From Anaerolineae bacterium (GTDB lineage: Bacteria; Chloroflexota; Anaerolineae; Anaerolineales; Villigracilaceae), in the NCBI GenBank assembly GCA_022013685.1, contig JAKLPV010000047.1, positions 1 to 64,000 on the forward strand: a stretch of DNA of 64,000 bases, given 5' to 3'. Each line of letters opens with the position of its first letter. Within the stretch, counting starts at the first letter, position 1. The position numbers and the translations under genes are program-made. This document shows, piece after piece, positions 1 through 64,000 of this stretch. Under the pieces are notes generated by a model that was not told the origin of the DNA, did no database searches, and saw only the letters and a list, made by a program, of their open reading frames with translations.

Positions 1-522
1 AGCGGAACCGGCCAGGGCAGCGAGTGTGCCGAACAACGAGACTCCACCCGAGGTGCCTTTTTCCACCGCTTTGGTTAAATTCGTCAGCATACGCGGCGGA
101 TGCGGGCTGAGCACACCCAACTCGGTGGCCCAAGTATCGGCATTGACGGCAGCCAGCGAGGCGGCAAAGGCCAGCCAAGGCCAGGCTTCACCGGGGAAGA
201 AAAAGGAAAGCCCGGCAAACAAGGTTGCCAGACCACCATTTCCAAAGACCTGGCCGGCATCGCGCTGGCTGCCTTTCGAAAATTTCTCGTTCAGGCCAAG
301 CTTGCGTTTTTTAAAGGCACGCGAAAGCAGGCTGGAACTTATGAAAAATGCCAGCAGCAGCACGGACCAACGCCAGCCAGCCAGCCCAAAGATGATCGTG
401 CCAACCAGCACGGCCGCCCAGGCGCCAGAACGCGACAGGCTGCGGACGCGGTAGGCCGCGTAGGCGATGATGACGGCCAAAACAAAGCCAAAAACAAGTT
501 GGGGGAGTTTTTCAGGCGACAT
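1..522 (-). CDS. DUF92 family integral membrane protein (3' end beyond the window)
   Basis: Reading the minus strand from an ATG at 522 gives 174 codons without a stop, running off the left edge. The product is strongly hydrophobic and carries the hallmarks of the DUF92/TMEM19 family: QRDAGQVFGNG at residues 86-96, ADTWATELG at 128-136 and a GTSGGVSLFG loop near 156-165. Plant and cyanobacterial relatives include a phytyl-phosphate kinase; the bacterial role is generally unknown, so I assign no reaction. The start overlaps the stop of the upstream PH-like membrane protein by 11 bases (ATGTCGCCTGA), which points to translational coupling in one operon. Plus-strand open frames over this stretch are shadows. 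Confidence 0.85.
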   Translation of the reverse strand, partial: MSPEKLPQLVFGFVLAVIIAYAAYRVRSLSRSGAWAAVLVGTIIFGLAGWRWSVLLLAFFISSSLLSRAFKKRKLGLNEKFSKGSQRDAGQVFGNGGLATLFAGLSFFFPGEAWPWLAFAASLAAVNADTWATELGVLSPHPPRMLTNLTKAVEKGTSGGVSLFGTLAALAGSA

Positions 523-1420
523 TGAGCAAAAAGAAAACAGCAAATAAGAAAAGCAGGGATGAAACCGCGCCTGAAATCCAGACCAGGCTGGCCAGCAGGC
601 GCAAGTCTTCGCGACGGTAGAAAAACAGTCCGGCCAGCCAGCCGCCCGCAAACAGGATCGCGCTCAAGAGCGGCAGAAGGATCAACTGCGCACCGGGGAC
701 CTGTTCGAGCGGAGCGCCGAGTGCGTCAAAGCCGAGCGAGACCTGCGCCAGCCCCGGCAGGTTGATGCTGACCCACAGGAACAACCCGATGTTGATGAAG
801 GCTCCAAACAGCCAGGCATAGCGTATCAGCGGATTTTGCCAGGCGGTTGACATGACAAAAGACGGATATTGCGAGTGCGACTGGCCCGGCGCAAGGCTAC
901 CCATCTCCATCACACGCTGGAAAGCCTGCACAAAGCCGGCCGGGTCGGCCGGCGAGATGGCAAAAACCTGACGGGCCGTGGCGATCAGCAGCAGGCCGTC
1001 CGCTTCGGAGGCCAGGAATTCGACCGGGCCAAGGTCAGGGTGACGGGTTGTGCCGAGCAGTCCGCCCCAAAGCCGCAGCCAGGGCAGTGCCAGCGGCGTG
1101 GGCAGGGCATCGACCGGGCGCACCCATTCGACATCCGAAATCGGGATGTCTTCGACGCGCATCCCCCAGATCAGGTGCAGGTTATCACGGTCGAGGCTGT
1201 AATCGGCGCGCACGAGGGCGTAAAAACGATAAACAAAGACAGGCAGGGGCAGCAGGCAGGCCAGCAGCAACAATACAAACCCGGCAAAAGCCAGGTCGAA
1301 TTCAGCGCCGTAAAGCCTGTAGGCCGAAAAAGCCGCCAGCGACAGCAGAATCACCATTAACGCGGCATGAAGGATCAGTCCGCGTTGCTTGGGTGGGGGG
1401 AAGGCGTTCGAAGTTGCCAT
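512..1420 (-). CDS. PH-like domain membrane protein
   Basis: 302 residues. Two hydrophobic segments near residues 15-35 and 42-64 are followed by a soluble stretch starting YSLDRDNLHLIWG, which resembles the first strands of bacterial pleckstrin-homology-like membrane proteins (YdbT/DUF304-like). Three more hydrophobic segments lie near 198-222, 243-266 and 275-300. The family is membrane bound and poorly characterised; no catalytic residues are evident. It overlaps the downstream DUF92 gene by 11 bases, so the two are probably translated together. Upstream, GGAAT lies about 12 bases before the ATG. Function unknown; the PH-like call is from fold-like sequence pattern only. Confidence 0.6.
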   Translation of the reverse strand: MATSNAFPPPKQRGLILHAALMVILLSLAAFSAYRLYGAEFDLAFAGFVLLLLACLLPLPVFVYRFYALVRADYSLDRDNLHLIWGMRVEDIPISDVEWVRPVDALPTPLALPWLRLWGGLLGTTRHPDLGPVEFLASEADGLLLIATARQVFAISPADPAGFVQAFQRVMEMGSLAPGQSHSQYPSFVMSTAWQNPLIRYAWLFGAFINIGLFLWVSINLPGLAQVSLGFDALGAPLEQVPGAQLILLPLLSAILFAGGWLAGLFFYRREDLRLLASLVWISGAVSSLLFLFAVFFLLNVA

Positions 1421-1454
1421 AAAATCTTATTCCGTTAAAAAGCCGGGCATCCTT

Positions 1455-2603
1455 TTAGATCAGCTCCGCGCGGATGGCCTGGCAGACATACTCAACCTGC
1501 TCCTCGCTCATCACGCCGCTGAACGGCACAGCCAATCCGCGCTGGCCCAGATCTTCAGTAACCGGGAAGTCGCCCTCGCGCCAGCCAAAGCGCTCAATCA
1601 TATAAGGCTGGGTATGGATCGGGACAAAATACGGGCGCACCGGGATGCCGCGCGCTTCGAGGCGTTTGGCAAAGGCTGCCCGGTCGATTTTCGAGTCGAG
1701 GCGGATAACGTAAACGAACCAGCTCATGCGGGTGGTGGATGGGGCGATGTAGGGAATCTCGACCCCCGGGATTTCGGCCAACCGTTCGGCGTACCACCCG
1801 GCAACCTGCTCCCGTTTCGAGAGCAGATCATCCAGCCGTTTCATTTGCTCTGCACCCATGGCGGCCGACATTTCGTCGAGGCGGTAGTTGTAGCCGAGAT
1901 AGGTGTGCGAGAGCCAGGTGTCGCCGGGGGCGCGTCCCTGGTTGCGCAAGGCGCGCATAAAATCGGCGGCTTTATCGTCGCTCGTGATGACCACGCCGCC
2001 TTCGCCAGTGGTGATCTGTTTATTGGGATAAAAGGCAAAAATACCGTAGTCGCCCAAAACCCCGGCCGGACGGCTCTTATAGGTTGCGCCGAGCGCCTCG
2101 CACGAGTCTTCGATGACAGTCAATCCGTGCTCACGGGCAACGGCATTGATGGCGTCCATCTCGGCCGGCTGGCCGAAAACATCGACAGGGAGAAGAGCTT
2201 TCAAGGATGAATGGCCATTCGCCCCGAGGCGCGGCAGGTATTTCTCGATATTTCGGGCAGCGTCGGCCACCTGTTCGGGGTCGATGTTGCCAGTTTTCGA
2301 GTCGACATCCACAAAGACCGGGATGGCGTTCTCGAAGAGCAGGGCGTTGGTCGAGGCGACGAACGAGAACGGGGTGGTAATAACCAGGTCGCCAGGGCCG
2401 ATCCCGGCGGCGCGTACGCACAGGTGCAGCCCGGCTGTGCCGGAGTTGACTGCCAGGGCGTGTTTGGCCCCGGTCAGGTCGCAAAAAGCCTGCTCGAAGC
2501 GCGGGACCTGCGCGCCCATGCTCAGGATGGGCGTGTTGATGACATCGATGACCGCCTGGCGCTCAGCGTCAGTCAGGTCGGGGGAGGACATGGGGATTTT
2601 CAT
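1455..2603 (-). CDS. DegT/DnrJ/EryC1/StrS-family PLP aminotransferase
   Basis: 382 residues, normal length for this family of sugar aminotransferases and dehydratases. Visible landmarks are the substrate/cofactor loop NSGTAGLH near residue 54, the PLP-binding DSCEALGA near 166 and the Schiff-base lysine in FYPNKQITTGEGG near 191-203, so it should be catalytically active. Members usually transfer an amino group from glutamate to a nucleotide-linked keto sugar for glycan or surface polysaccharide synthesis. The substrate cannot be read from the sequence and no other sugar-nucleotide genes are adjacent. A second ATG four codons in is an alternative start; neither has a clear ribosome-binding site. 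A heptad repeat array lies directly upstream. Confidence 0.9.
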   Translation of the reverse strand: MKIPMSSPDLTDAERQAVIDVINTPILSMGAQVPRFEQAFCDLTGAKHALAVNSGTAGLHLCVRAAGIGPGDLVITTPFSFVASTNALLFENAIPVFVDVDSKTGNIDPEQVADAARNIEKYLPRLGANGHSSLKALLPVDVFGQPAEMDAINAVAREHGLTVIEDSCEALGATYKSRPAGVLGDYGIFAFYPNKQITTGEGGVVITSDDKAADFMRALRNQGRAPGDTWLSHTYLGYNYRLDEMSAAMGAEQMKRLDDLLSKREQVAGWYAERLAEIPGVEIPYIAPSTTRMSWFVYVIRLDSKIDRAAFAKRLEARGIPVRPYFVPIHTQPYMIERFGWREGDFPVTEDLGQRGLAVPFSGVMSEEQVEYVCQAIRAELI

Positions 2604-2605
2604 AA

Positions 2606-2652
2606 GGTTAGTGAGTAGTGAATGGTGAATAGAGAATAGAGATTAGTGTGAG
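2606..2652. repeat. Heptad repeat array, GAATAGW type
   Basis: Six or seven consecutive 7-bp units read GGTTAGT, GAGTAGT, GAATGGT, GAATAGA, GAATAGA, GATTAGT. The array starts just upstream of the aminotransferase ATG and continues into the last codons of the ProRS-like gene. It belongs to a set of period-7 arrays in this window with different unit sequences. Confidence 0.7.
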
Positions 2653-3884
2653 CGTAGGTAGTCTATGATTTCAGCGAGCGGGATTTGTTCGACTTCGCTC
2701 CCGTTTCGGCCTTTGATCTCGGCCATCCCGTTTTGCAGGCCGCGCTCGCCGACCGTGATGCGGATCGGGCAGCCGAGCAGGTCGGCGTCGTTGAATTTAA
2801 CCCCGGCCCGCTCGTTGCGGTCGTCGAACAGCACCGAGAACCCGGCAGCCTGCAGTTTTTGGTACAGTTCTTCAGCGACGGGCAGCGTGTCAAGCGTTTT
2901 TCCGGGGACCTGCATCAGGTAAATGTCGAAGGGCGCGGCAGGGGCCGGGAAAGTGAGTCCCTTTTCATCGTTGTGCGCTTCGGCCAGGGCAAAGAGTATT
3001 TTTTCTGGGTCGAACCCGGCATCCGAAGCCAGCACCCAGCCGCGTGTCGCTTCGAGCGGCGCGCCACACTCGATGCATGGGTCGCCGGGGTTAGCCTGGC
3101 TCAGGTCAGCGACAATTTCGGCGCTGTAATCGCGCCCGTAATTGGTATTGAGCAGGTGATACCCGGCTTGATTGGCGCCAGCCACCAAGTTCGTAGATTG
3201 CGGGATCAGTTCATCGACGATGATCCTGGCATTTTTGACGCCAACCGGCGAAGCGTAACCGGGTACGGCCCCCACCGCGCGGATCTCGTCTTCGGTTGCC
3301 AGCCGGAACTTGCCGACCAGGGCTTCGAGTTTGGCTTCACTCAGGGCCATGTCGCCGCGGATGACAACAAAGATGAACTCGGAGTCGAAAGTCTCCCGAC
3401 TTTCGGCTGTTTGTCCAAAATCTGGAGATTTTGGACTCCCGGTTGAAACGAACATCAACGCTTTGGCGGTTTTTGTAGTGGGAATGCTAAGCAGTGCAGC
3501 CAAAGATTCGATGGTCGGGCAGTCGGGGGTCAGCACTTTTTCGAGCGGGGCAGGCATTTCAGCTGCCGAACCGGCCTTTTTGGCCCGGGCCGTTTCGGCG
3601 CGCGCAGCGGTTCCGCATTCGGGGCAACGCAGCAGGTCGTGGCTGCCGACCGGCATCGGGAAGTACGTTTCGTGCGCGCCCGTCAGCGTGAGGAGACCGA
3701 TTTGCTCGAAATCGGCCGGGGTTTTGAGATAAGCCCGGATGCGCGCCAGCGCGCGTTCCCCCAGCGGCAGGAACTGCCCGCTGTGGGAAATGTAACCGGC
3801 GCGGACCAGCCAGGACTGCCCGGCGCTGCGTGCATTGGCCGGGGCTTCGCGATGGGTTTGAATGGAAAGTTCGTCGTAGCGCAT
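2643..3884 (-). CDS. ProRS-like protein: editing domain plus anticodon-binding domain, aminoacylation core missing
   Basis: 413 residues against about 570 for bacterial prolyl-tRNA synthetase. The first 50 residues (MRYDELSIQTHREAPANA) match the ProRS N-terminus, but class II motifs 1 and 2 are absent. A CPEC pair near 86-89 follows, then a YbaK-like INS editing domain (KTAKALMF, then FVVIRGDMALSEAKLE, through VDELIPQSTNLVAGAN). The motif 3 arginine segment (GIGVSR in true ProRS) is missing, although AEAHNDEKGLTFPAPAAPFDI remains and leads into an intact anticodon-binding domain (VLFDDRNERAGVKFNDADLLGCPIR). I infer a trans-editing factor that deacylates mischarged tRNA-Pro rather than a synthetase. 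The INS domain carries an in-frame insertion made of two palindromes. AGGG precedes the ATG. Confidence 0.8.
   Translation of the reverse strand: MRYDELSIQTHREAPANARSAGQSWLVRAGYISHSGQFLPLGERALARIRAYLKTPADFEQIGLLTLTGAHETYFPMPVGSHDLLRCPECGTAARAETARAKKAGSAAEMPAPLEKVLTPDCPTIESLAALLSIPTTKTAKALMFVSTGSPKSPDFGQTAESRETFDSEFIFVVIRGDMALSEAKLEALVGKFRLATEDEIRAVGAVPGYASPVGVKNARIIVDELIPQSTNLVAGANQAGYHLLNTNYGRDYSAEIVADLSQANPGDPCIECGAPLEATRGWVLASDAGFDPEKILFALAEAHNDEKGLTFPAPAAPFDIYLMQVPGKTLDTLPVAEELYQKLQAAGFSVLFDDRNERAGVKFNDADLLGCPIRITVGERGLQNGMAEIKGRNGSEVEQIPLAEIIDYLRSH
3386..3436. repeat. Paired palindromes inserted in the ProRS-like gene
   Basis: Two perfect hairpins sit 7 bases apart: 3386-3393 pairs with 3398-3405 (8 bp, CGAAAGTC, loop TCCC), and 3413-3423 pairs with 3426-3436 (11 bp, GTCCAAAATCT, loop GG). 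Read on the minus strand they encode about 20 residues (GSPKSPDFG and following) between two strands of the editing domain where ordinary ProRS proteins have a short turn. When one unit is inverted both share GGAGTC-N-AAA-R-TC, so they look like a head-to-head pair of one element. Related copies are at 8293-8330, 23718-23743 and 49128-49151. Confidence 0.75.
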
Positions 3885-3926
3885 GGGGTATCCCTGAAAT
3901 CGTGCGCTGAGATTGTACCATTTCAG

Positions 3927-3947
3927 GTCGAAGGTTGAAGGTTGAAA
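3927..3947. repeat. Heptad repeat, GTTGAAG type
   Basis: Three consecutive 7-bp units GTCGAAG, GTTGAAG, GTTGAAA lie between the VOC dioxygenase terminator and the ProRS-like gene. The same unit type recurs at 36817-36837 and, inverted, at 54456-54476. Confidence 0.6.
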
Positions 3948-3954
3948 GGGTAAG

Positions 3955-3988
3955 AAAGAAAAAAGCCCTGCAAGGAGTTCTGCAGGGC
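3955..3988 (-). terminator. Rho-independent terminator after the VOC dioxygenase gene
   Basis: An 8-bp perfect stem (3965-3972 with 3981-3988, GCCCTGCA) with an 8-base loop is followed on the minus strand by a T-rich tract TTTTTTCTTTCTT. It lies 7 bases after the stop codon. Confidence 0.85.
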
Positions 3989-3995
3989 GGGTGGA

Positions 3996-4910
3996 TCAGG
4001 CGGGTTTTTGAAACAAGAGGGTGTTTTGAGATGGGTCTTGGAGCAGGATACCCTGGTCGGTCTGCTCAAAGGGCAGTTGCAGCCCTTCGAGGCGGGCCAG
4101 GAAGTCTTGCCAGGCTGCGGCATTCGGGAAAGCGAAGGCCACATGCTCAAGGCCAACAGCGTCGGGCGGGGGCGGCGGAGCGCCTTCTCCCTGCCAGGTG
4201 TTGAACCCGATATGGTGATGGTAACCCCCGGCCGAGATCATGCCCATCCGGAAGCGGCGGCCGACACCCATATCGTCGAAACCGAGCAGTTCGTGATAGT
4301 AGCGGCGGGTCTCTTCAAGGTCTGAAACGTGCAAGTGGAAGTGCCCCATGCGCGTTTCAGGCGGGACCGGCCCATCGGTCGAAACCGGCTCATCCAGATG
4401 CGAGAAGAGCGCATCCAGATCAAGCGGTTCGCGCCCGTCGCTGGGGGAACCATCGGCGCGGCGGGCAATGAACTCGCCGTCCCGGACCGCAAAAATACCA
4501 TCTTCAGGCGATTCGCAATACAGTTCGATGGTGTTGCCCTCGATGTCATCGAGATAGGTGGTTTTGGTCAGGATGTGGTCGGTTGGCGAGTTCGACCAGT
4601 GCATGGCAAACAAGCGCGCGATCGCCCGCGCCAGTTCGCGCCGGTTGGGGAACAGGATCGCGAAATGGTAGATGCCGGTCACACCACGGTAGCGCCGCGC
4701 GCCGGGGATCTGGGTCAGGCGGACCAGGTCCGCGCCGCCCGCGCCCAGTCCCGCACTATGCCCTTCGCGCCAGTGCAGGCGCAAACCAAGCGCCTGCTGG
4801 TAAAAGGCAAGCTGGTTTTCAAGGCTGGCAACCTTGAGATGGACATAGGCGGGTTTGGTGTCCGGATGAATACGCTGAGGGGCTATCGCAATTGGTTGAG
4901 GTGTGTTCAT
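3996..4910 (-). CDS. VOC-superfamily dioxygenase/glyoxalase (CatE-like)
   Basis: 304 residues with two vicinal-oxygen-chelate modules. The first starts at AYVHLKVASLENQLAFYQQALGL (residues 21-43); the second starts at MGHFHLHVSDLEETRRYYHELLGF (about 188-211). Candidate metal ligands are the histidines in GHFHLHV and GYHHHIGFN and the acidic residue in the ELYCE strand of the first half. The length and two-module form match B. subtilis CatE-type extradiol (catechol-2,3-) dioxygenases, but the true substrate cannot be told. The gene stands alone, with its own terminator and no clear ribosome-binding site before the ATG. Confidence 0.75.
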   Translation of the reverse strand: MNTPQPIAIAPQRIHPDTKPAYVHLKVASLENQLAFYQQALGLRLHWREGHSAGLGAGGADLVRLTQIPGARRYRGVTGIYHFAILFPNRRELARAIARLFAMHWSNSPTDHILTKTTYLDDIEGNTIELYCESPEDGIFAVRDGEFIARRADGSPSDGREPLDLDALFSHLDEPVSTDGPVPPETRMGHFHLHVSDLEETRRYYHELLGFDDMGVGRRFRMGMISAGGYHHHIGFNTWQGEGAPPPPPDAVGLEHVAFAFPNAAAWQDFLARLEGLQLPFEQTDQGILLQDPSQNTLLFQKPA

Positions 4911-4947
4911 GAAATTATTCTACCATTTCAACTGAAATTTGTCTAAA

Positions 4948-5577
4948 TTAGAAACCAATATTTTCTTTGATGATGATCAGGGTGGCGCGGCCCGGCATGA
5001 CCTCACGGTGGACAATCAACAGTTTGTTGACGCCACTGTTGACCCCGTAAACCTGCAAAGCGCGCTCATCTTCGAGCGGAAAAGTGTATTCGTAAAGGCG
5101 CTTCATGGCTTCATCGAGATTGGGGACGATTTTCTGCGCACCAACCAGCCAGACAACCTTGGCCGCGGCGGAGGCGTATCCCGCAAGTTGGCTGCCGGTC
5201 GCCGAGGCGATCACCAGCGAGCCGGTTTCCGTAACCGCGTGAACGCTGCCCAGGATGACCTCGGGCGTAGCGCCCAATTTGGCCATTTCACGTCCCTGCG
5301 TCTTGGGATCAAGCCCGGCCAGCTTAACGCGCACCGAGTCGTAGCGCTGGTCGATCTCGCTTTGCACACCAAGCGTGTCGAGCGTGCGCGAGGTGGCGGT
5401 AAAAACTTCCGCGCCAGCCGGGAGGACTTCAAAAAGTTTGGCGCGCGCTTCTTCGGCGTTGGCGGCCACAATGGCGCGGATGCCATTGGCTTCCAGCGCT
5501 TTGACGGTTCGTTCAATCTGTTCATCGCTGGCCAAACGGGCATAAGCGGTGTTGGGGGTGAGTTTGGATTGGGTCAT
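4948..5577 (-). CDS. LUD domain protein (LutC/YkgG-like)
   Basis: About 209 residues with the LUD-domain pattern: FTATSRTLDTLGV, LGATPEVILGSVHAVTETGSLVIAS and the closing KLLIVHREVMPGRATLIIIKE. LutC-type proteins take part in lactate oxidation with LutA and LutB, but neither partner is nearby, so this is a stand-alone family member of unknown role. An ATG three codons upstream (5586) abuts AAGGAG directly, so I prefer the ATG at 5577, which has AAGGAG at proper spacing. The gene is divergent from a TetR regulator, and the shared control region contains a 34-bp palindrome, which suggests repression by that regulator. Confidence 0.85.
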   Translation of the reverse strand: MTQSKLTPNTAYARLASDEQIERTVKALEANGIRAIVAANAEEARAKLFEVLPAGAEVFTATSRTLDTLGVQSEIDQRYDSVRVKLAGLDPKTQGREMAKLGATPEVILGSVHAVTETGSLVIASATGSQLAGYASAAAKVVWLVGAQKIVPNLDEAMKRLYEYTFPLEDERALQVYGVNSGVNKLLIVHREVMPGRATLIIIKENIGF

Positions 5578-5620
5578 GGTTAACATCTCCTTGATGTTGA
5601 AATTAGTGATATACTACAAA

Positions 5621-5654
5621 TGTTTAATAAACAACGAACGTTGCTTATTAAACA
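5621..5654. promoter_or_regulatory. 34-bp palindromic operator between the LUD and TetR genes
   Basis: The outer arms TGTTTAATAA (5621-5630) and TTATTAAACA (5645-5654) are perfect complements, and the inner CAACG/CGTTG pair also matches, leaving only two unpaired symmetric positions. A second, weaker dyad GTTGAC/GTCAAC spans 5658-5676. Size and position fit a TetR-family operator controlling both divergent genes. Confidence 0.75.
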
Positions 5655-5720
5655 CGAGTTGACTAGCCGGGTCAACCATCAACAAACGATTTTTGTCGGA
5701 TAAACAACAAAGGATGAAAA

Positions 5721-6317
5721 ATGTTGGCTACTGCCCCCCCGGAAGAGAAACTTGACCCGCGGGTCAAGCGCACCCGCAGCCTGATCGAACAGGCTTTTAA
5801 CGCGCTGATCAGCGAAAAAGGATTCCAAAGCATCACCGTTCAGGACATCACCGAGCGGGCCGAAGTCAACCGGGCCACCTTCTATGCCCACTTCTCCGAC
5901 AAATTTGCCCTGCTCGAACACAGCATTCGCCAATCCTTTCGACAGGAACTGGAAAAACGCACTTTAAGCGCCTGCCATTACAGCGATGAAAACCTGCAAG
6001 CCCTGATCGTGACCGTCTGTGAGTTTGTCGCCCAAAGCAACACAAATTGCAGGGTTTCGGAAAACCAGTTCGAATCGCTTTTGGAAATGAAGGTCAAAAA
6101 ACAGGTTCAGGAATTGCTGGAAATGTGGCTGCGAAAGTTCGGCTCTGAAATTGACCCGAAGCTGGCAGCAATTGCCGCCAGTTGGACAGCCTATGGCTTG
6201 GCGCTGCAATGGAGCCATGAAAAGAACCGTCCGCCAGCGGATGTTTATGCCCGACAGATTTTCTCTCTCGTGGCCGGGAACCTGCGGCTGAAGGCAAATC
6301 TCGCGGTAGCCGCCTGA
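5721..6317 (+). CDS. TetR-family transcriptional regulator
   Basis: 198 residues. The N-terminal helix-turn-helix is clear: RSLIEQAFNALISEKGFQSITVQDITERAEVNRATFYAHF (split here as residues 19-58), with the recognition helix around VNRATFYAHFSDK. The C-terminal ligand-binding half resembles the TetR_C_7/8 type found near DhaS-like regulators. AAAGGATG provides the ribosome-binding site. It is divergent from the LUD gene with a 34-bp palindrome between them, so autoregulation plus control of the LUD gene is the simplest reading. The effector is unknown. Confidence 0.9.
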   Translation: MLATAPPEEKLDPRVKRTRSLIEQAFNALISEKGFQSITVQDITERAEVNRATFYAHFSDKFALLEHSIRQSFRQELEKRTLSACHYSDENLQALIVTVCEFVAQSNTNCRVSENQFESLLEMKVKKQVQELLEMWLRKFGSEIDPKLAAIAASWTAYGLALQWSHEKNRPPADVYARQIFSLVAGNLRLKANLAVAA

Positions 6318-6335
6318 ACCCATCCCAAGACGAAA

Positions 6336-6360
6336 AACGCGCCCCGGTCTGGGGCGCGTT
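6336..6360. terminator. Bidirectional terminator between TetR and hsp20
   Basis: A 10-bp GC-rich stem (AACGCGCCCC with GGGGCGCGTT, loop GGTCT) lies between convergent genes. The minus-strand side is followed by TTTTTCG; the plus side by TTTGCTTGT. Confidence 0.8.
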
Positions 6361-6378
6361 TGCTTGTGGGCGGGAGCA

Positions 6379-6822
6379 CTATTTGGCTTTGATGCTGATG
6401 GTCTTGGGCTTGACCGATTCGGCCTTGGGCAGTGTCACGGTCAGGATGCCGTTCTCGAAGTCAGCCTTGGCCTTGTCGGTCTGGACCTGGCTGGGCAGCA
6501 TCACCGAGCGCTCGAATACACCGAAGCGCTGCTCGCGGATATGCCAGGTGGCCTCCTGCTTTTGTTCTGCCTGCTTGAACTCGCCGCGCAAGGTCAGCAC
6601 GTCGCCTGTGATCGAGATCTGGACCTCGTCCGGTTTCAGGCCGGGCAAGGCAGCCTTGACGATCACCTCGTCGGCGGTTTGGTACAGGTCGATGGCGGGC
6701 AAGACGGAGGAGACTGCACCCATGCTGAGCGGACGAGTGAACGCATCATCGAACAACCGATCCATCGCCTCGCGCAGGGTCATCATTTCGCGCATTGGCT
6801 CCCAACGAATTAGATTGGACAT
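6379..6822 (-). CDS. Hsp20/alpha-crystallin small heat-shock protein
   Basis: 147 residues, the usual size. The alpha-crystallin domain runs from about residue 40 (LPAIDLYQTADEVIVKAALPGLKPDEV) to the C-terminus, with the signature GILTVTLPK near 128-136 and a short tail ending KPKTISIKAK. Such proteins form oligomers that hold unfolding proteins for refolding by DnaK. A strong AAGGAGG ribosome-binding site lies 7 bases before the ATG. Upstream on the minus strand a TTGACG element could be a -35 box, but no CIRCE inverted repeat is visible. It is monocistronic, with its own terminator. Confidence 0.95.
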   Translation of the reverse strand: MSNLIRWEPMREMMTLREAMDRLFDDAFTRPLSMGAVSSVLPAIDLYQTADEVIVKAALPGLKPDEVQISITGDVLTLRGEFKQAEQKQEATWHIREQRFGVFERSVMLPSQVQTDKAKADFENGILTVTLPKAESVKPKTISIKAK

Positions 6823-7003
6823 AGTGAACCTCCTTATTGAAGTGAATTTGAACTTACGCCCTTAATTTAATCCGCGAATATATGAAAAACGTCAAAAGAA
6901 GTTAAAAATTCCGCAAATATTTCAAGGGTACCAATGGCGGCCATTTTCAGCAGGCCTGATGCGCTATAATTCTCCAATCAATCAATAATCTACAGGTGTT
7001 CCA
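6823..7003. promoter_or_regulatory. Divergent control region, hsp20 and DUF255 genes
   Basis: This AT-rich gap holds the start signals of both flanking genes. For the plus gene a perfect TATAAT sits at 6965-6970 with only a poor -35. For hsp20, TTGACG followed about 17-18 bases later by ATTAAA on the minus strand is a plausible promoter. I see no CIRCE element. Confidence 0.5.
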
Positions 7004-9076
<2,073 letters not shown>

Positions 9077-9082
9077 ACCGTA

Positions 9083-10138
9083 ATGCAAATTGAACTGGAA
9101 TTGTTCGACCTGATCACAACCGCAAAAATCGCGCTGACCAGCATCCTGCTGGCGTTTGCGCTTGGCCCGCTCGGGATCTGGCTGGCGCGCCGCTTTGGGC
9201 TGGTAGATTACCCCGGCGCGGCAGCGCACAAACAACACAGCCAACCGACCCCGCTGGCAGGCGGGATTATCCTGATCCTGTGCCTGCCGCTGGTCATGTG
9301 GCTGTGGGGAATATGGCATGAGGACCTGTGGGACCTTTTCATGGGTGCAACGGTTATCTTCATCTTCGGCCTGCTCGATGATCACTACGGCTTTAACGCG
9401 CCGATGAAATTCAGCGGGCAGATCCTTGGGGCAGTCGTCCTGGTCTTGAACGGCTTTTCGGTGCAATTTCTGGGCAACCTGGGGCTTCCTCTCGGCGATC
9501 AGGCGATTAGCATCCTGCAAATTTTCATTACCATCTTCTGGCTGGTGGGCATCACCAACGCCTTCAACCTGACCGACAGCATGGACGGCCTGACCGCCGG
9601 GCTGGCCGCCATTTCTGCCGGATTTTTTATGATGGTTTGCCTGGTTTCCGGCCAACTTGCGCTGGCGCAGTTAAGCGCATTGCTGTTTGGGGTGGCCATC
9701 AGTCTGTATGCGTTGAACATGACCCCAGCCCTGTCTTTTCTCGGCGATTCTGGGGCGCAGACGTTTGGCTTCCTGCTGGCCGGGATTGCCGTAAAGTACA
9801 CACCAAACGACGCCCCACAAGGTTCGACCTGGTTCATCCCCATGCTGTTACTGGCCATGCCGATTTTCGATACGTGCCTGGTTGTCCTTTCACGCCTGCG
9901 ACGCAAAAAACCACTCTTCCAGGCTGACCTGGCGCACACTTATCACCGCCTGGTGAAGTTGGGTTTAACCCCGCGCAAAGCAGTTTTCCTGATTCAAATG
10001 ATAGCTTTGCTTTCCTGCACCCTGGCTTTCATCATGATATCCTTCCAACCCGTGCTGGCAAACATCGTTTTTTTTGTACTGATCGCATTAGGCGGACTGG
10101 CGATTTCCCTGCTTGAATTTTACATAAAAATAGAATAA
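9083..10138 (+). CDS. Glycosyl-1-phosphate transferase, TagO/WecA (MraY) family
   Basis: 351 residues with about eleven membrane segments. Conserved catalytic loops of polyprenyl-phosphate sugar-1-phosphate transferases are present: FGLLDDHYGF (Mg-binding aspartates), NAFNLTDSMDGLTAG, FLGDSGAQTFGF and the cytoplasmic HxH-like DLAHTYHRLVKLG. The enzyme should transfer a sugar-1-phosphate, typically GlcNAc-1-P, from a UDP-sugar to undecaprenyl phosphate at the inner face of the membrane, starting synthesis of a surface glycan. The C-terminal motif and length fit TagO/WecA better than MraY. It follows the DUF255 gene by 6 bases. No other glycan genes are adjacent. Confidence 0.88.
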   Translation: MQIELELFDLITTAKIALTSILLAFALGPLGIWLARRFGLVDYPGAAAHKQHSQPTPLAGGIILILCLPLVMWLWGIWHEDLWDLFMGATVIFIFGLLDDHYGFNAPMKFSGQILGAVVLVLNGFSVQFLGNLGLPLGDQAISILQIFITIFWLVGITNAFNLTDSMDGLTAGLAAISAGFFMMVCLVSGQLALAQLSALLFGVAISLYALNMTPALSFLGDSGAQTFGFLLAGIAVKYTPNDAPQGSTWFIPMLLLAMPIFDTCLVVLSRLRRKKPLFQADLAHTYHRLVKLGLTPRKAVFLIQMIALLSCTLAFIMISFQPVLANIVFFVLIALGGLAISLLEFYIKIE

Positions 10139-10147
10139 TTCTGGCTC

Positions 10148-10175
10148 TTGACAAGGGGTGGATTGAGCCTATAAT
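10148..10175 (+). promoter_or_regulatory. Strong sigma-70-type promoter for the methyltransferase-ZIP operon
   Basis: TTGACA at 10148-10153 and TATAAT at 10170-10175 are both perfect, with 16 bases between. The start point would fall inside the palindrome that follows. Confidence 0.85.
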
Positions 10176-10202
10176 ATATATTTAGTTAAGACTAAATATA
10201 TA
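10175..10202. promoter_or_regulatory. Palindromic operator over the transcription start
   Basis: Perfect 12-bp arms, TATATATTTAGT (10175-10186) and ACTAAATATATA (10191-10202), flank the loop TAAG. The core TTTAGT-TAAG-ACTAAA resembles binding sites of DtxR/MntR-type metal regulators, and the operon encodes a ZIP metal transporter. The regulator assignment is inference. Confidence 0.6.
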
Positions 10203-10236
10203 TTTCACTATAACTACAAAACTTTAGGAGTATCTT

Positions 10237-10833
10237 ATGAATCCCGAAACTATTTTTCGCCTGATCGCTCTCACCATCTTTCTTATCGGAGTTGGCATTT
10301 CGACCTATTTTCGCCGAAAGGCTGACCGAGAAAGCGGCGAAACAGTCTCGCGCAAAACAGATGGCAATCTACTGATGAGCATCATCCGCTTTGGCGGATT
10401 GGTACTCTGGCTGAGTCCGGTGGTCTATTTGCTGAATCCCGGCTGGATGGCCTGGTCAAAAATCGGCCTGCCTGAAGGGTGGCGCTGGTTTGGTGTCAGC
10501 CTCGGCATTCTGAGTGATTTCGGCATCTACTGGCTTTTCAGCAGTATTGGCAATAACATTACGCCAACCAGCGCCACCCGCAAGGAACACAAACTTGTCA
10601 CCAGCGGTCCCTATCGCTGGGTGCGGCATCCGCTTTATACGGTCGGCTCAGCACTCTTCGTCTCCTTTGGCCTGATGGCAGACAACTGGTTCATCGCCGC
10701 GCTTGGCCTGTTAGCATTCATTCTCATGGCCATTCGCACACCCAAAGAAGAAGCCAGCCTGATTGAAAAATTTGGCGACCAATACCGCAATTACATGAAA
10801 ACCACCGGGGCATTCCTGCCTAAACTGTTCTGA
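10237..10833 (+). CDS. Isoprenylcysteine-methyltransferase-like (ICMT/PEMT) membrane protein
   Basis: 198 residues with about four to five membrane segments and the SAM-binding signature near residue 127: TSGPYRWVRHPLYTVG, followed by RTPKEEASLIEKFGDQYRNYM, typical of the ICMT/phospholipid methyltransferase family. Bacterial members methylate unknown small or lipid substrates, and some sit beside metal or heavy-metal genes. TAGGAG lies 7 bases before the ATG. First gene of a three-gene operon driven by the 10148 promoter. Confidence 0.8.
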   Translation: MNPETIFRLIALTIFLIGVGISTYFRRKADRESGETVSRKTDGNLLMSIIRFGGLVLWLSPVVYLLNPGWMAWSKIGLPEGWRWFGVSLGILSDFGIYWLFSSIGNNITPTSATRKEHKLVTSGPYRWVRHPLYTVGSALFVSFGLMADNWFIAALGLLAFILMAIRTPKEEASLIEKFGDQYRNYMKTTGAFLPKLF

Positions 10834-10856
10834 TCTCCAGCTTCAGGATGATTAAA

Positions 10857-11339
10857 ATGATTAGCTACCCGCAGCTTCTCACAGATTCGGCAATTTATAT
10901 CGCAATAGCAACCATCGCATTACTGGGACTGGTGCTCTACAACCCGCGCCTGATGCTCCAAGATTATCCCCCGGCGATCAAAGCCATCCTCCCGCCCAAG
11001 ACGGATGTTGAAAAACGACAAAGCACCCTGCTGGGGATGCCTTTCTTGCTGGCGCTGCTGATCTTGCCGTTTGTGTTCGTTTTTCGGCTTGGGGAGACTT
11101 CTTTCCTGACGCTGTTTCTGCACGCTTTTGGCGTGGTCTGGGCCTTCAACCTCTGGGACTGGCTGGTGCTCGACTGGCTGATCTTCTGCACCATCACGCC
11201 CAAAGCGTTCGTCATCCCCGGCTCGGAAGGACACCCAGCTTACAAGGATTATGCTTTTCACTTCCGTGGCTTCCTGATCGGCACGATCTTCAGCCTGGTG
11301 ATCGGGCTGATCGTGGCAACGGTGGCTTATTTCATCTAG
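10857..11339 (+). CDS. Uncharacterised four-helix membrane protein
   Basis: About 160 residues with hydrophobic segments near 8-27, 60-80, 88-110 and 133-157. A conserved-looking [23 protein letters not shown] stretch separates the third and fourth segments, with [11 protein letters not shown] after the first. I do not recognise the family. The ATG at 10857 has AGGA at good spacing; an ATG three codons earlier overlaps that site and is unlikely. Its place between an ICMT-like methyltransferase and a ZIP transporter suggests a role in the same membrane or metal process. Confidence 0.7.
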
Positions 11340-11368
11340 TACTTAAAAATTTTCAAGGAGGAAATCTA

Positions 11369-12187
11369 ATGCAAATTTATGAATGGTTCGTTTCACTAAA
11401 CCCAATCCAGCAGGCGCTGGGGGCAACCCTGTTCACCTGGTCCGTGACCGCCCTAGGTGCCTCAGCAGTATTTTTTTTCAAATCGATCAACCGCAAGGTG
11501 CTCGATAGCATGCTCGGTTTTGCTGCCGGGGTGATGATTGCGGCCAGTTTCTGGTCGCTGCTGGCCCCAGCCATCGAAATGGCAGAAGGGAGCGGGGTGC
11601 CTTCCTGGGTCCCGGCGGTGACCGGATTTCTCTTCGGCGGGGTTTTCTTGTGGAGTATCGATAAAATCCTGCCGCATCTGCATTTAGGCTTCCCGACCAG
11701 CGAAGCCGAGGGAATCAAGACATCCTGGCAACGAAGCGTGCTGCTGGTGCTGGCGATCACCCTGCACAACATCCCCGAAGGGTTGGCTGTCGGTGTGGCT
11801 TTTGGCGCACTCGGCGCTGACCTGCCCTCTGCCTCCTTGGCCGGAGCAATAGCGCTGGCAATCGGTATCGGTTTGCAAAACTTTCCCGAAGGTGCGGCCA
11901 TTTCCATTCCGCTAAGGCGCGAGGGCATGTCTCGGCTGAAGAGTTTCTGGTACGGACAGATCTCAGGCATCGTTGAACCCATCGCCGGGGTAATAGGTGC
12001 GGCGGCGGTTTTGCTGATGCGCCCCATCCTGCCGTACGCTTTGGCTTTTGCGGCTGGCGCAATGATTTACGTGGTGGTCGAAGAATTAATCCCTGAATCG
12101 CAAATGAGCAAAGACACGCACTCCTCCACCTCGGGCGCGATGCTCGGCTTTGCAGTCATGATGCTGCTGGATGTTGCCCTGGGATAA
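11369..12187 (+). CDS. ZIP-family divalent metal transporter
   Basis: 272 residues with about eight membrane segments. The two metal-binding transport helices are clear: [15 protein letters not shown] (near residue 131) and [17 protein letters not shown] (near 170), plus VVEELIPES near 232. ZIP proteins move zinc, iron or manganese into the cytoplasm; the form here, with NFPEG rather than HNFPEG in the fifth helix, resembles the GufA/ZupT group. AAGGAGG lies 9 bases upstream. Third gene of the operon; regulation through the 10175 palindrome would fit metal-responsive control. Confidence 0.9.
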
Positions 12188-12220
12188 CAAACGTTACGCC
12201 GCCCCCAACCGCGCAAAACA

Positions 12221-12256
12221 AAAACTGGATGCATCGATTGAGCGGCATCCAGTTTT
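12221..12256. terminator. Bidirectional terminator after the ZIP gene
   Basis: Perfect 12-bp arms (AAAACTGGATGC with GCATCCAGTTTT) around a 12-base loop lie between convergent genes; the arms themselves supply T-runs in both directions. Confidence 0.8.
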
Positions 12257-12280
12257 CTCATAATATCGCCAGCGGCTGTT

Positions 12281-13474
12281 TTAACCGCTATAGTAATTCG
12301 ACAAGACCATATTCAAACGATTCACAACAGTATCCAACTCGTCTTCGAGGAACTGGTCAATATCGCCTGTCTGCGATTCGAAGAAACGCTGCCAGAGCAT
12401 ATCGATCATGGTCACCAGGCGGTCTTCAACCATACCACCCAGGGGTGTTTTCGGAATCGAAACCCCACCACGAATCGCCGTCTCGATCATGGGACGATAT
12501 TCAGGGCGGACGTACTCATCCGGCAAACCGGCAATACAATCAAGGCGGGCGGGCATCAAACCTGCCAGGTAAGCTATCTTGATAGACGCTTCTCTGTCCG
12601 TCAATTTCTTGATCAACTCCACTGATTTAAGAACCTCGCGGCTGGAATTCCACACAACCAGGCCAGCGCCCCCTAAATAAGTGCGATTCATCGGGATAGC
12701 CAAACCAAGGTTCTCGCGTACTTCAGGCTCACAATATCTAAGCAACCATGGCCCGGAAATTCGAACCGCTGCCTGGCCTGTCATAAATAACCGGTCGGCA
12801 TCATCTGATCTAAGACGTTTCTGATCGGGGGCAAGGTATTTGTGTAAGGAAAGATAAGAACGCAACACCTGGCGCGGACCAGATTCTGCCAGGATCACCC
12901 GCCTGCCGGTTGAGTCAAGGTAACTATAACCACTGGCTTGCAGCCAGATAAAAAGTTCATGAATACTAACAAAGGAACGCAGCGTAGGCATGGCCCAGGG
13001 AGCAACGACACCTGCATCAGCCAGGGCCGCCAGCGTTTCATCAAAGCGTTCCGGCGAAGAAAACGCCCCTTCCTCCTGGATGCTGGCCTTTTGAAACAGA
13101 TCTCGGCGATAGTAAACCATCGAAACATCTGTCATCCACGGCACAGCATACAGTAAGCCTTGTTCATCAGAGCAAGCAGTAAATAAAGCCGGGGGATAAT
13201 TGTCCAAATTTCCCACAACATTTTCGGCGAATTCCTGGCAAGGCCTTAACGCGCCCATCGCAATAAAGTCATTTATCCAGGTGGAGCCCATTTCAGAAAC
13301 GTCAAAGACACCGCCATAAATGGCGTTGTTCACAAATTCAGAGCGGCCTTGTTCGTAAGTAAGTTCGCGTTTGGTAGCTTGAATCCCCATCTGCTGCTTG
13401 TAAGACAAAAAAATTTCTTCCAGATGTCCTGCAAGCTCATTATTATGCATCATCATAGAGAAGTTTATAGACAT
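12281..13474 (-). CDS. Family 1 solute-binding-protein-like protein without a signal peptide
   Basis: 397 residues from the preferred ATG at 13474, which has GCAGGA 7-10 bases upstream; an extended frame to 13513 lacks this. The body matches sugar-type ABC binding proteins: FDVSEMGSTWINDFIAMGAL, YAVPWMTDVSMVYYRRDLFQKA and LFMTGQAAVRISGPWLL. Unlike a normal binding protein there is no hydrophobic leader and no lipobox; the chain starts directly with the first strand (MSINFSMMMHN). No permease or ATPase is nearby. I infer a cytoplasmic relative, perhaps a ligand sensor, or a gene that lost its leader. Confidence 0.75.
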   Translation of the reverse strand: MSINFSMMMHNNELAGHLEEIFLSYKQQMGIQATKRELTYEQGRSEFVNNAIYGGVFDVSEMGSTWINDFIAMGALRPCQEFAENVVGNLDNYPPALFTACSDEQGLLYAVPWMTDVSMVYYRRDLFQKASIQEEGAFSSPERFDETLAALADAGVVAPWAMPTLRSFVSIHELFIWLQASGYSYLDSTGRRVILAESGPRQVLRSYLSLHKYLAPDQKRLRSDDADRLFMTGQAAVRISGPWLLRYCEPEVRENLGLAIPMNRTYLGGAGLVVWNSSREVLKSVELIKKLTDREASIKIAYLAGLMPARLDCIAGLPDEYVRPEYRPMIETAIRGGVSIPKTPLGGMVEDRLVTMIDMLWQRFFESQTGDIDQFLEDELDTVVNRLNMVLSNYYSG

Positions 13475-13537
13475 TTTTCTTCCTGCTCTAAAAGTAGCCT
13501 TAAAACCAACCAAACTTCTTATTGATCGTGCAATTTT

Positions 13538-13561
13538 CCTGATTGGTATAATTGTATCAGG
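13538..13561. promoter_or_regulatory. Promoter with flanking dyad upstream of the aldo/keto reductase
   Basis: A perfect TATAAT (13547-13552) is centred in a CCTGAT/ATCAGG dyad (13538-13543, 13556-13561). A repressor bound there would cover the -10 box. TTGATC at 13522 is a possible -35 with a long 19-base spacer. Confidence 0.45.
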
Positions 13562-13608
13562 ATAGGCGGTAAAATTAAATCAACTAAAAAATATGCAAGG
13601 AGAATACT

Positions 13609-14574
13609 ATGGAATACAGACGGTTAGGACGAGCTGGCATCAAGGTAAGTGTTTTATCATTTGGATCATGGGTTACATTCAGCAATCAGGCTGATATCGA
13701 TGCTGCCGCCGACATGATGTCTGCCGCTTATGAGGCAGGAGTCAATTTTTTCGACAATGCTGAAGTTTACGCGGGCGGAAAATCAGAACAAGTCATGGGC
13801 GCGGCGCTCAAAAAACTGGGCTGGCGGCGCAGCAGTTACCTGGTTTCAACCAAATTTTTCTGGGGACTGAACGACAACGTCAACGAGCGCAATACACTCA
13901 ACCGCAAACGGCTGATGGAGGCCATGGATGCTTCTCTCAAGCGCTTCGAACTGGATTATATCGACCTGGTCTTTTGCCACCGCCCCGACCCGGAAACACC
14001 CATCGAGGAAACGGCCCACGCCATGCACGACATCGTCACTTCAGGGCGGGCTCTCTACTGGGGCGTCTCCGAGTGGAGCGCGGATGAAATTCGCGCCGCC
14101 TGGAGCATCTGCGACAAATACGGCTGGCACAAGCCCATGATGGAACAACCGCAATACAACCTGCTCGCGCGCAAACGCGTCGAAGACGAGTATGCCCGCC
14201 TGTACGAAGACATCGGACTTGGAACCACCACCTGGAGTCCGCTGGCGTCTGGCCTGTTGACCGGCAAGTATAACAATGGCATCCCCGAAGGCTCGCGCGG
14301 CACGCTCCCCGGCTACGAATGGCTCAAAGAAGCCCTGACAGACCCAACGCGGCTCGAAAAAGTGCGCAAGCTGCAAGAAGTTGCCAATGGTTTAGACTGT
14401 TCACTTGCCCAACTGGCAATTGCCTGGTGCGCCAAAAACCCGAACGTCAGTACGGTCATTACCGGGGCTAGTAAGGTATCGCAGGTTCACGAGAACATGA
14501 AAGCGCTCGAAGTCCTGCCCAAGCTGACCCCGGAAGTTATGGCCCAAATCGACGAAATGGTCGGCAAAGCGTAA
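13609..14574 (+). CDS. Aldo/keto reductase, Kv-beta/AKR6-like
   Basis: 321 residues. A (beta/alpha)8 barrel with the AKR catalytic residues in sight: Asp in [14 protein letters not shown], the Tyr of the same segment, Lys in STKFFWG and His in [38 protein letters not shown] near the end contacts NADPH. The arrangement resembles potassium-channel beta subunits and E. coli YghZ-type reductases of small aldehydes. CAAGGAG sits 9 bases upstream. Not in an obvious operon. Confidence 0.9.
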
Positions 14575-14591
14575 TCGGCACAAAGAGCCTC

Positions 14592-14620
14592 CTGACAAAA
14601 ACGGCAAATGCCGCTATAAT
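14592..14620 (+). promoter_or_regulatory. Promoter of the aspartate kinase operon
   Basis: CTGACA (14592-14597) and TATAAT (14615-14620) are 17 bases apart. A perfect dyad CGGCA-AA-TGCCG (14602-14613) fills the spacer, so a repressor could also act here. Confidence 0.8.
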
Positions 14621-14643
14621 CGCGCCCATTAGGTAAACTAAAA

Positions 14644-14730
14644 ATGTCCTTTATCTCCATGACCACCACCACTATGATGACCATGACTCTGCATCAAGAG
14701 CCATTGCTTCGTGCTGGTGGTAGGGCCTGA
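14644..14730 (+). CDS. Thr/Met-rich leader peptide of an attenuator
   Basis: A 28-codon open frame starts 24 bases after the TATAAT, with AGGT 9 bases before the ATG. Residues 6-15 read MTTTTMMTMT: six Thr and five Met in 28 residues counting the start. Only 23 bases separate its TGA from a terminator hairpin, and aspartate kinase follows. The arrangement is that of E. coli thrL, where ribosome stalling at Thr/Ile codons prevents termination. Here stalling at Thr or Met codons would do the same, and both amino acids are end products of the aspartate kinase pathway. Confidence 0.8.
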   Translation: MSFISMTTTTMMTMTLHQEPLLRAGGRA

Positions 14731-14782
14731 CAAACCATACTACGCAAATACTAAACGCGGAGCATCAGCTCCGCGTTTTTTG
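14662..14782 (+). promoter_or_regulatory. Transcription attenuator upstream of aspartate kinase
   Basis: The terminator stem AACGCGGAGC (14754-14763) / GCTCCGCGTT (14768-14777) with loop ATCA is followed by TTTT. By hand folding, the Thr codon run ACCACCACCAC (14662-14672) can pair with GTGCTGGTGGT (14711-14721) with one mismatch, and GCTTCGTG (14706-14713) can pair with the terminator 5' arm CGCGGAGC (14756-14763) through 8 bp including two G-U pairs. The last two use overlapping bases, giving mutually exclusive protector and antiterminator forms. Confidence 0.75.
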
Positions 14783-14807
14783 TTATCTTAATCCAGGAGA
14801 AATTATC

Positions 14808-16232
14808 ATGAAAGATACATTGGTACTCAAATTCGGCGGCACATCGGTTGGCAGCGCCAAAGCCATTCGGCAGATCATCGAAATTGCGCGCAGGGCAAAA
14901 ACGGAATGGCACAATGTGGCCATTGTCGTCTCGGCCATGAGCGGGGTGACGGATGCCCTGCTGAACGGGGCCGCCGCCGCAGTCGCCGGGGACGAGCTGA
15001 TCGCCGAAAAAACCGCCGCAGAACTGCTCAAAAAGCACTTCGATGCGCTGGACGAACTGGCCCCGGATGCCGAAGAAGTGCGCGATTTTATCGAAAGCAG
15101 CCTGAACGAATTCGTGACCCTGGCGCACGCCATCCGCGTTCTGGGCGAGGCTTCACCGCGCGCGCTGGATGCGATCGCCTCGCTCGGTGAGCGGATGAGT
15201 GCCCCGGTCGTCTCGGCGGCCCTGCGCCATACCGGAATCGGCTCGGAGGGCGTGGACGCCCGCGAGGTGGTCCTGACCGACAGCCTCTTCCAATCAGCCG
15301 TACCGGATCTGGACGCCACGACCCGCAACGCGCAGCGCGTACTTTGGCCGCTCTTTCAGGCCGGGAAAGTGCCCGTCATCACCGGCTTTATCGGCGCAAA
15401 CGAGCAGGGTGTTGTCACGACCCTCGGGCGCGGCGGCAGCGATTTCTCCGGGGCCATTTTCGGGGTCGTGCTCGATGCAGACGAGGTCTGGATCTACACC
15501 GACGTAACCGGCGTGATGACCACCGACCCGCGCATCGACCCGCGCGCGCGCACCATCCCCGAACTGTCTTTCCGCGAAATCTCTGAACTGGCTTTTTACG
15601 GCGCGAAAGTTTTGCACCCCAAATCCATCCGCCCGGTGGTTGAAAAGGGGATTACGCTGTGGGTCAAAAACACGTTCGCGCCCGAAGAAGCCGGCACACG
15701 CATCGTCGCCGATGGCCTGGCGCAGCTGGGCGACCTGCGGGCGGTGACAGCCTTCAAGGGCCAGAGCATCATCACGGTCGAGGGGCGCGGCATGATCGGC
15801 ATTCCCGGCATCGCGGCGCGCACGTTTGGGGCGGTGGCGCGCGAAAACACCAGCATTGTCATGATCTCGCAGGCCTCCTCGGAGCAAAGCATTTGTTTTG
15901 TCGTCCCGAGCAGCACGGCAGATACGGTTGTCAAGGCCCTCGAACACGAATTTCGCCTGGAACTCAACCGGCGCGATATCGACAGCATCCAGAAATCGGG
16001 TGAAACCGCCATCATCACCATCGTCGGGGCGGGCATGCGCACCACTCCCGGTCTGGCGGGAAAAATCTTTACCGCCACCGGCAACGCCGGGGTCAACGTC
16101 ATCGCCATCGCGCAGGGATCGTCCGAATGCAGCATCAGCCTGGTGGTCGATGCGCCCGATGCACAAAAAGCGGTTCTGGCGGTGCATGAGTTGATTGTAA
16201 ACTCAAGCCCTGAGCGGAGCGACGAGTGCTAA
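14808..16232 (+). CDS. Aspartate kinase
   Basis: 474 residues, monofunctional but of the long ThrA-like type. KFGGTSVGS (residues 8-16) is the nucleotide-binding start, with TLGRGGSDFSG and YTDVTGVMTTDPR in the kinase domain. Two ACT domains follow (about 318-385 and 400-465), expected to bind Thr or Lys for feedback inhibition. It phosphorylates aspartate in the first step toward Lys, Thr and Met. CCAGGAG lies 10 bases upstream. The last residues (SSPERSDEC) come from a dispersed palindromic repeat that starts inside the gene, so the natural C-terminus has probably been replaced. Confidence 0.93.
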   Translation: MKDTLVLKFGGTSVGSAKAIRQIIEIARRAKTEWHNVAIVVSAMSGVTDALLNGAAAAVAGDELIAEKTAAELLKKHFDALDELAPDAEEVRDFIESSLNEFVTLAHAIRVLGEASPRALDAIASLGERMSAPVVSAALRHTGIGSEGVDAREVVLTDSLFQSAVPDLDATTRNAQRVLWPLFQAGKVPVITGFIGANEQGVVTTLGRGGSDFSGAIFGVVLDADEVWIYTDVTGVMTTDPRIDPRARTIPELSFREISELAFYGAKVLHPKSIRPVVEKGITLWVKNTFAPEEAGTRIVADGLAQLGDLRAVTAFKGQSIITVEGRGMIGIPGIAARTFGAVARENTSIVMISQASSEQSICFVVPSSTADTVVKALEHEFRLELNRRDIDSIQKSGETAIITIVGAGMRTTPGLAGKIFTATGNAGVNVIAIAQGSSECSISLVVDAPDAQKAVLAVHELIVNSSPERSDEC

Positions 16233-16321
16233 CGAGAAGCGTAGTCGAAGGGCGGGTTGCAGGGGAACCGTCCTTCGACTACGGCTTCGCAAAGAGCGCT
16301 CAGCCTCCGCTCAGGACTTGA
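16203..16321. repeat. Imperfect 119-bp inverted repeat after aspartate kinase
   Basis: The left half starts TCAAGCCCTGAGCGGAG and contains GCGTAGTCGAAGG; the right half contains CCTTCGACTACGGC and ends TCCGCTCAGGACTTGA. The halves are imperfect reverse complements. A single-sided relative is at 58655-58704. It overlaps the last 30 bases of the aspartate kinase gene and may also act as a hairpin in the mRNA before asd. Confidence 0.7.
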
Positions 16322-16347
16322 ACACTTAAACATCACAAGGAGCCATT

Positions 16348-17400
16348 ATGTCATCAAAAATCAAAGTCGCCATCCTTGGCGCAACCGGAGCTGTCGGCCA
16401 GCGTTTTGTGCAACTGCTTGAAAACCATCCCTGGTTCGAAGTCGCCGCCCTGAGCGGGTCGGAGCGCTCCATCGGACAGAAATACGGTGAAGCCTGCCGC
16501 TGGGTGCTCTCCGGGCCGATTCCCGCTTATGCCCGCGAAATGGTGGTTGTTCCATCTGCGCCCGGTTTCGAGGCCCAGATCGCCTTTTCGGCCCTGCCGA
16601 GCGAACAAGCCAAAGACATCGAACCGGAGCTGGCGCGGGCGGGTTACGCGATCTGCTCGAACGCGTCCTCCCACCGCATGTGGGAGGATGTACCAATCCT
16701 GATCCCCGAGGTCAACCCCGATCACACCAGACTGATCGAAATCCAGCGCAAACAGCGCGGCTGGAGCGGGTTGATCGTGACCAACCCGAACTGCACCAGC
16801 ACCGGCCTGACCATCGCCTTCCGCGCCCTGCACGACGCCTTCAGCATCCGGCGCGCTTTCATCGTCTCGATGCAGGCCCTTTCGGGCGCGGGCTACCCCG
16901 GCGTGGCCTCACTCGACATCATCGACAACGTCGTCCCATACATCGGCGGCGAGGAAGAAAAAGTGGAGACCGAACCGCTCAAAATGTTGGGCAGGTTCAA
17001 CGGCCAGGGCATCGATTTTGCCCCAATCCAGCTCTCAGCGCATACCAATCGCGTGGCGGTCATCGACGGGCACATGGTGGTCACTTCGGTGGAATTCAGG
17101 CGGGATGTCTCGTCGCAAGAGGCGATCGAGGCGCTGGCGGCTTTCTCCGCGCCGGAAATCGTCGCCGGGTTGCCTTCCGCACCCAAGCCTGTCATCGAGC
17201 TGCGGACGGAGGCCGACCGCCCGCAGCCGCGCCGCGACCGCGACTCTGGCAACGGCATGGCCAGCGTGGTCGGACGGGTGCGGGCAGACCCGCTCTTCCA
17301 CATCAAATTTGCCAACCTTTCGCACAACACCATCCGTGGGGCTGCCGGCGGGGCAATTTTGAATGCCGAGCTGCTGGTGGCGCAGGGGATTGTTGGATAA
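16348..17400 (+). CDS. asd: Aspartate-semialdehyde dehydrogenase, archaeal/fungal type
   Basis: 350 residues. The NADP fold begins VAILGATGAVGQRF, and the catalytic cysteine is Cys149 in NPNCTSTGL, followed by SMQALSGAGYPGVASLD. HTNRVAVIDGH and GNGMASVVGRVRADP are typical of the archaeal/fungal branch rather than the E. coli type. It reduces aspartyl phosphate to aspartate semialdehyde, the step after aspartate kinase, which is encoded just upstream. AAGGAG lies 6 bases before the ATG. Both genes should depend on the Thr/Met attenuator. Confidence 0.93.
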   Translation: MSSKIKVAILGATGAVGQRFVQLLENHPWFEVAALSGSERSIGQKYGEACRWVLSGPIPAYAREMVVVPSAPGFEAQIAFSALPSEQAKDIEPELARAGYAICSNASSHRMWEDVPILIPEVNPDHTRLIEIQRKQRGWSGLIVTNPNCTSTGLTIAFRALHDAFSIRRAFIVSMQALSGAGYPGVASLDIIDNVVPYIGGEEEKVETEPLKMLGRFNGQGIDFAPIQLSAHTNRVAVIDGHMVVTSVEFRRDVSSQEAIEALAAFSAPEIVAGLPSAPKPVIELRTEADRPQPRRDRDSGNGMASVVGRVRADPLFHIKFANLSHNTIRGAAGGAILNAELLVAQGIVG

Positions 17401-17403
17401 GGC

Positions 17404-17500
17404 AAAACCTGACAGGTCTCCACAAAACCCTGGCGCAAAAAAAACATGTCCACACCAAGGACACGGCAGACCAGGCGCTCTATGAGACCTGTCAGGTTTT
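17404..17500. repeat. Long-loop inverted repeat after asd
   Basis: Perfect 17-bp arms, 17404-17420 and 17484-17500, enclose 63 bases. Each arm contains the smaller palindrome ACCTGACAGGT. It lies between convergent genes and could terminate transcription, but it looks like a dispersed repeat unit. Confidence 0.65.
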
Positions 17501-17521
17501 AAACGAATCTGCTCACGGCTG

Positions 17522-18976
17522 CTACTCTCCGTTGCGAATCAGTTCCAGCGTGTACTCCAGCACCGGGTCGTGACCTGAAAGCATGTCCTCGATGCTGGTT
17601 TCGACAATGAAATCGGGAACAACCCCGCGCAACCAGTTCGCTTCACCACTGGGGCGGACATAGCAGGAATGTGAATTTCGATACTCCAAACCTGTCCTTG
17701 GTAGTTTATCAAGTTCATAAAGATGTTGAGGGTGAGTGCAATAGGAAGCAGGCGCAAGCGTTTCTTCCCCAACCAGGACGGCCAGGTCATAATCCTGCAG
17801 GATGGTCGCAAAAGTGACTGCAGTGGAGAATGTTTTTGACCCCACCAGCAGGTAGAGTTTGCCCTGGTAACGCTCCGGCTGTTCGAATGGCTGGTGGGTG
17901 TCACACGCCGATTCGCGGCGGGTGGCTTCGGAACCATACCCACCTGCCGGAGCCTGCCAGTATTTGGAACAAACCCGGTAAGGCTGGTCGGTCAGGAAAT
18001 CCATCACCAATCCAGCCTGGTCATACATACCACCCCCATTTGCGCGGACATCGATAATAAGGTGCTGAATGCCATCCTGTTGGATTTGGGCAAAGGCCGG
18101 TTTGATAAAATTTCCAAGCCCGACAAATGAATCGATGCGCAACAAACCAATCGTTTCATCCTCCGGCAGGCGGGTGTAAGTCACAGGCTCAGGGGGAGCA
18201 TCTGGCGCTGGCTCGGATGATTGCAGATTTTGCATGATGGTCATGATGTTCAGCCCCGGAACTGTCTGAGTGAACGGGCTTTCCTGGCCGGGCAATTTAA
18301 GTTCGAGTGTATATTCTTCAATCGAGCCAAAGACATACCAGAAATAAGCAACTTTCACAGAGTGCGAAAAAGGCAGGTAGCCCTTTATCTCAGCCAGGAT
18401 GTCGGGCATTGGAATGCCATTCACCGAAAGGATTTCGGTACCCAACAAAATTTCATCGTTGCCAGAAGCATTTTCAATCACATAGGCGCGCTGGTTTTGG
18501 ATTTGCACACCCAGCGGAAACAACAGTTCCTGCTGGATGATTGCCTGAAAAACATCATCGGGCAAAGCAACACCTGTATGGTCATCGCCCAGGCTGTTGA
18601 CCAGCGGCGCGACTTTTTTGTAGTATTCCGCCATGCTCAGCGGCTGCGAGAGTTCATCGTAGACCTGCTGGCGGTCGATGTCCACCTCGGCTTTGGGACG
18701 CCAGAGATACGGGTCGGGGTGGTTGTTGTGCAGCCGGGCAAAAAGCTCATCCAGGTCGGCGCGCATGTCTTCGGGGGAGAGCAGTTCATACGTCCCCAGC
18801 ACAGGCGCGGAGGGGGTTGGCGTCGGTGTCGGCGCATCCGTCGGTGGTGGCGCGGTTGGGCTGGCAACCGGACTCTCGATTGGAGACGGCTCGGCAGGCA
18901 CAGCGGAGCAGGCCGCCAGGGTCAGGGAAAGGAAAAGTACAATAAACAAAAAACGCGCAGAAAGTAGATGTTTCAT
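17522..18976 (-). CDS. S41-family peptidase lipoprotein
   Basis: 484 residues. A lipoprotein signal peptide (FIVLFLSLTLAAC, cysteine near residue 23) is followed by a Pro/Thr/Ser-rich linker to about residue 60. The rest follows the C-terminal-processing peptidase plan: a helical cap (MAEYYKKVAPLVNSLGDDHTGVAL), a PDZ-like stretch (GTEILSVNGIPMPDILAEI) and the catalytic core (HLIIDVRANGGG, then LLVGSKTFSTAVTFA with the probable nucleophile serine). It should act outside the membrane as a serine protease; the substrate is unknown. CAAAGGAGG precedes the ATG, and TATAAT lies on the minus strand at 19020-19025. Monocistronic. Confidence 0.85.
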   Translation of the reverse strand: MKHLLSARFLFIVLFLSLTLAACSAVPAEPSPIESPVASPTAPPPTDAPTPTPTPSAPVLGTYELLSPEDMRADLDELFARLHNNHPDPYLWRPKAEVDIDRQQVYDELSQPLSMAEYYKKVAPLVNSLGDDHTGVALPDDVFQAIIQQELLFPLGVQIQNQRAYVIENASGNDEILLGTEILSVNGIPMPDILAEIKGYLPFSHSVKVAYFWYVFGSIEEYTLELKLPGQESPFTQTVPGLNIMTIMQNLQSSEPAPDAPPEPVTYTRLPEDETIGLLRIDSFVGLGNFIKPAFAQIQQDGIQHLIIDVRANGGGMYDQAGLVMDFLTDQPYRVCSKYWQAPAGGYGSEATRRESACDTHQPFEQPERYQGKLYLLVGSKTFSTAVTFATILQDYDLAVLVGEETLAPASYCTHPQHLYELDKLPRTGLEYRNSHSCYVRPSGEANWLRGVVPDFIVETSIEDMLSGHDPVLEYTLELIRNGE

Positions 18977-19061
18977 TGTTTGCCTCCTTTGGGTATTATC
19001 CCCTCACTTGATTGTGATAATTATAGCAAACACTTCTGTTCAGTCATCTGATCATACAAAC

Positions 19062-19090
19062 AACGCCGCCCCATTTTCGGGACGGCGGTT
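19062..19090 (-). terminator. Terminator after the aldo/keto reductase operon
   Basis: A GC-rich imperfect stem (19062-19072 with 19078-19090) is followed on the minus strand by TTGTTTGTATG. Confidence 0.65.
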
Positions 19091-19112
19091 TACATTAATT
19101 GCCATCAACAAG

Positions 19113-20129
19113 CTATTTCCTGGCGCTGAGCAATTGACCACCGTACGGAATCAAGCCCACCAGCGGATGCGGCAGGTACGGCTCTTCCAGGTAGCTCATT
19201 TCTTCGGACGATAATTTTACCGACAGGGCCTCGATCGCGGTTTCCAGATGGGAGAGCTTGGTCGCCCCGATTACCGGCGCGACGACGGGCGCTTTTTGCA
19301 GCATCCAGGCCAGGGCAACGTGCGCGCGCGGGACGCCGTGCTTTGCGGCAATTTCACCCACCCGCTCGATGATAATTTTGTCTGAATCTGCGCTGGCGTC
19401 ATATTTCTGCTTGGCGATGGGATCTGTTTCAAGACGCTGGGTGCTCTCCGACCAATCCCGCGCCAATCGTCCGGAGGCCAGCGGGCTGTAGGGGGTTGCC
19501 GCAATTCCTTCTTCCGCACAGAGCGGCATCATCTCGCGTTCTTCTTCCCGGTAGATGAGATTGTAGTGGTTCTGCATCGAGACAAAGCGCGTCCAGCCAT
19601 GCTTTTCGGCCACATGCAGCGCTTTTTGGAACTGCCAGGCATACATGGCCGAAGCGCCGATATATCTGGCCTTTCCGGCCCTGACAATATCGTGCAGGGC
19701 TTCCTTCGTCTCTTCGATCGGAGTGTTGTAATCCCAACGGTGGATAATGTAGAGATCGACATAATCCATACCCAGGCGTTTCAGGCTCTGGTCAATCTGA
19801 CTCAGGATATGTTTGCGCGAAAGGCCGCTGCCATTGGGCGCTTTGTTCATCGGGACAAAAACCTTGGTGGCGACCACGACTTCATCCCGGTTGGCGTAGT
19901 CTTTTAGGGCGCGCCCAAGGATTTCTTCACTGTTTCCGTAAGCGTAGGCGTTGGCCGTGTCGAAGAAATTTACCCCCAAATCCAAAGCCCTTTTGAGTAT
20001 CGCGCGGCTATCTTCTTCATTGAGCGCCCACGGATTGTGTACCCAGCCTTCGGCAGAGCCAAAACTCATGCAGCCCAGACAAATTGGGGATATATCCATG
20101 CCGGTATTACCAAGTTTTACATAGTCCAT
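19113..20129 (-). CDS. Aldo/keto reductase, YajO/AKR-like
   Basis: 338 residues. Catalytic residues are visible: Asp and Tyr in FFDTANAYAYGNSEEILG, Lys in VVATKVFVPM, His in YIIHRWDYNTPIEETKEAL; cofactor contacts in SMQNHYNLIYREEEREM and PVIGATKLSHLETAIEAL. The family reduces aldehydes or ketones with NADPH. It lies 27 bases after a MerR-family regulator gene on the same strand; AAAGGAG precedes the ATG. The pair probably forms an aldehyde- or electrophile-responsive unit. Confidence 0.9.
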   Translation of the reverse strand: MDYVKLGNTGMDISPICLGCMSFGSAEGWVHNPWALNEEDSRAILKRALDLGVNFFDTANAYAYGNSEEILGRALKDYANRDEVVVATKVFVPMNKAPNGSGLSRKHILSQIDQSLKRLGMDYVDLYIIHRWDYNTPIEETKEALHDIVRAGKARYIGASAMYAWQFQKALHVAEKHGWTRFVSMQNHYNLIYREEEREMMPLCAEEGIAATPYSPLASGRLARDWSESTQRLETDPIAKQKYDASADSDKIIIERVGEIAAKHGVPRAHVALAWMLQKAPVVAPVIGATKLSHLETAIEALSVKLSSEEMSYLEEPYLPHPLVGLIPYGGQLLSARK

Positions 20130-20156
20130 TTCACATCTCCTTTGTTTGAATTCCTT

Positions 20157-20543
20157 TTACTCTTCCACCTGCACCATTTCTTTTTCCCTGGTTAGGATTG
20201 CCTTTTCGTAGACTTCGATTTTGTGGTTCAACAAATCCAGCGTTTTCTGCATTTCAGCGATTCGTGATGCCAGTAAATCGCGCTGCTCGACCAGGATTTC
20301 CTTGCGGGCCTCGATGGTGCCGTCGCCTTGCTGGATGAGTTCCATGTAATCAATCAGCACCTCGATGGGCAGTCCCGCCCCGCGCATACACTTGACGAAA
20401 TCGACCCGCCGCAAGTCAAGTTCGCTGTAATCGCGAATGCCGCTTTCGGTGCGGGTCACGGTCGGGAGCAGCCCAATCCGCTCGTAGTAGCGCAGCGTAT
20501 CGGAAGAAAGGCCAAACTTTTCACTGACTTCTGTAATTTTCAT
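20157..20543 (-). CDS. MerR-family transcriptional regulator
   Basis: 128 residues. The winged helix starts ITEVSEKFGLSSDTLRYYERIGLLPTVTR, followed by SGIRDYSELDLRRVDFVKCMRGAGLPIEVL and a long coiled-coil helix to the C-terminus (about 75-115). The spacing and lack of metal-binding cysteines near the C-terminus fit the AdhR-like group that responds to reactive aldehydes. Its own promoter has the 19-bp spacer MerR proteins remodel. It is the first gene of an operon with an aldo/keto reductase. Confidence 0.93.
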   Translation of the reverse strand: MKITEVSEKFGLSSDTLRYYERIGLLPTVTRTESGIRDYSELDLRRVDFVKCMRGAGLPIEVLIDYMELIQQGDGTIEARKEILVEQRDLLASRIAEMQKTLDLLNHKIEVYEKAILTREKEMVQVEE

Positions 20544-20562
20544 CTTTTACCTCATTGAAAAT

Positions 20563-20593
20563 AGTGTATCACCTGGAGGTAACTCCAAGTCAA
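20563..20593 (-). promoter_or_regulatory. MerR-type promoter with 19-bp spacer
   Basis: On the minus strand TTGACT (20588-20593) and TACACT (20563-20568) are 19 bases apart, too far for unassisted RNA polymerase. The spacer holds the dyad ACCTGGAG-GTAA-CTCCAAGT (20571-20590), the expected MerR operator. Confidence 0.85.
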
Positions 20594-20733
20594 GGTTTTT
20601 TTATGAGAATTATCGAGACTGGCGATTGTTCAGGGTTGCAATGTTTCTGCAATGATTTTTGGGAACTCAAAAACGGGAACAAACATCTATGAGACATCAA
20701 ACAACGTTCTTCTTTTTTACCTGGAGGTTTCTC

Positions 20734-21480
20734 ATGAACAAACACTTTATCCAATTTCTTTTGCTGGCCGCCCTGCTGGTCAGCGCATTTGCCCCCACTG
20801 GTCAGGTTTTTGCGGCATCATCCTGCGGAACTGGCTACACCGTGGTCAAAGGCGATACCCTGCTCAAGATCGCGGCCCGCTGCGATACGACCGTCTCGGC
20901 CCTGCGGCGTGCCAATCCCGAAATCGGCAACGGCAACCTGATCTACCCCGGCCAGTACCTGTATTTGCCCGGCGCATTGATCAAAGGCAGCGGTGGCTAC
21001 GATACCTACATCATCGCCCGCGGAGACACCCTGCGCGCCCTGGCCAGCCGTTTCAGCACCAGCGTCGATGTGCTGCTCAGTCTGAACAGCGATATCACCG
21101 ACGCCAACAGAATCTACGAAGGGCAGCGCCTGGTCGTCCCGGCATCGGGCAGCACCAACCCGCCCCCCGCCCCTGCACCGACCGGCAAATCGTACATTGT
21201 CCAAAAAGGTGACACACTCAAGAAGATTGCTATCTGGACCGGCACCACCCTCGATGCCATCCTGGCAGTCAACCCGCAGATCACAAACGCGAACCTGATC
21301 TATGTCGGCCAGGTCATCAACCTGCCATCCTCGGTCACGAACTACACGGTGCAGAGCGGCGACACGCTCAAGAAGATCGCCGTCCGCTTCGGAACCACAC
21401 TTGAAAGTGTGCTGGCGCTCAACCCCGGCATCAGCAACCCAGACAAGATCTATGTTGGACAGGTTGTGCGGGTGTACTAA
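20734..21480 (+). CDS. Secreted protein with four LysM domains
   Basis: 248 residues from the ATG at 20734, which has CTGGAGG 7 bases upstream; the open frame extends 25 codons further but without a ribosome-binding site. A signal peptide (FIQFLLLAALLVSAFAPTGQVFA) ends near residue 29. Four LysM repeats follow, each with a GDTL core and an IYxGQ-type end, at about 33-80, 88-135, 151-196 and 202-247. LysM modules bind GlcNAc in peptidoglycan or chitin. No catalytic domain is present, so it may be a wall-binding or structural protein. Heptad repeats start just after the stop. Confidence 0.9.
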   Translation: MNKHFIQFLLLAALLVSAFAPTGQVFAASSCGTGYTVVKGDTLLKIAARCDTTVSALRRANPEIGNGNLIYPGQYLYLPGALIKGSGGYDTYIIARGDTLRALASRFSTSVDVLLSLNSDITDANRIYEGQRLVVPASGSTNPPPAPAPTGKSYIVQKGDTLKKIAIWTGTTLDAILAVNPQITNANLIYVGQVINLPSSVTNYTVQSGDTLKKIAVRFGTTLESVLALNPGISNPDKIYVGQVVRVY

Positions 21481-21488
21481 AAGTTAGA

Positions 21489-21551
21489 GTTTCCAGTAGC
21501 CAGTGTTCAGTGTTTACTGATTACTGGAAACTGCTTACTGGTCACTGATTT
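21489..21551. repeat. Heptad repeat array, CTGATTA/GTAGCCA type
   Basis: Nine consecutive 7-bp units, for example GTTTCCA, GTAGCCA, GTGTTCA, GTGTTTA, CTGATTA, CTGGAAA, CTGCTTA. It runs across the stop codon of the membrane protein on the minus strand and encodes that protein's last 13 or so residues. A related array is at 58704-58731. Confidence 0.75.
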
Positions 21552-22301
21552 CCAAACCTGTTCCACCAGCAGGCCAGTGCGCCAAAAAGCGACCGCCGCC
21601 ATGCCATGCGCGAAAACCGCGAAGGCTGGCGGCGTTTCGTTTGTGTAATAGGTCCAGCACTCGCGGGTGGTGCCCCACAGCTCGAGAAAATATCCCAGCG
21701 CCGAACCGGCCAGGAAAACGAGCAGCGCTGTCCGCTGGCTGGGCGGCGTCAGGATCATCAAGGCTGAAATAACGAGGGCAACCCAGGTGTAGGGTTTATC
21801 AAAGGTCGGGGCAACGAAGGCCAGCATCATCAGGTAAAAAATCCCCATCACAGGCCAGTACAAAGCCCGGAAGATGGAGTCGCTCCATTTGGCGGTAGCC
21901 CAGCCCAGGCTGCGTGTGATCCGGTCGATGCTCAGGCTGGCGATCGGCCAGGCCGGGAGTATCCACAAAGGCGGGCGTTCGGCCGTGTAATAGTGCCATA
22001 AATTGGTCTGCGTGCCCCAGCTTTCGATGACCAATCCGCCGCCCATACCGACCAGGATGATCAGGGCGTCGACTCGCAGGTTGGCGCGCGCCATAACGGT
22101 CAGCGACATGAAGCCGAAGATGCCGAGCAAAAGCCAGTCGATGTACACATACCAGGCATAGCGGCCGTCAAAGTATAAAAAATACTCTTCGACCAGCGGC
22201 CACCAAATATAAACGATCAGGAAACAGGTCAGCAGGAAACCGCTAAAAAGGGTGGCGCTGTGGCGGTTGAAGCCCAACAGATCTCGTAAACGTTTCAGCA
22301 T
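21507..22301 (-). CDS. Membrane protein with an internal duplication
   Basis: 264 residues and about eight membrane segments. Two halves share a motif: VIESWGTQTNLWHYYTAERPP near residue 92 and LELWGTTRECWTYYTNETPP near 210, each preceded by a glycine-rich helix. I do not recognise a named family; comparable E-WGT-W-YYT proteins of unknown role exist in related bacteria, as far as I recall. The last 13 residues (SVTSKQFPVISKH) are encoded by a heptad repeat array, so the natural C-terminus is probably shorter. No clear partner genes. Confidence 0.7.
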   Translation of the reverse strand: MLKRLRDLLGFNRHSATLFSGFLLTCFLIVYIWWPLVEEYFLYFDGRYAWYVYIDWLLLGIFGFMSLTVMARANLRVDALIILVGMGGGLVIESWGTQTNLWHYYTAERPPLWILPAWPIASLSIDRITRSLGWATAKWSDSIFRALYWPVMGIFYLMMLAFVAPTFDKPYTWVALVISALMILTPPSQRTALLVFLAGSALGYFLELWGTTRECWTYYTNETPPAFAVFAHGMAAVAFWRTGLLVEQVWKSVTSKQFPVISKH

Positions 22302-22329
22302 AGGGGAATTTTACCGTCAGGAAGAAAAA

Positions 22330-22932
22330 TCAGGATACAAACAGGGTTTCGAGCGAGTGGAGCAACAGTTCGCGCATTGAAACCTGTTCCAACAAAGTGT
22401 GGGGGATTTGCCTTTCAAGGGCGAGCGCCGCCAGCCCGTGGACGGTCGCCCAGATGCTGATGGCGGTCCGTTCCGCCGGGCCAAGCGGCAAAACCCCGGC
22501 TGACTGGCAGGTCTGGACAATCTCGACCACCAATTCATAATTCTTTTGGGAGGCTTCAACGAATTCGGGATAATCTTTTTCCTGCTCGAGAATGCCCGAA
22601 AACATGACCTTGAAGTGGGCTGGGTCTTCGGCCGCAAATTCGAGATAAGCGTTGGCCGTTTCAAGCAACTGCTGGCGTGGGTCGGCGCTGTTGGCATGCG
22701 CGGCAGCCGCGAGTTTTTCATACAGCCGCCGAAACCCGTCGGTGGAGATGGCCGCGATCAGAGACTGCTTGTCAGCGAAATGAGCATAAGGCGCGGCATG
22801 GCTGACCCCGGCCCGCAGAGCCACCTGACGCAAGGAAAGTCCACCAATACCCTGTCCGGCCAGGATCTCGACCCCGGCCCGGATCAGGGCGTTTTTCAAA
22901 TCACCGTGATGATATGTTTTTTTAGCCGGCAT
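22330..22932 (-). CDS. TetR-family regulator with WHG-type C-terminal domain
   Basis: About 200 residues from the ATG at 22932 (MPAKKTYHHGDLKNALIRAG); an ATG six codons upstream is an alternative. The helix-turn-helix lies at about 22-62 (GLSLRQVALRAGVSHAAPYAHFADKQSL). HHGDLK at the N-terminus and the C-terminal half are typical of TetR_C_13/WHG regulators. The start overlaps the nitroreductase stop by 11 bases, so the two are one operon. It may control that operon and the divergent aldolase operon; the shared promoter region has a CTTGACA/TGTCAAG dyad made of the two -35 boxes. Confidence 0.88.
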   Translation of the reverse strand: MPAKKTYHHGDLKNALIRAGVEILAGQGIGGLSLRQVALRAGVSHAAPYAHFADKQSLIAAISTDGFRRLYEKLAAAAHANSADPRQQLLETANAYLEFAAEDPAHFKVMFSGILEQEKDYPEFVEASQKNYELVVEIVQTCQSAGVLPLGPAERTAISIWATVHGLAALALERQIPHTLLEQVSMRELLLHSLETLFVS

Positions 22933-23692
22933 CCTTTTTCCCCAAATCAAAACCCTGGTTTTTTAATTCGTCGAGCAGTTCATTCGGCGACTGGAACCAC
23001 TGGCCCCACTTGCGCGAGATGTGCTCGGTCCAGGAATAATCATCAAAGGTGAAGGTATCCTTGCACCCGCTCTCAATGCGGATCTTGATCTTCTGGCCGG
23101 CATAATAGCGCTGGGCCAGGTAACCATCGTCCATAACCTTCATCGCTTCGGCAACCTGCTCGTCGCTGAGCTCGGGATATTTGTCCTCGAACAGGGTGAA
23201 CGAAAGCGGGTAGCGCGGGCGGGGCGAAAATTCCTCGTCCGGATAGCCCATCACCAGCTCGACCAGCGGGAAAACCCGCTTGGGCAGCTTGAACTGTTTG
23301 ACGATCTGGGAGGTGCGCCTGGGCATAATACCCAGATAGCACGACCCCATCCCCAGGCTCTCGGCGGCATTAACCATGTTCTGGGCAGCGTAGGCGGCAT
23401 CCTGCATGCCAAACAGCAGCATGGTCAGATCGTTGGTAACCACATCCCAACCGCGGATTTTCATGAAGCGCTCCAGTTTGTACAAATCGACACAGATGAT
23501 AAACCAGAGCGGTGCGCCGAAGGGGGCTTTTTTCTTGCGCGTCAGCAGGATGCTGTAAAGCTGGGAGGCGAACGGCGCCTGCTGCCCGGCGCGCGCCACT
23601 GTTTCGATGACTTCATCGGAGGGCTGGTCGGTTTTATACTTGCGCACCGACTTGCGATTGAGCATGGATGTAATGACGGGGTTTTCGATCAT
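22922..23692 (-). CDS. Nitroreductase-family flavoprotein
   Basis: 256 residues from the ATG at 23692, with CAGGAG 7 bases upstream. A longer frame to 23752 would include a palindromic repeat and is unlikely. FMN-binding landmarks: LNRKSVRKYKTDQPSDEVIE, ARAGQQAPFASQLYSI and GMGSCYLGIMP with LVELVMGYPDEE. Members use FMN and NAD(P)H to reduce nitro groups, quinones or flavins. It is co-transcribed with a TetR regulator from a promoter that interleaves with the divergent aldolase promoter. Confidence 0.88.
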   Translation of the reverse strand: MIENPVITSMLNRKSVRKYKTDQPSDEVIETVARAGQQAPFASQLYSILLTRKKKAPFGAPLWFIICVDLYKLERFMKIRGWDVVTNDLTMLLFGMQDAAYAAQNMVNAAESLGMGSCYLGIMPRRTSQIVKQFKLPKRVFPLVELVMGYPDEEFSPRPRYPLSFTLFEDKYPELSDEQVAEAMKVMDDGYLAQRYYAGQKIKIRIESGCKDTFTFDDYSWTEHISRKWGQWFQSPNELLDELKNQGFDLGKKDAG

Positions 23693-23717
23693 GATGAGCT
23701 CCTGACATTGGGATATC

Positions 23718-23743
23718 AGTCCAAAATCTGGAGATTTTGGACT
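23718..23743. repeat. Palindromic element upstream of the nitroreductase gene
   Basis: Perfect 12-bp arms AGTCCAAAATCT and AGATTTTGGACT with loop GG, the same unit as at 3413-3436. It lies in the untranslated leader of the nitroreductase mRNA. Confidence 0.75.
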
Positions 23744-23755
23744 CCAAATCAAATC

Positions 23756-23798
23756 TTGACATTGTAAAGATTGTAGAGGATAATATTTACGTTGTCAA
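23756..23798. promoter_or_regulatory. Two interleaved divergent promoters
   Basis: Plus strand: TTGACA (23756-23761), 17 bases, GATAAT (23779-23784), driving the aldolase operon. Minus strand: TTGACA (23793-23798), 17 bases, TACAAT (23770-23775), driving nitroreductase-TetR. The footprints overlap completely, so polymerase can occupy only one at a time. Confidence 0.8.
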
Positions 23799-23829
23799 GT
23801 TCAGTTAAGTCTACCAGAAAGGCGCGCCG

Positions 23830-24495
23830 ATGAGTGATTTTTCCAACGAAAAAGATCAGGTGGTTAAGACCTGTCACAGCCTGCTCGAGCGTGGCTACCT
23901 GAAAGCCACCGAAGGCAATATTTCAGCCCGCATCAAAGGCCAAAATGCCTTCGCCATCACCCCTTCCAACTACGATTACGCCAAAATGACGGCAGATGAC
24001 ATCTGTGTGCTGGATTTCGAGCAGAACTCGTTGTCAGGGACGATGAAACCATCGATCGAGAGCGGGATGCACGCCGCCGTTTACCAAACCCGTCCGGACG
24101 TGCACGCCACCATCCATACCCACCAGCCCTATGCCAGTGCGTTGGCGGTCCTGAAGATGCCCATCCCGGCCCTGTTCGATGAACAGGTGCGCTTCCTGGG
24201 CCGCAGCGTGGAGGTCATCCCCTACGCCCCGTCAGGAACCGGTTTCCTGAAGAACAACGTCCGCAAGCAGGTCAAAAATGGCAACAATGCCTTCATCCTG
24301 CAAAGCCACGGTGTGCTGGTACTGGGCGGGGAGCCAGAGCGCGCCATCCACAACATGGCCCTGCTCGAAAAATGCGCCCTGACTTACCTGCTGGCGCTGC
24401 TGACCGAGAAGAAGGTCTATAAGATTCCGTTTGCCATCCGCGAGATCGCCTTTGCCAAATTGAAGGCGGACGAAAAGAAATTTGCGGTCATTTAA
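23830..24495 (+). CDS. Class II aldolase/adducin-family protein
   Basis: 221 residues. The zinc site appears as HTHQPYASALAVL (near residue 96-108) and the later His in LQSHGVLVLGG (near 157); SGNxSxR-like phosphate loop is GNISARIKGQNAFAITPSNYDYAKM. The family includes L-fuculose-phosphate and L-ribulose-phosphate enzymes and decarboxylases; the substrate is open. Followed by an MFS transporter and a class III aminotransferase in what looks like one operon with palindromic repeats in both gaps. That combination suggests uptake and breakdown of a hydroxy- or amino-substituted carbon compound (inference). Confidence 0.85.
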   Translation: MSDFSNEKDQVVKTCHSLLERGYLKATEGNISARIKGQNAFAITPSNYDYAKMTADDICVLDFEQNSLSGTMKPSIESGMHAAVYQTRPDVHATIHTHQPYASALAVLKMPIPALFDEQVRFLGRSVEVIPYAPSGTGFLKNNVRKQVKNGNNAFILQSHGVLVLGGEPERAIHNMALLEKCALTYLLALLTEKKVYKIPFAIREIAFAKLKADEKKFAVI

Positions 24496-24498
24496 TAT

Positions 24499-24558
24499 GT
24501 AGGGGCACGGCGGATGTCTGAAAAATTCTTATCCTTCAATCCACCGCCGTGCCCCTAC
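24499..24558. repeat. GTAGGGGC-type inverted repeat between aldolase and MFS genes
   Basis: Perfect 15-bp arms, GTAGGGGCACGGCGG (24499-24513) and its complement (24544-24558), with a 30-base loop. One of three GTAGGGGC/GCCCCTAC-family palindromes in the window. Confidence 0.75.
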
Positions 24559-24573
24559 CTTATCGAGGTAACC

Positions 24574-25773
24574 ATGCCCCAATACAAGCTCTATTCTTAC
24601 CGCTGGGTGGTCTTGGCGGCCTTCATGTTCGTCAACCTGACCATCCAAATTCTGTGGATCGGGTACGCGCCCATCACCGGGCTGGCAGCGACCTTTTACG
24701 GCGTCAGCGACCTACAGATCGGCTTTCTGGCGATGTCATTCATGATCGCCTTCATCCCGCTCTCCATCCCGGTTTCGTGGGTGATCGATACCTACGGCTT
24801 CCGCGTGGCGGTCAGCATTGGGGCGGTCTTGATGGGTGTTTTTGGGGTCCTGCGCGGGCTGGCGGGGGATAACTACACCCTGGTCTTGTGGAGCACCTTC
24901 GGGCTGGCGGCCGCGCAACCCTTCCTGCTCAACGCCTGGACGACCGTCCCGGCCAAGTGGTTCGCGCTCGAAGAACGCGCCACCGCGGTCGGCATTGTGA
25001 CCCTGGGCAACCTGATCGGTACGGCGCTGGGTATGGTGCTGACGCCAATCCTGATCGAAAGCATATCCATCCCCACTGTGCAGTTGATCTATGGCGGGGT
25101 GGCGGCCTTTTCGGCGGTCTTATTCATCGTCCTGGCCCGTGAAACCCCACCCACGCCGCCCTGTCCGCCCGGACAGGAAGTGCGTGCCCTGATGCTGGAT
25201 GGTCTGAAAAACGCGTTCACCGTCCGGCCATTCTGGTTTGATCTGGCGGTTTCGTTTATCGGATTGGCGATCTTCAACGGTATCACGACCTGGATCGAGA
25301 GCATCATCCGTCCACGCGGGTTTACGCCCAACGACGCCGGGACTCTCGGGGCGCTGATGATCGTCGGCGGGGTGATCGGAGCGGTGGTGATCCCGGCGCT
25401 CTCTGACAAGCAGCGCAAACGCCAGCGCTACCTGTATGTGGCCTTCATCGGGGCCATTCCCGGCCTGATCGGGCTGACCTTTGCGACCGCACCCTGGCTT
25501 TTGTTCGCATCTGCCTTCGTGCTGGGATTCTTCCTGGTCAGCGCCATGCCGATCGGGATGCAATACGCCGCCGAAGTGACCCGCCCAACCCCCGAAGGGA
25601 CCTCCAACGGGCTGATCCAACTCTTCGGGCAGGCCTCGGTCGTTTTTGTCTACATCATGGAAGCCATGAAGAGTAACGATGGCTCCTTTACCCCGGCCCT
25701 GGTGCTGGCGCTCGGCCTGCTGCTGGTCAGCGCCCTGCTGGTGACGCAGATGAAAGATGTGAAATATTCGTAA
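24574..25773 (+). CDS. Major facilitator superfamily transporter, FLVCR-like
   Basis: 399 residues from the ATG at 24574, which has CGAGGT 6 bases upstream; a longer frame would start inside a palindromic repeat. Twelve membrane segments are evident. The N-terminal half (YRWVVLAAFMFVNLTIQ, WVIDTYGFRVAV, PAKWFALEERATAVGIVTLGNLIG) resembles the FLVCR/DIRC2 group, whose animal members move haem, choline or other small cations; the bacterial substrate is unknown. Second gene of the aldolase operon. Confidence 0.88.
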   Translation: MPQYKLYSYRWVVLAAFMFVNLTIQILWIGYAPITGLAATFYGVSDLQIGFLAMSFMIAFIPLSIPVSWVIDTYGFRVAVSIGAVLMGVFGVLRGLAGDNYTLVLWSTFGLAAAQPFLLNAWTTVPAKWFALEERATAVGIVTLGNLIGTALGMVLTPILIESISIPTVQLIYGGVAAFSAVLFIVLARETPPTPPCPPGQEVRALMLDGLKNAFTVRPFWFDLAVSFIGLAIFNGITTWIESIIRPRGFTPNDAGTLGALMIVGGVIGAVVIPALSDKQRKRQRYLYVAFIGAIPGLIGLTFATAPWLLFASAFVLGFFLVSAMPIGMQYAAEVTRPTPEGTSNGLIQLFGQASVVFVYIMEAMKSNDGSFTPALVLALGLLLVSALLVTQMKDVKYS

Positions 25774-25793
25774 GGGCGAATCGCGATTCGCCC
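25774..25793. repeat. Perfect 20-bp palindrome after the MFS gene
   Basis: GGGCGAATCG / CGATTCGCCC with no loop, starting on the base after the MFS stop codon. It matches the core of the GTAGGGGC family. Confidence 0.75.
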
Positions 25794-25809
25794 CAACAAC
25801 GAGGAAATT

Positions 25810-27255
25810 ATGATCAACCAACAATACGCCATCTCCGAATACCCCAATGTTGATGAAATCTATGCCAGGCTGAACAAACTCACCGCCCAGCCAATGCGCC
25901 GGATCAACCGGGAGAAGATGCAAGAATACCTGGGCTACTTTGAGACTCATTGCAAACGCTCGAAGGAACTGACCGACGAGGCCAAGAAATTCATCCCCGG
26001 CGGGGTACAGCACAACCTGGCTTTCAATTACCCGTTCCCGATCGCCGTCGAAAAGGCGGAGGGGGCCCATTTATGGGACGCCGACGGCAACCGCTACATT
26101 GACTTTCTCCAGGCGGGCGGCCCAACCGTTTTGGGCAGCAACTACGCCCCGGTGCGCGAGAAAGTTCTCGAAATGCTGCAAACCTGCGGCCCGGTGACCG
26201 GCCTGTTTCACGAATACGAACTCAAGCTGGCGCAACTGGTCAACCGCTTGATGCCCGCTGTTGAGATGTTCCGCATGTTGGGTTCGGGCACCGAGAGCGT
26301 GATGGCCGCCATCCGCGCGGCGCGGGCCTTTACCAAAAAGAAATATGTCATCAAAGTTGGCGGGGCCTATCACGGCTGGAGCGATTCGATGGTCTACGGC
26401 CTGCACGTCCCCGGCACGGGCCGGCTCGAAGCAACCGGCATTCCGCGCGGATCAAGCGCCTCAACCGAGGAGTTTTTCCCCAACAGCCTGGGCGCGCTGA
26501 AACGCCATTTAATGGTCAACCGGCTGCGGGGCGGGACGGCAGCGGTCATCGTCGAACCGGTCGGCCCCGAAAGCGGGACGCGGCCCGTCCCGCGGGATTT
26601 CAATCAAAAAGTCCGCGACTTATGCGATGAATTTGGTGCGCTGCTGATCTTCGACGAAGTCGTGACCGGTTTCCGCCTGGGACTGGGCGGCGCGCAGGGT
26701 TATTTCGGCATCAAACCCGACCTGACGGTCTTCGGCAAGTGCATCACCGGCGGCTACCCGATGGCGGGCGGCGTCGGCGGGCGGCGGGAGGTGATCATGA
26801 GCTTCGCGGCGGGCATCGGCAGCACCGGCGAACGCACCTACGTTGGCGGGACGCTCTCGGCCAATCCGCTGTCTTGTGTGGCAGGCTACCATGCCCTGCT
26901 TGAAATGGAACGCACCAACGCCCCGGTTATTGCCGGGCGGGCAGGCGACCGGCTGACCAAAGGCTTACAGGTCATTATCGCAAAATATGGATTGCCTTTT
27001 GTGGCCTTCAACCAGGGTTCGATTGTTCACCTGGAAACTTCGGGTGTGATGCTGCTCGATCTTAAGAATCCCATGCGGCTGTTGAAGGAACTCAAACCGC
27101 GCAAACACATGCTAGAAGAGATGGGCGCGGCCTACATGGCGAACGGACTGGTGACGCTGGCCGGCAGCCGCATGTACACCTCCATGGCCGATACCGACGA
27201 GGTCATCGACGATGCGTTACACAGGTTTGAACCAGTTTTGGCGGCCTGCGCCTGA
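25810..27255 (+). CDS. Class III PLP aminotransferase (glutamate-1-semialdehyde aminomutase-like)
   Basis: 481 residues. PLP contacts: GSGTESVMAAIRAAR (near 155), GGAYHGWSDS, FDEVVTGFRLGLGGAQ and the Schiff-base lysine in VFGKCITGGYPMAGG (near residue 317). Similar to glutamate-1-semialdehyde 2,1-aminomutase but with an N-terminal extension of about 60 residues and no haem-synthesis neighbours, so an omega-aminotransferase acting on the operon's substrate is more likely. CGAGGAAATT precedes the ATG. Last gene of the operon, followed by a good terminator. Confidence 0.88.
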   Translation: MINQQYAISEYPNVDEIYARLNKLTAQPMRRINREKMQEYLGYFETHCKRSKELTDEAKKFIPGGVQHNLAFNYPFPIAVEKAEGAHLWDADGNRYIDFLQAGGPTVLGSNYAPVREKVLEMLQTCGPVTGLFHEYELKLAQLVNRLMPAVEMFRMLGSGTESVMAAIRAARAFTKKKYVIKVGGAYHGWSDSMVYGLHVPGTGRLEATGIPRGSSASTEEFFPNSLGALKRHLMVNRLRGGTAAVIVEPVGPESGTRPVPRDFNQKVRDLCDEFGALLIFDEVVTGFRLGLGGAQGYFGIKPDLTVFGKCITGGYPMAGGVGGRREVIMSFAAGIGSTGERTYVGGTLSANPLSCVAGYHALLEMERTNAPVIAGRAGDRLTKGLQVIIAKYGLPFVAFNQGSIVHLETSGVMLLDLKNPMRLLKELKPRKHMLEEMGAAYMANGLVTLAGSRMYTSMADTDEVIDDALHRFEPVLAACA

Positions 27256-27258
27256 CAA

Positions 27259-27293
27259 AAAAGGACATCCTCCGGCACAGAGGATGTCCTTTT
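27259..27293. terminator. Bidirectional terminator
   Basis: Perfect 14-bp arms AAAAGGACATCCTC and GAGGATGTCCTTTT with a 7-base loop, between convergent genes. Confidence 0.85.
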
Positions 27294-27310
27294 CATAACT
27301 CGCAGCGAGG

Positions 27311-30300
27311 CTAGCCGAGCGTAAAGAAGAAGGTCGCGCCCAGATTGACTTTCGATTCGGCCCAGACACGGCCTCCGTGCCGATAAATGATCCGTTGAAC
27401 GGTAGCCAACCCGATGCCAGTTCCGTCAAACTCATTTACAGAATGCAGGCGTTGAAACGCACCAAAGAGCTTGTTGGCGTAGGCCATGTTAAAACCCGCA
27501 CCGTTGTCGCGCACAAAATAAACCAATTCGTCATCCAGTCTCTGGACGCCAAACTCGATGCGGGCTGCTTCAGTCTTGGAAGTAAATTTCCAGGCATTGC
27601 CAATCAGGTTTTCCATCACGACCCGCAAGAGACGCACATCCCCATGGGCAGTGACATGCCCGGCAATCACCCACTCCACTTGCCGGCCTGTTTCGGAGCG
27701 CCCCAATTCCTCGGCAATATCATGAGCCAACTCGCTCAAATCCACCCGATCCATGCGCATTTCGGCGCGAGTCATACGAGAGAGATTTAATAAGGCATCT
27801 ATTAATTGCCCCATATGGTGACTTTCTGCCCGAACCTTGGCAAGCAATGTCTGGATTTCGCCATCCAACTGTTCGCCAAAATCTTCGACAATGATACGAG
27901 AGAAGCCATCAATCGCCCGCAGTGGCGCGCGCAAATCATGTGAAACAGAATAAGCAAAGGCTTCCAACTCTTTATTGGCAAGCTCCAGTTGGGCGGTGCG
28001 TTCAATAACACGCTTCTCCAGTTCAGCGTTCAACAGGCGCACTTCTGCTTCGGTCTTGCGCAATTCGTCTTCTGCGCGCTTTCGTTCTGTAATATCCCGC
28101 ACAATCGAGAGAGCCAGACCGTCAGGGAGAACAGAATTGGTCACTTCCACCGGGATGTACGTCCCGTCTTTGCGCACGTCCAGGCTTTCAAAGGGTTTTT
28201 GCCCGTATTGAGAAAGCTCCTGACGGATTGCCAGGCTGCTGCGGTGGTTTTCAGGGGCGATCAAATCAGATACCAGCATACCCAATAATTCTTCGCGGGT
28301 ATAGCCAAGCATTTGACAGGCGCGCTGATTGGCATCCAGTATTTTATCGTCCTGGGTTTCGATGAAAATTGCATCGTTGGCTTGCTCGAACAAGGTGCGG
28401 TAGCGCTGTTCGCTCTCAAGGAGAGCGTATTCAAATTGCTTCGCATCCGTGATGTCTCGTATCAGGGCCAACACCGATTCTTCATCAAGCGGGGTCAAGC
28501 GGCCTTCGAAATATCGCTTTTTATCACCAACCATAAGCGAATAGCTAAAGATCTGCATTTCGCCGCTCTCAAGGGTTTCGGCGATCTTGACAGCAGCTAA
28601 TTCGGCCACATCTTGCGAAAAAAGGTTTTCAACCTTGCGCCCGATCACCTGGTCTGGCGGAAGCAACAACTTGCCTGGGTCAGCCGCAACACAATCCAAA
28701 AAAGTGTGAGTTAGATCGATTTGAAAGAGCAAATCGGGTAAGGCAGCCACAATCGCCCGGTTGCGTTCTTCGCTTTTTCGGAGAGCGGCCTCCGCTTGCT
28801 TGCGATCAGTAATATCTAGAAACATGACCGCCATACGGTTTTGTCCGGTTTGAAATGCATGGAGTTCGTAAGCGCCATTGATGCTGCCATGCTCATAATT
28901 GATCTGGACTTGCTCCCAAGTGTGCCCATGCCTTGCTACCAGACGATATTGTTGAGGGACTTCGGTCGCAGCCAGGGGCGGAAAAGCCTCCTCGATGGTC
29001 TTTCCTAAAAATTGCGAGTTATCAACTCCCAAGATTCGATCTGCGGCGGAGTTTGCCCCAGCAAAAATCAGGCTATCATCCGCATCATTTAACTCATAGA
29101 TGTGCATGCCCATCGGTGACGATTCGACAATTTGCCTGAAGCGATTCTCACTCTCACGCAGTTGCTCGTCTGCCTGCTTTTTCGAGGTGATATCGCGATA
29201 ATTAACAACGATTGCCTGCACAGTTGGGTCATGCAGCAAATTGGTAGCCGTTGCCTCGGTCCACCAAACAGTTCCATCCATTTTCCGTGAACGGAATTGT
29301 GCAGTGACTGTGTTATTCGCCCCACCCAGAACCTTCGCGAGCGATTGCACAACAATTGGCATATCTTCCGGGTAAATGCTTTCCAGGGCATTTTTTCCGA
29401 TCCGTTCGCTGGGTTCGTAACCGGTAATGCGACGAACGGTTGGACCCTCGTAAAGGATCGTGCCATCCTCCGCAAGCAGAGCCAGGGCGTCATGGCTGTT
29501 TTCGATCAGCGTCCGGAAGCGCCGCTCGCTTTGTTGGATAGCCTGCTCAGCGCGTTTTCGTTCGGTAATATCTGAAACCGAACCAAGCAGGAAACCCGGT
29601 TTACCATCTTCACCCTGCAAAAATACAGCCGACAGGGAAATCCAGTAGGTGGAACCATCTTTCTTCAGTGAAAGAAGTTCCCTGTTTTTTATAAAGCCCT
29701 GATTTTTAACTTCATCGATAATTTTATCCCGGTCATCAAAGTTGGCATAAAGCCGCTGGGCAGAAATTTGCATGAACTCTTCAATACTTTCGTAGCCAGA
29801 CATTTCTACCAGCGCAGAGTTTGCCTGCAAGAACTTCCCATCCAGGCTGGACATAAAAATGCCCGTATTAATGGTGTCGATCAGGGTACGATATTTTTCT
29901 TCACTGGCCTTCAAACTGTCCAGCATTTGCTTGCGCTCGGTAATGTCACGCACTACAACCTGCACGGCAATCCGGCCTTCATAATTAATGGCCATTGCGA
30001 CAACTTCAACATCGATAATTGTGCCATCTAATCGAATAAATTTTTCTTCCATGGCTGGAGCTTTCGTTCCTTCAAGCGTCATTTTGTGAATTCGACGCAA
30101 GACACGCGTACGCTCATCGGGATGAACGAAATCAATCACGGGTTTTCCTAAAAGCTCTGAAACATCTCCTGCATGCATCAGCTTTGCGCTCGCCGAATTG
30201 GCAAAAACAACAATTCCATCGCGATGGACAACGATCCCATCCGGTGAAAGCTCCACCAGGCTGCGGTAATTTTCCTCGCTCTCCTGCAGGGCTTGCTCAG

Positions 30301-32299
30301 CTTGCTTGCGCTCGGTTACATCCAGGGTGAAACCCGCCAGCATCTCGGGCTTGCCATCCTTGCGAATCGGGAATTTTGTCGTCTCGTAAATTCGGCCGTT
30401 GAATTCTTCTGTTACCAAAATACGCTTGCCCTCATTCAAAATGCGAATGTCATCCGCCACCATGCTTTTGGCCAGATCGGATGGAAAGAGTTCATCCATA
30501 TTCTTGCCAAGCAGTTCGCCAAGAGGCATGCCCAACATTTGTTCATAATTTTTACTCAAACGCAGGGCGCGGATATTTTTATCCTTGAAAAATACGTACA
30601 CCGGGCTGTGTTCCAGAAAAGATGAAAATATGATCTCACTTTCACGCAATGCATCTTCGATTTTCTTTCGCTCAGAGATGTCTGTGTGAATGCCAACAAG
30701 CCCGATGATCTGGCCGCTGTCATCCATGTTGGCATAGGCTCGCAGGAAGATGTTTAGTATGCTTTTATCTTTGGCATACATCTTTGCTTCACCGATCCAT
30801 TGTTCCCCGGCCTTAATGGTTTCGAAGACATCTTTGCCAATATTTTCGTCCACATATAACGTGGCCGATGGGTTATCGCCGACATCCCCAAACAACTGGC
30901 TAAACGCTTCGTTTTGATAGTAATGCACCCCTTGCGGGGTAGACATCCCGATTGCATCTGTAGCGTTTTCGACCGATTCTTTAAACAAACGCAAGTTTTT
31001 TTCAGACTGGTTGCGTTCTGTGACATCATTGAAAGCCGCCACCCACAACTTGCCAACAGGGTGCGTAACAATTTCCACATCGCGCAGGCTGCCATCCTTG
31101 CAAGTCACTTTGTATTCCCGTAAAGGCGTGGAATTTCCGCTTTTTACAGATTGCGTCACATCCTGGTCCCAAAGAGCCCGAACCTGCTCGCGATATCCCG
31201 GTTCAGGGTAGGCATTTTCCATCCAGGAATCTGCCGTAGGAATATCATTGAGAATATAGCCATAGTTTTCCGTAAATTTTCGATTGACAACCCACATTTT
31301 TCCATCATCTTCTGAAATGCTGATCGGAATTGGCAAAAAGTCCACCGCCTCACGAAAACGAGATTCAGAACTTTGCAGCATTGAGACTGCCTCTTGCAAT
31401 TCAACCGTTCGATGATGAATACGCGCTTGCAAAATACGGTTGAAGAAAAACAGGGCAAAAATCACAAGGGCTATAATTACCCCGCCCAGGGTCATGTAAG
31501 GCAGATACTTTTCGTATGGATTTTCAGTACTGACACCCAGCCAGTGCCTGTCAATGTCTTTGTATTCTTCCTGGCTAATTCTGGAAAATCCCTGGTTGAC
31601 CAGACTCAAAATGATTGAATCGCCTTTTTTGACAGCTCGGTGAAATTCTCCACCATACAACGGATCTGAATAAGTAAATTGGTTTTGAATATTATATTTA
31701 TAAAGAAAATATAGCCCCGGAGGCTGATCGATTACAAAAATAGCCTCTTCTTGCGCCGCAGCCGCCCGGATGATCTCTTCATAGCTGTTGTAATAAACCA
31801 GGTTTTTGACACCGTGATCCAGGAGATATTCGGCGTTTGCATCGCCAGATTTGACTGCCACACGAAAGCCGCGCAAATCTGCGGCGCCCGCCAAGCCCGA
31901 TATGTTTTTTTGAAAAAAGATGCGCACATCTATTTCTGCATACGGTTTGGTGAAATCATAAAGCTCGGCGCGCTCATCGGTATAGAAGATTGTGTCGATT
32001 ACATCAAATTGCCCCGCTTCCATGCCATCCATGGCCTCAACCCAGGGAAGCGCCGTGATTTCCACCTTCACACCAGTCCGCTCTTGCCATAATTTCCACT
32101 GGTCGATCAGGATGCCCCGCAGGTTGCCATTTTCGTCTTCGAAAACATAAGGCGGATAGTTGTTGTCCATCACCACCCGGATGCTGGCAACAGAACCAGC
32201 ATCCTCAACCGCTCCGGGCTGGGAACAAGACATTAGCGTGATCGCAAACAGAAGGAAAACCCCCGCTAAAAAACAAGAAAACCCCTGCCGTTTTCTCAT
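27311..32299 (-). CDS. Giant sensor histidine kinase: SBP3 domain, nine PAS domains, HisKA, HATPase
   Basis: 1662 residues from the ATG at 32299, which has TGGAGG 5 bases upstream. A leader with lipobox-like LMSC near residue 22 is followed by a family 3 solute-binding domain (about 40-265, SIRVVMDNNYPPYVFEDENG), a membrane helix near 280-300 and then nine PAS/PAC modules, each ending in a DITERK-like helix. The kinase has the H-box SVSHDLRAPLRAIDGFSRI, an N-box LIGNAWKF and G-boxes DNGAGF and GTGIGLA, so it should be active. It lacks a receiver domain and no response regulator is adjacent. The form fits an amino-acid-like ligand sensor feeding a cytoplasmic multi-signal relay. Confidence 0.93.
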   Translation of the reverse strand: MRKRQGFSCFLAGVFLLFAITLMSCSQPGAVEDAGSVASIRVVMDNNYPPYVFEDENGNLRGILIDQWKLWQERTGVKVEITALPWVEAMDGMEAGQFDVIDTIFYTDERAELYDFTKPYAEIDVRIFFQKNISGLAGAADLRGFRVAVKSGDANAEYLLDHGVKNLVYYNSYEEIIRAAAAQEEAIFVIDQPPGLYFLYKYNIQNQFTYSDPLYGGEFHRAVKKGDSIILSLVNQGFSRISQEEYKDIDRHWLGVSTENPYEKYLPYMTLGGVIIALVIFALFFFNRILQARIHHRTVELQEAVSMLQSSESRFREAVDFLPIPISISEDDGKMWVVNRKFTENYGYILNDIPTADSWMENAYPEPGYREQVRALWDQDVTQSVKSGNSTPLREYKVTCKDGSLRDVEIVTHPVGKLWVAAFNDVTERNQSEKNLRLFKESVENATDAIGMSTPQGVHYYQNEAFSQLFGDVGDNPSATLYVDENIGKDVFETIKAGEQWIGEAKMYAKDKSILNIFLRAYANMDDSGQIIGLVGIHTDISERKKIEDALRESEIIFSSFLEHSPVYVFFKDKNIRALRLSKNYEQMLGMPLGELLGKNMDELFPSDLAKSMVADDIRILNEGKRILVTEEFNGRIYETTKFPIRKDGKPEMLAGFTLDVTERKQAEQALQESEENYRSLVELSPDGIVVHRDGIVVFANSASAKLMHAGDVSELLGKPVIDFVHPDERTRVLRRIHKMTLEGTKAPAMEEKFIRLDGTIIDVEVVAMAINYEGRIAVQVVVRDITERKQMLDSLKASEEKYRTLIDTINTGIFMSSLDGKFLQANSALVEMSGYESIEEFMQISAQRLYANFDDRDKIIDEVKNQGFIKNRELLSLKKDGSTYWISLSAVFLQGEDGKPGFLLGSVSDITERKRAEQAIQQSERRFRTLIENSHDALALLAEDGTILYEGPTVRRITGYEPSERIGKNALESIYPEDMPIVVQSLAKVLGGANNTVTAQFRSRKMDGTVWWTEATATNLLHDPTVQAIVVNYRDITSKKQADEQLRESENRFRQIVESSPMGMHIYELNDADDSLIFAGANSAADRILGVDNSQFLGKTIEEAFPPLAATEVPQQYRLVARHGHTWEQVQINYEHGSINGAYELHAFQTGQNRMAVMFLDITDRKQAEAALRKSEERNRAIVAALPDLLFQIDLTHTFLDCVAADPGKLLLPPDQVIGRKVENLFSQDVAELAAVKIAETLESGEMQIFSYSLMVGDKKRYFEGRLTPLDEESVLALIRDITDAKQFEYALLESEQRYRTLFEQANDAIFIETQDDKILDANQRACQMLGYTREELLGMLVSDLIAPENHRSSLAIRQELSQYGQKPFESLDVRKDGTYIPVEVTNSVLPDGLALSIVRDITERKRAEDELRKTEAEVRLLNAELEKRVIERTAQLELANKELEAFAYSVSHDLRAPLRAIDGFSRIIVEDFGEQLDGEIQTLLAKVRAESHHMGQLIDALLNLSRMTRAEMRMDRVDLSELAHDIAEELGRSETGRQVEWVIAGHVTAHGDVRLLRVVMENLIGNAWKFTSKTEAARIEFGVQRLDDELVYFVRDNGAGFNMAYANKLFGAFQRLHSVNEFDGTGIGLATVQRIIYRHGGRVWAESKVNLGATFFFTLG

Positions 32300-32436
32300 G
32301 GCAGCCTCCAAAGGGTACAGCAGCTAATCGTCTCTTCACGTATATCCAGAAATATTAACCTGTGTAATGATTGTACACATTTTTTTCATAAGAAGCTGCG
32401 TGACTTCTGGCCCTATTTTGTGCTAAACTTTTCGAT

Positions 32437-33381
32437 ATGTCCAACATAAACCCCCACACAACATACAAACTCCTGATTGCTTCCAAATACGCCGACGACT
32501 ACCGCACCCTGCTCGAGGCGGCAGAATTGCCGGGTCTGGAAATCGTTGAGCGGGATGAGATTCCCGCTAACTGCGACATCGTTTTTGGCGAGCCTTCGCT
32601 CATTAAACCGATTTTGCCGGGCCTGCCCACCGTCAACTGGATCCAGTCCACCTTTGCCGGGGTCGACCCGTTGCTCGACCCCACCCTGCGGCGTGACTAC
32701 ATGCTGACCAACATGCGCGGCGTCTTTGGCGGATTAATGTCTGAGTTTATCATCGGCTACCTGCTGCTGCACGAGCGCAAGATTTTGCAGCGTCTCGAAG
32801 CGCAAAAAAAACGTCAGTGGGATGCAACCCTGACCGGAACCCTGCGCGAAAAGACAATCGGCCTGCTCAGCGTCGGCTCGATAGGCGCGGAAGTGGCCCG
32901 CACTGCCAAATTTTTCGGCATGACCGTGCGAGGATACACGCGTGAAAGCGAAGCCAGCCAGGATGTTGACCAATACTTTCACGGCGAAGAACTGTTTGCA
33001 TTTGCCCAGGGCGTGGATTATCTCGTCAACATCCTGCCCAACACCAGCGCAACCCGCCAAATCGTCGATGCGGAACTGCTTGCCTGCCTGCCCGCCCACG
33101 CCCTGTTCATCAATGTCGGACGCGGCAGCGCGGTAGATCAATCAGCCTTGATCCAGGCCCTCGAAACGGGAGCCATTGCCGGGGCTGTTCTGGACGTCTT
33201 CGATGTCGAGCCGCTCCCGTCTGAGCATCCGTTTTGGAGCGCGCCCAACACCATCATCACCAGCCACTCCTCCGCGCCCAGTTTCCCGAAAGAGATTGCC
33301 AGGGTCTTTATCGAAAACTACCGCTTATACGCTGAAGGCCAGCCGCTCAACTACCGCGTCGATTTTGAAAAAGGGTATTGA
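32437..33381 (+). CDS. D-2-hydroxyacid dehydrogenase (NAD-binding)
   Basis: 314 residues. The Rossmann nucleotide loop is LSVGSIGAEVARTAKFFG (near residue 149), and the catalytic triad appears as Arg in NVGRGSAVD, Glu in DVFDVEPLPSEHPFW and His in ITSHSSAP. The family interconverts 2-hydroxy and 2-keto acids such as glyoxylate or hydroxypyruvate; the exact substrate is open. TAAACT lies about 9 bases before the ATG with no ribosome-binding site, so the message may be almost leaderless. The next gene starts directly after the stop. Confidence 0.88.
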   Translation: MSNINPHTTYKLLIASKYADDYRTLLEAAELPGLEIVERDEIPANCDIVFGEPSLIKPILPGLPTVNWIQSTFAGVDPLLDPTLRRDYMLTNMRGVFGGLMSEFIIGYLLLHERKILQRLEAQKKRQWDATLTGTLREKTIGLLSVGSIGAEVARTAKFFGMTVRGYTRESEASQDVDQYFHGEELFAFAQGVDYLVNILPNTSATRQIVDAELLACLPAHALFINVGRGSAVDQSALIQALETGAIAGAVLDVFDVEPLPSEHPFWSAPNTIITSHSSAPSFPKEIARVFIENYRLYAEGQPLNYRVDFEKGY

Positions 33382-33780
33382 GTGAAAATTCAGAAAATCA
33401 TTCTTGTGCTGGTTGTCTCTCTCAGCCTGCTCTGGTTTTCCGAACAATTCTCGCCGGCCAGTCTGTTTGAACCGCAAAGCACCGGCTGGATTCTTTGGGT
33501 CAGCTTCGCCAAAGACCTGATCCAGCCGTTCGCGTTTTATTTTTTTCTATGCCTGGGACAAAAATGGCTCCCCACCTGGCGCAGCCGCGCGCTGATCGCC
33601 TTTGGCGTGCCCACACTGCTCGAATTCGGACAGATCTTTTACCGCGCCCTTGTCTACCAGGATCAGTTGGTTTACATGGGCAACTTCGACCCGCTCGATT
33701 TTCTCGTCTACGCCACTGGGGTCGCGCTGGCGGTGCTGGTGGAGCGCAAGCTGTTTGCAAGATTGAGTTTTTGGGAATAA
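33382..33780 (+). CDS. VanZ-like small membrane protein
   Basis: 132 residues starting at a GTG that follows the previous stop codon without a gap (TGAGTG), so translation is probably coupled. Four hydrophobic segments are seen, and TLLEFGQIF with FDPLDFLVYATGVALAVLVE resembles the VanZ/DUF2809-like pattern EFxQ...D..D. The function of such proteins outside glycopeptide resistance is unknown. Confidence 0.7.
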   Translation: MKIQKIILVLVVSLSLLWFSEQFSPASLFEPQSTGWILWVSFAKDLIQPFAFYFFLCLGQKWLPTWRSRALIAFGVPTLLEFGQIFYRALVYQDQLVYMGNFDPLDFLVYATGVALAVLVERKLFARLSFWE

Positions 33781-33869
33781 AACCATTTCACTCGGCATCA
33801 CAAATAATTCGATGCTGAGGAAAGGCACTCTGGAATTTCTACAAAAAAAATAGCGCGCTATAAAAAAAT

Positions 33870-35423
33870 ATGACATCATCCCATCTCATCCTCGCCCTCG
33901 ACCACGGCACCAGCGGCATGAAAGTCGCGCTGATCAGCATCAGCGGCGAGGTGCTCGGCTGGGAAAGCCAGTCCATCCAACTGCACCTGACCCCCGACGG
34001 CGGCGCAGAGCAAAGCCCCGACGAATGGTGGGGGGCCTTCCTGGCCTGCGCCACGCGCCTGCTGGGGCGCTTCCCTGAAGCCGCGCCGCGCATCCGCGCC
34101 GTGTGCGCCTCAACCCAGGGCGAAGGCACCGTCCCGGTCGATAAAAACGGCCAGGCCCTGATGAAATGCATCCTGTGGATGGACATGCGCGGCGCGCCCT
34201 CCCTGCGCAAGCACTTCGGCGACAACCCGCTCAACCTGCTGCGCTGGGTGCGTTTGACCGGCGGCATGCCCTCGCCGACCGGCAAAGACCCGGCCGCGCA
34301 CATGCTCTTGATCCGCGACCAGTTCCCCGAGATCTACACCAAAACCTATAAATTTCTGAACGTTTTGGATTATTTGAACTTAAAACTGACCGGCAGGTTC
34401 ACTGCGACCTTCGACTCGATCCTGACCTCGTGGGTGACCGACAACCGCGACCCGGATGCTGTCCGCTACGACCCCGGCCTGGTTCGCCGCTCTGGCATCG
34501 AGGCCGATAAACTGCCCGAAATCGTGCCCTGTACCGCTATTTTGGGCAATCTGACCCCTGAAGTCGCCTCCGCCCTCGGGCTTTCGGCCGATATCAAGGT
34601 CGTCGCCGGCGCGATCGACAATACCGCCGCCGCAATTGGCTCGGGCGCGGTCGAGAATTACGCCACCCACCTCTACATCGGCACCTCCTCGTGGATGGCG
34701 GCGCACGTCCCCTACAAGAAAACCGACATTTTCTCATCGCTGGCTTCCGTGCCATGCGCCGTGCCGGGGCGTTACCTGCTGACCGCCCTGCAAGCCACCG
34801 CCGGCGGCAACCTGACCTACCTGCGCGATAACATCCTGTATCACAAGGATGAGCTGCTCCAGGAAGCTGACGTGCCCGACATCTTCAAGGTGCTCGACCA
34901 GATCGCGGCGCGCGTCCCGGCTGGCAGCAATGGCGTGCTGTACACCCCTTGGATCTGGGGCGAACGCGCCCCGATCGACGATAAAACCGTGCGGGCCGGG
35001 TTGTACAACCTGTCCCTGCATAACACGCGTGAGGATATCATCCGCGCCTTTCTGGAGGGGATCGCCTTCAACACGCGCTGGCTGCTCGAACCGGTCCAAA
35101 AGTTTACGGGTAGAAAGGTCGAGGCAATCCACATCGTCGGCGGCGGCGCCCAGTCCGACGTCTGGTGTCAGATCTTTGCCGATGTGATGAATGTCGAAAT
35201 CCGCCAGGTTGCTGACCCGATCTACGCCAACGCCCGCGGGGCCGCCTGGATCGCGGCGGTCGGCCTGGGCGAAATATCGTTCAACGATGTGCCCAAGTTG
35301 GTCAAAATCAAGAGCGGCTACACGCCGAACTCGCAAAACCGGGCTCGTTATGATCAGAGTTTCAGCATTTTCAAGGATATTTACCGTCAGATGAAGGGTA
35401 TTTACAGGCGTTTAAACTCCTGA
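33870..35423 (+). CDS. FGGY-family carbohydrate kinase (xylulokinase-like)
   Basis: 517 residues, typical length. Phosphate-binding loop ALDHGTSGMKVALIS at residues 9-23, the catalytic Asp in CILWMDMRG, the FGGY-type second half with GAIDNTAAAIGSGAV and the signature VGGGAQSDVWCQIFADV with NARGAAWIAAVG. Members phosphorylate xylulose, glycerol, ribulose or gluconate; closest in feel to xylulokinases. There are no sugar isomerase or transporter genes alongside. A palindrome ATAGCGCGCTAT (33850-33861) lies just before the start, and no ribosome-binding site is visible. Confidence 0.88.
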   Translation: MTSSHLILALDHGTSGMKVALISISGEVLGWESQSIQLHLTPDGGAEQSPDEWWGAFLACATRLLGRFPEAAPRIRAVCASTQGEGTVPVDKNGQALMKCILWMDMRGAPSLRKHFGDNPLNLLRWVRLTGGMPSPTGKDPAAHMLLIRDQFPEIYTKTYKFLNVLDYLNLKLTGRFTATFDSILTSWVTDNRDPDAVRYDPGLVRRSGIEADKLPEIVPCTAILGNLTPEVASALGLSADIKVVAGAIDNTAAAIGSGAVENYATHLYIGTSSWMAAHVPYKKTDIFSSLASVPCAVPGRYLLTALQATAGGNLTYLRDNILYHKDELLQEADVPDIFKVLDQIAARVPAGSNGVLYTPWIWGERAPIDDKTVRAGLYNLSLHNTREDIIRAFLEGIAFNTRWLLEPVQKFTGRKVEAIHIVGGGAQSDVWCQIFADVMNVEIRQVADPIYANARGAAWIAAVGLGEISFNDVPKLVKIKSGYTPNSQNRARYDQSFSIFKDIYRQMKGIYRRLNS

Positions 35424-35465
35424 CCCAGCGCAAGCGGGCAGGGCAATGAAAACGCCATATTCTCC

Positions 35466-35493
35466 TTGACGTAAAGGATACTTGGGATACAAT
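35466..35493 (+). promoter_or_regulatory. Promoter of the tRNA-Leu gene
   Basis: TTGACG (35466-35471) and TACAAT (35488-35493), 16 bases apart, end 9 bases before the tRNA. Confidence 0.8.
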
Positions 35494-35502
35494 TAAACAC
35501 CC

Positions 35503-35589
35503 GGGGCGATGGCGGAATCGGCAGACGCAGCGGACTTAAAATCCGCCGATAGAGATATCGTGAGGGTTCGACCCCCTCTCGCCCCACCA
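35503..35589 (+). tRNA. tRNA-Leu(UAA)
   Basis: The acceptor arm GGGGCGA (35503-35509) pairs with TCGCCCC (35579-35585); the anticodon loop CTTAAAA gives anticodon TAA. A long variable arm (CGATA-GAGA-TATCG) marks a class II tRNA, and the T-arm GAGGG-TTCGACC-CCCTC is perfect. CCA is encoded (35587-35589). It is followed 64 bases later by the dGTPase gene, possibly in one transcript. Confidence 0.95.
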
Positions 35590-35653
35590 CATAGACTACC
35601 CAGCGGGGACTCGTTGAGCCCCCGCTCCGTGTCTCACCAACAAGAGAGCGACC

Positions 35654-36805
35654 ATGTACTTTGACCGCCTGACTCTGGAACAACTCGAAGACCAGACCCT
35701 GGCGCCCTACGGGATGCGCAGCAAGGATACCAAAGGCCGCGCCTACCTGGACGGAGAGCCGGAATATCGCACATCCTTTCAGCGCGACCGCGACCGCATC
35801 CTGCACACGACCGCCTTCCGCCGCCTGGAATACAAAACCCAGGTTTTCATCAACTACGAAGGCGACTACTTCCGTACCCGCCTGACGCATACGCTGGAAG
35901 TCGCCCAGGTGGGCCGCACCCTGGCCCGCGCACTAGGCGCGAACGAGGACCTGGTCGAGACCATTTGCCTGGCCCACGACCTGGGACACTCGCCTTTCGG
36001 CCACTCCGGCGAAATTGCCTTGAACCGGTTGATGAAGGAATTCGGCGGATTCGACCATAACAAGCAGTCCTACCGCATCGTCACCAAGCTCGAGCAGCGT
36101 TATCCCGAGTTCCCTGGCCTAAACCTGACCTGGGAAGTACGCGAAGGCATTGTCAAGCACGAATCGGAATATGACATTTCAGACGCGCGCGATTTCAACC
36201 CCGAACTGCGCGGCAACCTGGAAACCCAAATTGCCAATGTTGCCGACGAACTGGCCTACACCACCCACGATCTGGATGACGGCCTGCGCTCCGGTATGAT
36301 CGACCCGCAAATGCTGGAAGGGATTGCGCTCTGGGAAATCCTGGCCGAGTCGTTCAAGTGGCACGGCCCGCAGTTGGAAGAGATGGAACGCCACCGCATG
36401 ATCCGCCAACTGGTGGGGATGCTGATCACAGACATGGTTCAGGCCACCGACATACGTTTGAAGGAAAGCGGCGCAAAATCGGCCCTGGACTTGCAAAAGC
36501 TAAACTACAACGTCATTGGTTACAGCGAAGAAATGCGCCGCCGCAACCGTGAATTGAAAGATTTTCTCTATAACAAATTGTATCGCCATTATCGCGTTGT
36601 TCGCATGGCCGTCAAGGCAGAGAGAAATATCAACGAGTTATTTAATGCCTACTGCTCAGAACCGGCCATCCTGCCAGAGCATGTGCAGAAAAACATTCCG
36701 CTACGAGGTCTGGAACGTACCATTTGCGACCACATCGCCGGGATGACAGATCGTTACGCCGTCGAAGAACACAAACGCTTGTTTGATCCCTTTCTCAAGC
36801 CATAA
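35654..36805 (+). CDS. dgt: dGTP triphosphohydrolase (HD superfamily)
   Basis: 383 residues. HD-domain metal ligands: His in RTRLTHTLEVAQVGR, the HD pair in CLAHDLGHSPFGHSGE and the later Asp in ELAYTTHDLDDGLR. The opening RTSFQRDRDRILHTTAFRRLEYKTQVF is the usual dGTPase nucleotide-binding start. It hydrolyses dGTP (and in some relatives other dNTPs) to deoxynucleoside and triphosphate. AAGAGAG lies 6 bases before the ATG. Between tRNA-Leu and greA. Confidence 0.92.
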   Translation: MYFDRLTLEQLEDQTLAPYGMRSKDTKGRAYLDGEPEYRTSFQRDRDRILHTTAFRRLEYKTQVFINYEGDYFRTRLTHTLEVAQVGRTLARALGANEDLVETICLAHDLGHSPFGHSGEIALNRLMKEFGGFDHNKQSYRIVTKLEQRYPEFPGLNLTWEVREGIVKHESEYDISDARDFNPELRGNLETQIANVADELAYTTHDLDDGLRSGMIDPQMLEGIALWEILAESFKWHGPQLEEMERHRMIRQLVGMLITDMVQATDIRLKESGAKSALDLQKLNYNVIGYSEEMRRRNRELKDFLYNKLYRHYRVVRMAVKAERNINELFNAYCSEPAILPEHVQKNIPLRGLERTICDHIAGMTDRYAVEEHKRLFDPFLKP

Positions 36806-36816
36806 CTTATCGTCAG

Positions 36817-36863
36817 GATGAAAGTTGAAGGTTGCAGGCCAAACTTTCTCCTGCAACCTTCAA
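36817..36863. repeat. Heptad repeat folding back to a hairpin
   Basis: Units GATGAAA, GTTGAAG, GTTGCAG are followed by their own reverse complement; perfect 14-bp arms are 36825-36838 and 36850-36863. It lies in the greA leader, just before the ribosome-binding site. Confidence 0.7.
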
Positions 36864-36886
36864 TGCTATTCCAGAGGAGCAATCCC

Positions 36887-37360
36887 ATGACCCAAGCCGC
36901 ACCAACCTACCTGACCGCAGAAGGCGCCGCCCGCCTTAAAGAAGAACTGATCGACCTGAAAGGCGCGCAGCGTGAAGCCCTGGCCAAACGCCTGCGTGAC
37001 GCCATCCAAATGGGCGACCTTTCTGAAAACGCTGATTACCATAAAGCCAAGGAAGACCAGGCTTTCCTCGAAGGCCGCATCCAGGAATTGGAATATATTC
37101 TCGGCAACGCCATCATCGTCGAAGAGAGCAAAACCAAACCGGATGTGATTTTTGTCGGAGTAAAAGTAACCGTCCAGGAAGATGACTTTGAGCCGGAAGT
37201 CTTCCACATCGTCGGCGCGCAAGAAGCCGACCCACGCAACGGCAAGATCTCGAACGAATCGCCTTACGGAAAGGCCCTGATGGATCACAAAGTCGGCGAT
37301 GTCGTCGAGGCTGAAACGCCGGGCGGCAAGGTGCGCCTGAAAGTGCTGAAAGTCGAATAA
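36887..37360 (+). CDS. greA: Transcription elongation factor GreA
   Basis: 157 residues from the ATG at 36887, with AGAGGAG 8 bases upstream; the longer frame to 36818 runs through a repeat. The N-terminal coiled coil (LTAEGAARLKEELIDL, LRDAIQMGDLSENADYHKAKEDQAFLEGRIQELE) bears the acidic tip D-E in GDLSENADY that enters the RNA polymerase channel and helps cleave backtracked transcripts. The C-terminal FKBP-like domain ends at LKVLKVE. A terminator follows. Confidence 0.95.
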   Translation: MTQAAPTYLTAEGAARLKEELIDLKGAQREALAKRLRDAIQMGDLSENADYHKAKEDQAFLEGRIQELEYILGNAIIVEESKTKPDVIFVGVKVTVQEDDFEPEVFHIVGAQEADPRNGKISNESPYGKALMDHKVGDVVEAETPGGKVRLKVLKVE

Positions 37361-37387
37361 TCCCGCTTATCCGCTTGAACTTAAAAC

Positions 37388-37419
37388 AATCAGCCCGGCG
37401 ATTTTACGCCGGGCTGATT
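37388..37419. terminator. Bidirectional terminator after greA
   Basis: Perfect 13-bp arms AATCAGCCCGGCG and CGCCGGGCTGATT with a 6-base loop, between convergent genes. Confidence 0.85.
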
Positions 37420-37439
37420 TCATATTCCAAAAAATTGTT

Positions 37440-38426
37440 TTATTTCGACCAGATCGCCAGTTCGAGGGTGACGCGGTCGTAATAACTATCAGAGGGCAGG
37501 GCACCTTGCCCGTATTGAACATCCACAACCGTGACCACCATTTGCAGGGTCTGGGTTTCGAGCATCATCTGCTTGTGGGGTTCAACCAGGAACATCTCAC
37601 CCTTTGATTCAAGTTTGGCGCGGAAGTTGGCATCATTGAAAGCATGCGGGCTCATCAAGACCTTGGTCACAGTTTGGATGTCATTCTTGTCAAACATCCA
37701 GACTTCGAAGGCGGTTACCTTTTTCGGGTCGCCAACGCCGATCGTTTCCGAAATCCCCACACCGCACTCGCCGAGGAATTCGCCCGACTGAGAATCAATG
37801 CTGAATGAGTCATCGAAAAGATCGTCTCCCAGCACATAGGTGGTGACATATTGGGCCACCGGCGGGGTCGAGGCAACGGAGGAGTAATCCGTCTTTTCAG
37901 CCGAGCGGGTTAATTCGGCAGCCTGCTGGGCCGCGGTTAAGGGCGCACCCGGTCGGCGGGAACCGCGGAAGAGGTAAAAGCCGAAGACCAATCCGACCAG
38001 CAAAAGCGCAATCACGCCGCCCCACAACAGTGCTGTGCCAATTGAGAGGCCCGGCGATTCCTGAACAGGCGCCGTTGGACTCATCAATCCAAATTCGGCC
38101 ATTTTCAGTTCGAAAATGTCGATCAGAACCGGGTCAACCTTGCCAGGCGTTGCTTTAAGTTCCTGGAAAGTCTGGTATGCGTAAGCGCCCAAATCCTTGA
38201 AGCGCTTGGCCGCCAGGTCAGCATCCCCATTAACCCGGAAAGAGTCGACGGTCATACTCATATATTCCAGGCGCAAATCAGCACGAAGTTTGTCAACCGG
38301 CTGGTCGATCCACTCTACCGGCTGGATACCCCAGGCCCAGGTCAGGCCGAGCAAAAGGCCAACAACAAGGGCAATAATAGCAGCAATTGCCGGGCGTTCC
38401 TTGAAAAAGTTCAGAATGGGTTCCAT
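37440..38426 (-). CDS. Uncharacterised membrane-anchored protein
   Basis: 328 residues. A hydrophobic helix near 13-33, an extracytoplasmic stretch of about 90 residues (IDQPVDKLRADLRLEYMSMTVDSF) and a second helix near 130-153 are followed by a C-terminal domain of about 160 residues, ending ...TVVDVQYGQGALPSDSYYDRVTLELAIW. The C-terminal part has the feel of a beta-rich fold with a GECGVGISETIG loop. I do not recognise the family; similar proteins seem restricted to related bacteria, but I cannot check. AAAGGAG lies 7 bases before the ATG. Topology suggests both termini face the cytoplasm. Confidence 0.7.
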   Translation of the reverse strand: MEPILNFFKERPAIAAIIALVVGLLLGLTWAWGIQPVEWIDQPVDKLRADLRLEYMSMTVDSFRVNGDADLAAKRFKDLGAYAYQTFQELKATPGKVDPVLIDIFELKMAEFGLMSPTAPVQESPGLSIGTALLWGGVIALLLVGLVFGFYLFRGSRRPGAPLTAAQQAAELTRSAEKTDYSSVASTPPVAQYVTTYVLGDDLFDDSFSIDSQSGEFLGECGVGISETIGVGDPKKVTAFEVWMFDKNDIQTVTKVLMSPHAFNDANFRAKLESKGEMFLVEPHKQMMLETQTLQMVVTVVDVQYGQGALPSDSYYDRVTLELAIWSK

Positions 38427-38517
38427 AGCGCTCCTTTCAATTTGGAACGAACATATTAGCTATTATACAAGAAAACGCTCACAAGTTACCAAATTTGTGA
38501 GAAATGGGTTGTTTTGC

Positions 38518-40836
38518 TTACGATTCTGCCAAAACAACATCCAATAAAACGTTTTCCTGGCAATCGATGCACTGCGCCTCGCGTTTATTGGCAATTACCA
38601 GCATTCCACCGCAAGATGGACAGGGTTGGGACAGCGGGCGCTTCCAGGATGTGAAATCACATTCAGGGTAATTTCCGCAGCCAAAGAAGACACGTCCCTT
38701 GCGGGTTTTTCGCTCGACCATCTCGCCCTTGCATTTCGGGCAGGCCACACCGATTTTTTCCAACCAGGGTTCTGTGTAACGACATTCGGGGAAACCAGAG
38801 CAAGAAATGAACTTGCCAAAACGGCCATAGCGAATGACCAGTTCCCGGTTGCACGTCGGACAGTTACGCCCGATCGGTTCAGGGCCGCTCTTGGTTTGCG
38901 GCATCTCGGCCTGGGCTTTTTGGACCGCATCGGCAAAGGGGCGGTAGAACGCGTCCATGATCTTGACCCAATCGGCGTGGCCCTCTGCAATTTTGTCGAG
39001 GTCTTCTTCCATGCGCACGGTAAAATCGGTATCAACAATATCGGGGAAATATTGCACCATCAAGTCGTTGACCAATATCCCGGTCTCGGTCGGCTCAAGG
39101 CGTTTATCCACGCGGGTAACATATCCGCGATCCTGGATGGTCGAAATGGTCGGGGCATAGGTCGAAGGGCGACCTATGCCGAAGGATTCAAGTGTCTGCA
39201 CCAGCGAAGCTTCGGAGTAACGCGGCGGCGGCTGGGTAAAATGCTGTTCGGGCAGCAGCCGGATCAGGGTCTGCTTTTGTCCCTCGGCGATGCCTGCCGG
39301 AATACGCACATTATCCGCATCTTCATCCTGCACATCTTCGTTTTTGGATTCTTCATACACGACCAGGAAGCCAGGGAACTTGACCGCCGATCCGGCGGCG
39401 CGCAGCAGGTACTGGCGCGAACCCGCGCCAATCACATCGACGGAGAGCGTATCATACAGGGCTGCTTCCATCTGCGAGGCCACAAAACGCTGCCAAATCA
39501 ACTGGTAAAGCTTGAACATGGCCGGATCAAGCTGCGATTTCATCTTCTCAGGGTCGCGCAGCACCGAACTCGGGCGGATAGCCTCGTGGGCCTCCTGCGC
39601 GCCAACCGCGCGCGTCTTGTACTGCGGCGCACTCGCAGGCAGGAAGTCGTTGCCATAGCGCTTGGCGATATAGTCGCGCGCCTCCTGGCGCGCCGATTCA
39701 GAAACATTGGTTGAATCGGTACGCATATAAGTAATCAGACCCGTGTTGCCGCCCTCACCCACATCCTGGCCTTCATAGAGTCTCTGGGCCAGGCCCATCG
39801 TGCGCTTGGCGGTAAAGCCAAGTTTGCGCGAAGCCTCCTGCTGGAGCGTGGAGGTGATAAACGGCGCGGCAGGCTTGCGGCGGCGCTCACCGCGTTTGAT
39901 CTTGCTGATCTCATAAGCCGCCTTCTGCATATCTTCCAGGATGGGGCGGACTTCCGGCTCGGTGCCAAATTCGGCATCTTTCTCATCTATCTTGCTTAAC
40001 TTGGCGATGAAGGACTGCTTGCCACCCTCGGGCTTGAGTTCCGCTTCGATGGTCCAATATTCCTGCGGAAGAAAATCTTCGATTTCGCGCTCGCGCTCGA
40101 CGATCAGGCGCAAGGCCACCGATTGCACACGTCCGGCGGATAGGCGGCTGCGCACCTTCTCCCACAGGATCGGGCTGATCGAATAGCCCACCAGGCGGTC
40201 GAGTACGCGCCGCGCCTGTTGGGCATTGACCAGATCCATATCAATATGGCGCGAATGGCTAAAAGCCTCGGCAATTGCCGGGGCCGTGATTTCATGGAAA
40301 GTAACCCGTTTCGCGCGCTCGGGGTCGATTTCGGCAGCTTCCATCAAATGCCACGAAATTGCCTCGCCTTCACGGTCAGGGTCGGTCGCCAGATAGATTT
40401 CTGCGGCGCCCTTTGCCAGTTTTTTCAATTCCTTAACAACATCTTTTTTCTCGTTCGGCACGCGGTACTTGGGCTCAAAATGATTGTCCACATCCACCGA
40501 GAGCTGCGAACGCAGTAAATCGCGGACATGGCCAACCGATGCGCGGACGGTATACCCCTTGCCGAGGAAACGTCCCACCGTTTTGGCCTTGGCCGGCGAT
40601 TCGACGATCACCAGCTTGCCGGAACGCTTTTCTTCCTTTTTAGCCTTGGACTGTGTTTTGGACTGTCTCTCAGGCGCGGTCAGGCCCTCGTGGGCTTCCG
40701 TCCTACCGGTACGATACATGGCCGTGCCACAGACCGGGCAAGTGCCGCGCGTCACAGGCGCACTGGAAGCATTAAAAGTTGCCTGTGCGTCTTGAATATC
40801 ACGTTTTTCCTTACATTTCATGCAATAGGCTTGCAT
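38518..40836 (-). CDS. topA: DNA topoisomerase I with N-terminal zinc ribbon
   Basis: About 772 residues. The start at 40836 has AGGAG 6 bases upstream; a second ATG two codons earlier abuts that site. Residues 3-42 form a zinc ribbon (YCMKCK ... CPVCG) of DUF5679 type, unusual for TopA. Then the Toprim domain (LVIVESPAKAKTVGRFLG, YLATDPDREGEAISWHLM), the catalytic tyrosine in GLITYMRTDSTNVSESAR, and three C-terminal zinc fingers (CPTC, CPKC, CPSC starts). It relaxes negative supercoils by single-strand passage. Last gene of the ffh-to-topA run. Confidence 0.95.
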   Translation of the reverse strand: MQAYCMKCKEKRDIQDAQATFNASSAPVTRGTCPVCGTAMYRTGRTEAHEGLTAPERQSKTQSKAKKEEKRSGKLVIVESPAKAKTVGRFLGKGYTVRASVGHVRDLLRSQLSVDVDNHFEPKYRVPNEKKDVVKELKKLAKGAAEIYLATDPDREGEAISWHLMEAAEIDPERAKRVTFHEITAPAIAEAFSHSRHIDMDLVNAQQARRVLDRLVGYSISPILWEKVRSRLSAGRVQSVALRLIVEREREIEDFLPQEYWTIEAELKPEGGKQSFIAKLSKIDEKDAEFGTEPEVRPILEDMQKAAYEISKIKRGERRRKPAAPFITSTLQQEASRKLGFTAKRTMGLAQRLYEGQDVGEGGNTGLITYMRTDSTNVSESARQEARDYIAKRYGNDFLPASAPQYKTRAVGAQEAHEAIRPSSVLRDPEKMKSQLDPAMFKLYQLIWQRFVASQMEAALYDTLSVDVIGAGSRQYLLRAAGSAVKFPGFLVVYEESKNEDVQDEDADNVRIPAGIAEGQKQTLIRLLPEQHFTQPPPRYSEASLVQTLESFGIGRPSTYAPTISTIQDRGYVTRVDKRLEPTETGILVNDLMVQYFPDIVDTDFTVRMEEDLDKIAEGHADWVKIMDAFYRPFADAVQKAQAEMPQTKSGPEPIGRNCPTCNRELVIRYGRFGKFISCSGFPECRYTEPWLEKIGVACPKCKGEMVERKTRKGRVFFGCGNYPECDFTSWKRPLSQPCPSCGGMLVIANKREAQCIDCQENVLLDVVLAES

Positions 40837-40864
40837 TTGCATCTCCTATGGTTGGCCCGGCAGT

Positions 40865-41962
40865 TTAAGTGTACTGTTCCAGACCAGAGTCCCTCAGATT
40901 TTCGACCACCCTGCGTACTTCCTGGGCGCGGTCTTTCTGGCAGACCAGCAAGACGTCGCCAGTATCCACCACGATGATATTGTCCAGGCCGATGGTGACG
41001 AACAGTCGTCCATCGCCATTGCCGTAAACCAACGAATTGTGCGTATCGAAAGGCAGCAAATGCTCGCTGGCAATGACATTGCCATATTGGTCAGGCATAA
41101 TAACATCAAAAAGCGCATCCCATGAGCCGATGTCGCTCCACTCCAGCCCGGCGGCCGGGATAACCGCCACACGCCCGGCATGTTCCATGATACCGTAATC
41201 TATCGTTTCGTTCTTGAGCGTGTGCCAGAGCGACGCCAGGGTTTCGGCGCGGACAGGCGTATCCCAGGCGGCTGCGATCTGGTCGAGCGCAGTTTTCAGT
41301 TCGGGCATTTGTGAAGAAAATTCCGCCAGGATGCGCTCGGTTTTCCAGATGAACATACCCGAATTCCAGGAATGGTCGCCAGAATAGATCATTTCACGGG
41401 CAGCCGCTTCGTCGGGTTTTTCTTTGAAACGCGAAACAGCGTAGGCCGGGTAATTGAAGCTTTCAGGCAATGACTCGCCGCGCTGGATGTAACCGTAGCC
41501 GGTGGCCGGGAAAGTAGGCGCAATGCCGAGAGTCACCAAGTAGTCCTTTTGGGCCACATCCACCGCCACGCGCAGGATGTAATGGAACAGGTCGCGATCA
41601 CGGATGAAATGGTCGGAGGGCAGAATCGCCATCACCGCCTGAGGGTCGCGCTGGTGCAAGACAGATGCCGCCAACCCCACCACCGAGGCCGTTCCGCGCG
41701 GGGCAGGTTCGAGCAGGAAATTCTCATAAGGCAGCCCGGGAGCTTGCTGACGCAGCTCTTCGGCCTGCTCAGAGACCGTGACAACGAAAATACGCTCGGG
41801 CGGGATAAAACCTTCCAAACGGTGGACGGTGGTCTGGAAGAGGCTTTCGTGACTAATCAACGGGATGGATTGTTTGGGGCGATTACGCCGCGAAACGGGC
41901 CAAAGCCGTGTGCCGCCTCCGCCCGCCATAATAACTGCATAAGTGTGTTCGTAAGAGTTCAT
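40865..41962 (-). CDS. manC: Mannose-1-phosphate guanylyltransferase
   Basis: 365 residues. The nucleotidyltransferase signature VIMAGGGGTRLWPVSRRNRPKQ opens the chain, with FVVTVSEQAEELRQQ, LLEPAPRGTASVVGLAA, AILPSDHFIRD and GYGYIQRGE following. It forms GDP-mannose from mannose-1-phosphate and GTP. The phosphomannose isomerase domain of long ManC proteins is absent, as in the short type. 21 bases after dprA in the same run; no clear ribosome-binding site. GDP-mannose presumably feeds glycan or glycolipid synthesis. Confidence 0.92.
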   Translation of the reverse strand: MNSYEHTYAVIMAGGGGTRLWPVSRRNRPKQSIPLISHESLFQTTVHRLEGFIPPERIFVVTVSEQAEELRQQAPGLPYENFLLEPAPRGTASVVGLAASVLHQRDPQAVMAILPSDHFIRDRDLFHYILRVAVDVAQKDYLVTLGIAPTFPATGYGYIQRGESLPESFNYPAYAVSRFKEKPDEAAAREMIYSGDHSWNSGMFIWKTERILAEFSSQMPELKTALDQIAAAWDTPVRAETLASLWHTLKNETIDYGIMEHAGRVAVIPAAGLEWSDIGSWDALFDVIMPDQYGNVIASEHLLPFDTHNSLVYGNGDGRLFVTIGLDNIIVVDTGDVLLVCQKDRAQEVRRVVENLRDSGLEQYT

Positions 41963-41983
41963 CGTTTTATTTTACGCCCATTG

Positions 41984-43093
41984 TCAAGGGCTATCATAAG
42001 GCGCGGATTCTTCGCGCACAGCCACATACTGCATTCCACCCACCTGGCGCACCATACCCTTGAGTTCCATCATGGTCAGGGCAGATGAAACACGGTCAAT
42101 CGGCAGGCCAGTTTGGGCGCGGATTTCATCCACATGCAGGGGTTCTGCGCCAATAAGCTGAAAAAGCGCGGCTTCAGTCGGGTCGGACGGCAAGACCTTG
42201 CGGATCTCGCGCCGCTCCAAGTTGCGGGTCAGATCGAGGGCTTCGAGAATATCCTTGACTGCCAGCATCGGTTTGGCGCCGTTGGCGATCAGACGGTTGG
42301 CGCCCTTGCTCTGCGGGGCAAAAATATTGCCCGGCACGGCGAAGACATCCCTGCCCTGTTCGACGGCAAAGGAGGCTGTAATCAACGATCCGCTGGTTTC
42401 GGCAGCCTCGATAACCACCACCGCCAAGGACAAACCGCTGATAATACGGTTACGCGGCGGGAAATTGGCGCTTTCAGGCGGCGTGCCAGGAGCATAATCG
42501 CTGATGACCGCCCCCTGGGATACAATTTTTTCGGCCAATGCGCGATTCTCGGGCGGATAGATGCGATCCACGCCAGAGCCGAGTACGGCCAGAGTGCGCC
42601 CGCCCGCCTTGAGTGCGGCGCTGTGGGCAATGGCATCCACCCCGCGCGCCAATCCGCTGACAACGGTCACGCCGTTGTGGGCCAGGGTGGTGGCGATTTC
42701 TTCCGTTACCTGGCGTCCGTAAGCGGTTACGGCGCGTGTGCCAACAATGGCCACTGCCCAGGCATCTTCGTCGCTGAATACGCCGCGCAGGTACAAAATG
42801 GGCGGCGGCTGGTCGATTTGCTTGAGCTGGGCCGGGTAGCCCTGGTCATCCCAAGTCAGGATTTCGATGCCCTGAGCCTGGATATTGTCCATGTATTGCT
42901 CGAGGTTAAGGCTGGCGCGGGTTTCAAGCACCCGTTCAGCCAGTTTGGCGCTCAGCCCGGCAGCGACCAGTTCAAACGCCGCAGCGTTCCAGGCTGTTTC
43001 GGCGTCGCCAAAATAGTCGAGCAAGGCTTGCAGGCGCACTGCGCCAATCCCCCTGACCAACGTAAAGGCAACCCGAAATTTTGTATCAGACAT
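41984..43093 (-). CDS. dprA: DNA processing protein DprA
   Basis: 369 residues. An N-terminal SAM/HhH-like part (LVRGIGAVRLQALLDYFGDAE) is followed by the Rossmann core: VAIVGTRAVTAYGRQVTEEIA, VVSGLARGVDAIAHSAAL, TLAVLGSGVDRIYPPENRALAE, NFPPRNRIISGLS and GRDVFAVPGN. The C-terminal winged helix is LHVDEIRAQTGLPIDRVSSALTMMELKG. It protects incoming single-stranded DNA and loads RecA in natural transformation. 23 bases after rimM. Confidence 0.95.
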   Translation of the reverse strand: MSDTKFRVAFTLVRGIGAVRLQALLDYFGDAETAWNAAAFELVAAGLSAKLAERVLETRASLNLEQYMDNIQAQGIEILTWDDQGYPAQLKQIDQPPPILYLRGVFSDEDAWAVAIVGTRAVTAYGRQVTEEIATTLAHNGVTVVSGLARGVDAIAHSAALKAGGRTLAVLGSGVDRIYPPENRALAEKIVSQGAVISDYAPGTPPESANFPPRNRIISGLSLAVVVIEAAETSGSLITASFAVEQGRDVFAVPGNIFAPQSKGANRLIANGAKPMLAVKDILEALDLTRNLERREIRKVLPSDPTEAALFQLIGAEPLHVDEIRAQTGLPIDRVSSALTMMELKGMVRQVGGMQYVAVREESAPYDSP

Positions 43094-43116
43094 GGCAGGC
43101 AGGAATAAGCCCCCGG

Positions 43117-43677
43117 TTATTCGTCCAAGCCGGGCAGCAGGCGCACACGCACCAACCCGGCCGCCGGATCAATTTTCAGGATAACTTCTTCGATGGCCGG
43201 CAGGAGCAATTCGCCGCCATCAGGGCGTTTGACAATGTAGACCTCGTTGGCCCCGGTAATAAGGATTTCAGCCAGGCTGCCGAGTTCTTCGTCCGCTTCA
43301 GTGACAACCCGCAGCCCAATCACCTCGTGATGATAAAACTCACCTTCTGGCAGGGGCGGGCGGTCTTGGGCGCTGACAAAGACCGGATTGCTGCGGTATT
43401 TTCCGGCCTGGTCAGGATTCTCGATGCCGCGAAAGCGCACCAGTAAGCCGTCGTTATGTCCGCGTACGGAGGCAAGTGTCATCGGAGCGTAGTTTTGGCC
43501 GACAAACAAACGGGTCCCGGCCCGCAGATGCTGGGGAAAGTCTGTCAGGACTTCCATCAACATTTCACCGCGCAGACCGTGCGGGCGGCGTAAAATACCA
43601 ACGCTCAAATACACAGGCTCGCCAGAAGTGGGCGAGCCTGTCTGGCCAGGGTTGGCTGGCACATTTTCAGCCGTCAT
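43117..43677 (-). CDS. rimM: Ribosome maturation factor RimM
   Basis: 186 residues. The N-terminal domain starts YLSVGILRRPHGLRGEMLMEVLTDFP, and the C-terminal PRC barrel contains PLPEGEFYHHEVIGLRVVTEADEELG, ending VLLPAIEEVILKIDPAAGLVRVRLLPGL. It assists 30S maturation around S19. The ATG shares one base with the khpA stop (TGATG), so translation is coupled. trmD and rplS, normally next, are absent. Confidence 0.93.
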   Translation of the reverse strand: MTAENVPANPGQTGSPTSGEPVYLSVGILRRPHGLRGEMLMEVLTDFPQHLRAGTRLFVGQNYAPMTLASVRGHNDGLLVRFRGIENPDQAGKYRSNPVFVSAQDRPPLPEGEFYHHEVIGLRVVTEADEELGSLAEILITGANEVYIVKRPDGGELLLPAIEEVILKIDPAAGLVRVRLLPGLDE

Positions 43678-43910
43678 CAGGGTTCCACCACGTCGAGGGT
43701 CACCTGCTGGCCGTCTCGTTCAGCCGCAACGCGCAGCAAGATGCGGATGGCATTTGCCACACGCCCGCTCTTGCCAATCACGCGCCCCATGTCATCTTTC
43801 GAAACGCGCAACTGCAAACGCACCCGGTTTCCCTGGCGCGACTGGGTCACTTCAACATTGTCGGGATTTTCGACCAGGGATTGGGCAATATATTCGGTCA
43901 GGGCTTTCAT
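43677..43910 (-). CDS. khpA: KH-domain RNA-binding protein KhpA
   Basis: 77 residues. A single KH domain with the GxxG loop in VIGKSGRVANAIRILLR. KhpA binds RNA with its partner KhpB and affects cell division and translation in Gram-positive bacteria. AAAGG precedes the ATG. Located between rpsP and rimM as in Firmicutes (ylqC). Confidence 0.93.
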   Translation of the reverse strand: MKALTEYIAQSLVENPDNVEVTQSRQGNRVRLQLRVSKDDMGRVIGKSGRVANAIRILLRVAAERDGQQVTLDVVEP

Positions 43911-43931
43911 GCAAAGCCTTTCTACAACACG

Positions 43932-44276
43932 CTAGTTGCTGGAAGTCTTGACTCCAGCGCCACGCTTGTCATTGGCTGCAACAGCTTCGGCAACCAGGGT
44001 TTCAATCGCTTCGCCTTTTTTGAAACGGGCGAACCGGTCGAGGGTTCCGGTGGTTTTAAAAATTTGGGCTACCGATTCGGTCGGCTGGGCGCCCTTGCTC
44101 ATCCAATCAAAGACACGAGCTTCGTCAATGTCCATGGTGGCGGGCTGGGTGCGCGGATTGTAGAAACCAACAATCTCGATAAAGCGGCCATCGCGGGGGG
44201 ATTCTTTGTCAGCGATGACAATACGGTAAGAAGGCTGGGCCTTCAGGCCAATACGGCGGAGACGAATACGAACCAT
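43932..44276 (-). CDS. rpsP: 30S ribosomal protein S16
   Basis: 114 residues, somewhat longer than the usual 80-90 owing to a C-terminal tail. It opens VRIRLRRIGLKAQPSYRIVIADKESPRDGRFIEIVGFYNPRTQP, unmistakable for S16 (residues 2-45). AAGGAG lies 8 bases before the ATG. The extra tail ends GAGVKTSSN. Confidence 0.97.
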   Translation of the reverse strand: MVRIRLRRIGLKAQPSYRIVIADKESPRDGRFIEIVGFYNPRTQPATMDIDEARVFDWMSKGAQPTESVAQIFKTTGTLDRFARFKKGEAIETLVAEAVAANDKRGAGVKTSSN

Positions 44277-44315
44277 TTGAACTTACTCCTTGAATAATAC
44301 GGTTTGTTATTTGAC

Positions 44316-44338
44316 GATAACCGGGGTTATCTTTTTTT
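44316..44338 (+). terminator. Terminator-like hairpin facing the plus strand between ffh and rpsP
   Basis: GATAACC (44316-44322) and GGTTATC (44325-44331) form a perfect stem followed on the plus strand by TTTTTTT, yet both flanking genes are on the minus strand. Read in their direction there is no T-run. It could stop antisense transcripts. Confidence 0.5.
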
Positions 44339-44385
44339 CAATGCAAAGCCGGGGCGGCCTGCATGGTTTACCTTGTCATCATCGG

Positions 44386-45708
44386 CTAGCCAAACATCTT
44401 TGGCAGGCCCTTCAAGCCGGTTTTCTGCAGGGTCTTCATCAACTTTTGGGTCTCGCGGTACTGCTTGACCAGTTTATTGACATCCTGCACTTCCATGCCA
44501 CAGCCTGAGGCAATCCGGCGGCGGCGCGAGGCGTTGAGTACATCGGGATTGCGCCGTTCGCCGCGCGTCATCGAGTTGATGATGGCTTCGATGTGCTTGA
44601 AATTCTTCTCGACATCATTCGGGTCGACCTGTTTGGCGGCCTGCCCCAACTGACCGGGCAGCATTTCCAGGATTTGCGAAAGCGGTCCCATCTTGCGGAT
44701 CTGGCGCATCTGGTCGAGCCAATCTTCCAGGTCAAACTGACCCTTCATCATCTTGTCGGCCTGTTTTTGGGCGCTGTCAGCGTCAAAAGCCGCCTCGGCT
44801 TTTTCGATCAGGCCGATCATGTCGCCCATGCCCAAAATGCGCGAGGCCAGGCGACCCGGGTCATAAATTTCGAGGGCGTCCAGCTTTTCACCGGTACCAA
44901 GGTACTTCAACGCTACGCCGGTCACACTGCGGATGGAAATGGCCGCACCACCGCGCGAATCGCCGTCCATTTTGGTCAGGATCAGGCCTGTGATGGAAAC
45001 GGTATCGCGGAATCCTTCGGCAACGTGCAGAGCTTCCTGACCGATCATCGAATCGACCACGAGCAAGGTTTCCACAGGCGGAACGCGGCGGGTGATGGCC
45101 TTTAACTCGTCCATCAGGTCGTTGTCCAACTGTGAGCGGCCAGCCGTATCGATGATCATGACGGTATAGCCACCCTTCTGGGCCTGGTCGAAGGCTTTCG
45201 CGACCAGGTCAGGCGGCTTGACGCCGCTTTCGGCCACCACCGGCACATCAATCCGCTCGCCCAGGCTCTGCAACTGTTGGACAGCCGCCGGGCGATAGGG
45301 GTCACCGGCCACGAGCATGACACGCTCGCCCTTGCCGCGCAGCAGTTTGGCAAGTTTACCGGCGGCGGTTGTCTTACCGGAACCCTGCAAACCGACCAGC
45401 ATCAGCACGCGCGGCTTGGGGCCGCTCAGATTCAGCGGGGCAGGCTCGCCCAGGGTTGTGATCAGTTCTTCGTGAACAATTTTAATAACCTGCTGGCCGG
45501 GGTTAAGAGCCTTCGAGACCTCCGCACCAACAGCACGGGCACGGACACGGGCCACAAAATCTTTGACCACACTGTAATGCACATCGGCTTCGAGCAGGGC
45601 CAGGCGCACTTCGCGCATGGCAACATCAACGTCTGCCTCGGAGAGTTTCCCGCGGCGGCGTAAGCCGTCAAATACCTGGGTTAAGCGATTGGTCAGAGTC
45701 TCGAACAT
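44386..45708 (-). CDS. ffh: Signal recognition particle protein Ffh
   Basis: 440 residues. N domain (about 1-90), GTPase domain with P-loop GLQGSGKTTAAGKLA (106-120), DTAGRSQLDNDLMDEL and TKMDGDSRGGAA, then the methionine-rich M domain (about 300-440) that binds 4.5S RNA and signal peptides (MTRGERRNPDVLNASRRRRIASGCGM). It targets nascent membrane proteins to the translocon. First gene of the minus-strand run ffh-rpsP-khpA-rimM-dprA-manC-topA. No 4.5S RNA gene is visible here. Confidence 0.97.
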   Translation of the reverse strand: MFETLTNRLTQVFDGLRRRGKLSEADVDVAMREVRLALLEADVHYSVVKDFVARVRARAVGAEVSKALNPGQQVIKIVHEELITTLGEPAPLNLSGPKPRVLMLVGLQGSGKTTAAGKLAKLLRGKGERVMLVAGDPYRPAAVQQLQSLGERIDVPVVAESGVKPPDLVAKAFDQAQKGGYTVMIIDTAGRSQLDNDLMDELKAITRRVPPVETLLVVDSMIGQEALHVAEGFRDTVSITGLILTKMDGDSRGGAAISIRSVTGVALKYLGTGEKLDALEIYDPGRLASRILGMGDMIGLIEKAEAAFDADSAQKQADKMMKGQFDLEDWLDQMRQIRKMGPLSQILEMLPGQLGQAAKQVDPNDVEKNFKHIEAIINSMTRGERRNPDVLNASRRRRIASGCGMEVQDVNKLVKQYRETQKLMKTLQKTGLKGLPKMFG

Positions 45709-45822
45709 GGGCCGTATTAAAATTGAAATTTTCGCCCCGCGCCAGAGTCTCCACCTGGGAGGCTGGGGTGCGAAGTGAAATGAGTGATAGGAGCGCTATT
45801 TTAGCCGATTAACGGAAGCCGG

Positions 45823-46863
45823 TCAAGCCCTGCTTAAACGCGGGCCTTCGGGAGTATCGGTAACGATCCACCCCGCGGCCTGGATCTGGTGGCGCAGGCT
45901 GTCGGCGCGCGACCAGTCTTTGGCTTTTCGGGCAGCTTCACGCTGCTCGGCCAGCGAGACCAGTTCCGGGGAGGGCGCGTCGAGAACTTCTTCGGGCAGA
46001 GAAACGCTGGTCGCCATCTGCCAGGCGTCCGGGCGGATATCATCCAGCGGGGCTACACTTCCCAATCCCAGTTCATCGAAGGAAAAAGATGAGCCGGACG
46101 GGTAAATTTTCGGGTTGCATTCGCGCACCAGCGAGACAGAGCTGACGCCGCTGATGATGCCCTGGCGCTTCTGGAAATCGAGAATGACGCCGGTATGCTC
46201 GTCGAGCCCGAGCGTGGTATTTTCGGGCGGCACCTGGGCGCACCATTCGGCAAACCGCTCCATGCCGAGAAAACAGCGCGAGGTATCAACATCCGCGCCG
46301 CCGTCGGTGTTGTTCCAGTGCGGGACGCACGAGAGCGGCAGGCCGAAGGATTTGAACAGATCAAGGCCCGGCACTGCGTGGACATCCTGCCCAACCTTGT
46401 AAATTTCGTAGACCGGAACGCCCCAGGCGCCGATCGCGATCGTGGCGGCGGAGGCGAACACCAGGGCCGCGCCGAGGCGATGGCGGGCGCGGATCAGTTC
46501 CCAGGCCAGGCTGTCTTGCAATTGACGAATGGTGTAGGTGGGCGACCCCGGCCCCATGAAGATCAGGTTGGCTTGCAGAAGCGGAGCCAGTATCTCGGGG
46601 TCGTCGGGGCTGAAAGCGGTCCCCTTTTTGCGAGCGGGGACAACGTCGATGACCGGTTTGAAATTGCCCAGGCGGGTTTTCAAATAGTCGGCAACACGTC
46701 CGGCAACCTGCGAGGCGTTCAACTCAAAACCAGCCGGGGTTTCGAGGATGGCAACCCGCAAGGGTGCGCCAAGCTGGGCGGCAAGGGCTTCAAAAATGCG
46801 CCCGCCTGCCAGTGATGTTTCGCCAGAACCAAGTAAAGCGATGGAGCCAGGGGATTGGGTCAT
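45823..46863 (-). CDS. Peptidase-S51-like protein fused to a CysRS C-terminal tail
   Basis: 346 residues. The first 260 or so resemble the class I glutamine-amidotransferase/S51 (cyanophycinase) fold: ALLGSGETSLAGGRIFEALA, LIFMGPGSPTYTIRQLQDS and ALVFASAATIAIGAWGVPVYEIY, where the serine/alanine string stands at the nucleophile elbow. The last 60 (LAEQREAARKAKDWSRADSLRHQIQAAGWIVTDTPEGPRL) match the C-terminal end of cysteinyl-tRNA synthetase. Similar proteins are often annotated as cysteinyl-tRNA synthetase by this tail. It follows the candidate selenoprotein with a palindrome in between. Activity unknown. Confidence 0.75.
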   Translation of the reverse strand: MTQSPGSIALLGSGETSLAGGRIFEALAAQLGAPLRVAILETPAGFELNASQVAGRVADYLKTRLGNFKPVIDVVPARKKGTAFSPDDPEILAPLLQANLIFMGPGSPTYTIRQLQDSLAWELIRARHRLGAALVFASAATIAIGAWGVPVYEIYKVGQDVHAVPGLDLFKSFGLPLSCVPHWNNTDGGADVDTSRCFLGMERFAEWCAQVPPENTTLGLDEHTGVILDFQKRQGIISGVSSVSLVRECNPKIYPSGSSFSFDELGLGSVAPLDDIRPDAWQMATSVSLPEEVLDAPSPELVSLAEQREAARKAKDWSRADSLRHQIQAAGWIVTDTPEGPRLSRA

Positions 46864-46882
46864 TTTATGATTGGGGGTTGGC

Positions 46883-46913
46883 TGTAGGGGCGCAGCAGTG
46901 CTGCGCCCCTACA
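46883..46913. repeat. GTAGGGGC-type palindrome at the end of the peroxiredoxin-like gene
   Basis: Perfect 15-bp arms TGTAGGGGCGCAGCA (46883-46897) and complement (46899-46913) with a one-base loop. The stop codon of the upstream gene lies within it. Third member of the GTAGGGGC family. Confidence 0.8.
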
Positions 46914-47373
46914 AACCGTGGTTAATTTTATCGAGCATCCCCAGGATCAAACTGTTTTCGGGGATGTCAGCCATTGAGTCGCTGTAATGCTGGTAACGAA
47001 CCTGTTCTTTTTTATCGATCAGCATCAGGGCCGGAACGCGGCCCAGCTTGAACAGGTTCCATTCCTGTCCATACACATCAGAGACTTTGTGCTTGGGATC
47101 AGGCAGACCAATATAAGGGAGTTTGTTTTCATGCCAATAGTGGCGAAAGGCGTTGCGGCCGTCCGGGCCGATGCAGATGATTTCCGCGTCACGCGCGGTG
47201 AAGGCCGCATACTCGTCGCGCAAGCGCGCGAGATGGGCGCGGCAGAAGGGTCACATGAATCCGCGCAGGAAGACCAGCACGATATTTTTCCTGCCCTTGA
47301 AGCTCGAAAGCCGGACGGGGTTGCCTTCGAAATCGGGCAATTCAAAATCGGGAGCGATGGTAAAGATTTTCAT
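46909..47373 (-). CDS. Peroxiredoxin-like protein with in-frame UGA, candidate selenoprotein (UxxC)
   Basis: From the ATG at 47373 (AAAGGA 8 bases upstream) the frame reads MKIFTIAPDFELPDF..., an AhpC/TSA-type start, through VLVFLRGFM, then a TGA at 47253-47251, then PFCRAHLARLRDEYAAF and on to a stop at 46909: 154 residues if UGA is read. The TGA falls exactly where relatives have the first Cys of a CPFC redox motif, giving UPFC. The downstream part (IGPDGRNAFRHYWHE, PYIGLPDPKHKVSDVYGQE, LGRVPALMLIDKKEQVRYQHYS) is intact. A hairpin suited to a bacterial SECIS lies 19 bases after the UGA. A nonsense mutation is the alternative. Operon with two upstream hydrolases. Confidence 0.75.
47216..47231 (-). 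promoter_or_regulatory. Candidate bacterial SECIS hairpin
   Basis: On the minus strand TCGCGC (47231-47226), loop GCTT (47225-47222) and GCGCGA (47221-47216) form a 6-bp stem. The apical loop begins with G and lies 26 bases after the UGA, within the 16-37 range known for bSECIS. A lower GCCGC/GCGGC pairing is possible. Confidence 0.5.
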
Positions 47374-47391
47374 GGCATATCCTTTTCAGCA

Positions 47392-48354
47392 TCAACCATC
47401 GAGGAAGTCGCGCACGGCTTGCATGAAATCGTCCGGTTTTTCTTCATGGGGCACGTGACCGGCATTCGGGATGACTACCAGACTCGCGCCGGGGATTTCA
47501 GCGCCGAGGCGGAGAGATTCTTCAGTGGGGACGATGCGGTCGTCATCACCCGTCAGCACGAGTACCGGCAAATTGAGTTCGGTCAACCGTTCGGGCAGGC
47601 CAAGCGGATGGCTGGCGGCGGTCAGTTCCCACAGGGCGCGATCCCAATTGTTGGCATTGAGCGGTTTGCGGTAGCCATCCAAAATATCCTGCGTGACCAG
47701 GGTCTGGTCGTGAAACGCAGTGCGGATGAAATCGTCGCCGCTGGAGGCGATCTGGCGGGCGAGGAGCGGGCCGAGATGGCGCATTTGCGGCGTCCCGAGC
47801 AGCGGACGCGCCCAGGCCGGGGAACCGCCGCCGGTGTAGATAGCGGCATCGACCAGGATAAGCCCGCTAACCCGCTCAGGGTAGGTAAGGGCAGTATACA
47901 CGGAAACCGTCCCGCCGGCCGAGTTACCGACAAGGAAGGCTTTCTCGACGCCGAGAGCGTCCATCAGGCCGATCACGATCGCGGCTTGCGCTTCGGGGCT
48001 GTAGGGGTTTTCACCCGCCCAGTCGCCAGGCATGGGGCGCGAGGTCAGGCCAAAGGCCGGGCGGTCGTAGGCAATGACACGCCCCAGTTCGGCAAAAGGC
48101 CCCATCACTTCGCGCCACGAGAAGGCCGATGCGCCAAACCCGTGCAGAAGGATAAAGACCGGCTGGCCTGCGCCCATTTCTTTATAATGCACGCTCAGGC
48201 CATTGACTTCAATAAATTTACTATCCGGGTCGGCCAATTCACGCTCAGAGCGAGTCCCATCCAGCGGCGGGACGGGAACCAGGAAGGGGCCGACCAGCAA
48301 AGCCAGGAGCAGGATAACAAAAACGGTCAGGGTGATTTTCTGCCAGGGTTTCAT
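47392..48354 (-). CDS. Alpha/beta hydrolase, membrane anchored
   Basis: 320 residues. An N-terminal hydrophobic anchor (KITLTVFVILLLALLVGPFLV) precedes the hydrolase fold: oxyanion segment LLHGFGASAFSW, nucleophile elbow VGNSAGG (Ser near 146), Asp in LTGDDDRIVP and His in NAGHVPHEE. Active on an unknown ester or similar substrate outside the membrane. It lies 30 bases after another anchored hydrolase and 18 bases before the peroxiredoxin-like gene. Confidence 0.85.
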   Translation of the reverse strand: MKPWQKITLTVFVILLLALLVGPFLVPVPPLDGTRSERELADPDSKFIEVNGLSVHYKEMGAGQPVFILLHGFGASAFSWREVMGPFAELGRVIAYDRPAFGLTSRPMPGDWAGENPYSPEAQAAIVIGLMDALGVEKAFLVGNSAGGTVSVYTALTYPERVSGLILVDAAIYTGGGSPAWARPLLGTPQMRHLGPLLARQIASSGDDFIRTAFHDQTLVTQDILDGYRKPLNANNWDRALWELTAASHPLGLPERLTELNLPVLVLTGDDDRIVPTEESLRLGAEIPGASLVVIPNAGHVPHEEKPDDFMQAVRDFLDG

Positions 48355-48384
48355 TGGTATCAGTTTCTGATAGGGAGATGGAAA

Positions 48385-49122
48385 CTACTCAGCCAGCCCG
48401 GCCAAAAACGCAACCATCGTTTCGGCGGCTTGGAGCCACTGCGCTTCGGGGCTGATCTCGGCAGGGTTATCGCCAGACTGTAAGCCATAATCGGCGAATT
48501 GGGCGTGGTTGCCGCCTTCGATCGGGACAAAAATAGCATCGGCCGGCATCAAGGCCTTGTTTTTCTCAACAGTCTCAGATGTTGCCAGCCCATCCAGTGT
48601 GCCGTAGATCGAGAGTGTTTTCAGGTCTGAGTTTTTGAGCGTGTCATCGGCAGGATACGAGGCCCAGTAGGCGATGCCGCGTATTTCAGGATGATTCGCC
48701 GCAAAAATCGAAGCTGCAACCCCACCCAGAGAATGTCCGCTCACGGCCCAGGTCTGGATTTCCGGGAAATCTCTCAGGGCAGGTGCGCCGGCTTCAATTT
48801 CGAAAAAGGCCAGATTCAGGTTGACCGGCACCAGGACAACCAGGTAACCCTGCGCAGCGATTTGATGCAAAACCGGAGCGTAGGCGCGATAGTCCACCCG
48901 CCCGCCGGGATAGAAGATCAAACCGGTTGAAGGCTGCCCGGCAGAGGGTTGAAAAGCAATGTATTCAGCAGTTTGGGTGACGGTGACCGATTGATCTGCA
49001 ACAAGCGCATCGAGGGCAGCCTGGCCGGGAGGCGCGGCATTGAGCGCCCAAATCACAAAACCGGCGCTCAATAGGAAAATTATGACAAAAACGATCAGCA
49101 GGAAACGCTTCAGATATTGCAT
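48385..49122 (-). CDS. Alpha/beta hydrolase, membrane anchored (dienelactone-hydrolase-like)
   Basis: 245 residues. A signal anchor (RFLLIVFVIIFLLSAGFVIWAL) is followed by GLIFYPGGRVDYRAYAPVLHQIAAQG, the nucleophile in VSGHSLGGVAA (near residue 146), Asp in YGTLDGLA and His in EGGNHAQFADYG. The layout fits DLH-like or PET-hydrolase-like carboxylesterases; substrate unknown. First gene of a four-gene run with a second hydrolase, the peroxiredoxin-like gene and the S51-like fusion. A degenerate palindromic element lies just upstream. Confidence 0.82.
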   Translation of the reverse strand: MQYLKRFLLIVFVIIFLLSAGFVIWALNAAPPGQAALDALVADQSVTVTQTAEYIAFQPSAGQPSTGLIFYPGGRVDYRAYAPVLHQIAAQGYLVVLVPVNLNLAFFEIEAGAPALRDFPEIQTWAVSGHSLGGVAASIFAANHPEIRGIAYWASYPADDTLKNSDLKTLSIYGTLDGLATSETVEKNKALMPADAIFVPIEGGNHAQFADYGLQSGDNPAEISPEAQWLQAAETMVAFLAGLAE

Positions 49123-49127
49123 GGTTT

Positions 49128-49151
49128 GTCCAAAATCCGGAGATTCAGGAC
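49128..49151. repeat. Degenerate copy of the palindromic element
   Basis: GTCCAAAATCCGGAGATT followed by CAGGAC: the left arm equals that of the 3413-3436 element, the right arm has two changes. It sits just upstream of the anchored hydrolase. Confidence 0.55.
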
Positions 49152-49159
49152 AGCAGATC

Positions 49160-49843
49160 CTAAGTCTCCAATAAGGTACGGGCTTGCGCCCAGATTTGGT
49201 CGAACATTTCGACCGTCAATTTTCCAGTCAGGGTATTTTGCTGGCTGGGGTGATAAGAGCAAAGCAATGATGAATTCGGAATGCAGAATTCATCATTTGG
49301 CAGCGGAAAAAGCGCGCCGTGGGCGAACTTCCAGCCGGGGTTGCGAATTGAGAATATGCGCAGGACTCTCTCAAATGCTATCCGACCCAGCGCGACGATC
49401 ACTTTGGGCTGGATGAGTTGCAATTCGCGCTCGAGGTAAGGTTGACAGTTGGCAAGCTCTTCAAGCGTGGGCTTGTTATCGGGCGGGGCGCAGCGCGCGG
49501 CGGCGGCCATGTACAAATCGGTAAGCATCAGCCCATCGTCGCGGGAACGGGCTTCGGGTTGATTCGCGAATCCCGCGCGGTGCAGGGCCGGATAAAGAAA
49601 ACTGCCCGAGGCGTCCCCCGTAAATTGACGGCCGGTACGGTTCGATCCATGCGCACCGGGAGCCAGGCCAACCACAAAAAGGCGCGCCGCCGGGTCGCCA
49701 AACCCCGGCACGGGTTTGCCCCAATACTCCTGGTCGCGATAGGCCTTACGCTTCTCACGGGCAACCTGCTCGCGCCATGCCACAAGCCGCGGGCACAGCC
49801 GGCAGGATTCGATCTGCTGATTGAGTAACTGAAGGGTATCCAT
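49160..49843 (-). CDS. Uracil-DNA glycosylase, family 4/5 (UdgB-like)
   Basis: 227 residues. Iron-sulfur ligands start with SCRLCPRLVAWRE (Cys near 14 and 17). Active-site motif FVVGLAPGAHGSNRTGRQFTGDASG (about 57-81) and the second motif SYHPSQQNTLTGKLT (about 196-210) identify a type 5 UDG, which removes uracil and some other deaminated bases. Before the second motif there is an insertion of about 7-10 residues (NDEFCIPNSS) encoded by a palindromic heptad repeat. No clear ribosome-binding site. Confidence 0.9.
   Translation of the reverse strand: MDTLQLLNQQIESCRLCPRLVAWREQVAREKRKAYRDQEYWGKPVPGFGDPAARLFVVGLAPGAHGSNRTGRQFTGDASGSFLYPALHRAGFANQPEARSRDDGLMLTDLYMAAAARCAPPDNKPTLEELANCQPYLERELQLIQPKVIVALGRIAFERVLRIFSIRNPGWKFAHGALFPLPNDEFCIPNSSLLCSYHPSQQNTLTGKLTVEMFDQIWAQARTLLET
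49266..49297. repeat. Palindromic heptad repeat inside the UDG gene
   Basis: Perfect 12-bp arms AATGATGAATTC (49266-49277) and GAATTCATCATT (49286-49297) with an 8-base loop; the centre reads as three heptads GAATTCG, GAATGCA, GAATTCA. Three heptads equal seven codons, so the frame is kept. Confidence 0.7.
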
Positions 49844-49878
49844 AATGTGGAAAGTTAAAGTCGCTGACGTTTAACTCA

Positions 49879-51120
49879 TCATCCTTTACGCTTGAGATAG
49901 TTCTGGTACAGCGCGCCGATCTCTTCGTATATTTTCTTCTCGTAATACTGCTCGCCGCTCAGGCCGGGGAATTTGGCATAGTCGGGAATGGGCTTAACTT
50001 CGGGCCGGGTCGCGGCAAACTGTTTGAGTACTTCGGCATGGGGTTTAAGGGTGCCGTCCGGGCGGACCAGGCCGAAGTGGCGTTCGTGGCGCGATTCGCC
50101 GCAGGGCGGAATATCCCACAGTTCTTCGGCGTAATCGGCGAAGCACCAGATCATCGCCCCGGTTGCGCCAATCTCGTGAAGGTTCGGCAGCACCTGGCGA
50201 ATGTACTCGGCAAAATCTTCTTCAGAGGCCATGAACTGGGTGCGGTCCAGACCATAGGCCTGCCACTCCCAGGTTTCAGAGGGTTTGCCCTTCAGGTTGG
50301 TGCAGCCGCCAAACTCCTCCATCAGGGCGGGTTTGTCTGCCAGGTGGGCGGTCAGAGCCGTCATAAAGGGGACGTGGTCGGGGTCGAGCGGACCGCGCGC
50401 CCATTCAGTGTACATCGGGTAGGCGTGCATCACCGCCAGGTCGGTTTCGGCAAAAATATCGTGGACGCGCAGTCCGGTATCTTCTTCGATGTCGCCGCCG
50501 TGCAGGCCAACCGTGACCGGGGTATCGGGATCGATTTCACGAATCAAAGCGGTCATTTCGCGCACCCAGGCCCGGCCATGCGCGGCATCTTCGGGCCAGG
50601 CAAACAGGTCGGGTTCGTTGCCGAGATTCCACAGGGCAACACCCTTGTGGCCCTTCAACTCACGGACAACAGTCGTCAGCAGCAAACGCTCCGCGCCAAG
50701 CGCGATCGGATCGCTGAACATGTTGCGGTAATTGCCATCCGGGACGATCCTGCCCTGGCTGAGCACCTGGCGCATAAAGCCAAAATACGGGGATGAGAAT
50801 CCTTCCCGTTCTTGCAGCAACCAGCGCGGCGACCAGTTCGGGCCGCTCATGTGGCCGGTGAAGAAGGTCACATCCAGGCCAAGCTTGTGCTTTTCGGCCA
50901 GATCGGCCACCCTGACCAGGTTCGCCAGGGCAGTTTGATCGACAGTGTTCGGGTCAGGCTGAAAATCGTCCCAGAGCAGGAAGATGCGCACGATGTTCAA
51001 CCCCAAACTGGCGATCAGGGAAAAATCATCGTCCACTTCGGCGGCGTCAAATTGCGACCACCAGTACATGGCTTTGCGGCGCGGCCAGTAGTTAACGCCG
51101 AGGGTGAAATGATCGGGCAT
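49879..51120 (-). CDS. Glycoside hydrolase, GH5/mannanase-like (clan A)
   Basis: 413 residues. TIM-barrel glycosidase with the acid/base Glu in ALWNLGNEPDLFAW (near residue 177) and the probable nucleophile Glu in ALMEEFGGCTN (near 284). Opening GVNYWPRRKAMYWWSQFD and ...LGLNIVRIFLLWDDFQP fit GH5-like beta-mannanases and relatives. There is no signal peptide, so it acts in the cytoplasm, perhaps on oligosaccharides. AAGGAG lies 7 bases before the ATG. A heptad array separates it from queA. Confidence 0.82.
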   Translation of the reverse strand: MPDHFTLGVNYWPRRKAMYWWSQFDAAEVDDDFSLIASLGLNIVRIFLLWDDFQPDPNTVDQTALANLVRVADLAEKHKLGLDVTFFTGHMSGPNWSPRWLLQEREGFSSPYFGFMRQVLSQGRIVPDGNYRNMFSDPIALGAERLLLTTVVRELKGHKGVALWNLGNEPDLFAWPEDAAHGRAWVREMTALIREIDPDTPVTVGLHGGDIEEDTGLRVHDIFAETDLAVMHAYPMYTEWARGPLDPDHVPFMTALTAHLADKPALMEEFGGCTNLKGKPSETWEWQAYGLDRTQFMASEEDFAEYIRQVLPNLHEIGATGAMIWCFADYAEELWDIPPCGESRHERHFGLVRPDGTLKPHAEVLKQFAATRPEVKPIPDYAKFPGLSGEQYYEKKIYEEIGALYQNYLKRKG

Positions 51121-51134
51121 GGGGGCTCCTTAAA

Positions 51135-51197
51135 AATTGGTAATTGGGGATTGGTAATTGGGGATCGATAATCCCCAATTACCAATTACCAATCAAC
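51135..51197. repeat. Heptad repeat array forming a palindrome, AATTGGT type
   Basis: Nine 7-bp units (AATTGGT, AATTGGG, GATTGGT, AATTGGG, GATCGAT, AATCCCC, AATTACC, AATTACC, AATCAAC) turn about a centre: 51150-51165 pairs perfectly with 51171-51186. It encodes the last three or four residues of QueA and may serve as its terminator. Confidence 0.8.
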
Positions 51198-52195
51198 ATG
51201 GCATCGCCAAACGAGAAAAAGCGATAGCCTTCACGCTTGGCGGTTTCGTAGGCATTCAAAACGGTCTCGCGCCTGGCAAAGGCGCTGATCATCATAATCA
51301 AAGTCGATTTTGGCAGGTGGAAGTTGGTGATGATGGCATCGACCACTTTATACTGGTAGCCCGGCAGGATGAAGATCGAAGTCGGGCCGCTGTAAGACGA
51401 GATAGTATCTCGTCCCACCATTGCACTCTCCAGGGTGCGAACGGAGGTTGTCCCGACCCCGATCACCCGTCCGCCGGCCTGCTTCGTGGCGTTAATTTTG
51501 GCCGCCGTTTCTGGCGAAAGTTCACACCACTCGGTATGGATCTTGTGCTCAGCCGGGTCGTCTTCAGTGACCGGTGCAAACGTATCCAGCCCGACATGCA
51601 GGGTTACTTCGCCAAACTGGATGCCCTTCGCGCGCAATTCATCCATCAGACGCGGGGTGAAGTGCAGGCCGGCAGTCGGCGCGGCGGCAGAGCCGGGCGT
51701 CTTGGCGTAGACCGTCTGGTAGCGCTCCGGGTCAGTCAGTTTTTCGTGGATGTACGGGGGCAGGGGCATTTGCCCGTCTAACGAGAGATGATTCTCGACC
51801 GGTTCATCGAACCGCACCCGGCGGCGGGACCCTTCCAAAACTTCGACAACTTCCGCTTCGAGGCCATCGGCGAGGCTGAGGCGTTTCCCGGCCCCCAGGC
51901 CTTTGCCGCCAACCAGGCATTCCCAAACCCGCTCCGATTCGCGGCGCAGGAGCAGGATCTCGGCCTTGCCGCCGGTTTCCTTGCGGGCTGGCAGCCTGGC
52001 CGGGATGACGCGCGTCTGGTTGACCACCAGCAAGTCGCCGGGGTTCAGGTATTCAACAATCTCACGAAAGATGCGATGTTCCAGTTGGCCGGTTTTGCGG
52101 TTAAGCACCATCAGCCGCGAAGAATCGCGCGGCTCGACGGGCGTTTGGGCGATGAAAGAGTCGGGGAGTTCGTAGTTAAAGTCGGATGTTTTCAT
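51179..52195 (-). CDS. queA: S-adenosylmethionine:tRNA ribosyltransferase-isomerase
   Basis: 338 residues. Typical QueA: MKTSDFNYELPDSFIAQTPVEPRDSSRLMVL at the N-terminus, then DLLVVNQTRVIPARL, TAGLHFTPRLMDEL and FHLPKSTLIMMISAFA. It transfers the ribosyl part of SAM to preQ1 in tRNA, giving epoxyqueuosine. The normal end is FSFGDAMLI; here two residues more (GNW after I) come from the heptad array. Other queuosine genes are not in the window. Confidence 0.95.
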   Translation of the reverse strand: MKTSDFNYELPDSFIAQTPVEPRDSSRLMVLNRKTGQLEHRIFREIVEYLNPGDLLVVNQTRVIPARLPARKETGGKAEILLLRRESERVWECLVGGKGLGAGKRLSLADGLEAEVVEVLEGSRRRVRFDEPVENHLSLDGQMPLPPYIHEKLTDPERYQTVYAKTPGSAAAPTAGLHFTPRLMDELRAKGIQFGEVTLHVGLDTFAPVTEDDPAEHKIHTEWCELSPETAAKINATKQAGGRVIGVGTTSVRTLESAMVGRDTISSYSGPTSIFILPGYQYKVVDAIITNFHLPKSTLIMMISAFARRETVLNAYETAKREGYRFFSFGDAMLIGNW

Positions 52196-52211
52196 AAAAA
52201 GGAAGAGGGGG

Positions 52212-52245
52212 TTGACAAGTTCTGGGCAAAATTGGGATATATAAT
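52212..52245 (+). promoter_or_regulatory. Promoter of the AT-rich lipoprotein gene
   Basis: A perfect TTGACA (52212-52217) is followed by GATATA 18 bases on and by TATAAT (52240-52245) 22 bases on; the -10 choice is uncertain. Confidence 0.5.
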
Positions 52246-52286
52246 AACATGAAAGCTCAAATACCTATTTGAAGGGCCAAGATATT

Positions 52287-53627
52287 ATGCAACGATATCG
52301 TCATCTACTGCTAAAGCAAACATCGCTGATTCTTCTTTTATTATTCGTTACGGCCAGTTGCGCCTATTTCCCCAGAATCATCTACATAACAGCAGCTCCG
52401 ACAGCATCGCAACCTGATACAAAGACGCTTAGGCCGCAACCAACCCAAACCCTTCCACAAGAACCTACACAAAAGCCAACCGAAAAGCCGCTTTCTACAC
52501 CAACTCTCTTACCAACAAAAACCATCACACCCACGCCAAATTTCAATGATTCAACCTTTCAACCACAGAGTGTTGATGAGCTACAAAGCTTTGTGCTGTC
52601 TCGGCTTAATCAAGGCAAGAAAGTTTCCGAACTAACCGATTTTTTTCATCGTCAGGCTTCCACAAAAACCTGGACCGATAGTTATGCCATAGATTTTGAT
52701 GGAGATGGAAAAAATGAGTTGTTTTTCTATAGTCTCCTGCGTCAAGACAATTTCGACCAGAACATTTACTGGATTGTGAAAGAAGTAGATGGGCAATACA
52801 AAATTGAGTATTCAAAAAACGAAAACGCCGAATACGGTGCAAATGTCAAAATTGTCGATGACTTTAATCGAGATGATCTACCAGATTTAATTTTTACAAG
52901 ACCCATGCCTGGCAATGGCTCAGGAGCAGATGTTTTCATGGCGCGCCTGGAAAATACAGAATATATCATCCGTCAAATCGCGACAACCGATCAAATCATC
53001 GATGAAATCCGCGCTGGTATTCCAGATGCAAGTGGCATTAAACAGATCATAATTACTGGTTTCCAAGCGGGTTGGGGCAGTTCAGGGCCTGGAAGAACGG
53101 TGGAAGAAACGTTTTCTGCAAAAGGCAATGCATACGAATTGACAAATTCACGCTATTTACCATCGAAATATCGAATTCATGTTCTCCAAGACGCACAAGT
53201 TGCTTATGACATTGGCGATGAAAAACTGGCGGTTAAATTATGGGGATTAGCGGCACATGATGCCACACTTGAAAACTATCCATCCATGTGGATTGAAAAT
53301 GACATTCCTGAAAAATACCAACCTGCTTATGCAGTTTACCGGCTTTATACCCACTATTTAATCATCGGAGATGAAACAAATACACAAAAATATTTAAGAG
53401 AACTTAACAATAAATATCCCGAAGGTTCACCAGGCGGAGAATTTATCGCGCTATCCCACGAGGCGAAACGTCTCTTGGATATCAGTCAGGATCCCGAAGT
53501 GGTATGCGATGGCATTTATGAATATTTGAATTCAACTGATGAAAATGTGAATTTTTTAATGGATCACTGGTATTGGGGAGATCATAACTTAAACATCGTC
53601 GAATTTTGTCCGGTGAGTAGGGAGTAA
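52287..53627 (+). CDS. Lipoprotein with FG-GAP/VCBS-like repeats
   Basis: 446 residues from the ATG at 52287 (GAAGGG upstream); an extended frame would start at TTG. A signal peptide with lipobox FVTASC (Cys near residue 25) is followed by a Pro/Thr-rich linker to about residue 85. Two calcium-loop-like strands, DFDGDGKNELFFY near 145 and DDFNRDDLPDLIF near 190, resemble FG-GAP repeats. The C-terminal 200 residues are helical and unrecognised. The gene is visibly AT-richer than its neighbours (many AAA, AAT, ATT codons), which suggests acquisition by transfer or relaxed selection. Confidence 0.75.
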   Translation: MQRYRHLLLKQTSLILLLLFVTASCAYFPRIIYITAAPTASQPDTKTLRPQPTQTLPQEPTQKPTEKPLSTPTLLPTKTITPTPNFNDSTFQPQSVDELQSFVLSRLNQGKKVSELTDFFHRQASTKTWTDSYAIDFDGDGKNELFFYSLLRQDNFDQNIYWIVKEVDGQYKIEYSKNENAEYGANVKIVDDFNRDDLPDLIFTRPMPGNGSGADVFMARLENTEYIIRQIATTDQIIDEIRAGIPDASGIKQIIITGFQAGWGSSGPGRTVEETFSAKGNAYELTNSRYLPSKYRIHVLQDAQVAYDIGDEKLAVKLWGLAAHDATLENYPSMWIENDIPEKYQPAYAVYRLYTHYLIIGDETNTQKYLRELNNKYPEGSPGGEFIALSHEAKRLLDISQDPEVVCDGIYEYLNSTDENVNFLMDHWYWGDHNLNIVEFCPVSRE

Positions 53628-53634
53628 TCATTCT

Positions 53635-53670
53635 AAAAGAGCGGGCCAATCAGGGTTGGCCCGCTCTTTT
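53635..53670. terminator. Bidirectional terminator
   Basis: Perfect 15-bp arms AAAAGAGCGGGCCAA and TTGGCCCGCTCTTTT with a 6-base loop, between convergent genes. Confidence 0.9.
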
Positions 53671-54457
53671 ATTCAATTGCTCTTGAAAACTCGAGCGCCG
53701 CCTGCCAAAATGGCGACTCTGGCCCTTTCTCGATCTCCAGATCATGTCCGGTCTCGAAACGCATGAACTGAAACCGTGGGTGCGCCGCCAGCACGGACGG
53801 GATTTCGGCATCCTGCAGCAAGCCGCCTTTTTCGGGGCTGGCCTGGGTCAGCAGAACCGGGCATTGAATTTTATCGAAATTCACATCGCCCACATCGGCA
53901 AAGAAACCTTCGACGCGGCCCTCGGCGTGATAATCCATGACTGCCGGGTCAAGCTGAGACATTTCCACGGCCCCCTCGGGCAGCAGTCCGCGCCGCAGCA
54001 ATTCGTCCACGGGCCGACCGGCCAGTTTGCGGCGCAGGCCAAACAGCTTGGTCTGGCGGCGGCTGTTCATCATCGCGATGTGCGTGGCGAGGTCAAAGGA
54101 AGTGTCCCCGGTCACGACAGCCCGCACCCGCTGCGGATAATCCTGGGCCAGGTGCAAGGCGATCGACCCGCCCATCGAATGCCCGATCAAAACAGCGGGG
54201 CCGTCCGCTGCAAAATGGGCCAACACCGACTCGGCGTCCCGGTAAAAGCCATCCGCTGTGTATCCACCGGGAGCACGGCCTGACTTGCCGTGTCCGCGAA
54301 AATCAAAGGCAACGACGTGCCATCTTTCGGTCAGGATGGGCAAAATGGGCTGGAAAACCTGCCAGCGGTTGCTAAATCCGTGCAGCAAGAGGAGCAAAGG
54401 TCCGTTTGCCGGGCCTTCGGCTATATTTAACACCTGTAAAGAAAATTCTCGCATCAT
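53669..54457 (-). CDS. Alpha/beta hydrolase
   Basis: 262 residues from the ATG at 54457; a frame beginning four codons earlier would use TTG within a heptad repeat. Hydrolase fold: LLLHGFSNRWQVFQPI, FDFRGHGKSGRAPGGYT, nucleophile elbow LIGHSMGGSIALHLAQ and catalytic His in FETGHDLEIEK. Cytoplasmic; substrate unknown. The start lies on the edge of a three-unit heptad repeat. Confidence 0.83.
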   Translation of the reverse strand: MMREFSLQVLNIAEGPANGPLLLLLHGFSNRWQVFQPILPILTERWHVVAFDFRGHGKSGRAPGGYTADGFYRDAESVLAHFAADGPAVLIGHSMGGSIALHLAQDYPQRVRAVVTGDTSFDLATHIAMMNSRRQTKLFGLRRKLAGRPVDELLRRGLLPEGAVEMSQLDPAVMDYHAEGRVEGFFADVGDVNFDKIQCPVLLTQASPEKGGLLQDAEIPSVLAAHPRFQFMRFETGHDLEIEKGPESPFWQAALEFSRAIE

Positions 54458-54476
54458 TTCAACTTTCAAATTTCGA
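54456..54476. repeat. Heptad repeat, ATTTCAA type
   Basis: Three units ATTTCAA, CTTTCAA, ATTTCGA; inverted they read TTGAAAT/TTGAAAG, the type seen at 3927 and 36817. It covers the start codon of the hydrolase gene. Confidence 0.6.
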
Positions 54477-54549
54477 ATCAGGGTATCGACTTGTCCCAGA
54501 CCTTACCATAATGTTGGTTATCTCGATATGATTTCACCAGTTTAATATG

Positions 54550-54577
54550 TTGGTAGCAAGCATGAAGCAAGTATAAT
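54550..54577 (+). promoter_or_regulatory. Promoter of the PhnD-like/cyclase operon
   Basis: TTGGTA (54550-54555) and TATAAT (54572-54577), 16 bases apart, lie about 50 bases before the ATG. An AAGCAA/TTGCTT dyad flanks the -10 box. Confidence 0.65.
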
Positions 54578-54629
54578 TTAAAAAAATTGCTTGCAGTTTT
54601 TATTCAAATTAATTTCTATAAAGGGTATC

Positions 54630-55598
54630 ATGAAAACAAGGTTTATTTTCACATGCATTCTCATCCTGCTTGTCAGTTCAGCCTGCGCTCCTCAGGCCAG
54701 CCCACAACCAGTTGCAAACACTGAAATCCCCGCCCCGACAGCGACCACGGCCGCAACCGTAGAAAACCCAATCGTTCTCGGAGACATCTCAGATGACCCG
54801 GCTGAAGTCATCGAGGGCGCACAACCCGTGGCCGATTACCTGGCCGAACAACTCAAAGATTACGGTATCACCAGCGGACAAGTTCGGGTGGCCTCCTCGA
54901 TCGAAGAAATGACAGAACTGCTCAGAAGCGGGGAAGTCGATCTGTATTTCGACAGCACCTACCCGGCCACGCTGATCAGCGACGAAACCGGGGCACAGAT
55001 CATCCTGCGCCGCTGGAAGTTCGGGGTAGAAAAATACAATGCGGTCATCTTTGCCAGCAAAGACAGCGGCATCACATCCGTGGACCAACTGGCGGGGCAG
55101 ATCATCGTTATGGATGCGCCCTATTCCACGTCGGGATACCTGTTGCCGGCAGTTCACCTGATGGAGAACGGCCTGATGCTAAGTGGGAAAAAGGATTACA
55201 ACCAGCCGGTAGCCAGCGACGAAGTCGGTTTTGTTTTCAGCTATGACGATGAAAATACCTTGCAGTGGGTTTTGAACGGGTTTGCCTCCGCCGGCGTGGT
55301 GGATGACTACCGCTTCGACATTGCCTTTCCTGCGGATGTGACTGCCAACCTGGTTGTGCTGGCCCGCACCGAGACCACTCCCCGCCAGATCGTTATTGCC
55401 AGCCCAACGCTCGATCAACCGCTGGTCGAGGCCATCAAAACCGCCCTGATCGGCATGGACGAATCCGAAGCCGGGCAGGCTGCATTGGAAAACTTCCTGA
55501 CCACCAAATTCGATGAGTTTCCTGAAGGCATCGATGTCGCCATCAAAAGAATGCGCGAAATGATGGAAATCGTTCAGGGTATTCAACTTCCAAAATAA
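54630..55598 (+). CDS. PhnD-like substrate-binding lipoprotein
   Basis: 322 residues from the ATG at 54630 with AAAGGG upstream; a longer frame to 54591 lacks this. Lipobox LLVSSAC near residue 18, Thr/Ala-rich linker, then a PhnD/phosphite-type binding domain: IVLGDISDDPAEVIEGAQPVADYLAEQLKDYG, ELLRSGEVDLYFDSTYPATLIS and DQLAGQIIVMDAPYSTSGYLLPA (each given as separate segments). No permease or ATPase gene is near. It ends 9 bases before a transmembrane nucleotide cyclase, which suggests that it presents a ligand to that receptor rather than to a transporter. Confidence 0.85.
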   Translation: MKTRFIFTCILILLVSSACAPQASPQPVANTEIPAPTATTAATVENPIVLGDISDDPAEVIEGAQPVADYLAEQLKDYGITSGQVRVASSIEEMTELLRSGEVDLYFDSTYPATLISDETGAQIILRRWKFGVEKYNAVIFASKDSGITSVDQLAGQIIVMDAPYSTSGYLLPAVHLMENGLMLSGKKDYNQPVASDEVGFVFSYDDENTLQWVLNGFASAGVVDDYRFDIAFPADVTANLVVLARTETTPRQIVIASPTLDQPLVEAIKTALIGMDESEAGQAALENFLTTKFDEFPEGIDVAIKRMREMMEIVQGIQLPK

Positions 55599-55607
55599 TG
55601 GTGATCA

Positions 55608-57026
55608 ATGCAATTTAGCAGTTACCTGAATAACCTGTCCTTGCGCACTAAAATCGCCAGCCTGACAAGCCTGCTTGTCATCGGCACGGTTTTGGCTTTA
55701 ACCGCACTGTCGATCGAGCGCGAGCGGGATAATTTCAAACAAGAATTAATGGAACAGGCCAACCTGTTTCTGAAAACCACCACCCTAAGTATTCGCGACT
55801 CACTGTATAGCCTTGAACTTGATGAGCTAATCGATCTCGCGCGAGTCTTGCGCGACGACCCCGATGTCACCTTTTTTGTGGTTTATGACAGCAATGGCCG
55901 GACGCTGGTCGATTCAAATACCGAACAAATTGCGACCTTCTCTCGTCAAGCGGACCCGCTCGGGCAGAAAATGATCACCATGCCCAGGGAAGAAGTCTAT
56001 AGCGAGTGGCAGGAAGGTCAATTGCTGGCGGGCCGCTCGATCTGGTTGGGTAACCAGAGCATTGGCGCCATCGCAACCGGCATGTCGACCGCAGCCCTCG
56101 ATGAAAAAATTCGCTCGATCACCATTCAGGGCGTTATCCTGGCCCTGGTGGCGCTGATCGTCGGGGGCGGGTTGATCGTTGTCCTGTCGCGAGACCTGAC
56201 CAGACCCCTTCAGGAACTGGCCCATGCGGCAGAGCAGATGGCCGACGGCAAGCTGGATGTTCAGGTCAAGCCGCGCTCGAGGGATGAAATTGGGCGTCTT
56301 GGCGAAGCCTTCAACCACATGGCGATCGGCCTGCAAGAACGCGAATGGCTGCGCGATATGTTTGGGCGCTTTGTCAGCCAGGAAGTTGCGGAAGCCATCC
56401 GCAGCGGGCAAGTCCAGCTCGAAGGCGAGAACCGGGTCGTCTCGGTTCTGTTCTGCGACATCCGCGAATTTACCGATTTCTCCGAACAACACACCCCGCA
56501 AGAAGTGGTCGCCATGCTGAACGAGTTTTTGCCGCTGGTGGTGCAGGCTGCCCAAAAAAACGGCGGGATGGTCAACAAATTCGGTGGGGACAGCACACTA
56601 ATCATCTACGGCGCACCGCGTGAACTGGACGACAGCGCTTATCATGCCATCCTGACCGCGCTCGACATTCAAACCGGTCTAAAAAGCCTGAACCAGCGCC
56701 TGGCAAAAAAAGGCGAACCGCCCTTGCGGGTCGGGGTCGGGATCAACACCGGCAGCGCACTGGCCGGGGCCGTTGGCCCACGCGAACGGCAGGAATATAC
56801 GGTTGTCGGCAATACCGTCAACCTGGCTGCGCGCATCGACGGGCTTAACAAGCAATTCCCGGAGCATAACATTTTGATCAGCGAACAAACGCGCTTCGCG
56901 CTTGGAAACCACCTCGACGAATTCGACATGATTAACCTCGGGCCGGTCTCCATCCGCGGCAAAAATGAACAGGTTGAAATTTGGGCCGTCAAAGGGTTAA
57001 AAAAAGTAAGCCAGCCCCCACAATAA
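55608..57026 (+). CDS. Transmembrane class III adenylate/guanylate cyclase with HAMP domain
   Basis: 472 residues. Membrane segment near 17-38, an extracytoplasmic sensor of about 125 residues (39-165), a second membrane segment near 178-198, a HAMP domain (about 199-250) and the catalytic domain. Metal-binding Asp residues lie in VLFCDIREFTDFSEQH and KFGGDSTLIIYG; transition-state Asn and Arg are in VGNTVNLAARID. The substrate-selecting Lys (NKFGG) and Thr (EYTVVG) fit ATP. GGTGA precedes the ATG. Paired with the PhnD-like lipoprotein 9 bases upstream. Confidence 0.92.
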   Translation: MQFSSYLNNLSLRTKIASLTSLLVIGTVLALTALSIERERDNFKQELMEQANLFLKTTTLSIRDSLYSLELDELIDLARVLRDDPDVTFFVVYDSNGRTLVDSNTEQIATFSRQADPLGQKMITMPREEVYSEWQEGQLLAGRSIWLGNQSIGAIATGMSTAALDEKIRSITIQGVILALVALIVGGGLIVVLSRDLTRPLQELAHAAEQMADGKLDVQVKPRSRDEIGRLGEAFNHMAIGLQEREWLRDMFGRFVSQEVAEAIRSGQVQLEGENRVVSVLFCDIREFTDFSEQHTPQEVVAMLNEFLPLVVQAAQKNGGMVNKFGGDSTLIIYGAPRELDDSAYHAILTALDIQTGLKSLNQRLAKKGEPPLRVGVGINTGSALAGAVGPRERQEYTVVGNTVNLAARIDGLNKQFPEHNILISEQTRFALGNHLDEFDMINLGPVSIRGKNEQVEIWAVKGLKKVSQPPQ

Positions 57027-57049
57027 ACACTGCGAAAAGAGGGACTTTT

Positions 57050-57781
57050 ATGGAATTTTTCTTCGGAAAAGATTTTACCGGCAGCGCATTCATTTTTCTT
57101 GGCAAGGAACACCTGCTTGCGATGGCAGCCCTGATTGTGTTGAATATTGCCCTGTTGGGACTAAGAAACTCGTCCCCGGTATTGAAAAAACAAGCCGCCC
57201 TGATCCTTGCCCTGATCTTGTGGGCCAATGAAATCGGCTGGCATCTGTGGAACGCCTCGATCGGAAAGTGGGATCTTCAGACCATGCTGCCGTTGCACGT
57301 TTGCAGCATCCTGGTCTGGCTGGGCGGCTGGATGCTGGTTCGCCGCGATAAAACCATTTATGAATACATGTACTTTTTGGGGATTGGCGGAGCCTTGCAA
57401 GCCATCCTTACTCCCGACCTGGGAATTTATGGCTACCCACACTATCGTTTTTTCCAAACTTTTATTTCACACGGACTGATCGTTACCGCCGCCATCTACA
57501 TGACCACGGTCGAAGGTTTCCGCCCGACCTGGGGCTCCATGAAACGGGTCATGATTGGCGGCAATATCTACCTGCTGATCGTGACCGGCATCAACTGGCT
57601 GGTTGGCGGCAATTACATGTTCACAATGCACAAACCGGAAACCGCCAGCCTGTTCGATATTATGCCCGCCTGGCCCTGGTATCTGTTGGTGGTTCAATTG
57701 ATCGGGTTGGTGATGTTCCTGATCTTATACCTGCCCTTTATCATCAAGGATTGGCGGGCCGGGAAACAAGAAACCGCCTGA
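57050..57781 (+). CDS. YwaF/TIGR02206-family membrane protein
   Basis: 243 residues from the ATG at 57050 with GAGGG 7 bases upstream. Seven to eight membrane segments; the family signature is spread over GKEHLLAMAALIVLN, LPLHVCSILVWLGGWML, GGALQAILTPDLGIYGYPHYRFFQTFISHG and GINWLVGGNYMFTMHKP. Function unknown. 24 bases after the cyclase gene, so it may belong to that operon. A strong hairpin follows. Confidence 0.88.
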   Translation: MEFFFGKDFTGSAFIFLGKEHLLAMAALIVLNIALLGLRNSSPVLKKQAALILALILWANEIGWHLWNASIGKWDLQTMLPLHVCSILVWLGGWMLVRRDKTIYEYMYFLGIGGALQAILTPDLGIYGYPHYRFFQTFISHGLIVTAAIYMTTVEGFRPTWGSMKRVMIGGNIYLLIVTGINWLVGGNYMFTMHKPETASLFDIMPAWPWYLLVVQLIGLVMFLILYLPFIIKDWRAGKQETA

Positions 57782-57798
57782 TCTGCATCTTCTGTTTA

Positions 57799-57846
57799 TT
57801 AAACGAAAACGCCGGGTTTGTGTACAAACCGGCGCTTTTCGTTTAA
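57799..57846. terminator. Large hairpin terminator after the YwaF-like gene
   Basis: The arms 57799-57821 and 57824-57846 (TTAAACGAAAACGCC... with GGCGCTTTTCGTTTAA) are complementary apart from one or two mismatches. On the plus strand the stem's own 3' arm is T-rich. Confidence 0.7.
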
Positions 57847-57874
57847 GGCTTTTCCGGGCTGGGCGGGAAGTTTC

Positions 57875-57927
57875 CCGGATTTGGGGTGTGAGTGGGTGCT
57901 TCGCACCCACTCACACCCCAAATCCGG
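57875..57927. repeat. Perfect 25-bp-arm palindrome
   Basis: Arms 57875-57899 and 57903-57927 are exact complements around loop TTC (starts CCGGATTTGGGG, turns at GGGTGC-TTC-GCACCC). Without a T-run it is not a typical terminator and looks like a dispersed palindromic unit. It is just before the stop of the convergent zinc-ribbon protein gene. Confidence 0.8.
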
Positions 57928-57968
57928 ACCTTTACCCCGTTGAAAACGGTAGACCCTGTTAAACCTGG

Positions 57969-58583
57969 CTACGGGTGCGGGTAAATGGCATTGTTTTCAG
58001 GCGCATCTGGCAGGTAGAGCACATAAACCGCGTTGCCGGCCTGAATGGCGTTATCAAGCGCATTCAAGGTTGAAACCTGGCCTTGATAACCCTGTCCATT
58101 GGCCTGGAAGCGATAAACGATCTGCCAGGGGTGGCGCTGATTGACCCGGACATTGTAGTTTTGTTCCACGCTGACAATTTCTCCGCGCACGGCCTGCCCG
58201 ACCTGCAAAACCCGGACGGTGGTGCGGGCTTTCTGGTAGCGCCAAAAGATGACGGCGCCCCCGCCAACCAGGAAGGCAAACCCCAGCAGGGCAAAGGGGA
58301 TGCCAACAAGGATGGTTACAACCGCCAAAAGCAAACTCAGCCCAACACAGCTGAAAGTGCCGCCGAGGATGGCAAAAACCATCCCGACGATGAACCAGCC
58401 ATCGCTGAAGACCAGCTTCCAGGCAAAGCTGTCGGCAATCGGGCGGGGAGCAGGCGGAGGCGCAAGCAGCGGCTCTTCGCGCGCAACGCCAGGCTGAGGG
58501 GGGATCGGCAGCGGTCCACCACACTTTCCACAGTTGGATTGAAATTCCACATAGTTGGTTCCACACCAGGGGCAGGTTATCAT
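57969..58583 (-). CDS. Zinc-ribbon membrane protein, DUF3592-like
   Basis: 204 residues. A zinc ribbon (CPWCGTNY ... CGKCGG) occupies residues 4-24, followed by a Pro-rich linker, two membrane helices near 60-82 and 86-112 and a C-terminal domain (TVRVLQVGQAVRGEIVSVEQNYNVRVN, WQIVYRFQANGQGYQG, VYVLYLPDAPENNAIYP) like the DUF3592 beta-domain. Function unknown. Its minus-strand TATAAT (58606-58611) lies directly after the citrate synthase terminator. Confidence 0.75.
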   Translation of the reverse strand: MITCPWCGTNYVEFQSNCGKCGGPLPIPPQPGVAREEPLLAPPPAPRPIADSFAWKLVFSDGWFIVGMVFAILGGTFSCVGLSLLLAVVTILVGIPFALLGFAFLVGGGAVIFWRYQKARTTVRVLQVGQAVRGEIVSVEQNYNVRVNQRHPWQIVYRFQANGQGYQGQVSTLNALDNAIQAGNAVYVLYLPDAPENNAIYPHP

Positions 58584-58613
58584 CTTGTAAATCCTTTCTG
58601 CCTGTATTATACG

Positions 58614-58651
58614 AAAAAAGGGACTTCCGGGTATTCACGGAAATCCCTTTT
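58614..58651 (-). terminator. Terminator downstream of citrate synthase
   Basis: An imperfect stem (AAAAGGGA..TTCCG with CGGAA..TCCCTTTT) is followed on the minus strand by TTTTTTCG. Confidence 0.75.
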
Positions 58652-58654
58652 AGA

Positions 58655-58704
58655 ATCGCCCTTCGACTGCGCTCGCCTGTCGGCTCGCTCCGCTCAGGGC
58701 TTGA
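58655..58704. repeat. Half-copy of the CTTCGACT/CCGCTCAGG repeat
   Basis: CCCTTCGACTGCGCTCG and GCTCCGCTCAGGGCTTGA match the right half of the inverted repeat at 16203-16321. It abuts a heptad array. Confidence 0.65.
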
Positions 58705-58731
58705 TTACTGAATACTGCTTACTGAATTCTG
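58704..58731. repeat. Heptad repeat, ATTACTG type
   Basis: Four units ATTACTG, AATACTG, CTTACTG, AATTCTG, ending just before the citrate synthase stop. Same type as the right part of the 21489-21551 array. Confidence 0.7.
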
Positions 58732-58734
58732 GCC

Positions 58735-60045
58735 CTAGCCCGCCTTGGCGACAATATCCTCGAGCATTTTGGTGCTCAACGATTTGGGGCGTTCGAGCGG
58801 CTGGCCGAGGGCGCGCGCCCAGACCAGGTTGGCCATTACGCCCAGGCCGCGCCCAACCCCAAACAGGACGGTGTAAAAGTCGAATTCGCGCACACCGTAG
58901 TAATGCTGGAGGGTGCCTGAGATCGCATCCACGTTCGGAGCGGGATTCTTGGCCTTGCCCTGCTCTTTCAAGACAGCCGGGACGACATCGAAAACCATAT
59001 CCGCCAGGCGGACGAGTTCATCCTGCGGGAAGTGGGCTTTGGCATAGCTCATCTGGGCCGTAAAACGCGGGTCAGGCACACGCAGCACGGCATGACCGTA
59101 ACCGGGAATGACCTTGCCGCCGTTGAGCGTGTCCCAGGCGAACTGGTAAAGCTGCTCGCGGGACGGCACACCGCCGAGTTTTTTGTGGACATCGATCAGC
59201 CAGCCCAGGCATTCCTGGTTGGCAAGGCCGTGCAACGGGCCAGCCAGGCCGTTCAGGCCGGCAGAGAAGGCGTAGTAGGCATCCGAAAGCGTCGAACCGA
59301 CCAGGTGAGTGGCATGGGCCGAAACATTGCCCGACTCATGGTCAGAGTGGATGATGAAATACAGGCGCGCCAGATCGGCATAACCTTTTTCATCTTCAAC
59401 GCCCATCATACGGGCAAAGTTCGCGCCGTAATCGAGCTTGCGATCATATTTGGGAACGCCGCCATCCTTGTATTTCAGGCGGTAGATAAAAGCTGCGATG
59501 ACCGGCAATCTAGCGGTCAGGTTCAGCGCATCTTCAAGGGTCGGCTCCCAGTAGGCTTCCTTTTTGATGCCTTCGTGATATTGTTTCGCAAATTGTGAGT
59601 CGTTTTGCAGCGCCAGCACCGCCTGCGAGAGCAGGGTCATCGGGTGGGTGTCTTTGGGCATGGCCTTGAGCATCTTGAAAACATAGGCCGGCACCCTGGC
59701 GCGCCTGGCCCATTCCTTCTCGACCGCTTCAGCATGGCGCTTGGTCGGGACAGTTCCGATCAAGAGCAGGTAGAACAGGCCGCCGACATAGGGCATCTCG
59801 GCCCCATCCGGCTTGGGCAGGGCAGCCAACACTTCAGGGATGGACATGCCACGAAAACGGATGCCCTCTGCCGGGTCGACATAGGAAATATCGGTCACCA
59901 GGCTCTTGATGTCGCGCATGCCCCCCACGACCTGTCCGACTGTTACCTGGTCAACGACCACATCTGCATGTTCTTTGGCCAGGCTCTTCATCCGGTCACG
60001 CCATGCAGGCAGCTGGGCAGAAATCTTATCGTGTAGAATCATCAT
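58735..60045 (-). CDS. Citrate synthase, mitochondrial-like type
   Basis: 436 residues. The sequence is strikingly like mitochondrial enzymes: HSDHESGNVSAHATHLVG, NGLAGPLHGLANQE (catalytic His), IPGYGHAVLR (second His), LKEQGKAKNPAPNVDAISG (catalytic Asp) and YTVLFGVGRGLGV with GQPLERPKS. It condenses acetyl-CoA with oxaloacetate. CAAAGGAG sits 4 bases before the first ATG; the second ATG (60042) has better spacing. Same strand and 64 bases downstream of malate dehydrogenase, which makes its oxaloacetate, with a hairpin between. Confidence 0.93.
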   Translation of the reverse strand: MMILHDKISAQLPAWRDRMKSLAKEHADVVVDQVTVGQVVGGMRDIKSLVTDISYVDPAEGIRFRGMSIPEVLAALPKPDGAEMPYVGGLFYLLLIGTVPTKRHAEAVEKEWARRARVPAYVFKMLKAMPKDTHPMTLLSQAVLALQNDSQFAKQYHEGIKKEAYWEPTLEDALNLTARLPVIAAFIYRLKYKDGGVPKYDRKLDYGANFARMMGVEDEKGYADLARLYFIIHSDHESGNVSAHATHLVGSTLSDAYYAFSAGLNGLAGPLHGLANQECLGWLIDVHKKLGGVPSREQLYQFAWDTLNGGKVIPGYGHAVLRVPDPRFTAQMSYAKAHFPQDELVRLADMVFDVVPAVLKEQGKAKNPAPNVDAISGTLQHYYGVREFDFYTVLFGVGRGLGVMANLVWARALGQPLERPKSLSTKMLEDIVAKAG

Positions 60046-60071
60046 TGGCTCCTTTGGCAGGGAATTTTAAG

Positions 60072-60104
60072 AAACCCTAAAGGATTGATAATCCTTTAGG
60101 GTTT
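60072..60104 (-). terminator. Hairpin between mdh and citrate synthase
   Basis: Perfect 15-bp arms AAACCCTAAAGGATT and AATCCTTTAGGGTTT with a 3-base loop. The T-run on the minus strand is short (TTTCTT), so it may be partial. Confidence 0.65.
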
Positions 60105-60108
60105 GGTT

Positions 60109-61092
<984 letters not shown>

Positions 61093-61114
61093 TCAAATTC
61101 CCCTTCATTGTAAC

Positions 61115-61157
61115 AAAAAACGGAGACCTGCCGCAACCTTTTGCGCAAGTCTCCGTG
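61115..61157 (-). terminator. Terminator after thioredoxin reductase
   Basis: The stem ACGGAGAC with GTCTCCGT and an inner CGCAA/TTGCG pairing is followed on the minus strand by TTTTTTG. Confidence 0.85.
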
Positions 61158-61212
61158 GAACACTCTACCCTTCAGCTTGTTCGCCGTTAAACATGCCGGT
61201 CAAACCCGCTGG

Positions 61213-62193
61213 CTACTCCGCCGCCGCTACTTTTTCCAAAAAATGAGTGCCCTGGATCGCCGCCGCAGCACCCATCCCCGCCGAAGTGACCACTTGGCGG
61301 AAGTGATTATCGGCCACTTCACCGGCCACAAAGACACCCGCCACGTTCGTTTCCATCAGATGGTTCGAGACGATGTAACCGCCATCGCGCATCTCCAACT
61401 GGCCCTCGAACATCTGGGTATTGGGCGTATGACCAATGAAAACGAACAAGCCGTCGGCTTCAAAGGTCGATTCCGCGCCAGTGACGACGTTCTTGAGTTT
61501 GAGATGCTCCAGTTTGCCATTGCCCGCTGCCTCGGTCACGACCGTATCCCAGATGAAATTGACCTTGGGGTTATTGAAAGCCCGGCTCTGGAGCACCTTG
61601 CCAGCCCGCAAGCTGTCGCGGCGGTGGATGACAGTCACAGACGAGGCAAAACGGGTCAGAAACAGTCCTTCTTCGAGGGCCGAATCGCCGCCGCCGACCA
61701 CAACAACCTTTTTGTCCTTGAAGAACCAGCCATCGCAGGTCGCGCAGTACGAAACGCCCTTCCCGGTAAACTCATATTCTCCGGGGATCTCCAAATGATT
61801 GGGACGCGCCCCCGTGCCGATGATCAACGTCTCAGCCAGGTATTCGCCATTCTCGGTTGTAACCTTGAAGGGCCGCGAGGACAAATCGACCGAAACTGCG
61901 CTATCGAATTCCACTTTCGCGCCGAAGCGTTCGGCCTGCTTCTGGAACAACTCACCCAACTCCGGGCCGCCGACGCCATCCGGGAAGCCGGGGTAATTCT
62001 CAATCGTATGGGTCAGGCCAGCCTGGCCGCCCAATTCCATACCGGTCAAGACAACCGGCTCCAACTCGGCACGGGCCGCGTACAAGGCTGCCGATAAGCC
62101 GGCGGGGCCGGAACCAAGAATCAATACTTTGACCTGCCGCTTTTCCCCTTCAGCAGATGATGAAGGCACGGAAACATTACCCAAATTGAACAT
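61213..62193 (-). CDS. trxB: Thioredoxin reductase
   Basis: 326 residues. FAD-binding LILGSGPAGLSAALYAARAELEP near residue 24, redox site SYCATCDGWFF (Cys near 151 and 154), NADPH-binding VVVVGGGDSALEEGLFLTRFA and C-terminal FAD contact GVFVAGEVADNHFRQVVTSAGMG. The last has E where most have D. It reduces thioredoxin with NADPH and so may power the DUF255 and peroxiredoxin-like proteins. GAGGTG precedes the ATG. Own terminator. Confidence 0.94.
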   Translation of the reverse strand: MFNLGNVSVPSSSAEGEKRQVKVLILGSGPAGLSAALYAARAELEPVVLTGMELGGQAGLTHTIENYPGFPDGVGGPELGELFQKQAERFGAKVEFDSAVSVDLSSRPFKVTTENGEYLAETLIIGTGARPNHLEIPGEYEFTGKGVSYCATCDGWFFKDKKVVVVGGGDSALEEGLFLTRFASSVTVIHRRDSLRAGKVLQSRAFNNPKVNFIWDTVVTEAAGNGKLEHLKLKNVVTGAESTFEADGLFVFIGHTPNTQMFEGQLEMRDGGYIVSNHLMETNVAGVFVAGEVADNHFRQVVTSAGMGAAAAIQGTHFLEKVAAAE

Positions 62194-62294
62194 AAATCAC
62201 CTCAACAATGTGAAATTTCAGAATAAAACTATTCTAACTTATCAGATGCTTCAACTCTCTTAAAAGTTACATTAATGATTTGTATGAAACCTTT

Positions 62295-63083
62295 TCACAA
62301 GCCAGCCAGAAACTCTTCCAGAATTTGATTGAAGGCATCTGGATTATCCATATTGGCATTATGAGCCGCGTCAGGGACAATTTTCAGTGGACGGCCTTCG
62401 CGCCTGACCCATTCGTCACAGTAAGATTTGACCTTGCCCGTTTTATCAAATTCACCATAGGAAACCAGCACGGGCAGGTTCAAGCGCATTTCGCGCGAGA
62501 TTTGCTGCAAACCACCATAGACAGCCCCCATGATGGCGACAATTTCGTTTTTGGTCAGGCCCTTGAGGGTTTCATGGGCATAAGTTTGGGCTTCTTTGCG
62601 TATCGCAATCTGTTCAGCAATGATGCGAATCAGGTAGCCGTACGGGTAGAGGCGCAGTAAGGCCGGGGTAATCGACAAAAGCCAGTTATCAAGACCAGAG
62701 TAATAATCCGGTTGGATGGGTGAAGAGCCAAGCGCGGCCAGGCTGGAGACCCGCTCAGGAAATTCCAGCGCAACCAACTGGATGATATAGCCACCCATGG
62801 ATTGCCCGATCAAGTGGGCTTTCTCAATTGCTTCAGCGTTCAGGATATTGACAATCTCCCTCGCCGCGATGGGCATGGAAAAATCACGATAAGGGCGCGA
62901 AAGCCCGTGCGCAGGCACGTCCCAAACGATGACTTTATAGTTTTTGGCAAAATGCTCAACCTGGGACAAGAACATGCCGTGATCCATGGTGGCGCCATGG
63001 GTGAACAGGAGGCAATTGCCAGCCTGTCCTTTTGTCCAGTAATGGACCGGGCCGCGCTCGGATACGATGGTTTTATGTTCCAT
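62295..63083 (-). CDS. Alpha/beta hydrolase
   Basis: 262 residues from the ATG at 63083 (GAAAGG upstream); an ATG 11 codons earlier would overlap the thioesterase gene. FTHGATMDHGMFLSQVEHF, WDVPAHGLSRPYRDF, nucleophile elbow LIGQSMGGYIIQLVA, and catalytic His in PDAAHNANMDNP. Cytoplasmic. 16 bases downstream of the thioesterase gene, so likely co-transcribed. Confidence 0.85.
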   Translation of the reverse strand: MEHKTIVSERGPVHYWTKGQAGNCLLFTHGATMDHGMFLSQVEHFAKNYKVIVWDVPAHGLSRPYRDFSMPIAAREIVNILNAEAIEKAHLIGQSMGGYIIQLVALEFPERVSSLAALGSSPIQPDYYSGLDNWLLSITPALLRLYPYGYLIRIIAEQIAIRKEAQTYAHETLKGLTKNEIVAIMGAVYGGLQQISREMRLNLPVLVSYGEFDKTGKVKSYCDEWVRREGRPLKIVPDAAHNANMDNPDAFNQILEEFLAGL

Positions 63084-63099
63084 GATTATCCAGCCTTTC

Positions 63100-63564
63100 T
63101 CAAAACTGAAAATCATCCGGGATCTGCACAGCGATCACTTCTCCGCGCACGGTGGCGATGCCATTGGCGTAGACGGTCGATTCTACGATCACCTTGCGGC
63201 CTCGAACTTCTTTAACGCGCCCGCGCACTTCGAGTGGGATATTTAGCGGGGTCGGCTTGAGATAATCGACATGCAGCGAGGCGGTCACACAGCGCAAGGC
63301 TGGGAGCGTGTCCATTTCCCGGCCCTCGGCGCGGTAGAGGGCCGCGGCGGCGGTCCCGGTGCTGTGGCAGTCGATCAACGAGGCCAGTAATCCGCCGTAG
63401 ACGTAGCCGGGCACGGCGGTGTGATGGGCATCAGGCGTGTAACGGGTCAGCGATTCGGCCCCATCCCAAAAGGTCTGGAAGTGGTGACCGTGCTCGTTCA
63501 GACGGCCACAACCGTAACAATGGGCGGTGCTTTCGGGGTAGTAATCCTGGAAGGCTTTGGGCAT
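63100..63564 (-). CDS. Hotdog-fold thioesterase (PaaI/4HBT-like)
   Basis: 154 residues from the ATG at 63564, with AGGAG 8 bases upstream; the frame to 63657 lacks a start signal. YGCGRLNEHGHHFQTFW, then VPGYVYGGLLASLIDCHSTGTA (the catalytic GG-helix) and LHVDYLKPTPLNIPLEVRGRV. Members hydrolyse acyl-CoA thioesters. Minus-strand -10 box TATACT lies at 63597-63592. Divergent from aspA. Confidence 0.88.
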   Translation of the reverse strand: MPKAFQDYYPESTAHCYGCGRLNEHGHHFQTFWDGAESLTRYTPDAHHTAVPGYVYGGLLASLIDCHSTGTAAAALYRAEGREMDTLPALRCVTASLHVDYLKPTPLNIPLEVRGRVKEVRGRKVIVESTVYANGIATVRGEVIAVQIPDDFQF

Positions 63565-63635
63565 CTCGGCGCTCCTGTCTGCGATGAAAATAGTATAGCA
63601 GAAAACCCAATCCTGTAAATTTTCATCGGAACGTG

Positions 63636-63641
63636 TACAAT
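63636..63641 (+). promoter_or_regulatory. -10 box of aspA, probably leaderless
   Basis: TACAAT ends 6 bases before the aspA ATG (63648), so the start point would fall on or next to the A of the ATG. No ribosome-binding site precedes it, and the -35 is weak. Confidence 0.45.
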
Positions 63642-63647
63642 TTGGGC

Positions 63648-64000
63648 ATGAACACATCCCCTTCTGCCACCCGAATTGAACATGACCTGCTCGGCGAGCG
63701 CCAGGTTCCCGCCGAGGCTTATTACGGCATCCACACCCTGCGCGCGATCGAGAATTTCCCGATCAGCGGCACAACCATCCAGTCTTCGCCCAGCCTGGTG
63801 ACGGCGCTGGCCTGCGTCAAACAGGCTTGCGCCCTGGCCAACAACGAGCTGGGAGAGCTGGACGATGAGCGCACCGGCGCGATCGTGCAGGCCTGCCAGG
63901 ACATCCGGCGCGGGAATTATCACGATCAGTTCGTGGTGGATGTGATCCAGGGCGGGGCCGGGACTTCAACCAACATGAACGCCAACGAAGTCATCGCCAA
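63648..64000 (+). CDS. aspA: Aspartate ammonia-lyase, N-terminal part (cut by window end)
   Basis: 117 complete codons run to the window end. The chain reads [33 protein letters not shown] (residues 9-41) and later [22 protein letters not shown], typical of the aspartase/fumarase superfamily; [18 protein letters not shown] favours aspartase over fumarase. It converts aspartate to fumarate and ammonia. The rest, including the signature GSSxMPxKxN, lies outside the window. Probably leaderless. Confidence 0.9.

Follow-up and report, generated by a model that had tools for sequence, protein, structure and literature searches.

The lysC and asd genes encode the initial steps shared by Thr, Met, and Lys synthesis, and the locus investigated here raises the question of whether their transcription is governed by a leader peptide whose translation would report the supply of two of these end products, Thr and Met. 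The window (the whole 64,000-nucleotide stretch of DNA that was analysed) contains the following parts at this locus.

14592-14620, plus strand: sigma-70-type promoter (-35 CTGACA, 17-nt spacer, -10 TATAAT; 11 of 12 consensus bases)
14631-14633, plus strand: possible Shine-Dalgarno AGG, 10 nt 5' of the leader ATG, predicted from the sequence
14644-14730, plus strand: leader ORF of 28 codons (ATG at 14644, stop TGA at 14730)
14659-14688, plus strand: control codons MTTTTMMTMT, lying within the predicted ON window
14662-14672, plus strand: segment 1 (Thr codons), forming the protector hairpin with segment 2
14705-14721, plus strand: segment 2, of which 14711-14721 pairs with segment 1 and 14705-14713 pairs with 14756-14764 (antiterminator)
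14753-14781, plus strand: intrinsic terminator, segments 3:4 (hairpin 14753-14778, 11 bp, T run to 14781)
14808-16232, plus strand: lysC-type aspartate kinase of 474 aa, at the head of the controlled unit (matches NCBIfam aspartate kinase families, with TIGR00657 above cut-off)
16348-17400, plus strand: aspartate-semialdehyde dehydrogenase, asd (TIGR00978 asd_EA, 425.7 bits, above cut-off)

The promoter, the 28-codon ORF with MTTTTMMTMT, and the terminator hairpin (AAACGCGGAGC-ATCA-GCTCCGCGTTT) that an earlier note had described before the gene are all present in the sequence, and the range it gave for the element, 14644-14782, is accurate except that the promoter and the gene are left out. 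The product of the leader ORF is MSFISMTTTTMMTMTLHQEPLLRAGGRA. The region contains five promoter-like sites against 1.4 expected from shuffles, a similar promoter precedes most of the 69 leaders considered below, and AGG, AGGA, or AAGG is likewise present in the relatives L008-L010. The upstream neighbour is an aldo-keto reductase gene (13609-14574) on the same strand as lysC, while asd is, judging by the spacing, probably cotranscribed with lysC. Six amino-acid-kinase family matches were found in the genome; of these, the aspartate kinase query retrieved only the lysC of this locus at E <= 1e-100, so the genome probably has no other aspartate kinase. The second of these matches (L002), considered as another aspartate kinase, was set aside as its own sequence and a proA-like neighbour indicate proB (judged by eye). 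The contig belongs to an Anaerolineales (Chloroflexota) genome, and among named relatives it is closest to HGW-Chloroflexi-6, an Anaerolineales MAG, and an Anaerolinea sp. MAG.

Alternative pairings of the leader transcript

It had been proposed that the Thr codon run can pair with 14711-14721 and that 14706-14713 can pair with the terminator 5' arm, giving exclusive structures. Both pairings are borne out, with 14662-14672 being 91% complementary to 14711-14721 and the antiterminator duplex reaching 9 bp (14705-14713 with 14756-14764). The predicted energies are about -14.0 kcal/mol for the antiterminator, -15.8 kcal/mol for the 1:2 pairing, and about -20 kcal/mol for the terminator; against shuffles, the fold of the leader with its terminator has a z of -5.4, and that of the leader without it only -2.0. 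A run of nine Thr/Met residues that includes five or more Thr is found a single time in the six frames of the window and in none of 20 shuffled windows, and the conservation of the leader in 68 other loci rules out a chance origin.

These pairings would allow the following course of events. RNA polymerase would start near 14627 and a ribosome would translate the leader. With Thr-tRNA and Met-tRNA charged, the ribosome would reach the stop codon at 14730 and cover segment 2, the hairpin at 14753-14778 would form, and transcription would stop. Were either charged tRNA scarce, the ribosome would stall within 14659-14688 and cover segment 1, so that 14705-14713 could capture the terminator 5' arm at 14756-14764, no terminator would form, and lysC-asd would be transcribed. 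If the leader were not translated at all, segment 1 would pair with segment 2 and the terminator would again form.

A riboswitch or T-box that senses an amino acid or tRNA directly, such as the lysine riboswitch, would place the control in the RNA itself, and the genome does use SAM riboswitches and T-boxes at other genes, including one T-box before thrS. At this locus, however, no such family matches: upstream of lysC, neither the T-box (RF00230) nor the lysine riboswitch gave a family-model match, a permissive Rfam threshold brought up no alternative family in the window or the relatives, and the sole relevant match is Thr_leader (RF00506) at 25.1 bits, below its gathering score of 55. What is conserved is an ORF containing stretches of Thr and Met codons in which synonymous Thr codons vary, and direct sensing by the RNA is hardly credible here. 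Across the whole window, the sole above-threshold RNA family match is a tRNA-Leu (taa) at 35503-35589.

Conservation of the leader among relatives

By sampling the upstream regions of related aspartate kinases, 69 loci of the window's family with enough upstream sequence were obtained, and in 63 of them a Thr-rich short ORF, followed closely on its 3' side by an intrinsic terminator, precedes the aspartate kinase. Leaders are missing from six family loci: L012, L016, and four members of a single genus (L029, L031, L118, and L127). Six further leaders belong to relatives that are unplaced or fall in other families (L149, L150, L152, L153, L042, and L044, the last with a weak terminator and no Met), and the remaining loci examined in the class carry no such leader. 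The cores of the leader set are about 55% Thr and 17% Met, and the leaders occur across two deep aspartate-kinase lineages. Failure of the leader codons or stems to be conserved in relatives had been named beforehand as grounds for abandoning the attenuator; both are conserved. One genus (L007-L011) contains both leader types, the species of L011 having a distinct kinase (54% identical) with the main-type leader and the other four carrying the window's type; the two kinase lineages split deeply in the tree, which suggests that the lysC unit may have been replaced or transferred along with its leader.

A covariance model (R1) built from 46 leaders recognizes the element upstream of lysC across much of the family, and in a phylum-wide sample its strong full-length matches are confined to the window's family; with this model the window's own leader type, which diverges more, reaches only 25 bits. 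Secondary R1 matches were considered as further copies and rejected, some being plain terminators (L230 and L231) and others different leaders.

The position of the start codon also differs between types. In 47 of the 69 leaders (e.g., L032 and L120), the ATG lies 10-11 nt past the -10 hexamer, mostly in a conserved CGCCCAAYATG-like context, with a predicted 5' UTR of about 3-4 nt, and from this promoter spacing the ORFs look nearly leaderless. The window's leader type, in its genus, has a gap of 23-24 nt from the -10 hexamer and a possible Shine-Dalgarno.

Covariation of terminator and antiterminator

Covariation was assessed in the 46 main-type leaders; the leaders of about 15 minus-strand loci are absent from both alignments (A1 and A2) and from the pair counts. 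The pairing is also present in the window's own type (nine leaders). In the main type, the terminator 5' arm and the bases that precede it pair with a coding segment of consensus CCGTGAGGCATTTGTG, which typically encodes REAFV. Across the 46 leaders, 89% of antiterminator cells are paired, with 30 double-change cells versus 10.2 in shuffles. The antiterminator covariation score was reached in none of 500 column shuffles, whose P-values treat related sequences as independent; in the sliding control, which keeps relatedness, displacing the antiterminator partner lowers pairing to 23-56%. The terminator of the relatives has 97% of its cells paired and shows 26 double-change cells, and its score was likewise reached in 0 of 500 column shuffles. 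The same arm columns (e.g., 152 and 153) covary with both partners, as mutually exclusive structures require.

This double covariation bears directly on the simplest alternative, a plain terminator (e.g., of the upstream aldo-keto reductase gene) accompanied by a spurious ORF and exerting no translational regulation. Although the terminator does sit between two same-strand genes, a promoter and the Thr/Met ORF intervene between the stop of the upstream gene and the terminator, the unit stays with lysC across genomes, and a plain terminator would not explain an arm that covaries with two partners. We consider this alternative very improbable.

Simulated ribosome stalling

The consequences of stalling were modelled by masking the RNA to 9 nt beyond each A-site codon, an approximate ribosome footprint, and computing how far the terminator arm pairs with the leader within the RNA synthesized up to that point. 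Arm-leader pairing in silico was 0.63 with the ribosome stalled on Thr, 0.60 on Met, and 0.14 at the stop codon; it was higher stalled than at the stop in 66 of 68 leaders, and shuffling the leader body lowered the stalled value in 61 of the 68. In the window's leader, the switch is predicted to be ON from codon 5 (Ser) through about codon 17 (His); before this stretch the values are low, since formation of the 1:2 hairpin is possible. For L007 and L010, the ON window falls on the Thr/Met block, and values are low on either side. The same script applied to E. coli thrL as a positive control returned a plateau over the Thr/Ile codons and zero at the stop. Without a ribosome, mean arm pairing was 0.47, and the 1:2 pairing predicts an untranslated OFF state only in some leaders, being weaker in the main type.

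Taken together, the locus presents clustered codons for pathway products, a terminator between the ORF and the first gene, an exclusive antiterminator with compensatory changes in the 46 main-type relatives, and, in silico, a control-codon stall that frees the antiterminator and an ORF completion that blocks it. The earlier suggestion that the element works in the manner of thrL is upheld by the conservation, by the compensatory changes common to terminator and antiterminator, and by the stall modelling with its thrL control. Ribosome-mediated (leader-peptide) transcription attenuation upstream of lysC-asd is thus, from sequence and modelling, very probable. For the full proposal, a Thr/Met-responsive ribosome-mediated attenuator controlling lysC-asd, we estimate a probability of roughly 0.7. 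We infer that the leader would be translated, that termination would occur in vivo, and that the switch would respond to Thr and to Met.

Does the leader respond to Met?

The proposal that dual Thr and Met codons sense two end products at once gains support from codon content, as Met codons recur within the Thr block in two aspartate-kinase lineages. By redefining the cores on Thr alone, a definition blind to Met, the core interiors were found to contain 198 Thr, 77 Met, 20 Ser, 1 Ile, and 1 Lys. Met thereby accounts for 77 of the 144 non-Thr positions inside the Thr block and Ile for 1 of 144, while 20 of the 805 residues that follow the core are Met. Of the 69 leaders, 63 have Met within the core or next to it, in both lineages; depending on the lineage, Met precedes the Thr run, interrupts it, or follows it. 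No Met occurs in the core of L044, L130, L137, L140, L026, and L117.

A Thr-only attenuator would share the same mechanism, with the Met codons owed to RNA pairing, neutral drift, or alternative starts and the Met supply unsensed. A role in pairing has some footing, given that Met codons are somewhat oftener paired than Thr codons (0.53 versus 0.43) and that replacing ATG with ATC shifts the predicted arm pairing by more than 0.1 in 16 of 63 leaders; yet the mean effect of this replacement on the predicted switch is about zero, and the order of residues varies by lineage (TTTTMMTMT, MTMTTTT, or TTTMMTT), unlike a fixed pairing need. Drift is opposed by the codons themselves. Of 336 core Thr codons, 323 are one transition from Ile and only 13 (ACG) from Met, so drift from the Thr codons used would yield Ile about 25 times as often as Met, whereas 1 Ile is observed against 77 Met. 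Met codons 3' of the Thr run cannot be useful starts, and the Thr/Asn leaders of the same family have 1 Met in 54 interior core residues. Some leaders do carry Thr alone, as a Thr-only attenuator would have it, but overall we regard this explanation as unlikely.

Returning to a leader that reads both amino acids, codon content makes Met sensing likely, and true Met sensing by the leader is in our judgment probable on balance. Scarcity of Met-tRNA would also slow initiation, which could blunt the Met signal. In two relatives (G150 and G109), a SAM riboswitch, a metY-type gene, and metA lie directly 3' of lysC-asd (L032 4233-4348, L023 4132-4254, L267, and L268), and there the unit therefore adjoins Met synthesis.

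Other amino-acid switches in the family

In other genomes of the family, R1 also matched leaders that encode Thr/Asn-rich peptides (e.g., MFIRHTTTNDNNTVTNHVAGRWW...) and have terminators; they precede a gene for a class I/II aminotransferase of some 434 aa (L214-L225, L227, and L228, the downstream gene of L221 lying outside the sequence). The aminotransferase is weakly similar to named aspartate aminotransferases, and its link to Asn or Thr is for this reason a guess. In the window's genome, the class I/II aminotransferase has no Thr/Asn leader. A similar leader, FSTDTNTNNT, precedes an aspartate/aromatic-type aminotransferase in L229. On the minus strand of G017:C13, a His-rich leader peptide (MNSRYALKHHHHHIHPPHGREV...) and a terminator stand before hisG (L226), which looks like a classical His attenuator in Chloroflexota. 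The window's genome carries a T-box before thrS and a SAM riboswitch before metK (G000:C42:30233-30508 and G000:C42:60516-60622), so several kinds of amino-acid switch are used. Tentatively, and at somewhat less than even odds, Anaerolineales may possess a set of two-amino-acid aspartate-family leaders, Thr/Met before aspartate kinase-asd and Thr/Asn before the aminotransferase, made from nearly leaderless short transcripts, in which each attenuator would integrate two end products.

Comparison with known systems

The closest counterpart is the leader of E. coli thrL (Rfam Thr_leader), whose attenuation mechanism is published (PMC4132733). Both have a short Thr-rich leader ORF, an overlapping antiterminator, an intrinsic terminator, and an aspartate-kinase gene on the 3' side, and the predicted stall profiles are comparable. 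They differ in the second amino acid, which is Ile in E. coli, the Ile codons beside Thr being read directly in the thrL sequence, and Met in the Chloroflexota leader, and in the genes controlled, thrABC in E. coli versus a monofunctional lysC followed by asd in Chloroflexota. No match to Thr_leader was found in the leaders of the relatives. The ilvB leader peptides of Actinobacteria resemble the present leader in that one peptide carries codons for several end products, although these are branched-chain amino acids before other genes and the mode of regulation is described there as unclear (PMC1262725). The His leader peptides of hisS/hisZ in Firmicutes (Naville and Gautheret 2010, PMC2965389) are likewise leader-peptide attenuators outside Proteobacteria and Actinobacteria, but for another amino acid, other genes, and another phylum.

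The earlier note had been aware of no described case in this phylum, and the searchable papers, which exclude most subscription journals, agree, as none on Chloroflexota leaders or Thr/Met leaders was found. Attenuation of the thrL kind is already known; Met as the second amino acid and the Chloroflexota host set the present leader apart, no such switch having been found described there. Leader-peptide attenuators for amino acids have mostly been viewed as belonging to Proteobacteria. The 2010 survey noted that leader-peptide systems had previously been shown only in Proteobacteria and Actinobacteria and added Firmicutes (PMC2965389), and a survey of cis-regulatory RNAs that included five Chloroflexi genomes considered that amino acid attenuators may have arisen in gammaproteobacteria and been transferred very few times (PMC3766115). 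The presence in Chloroflexota of a conserved attenuator whose structure covaries in its own right speaks for an origin that is independent or much older, and, if the proposal is true, the Thr/Met leader would be a direct response of what is probably the sole aspartate kinase to two end products.
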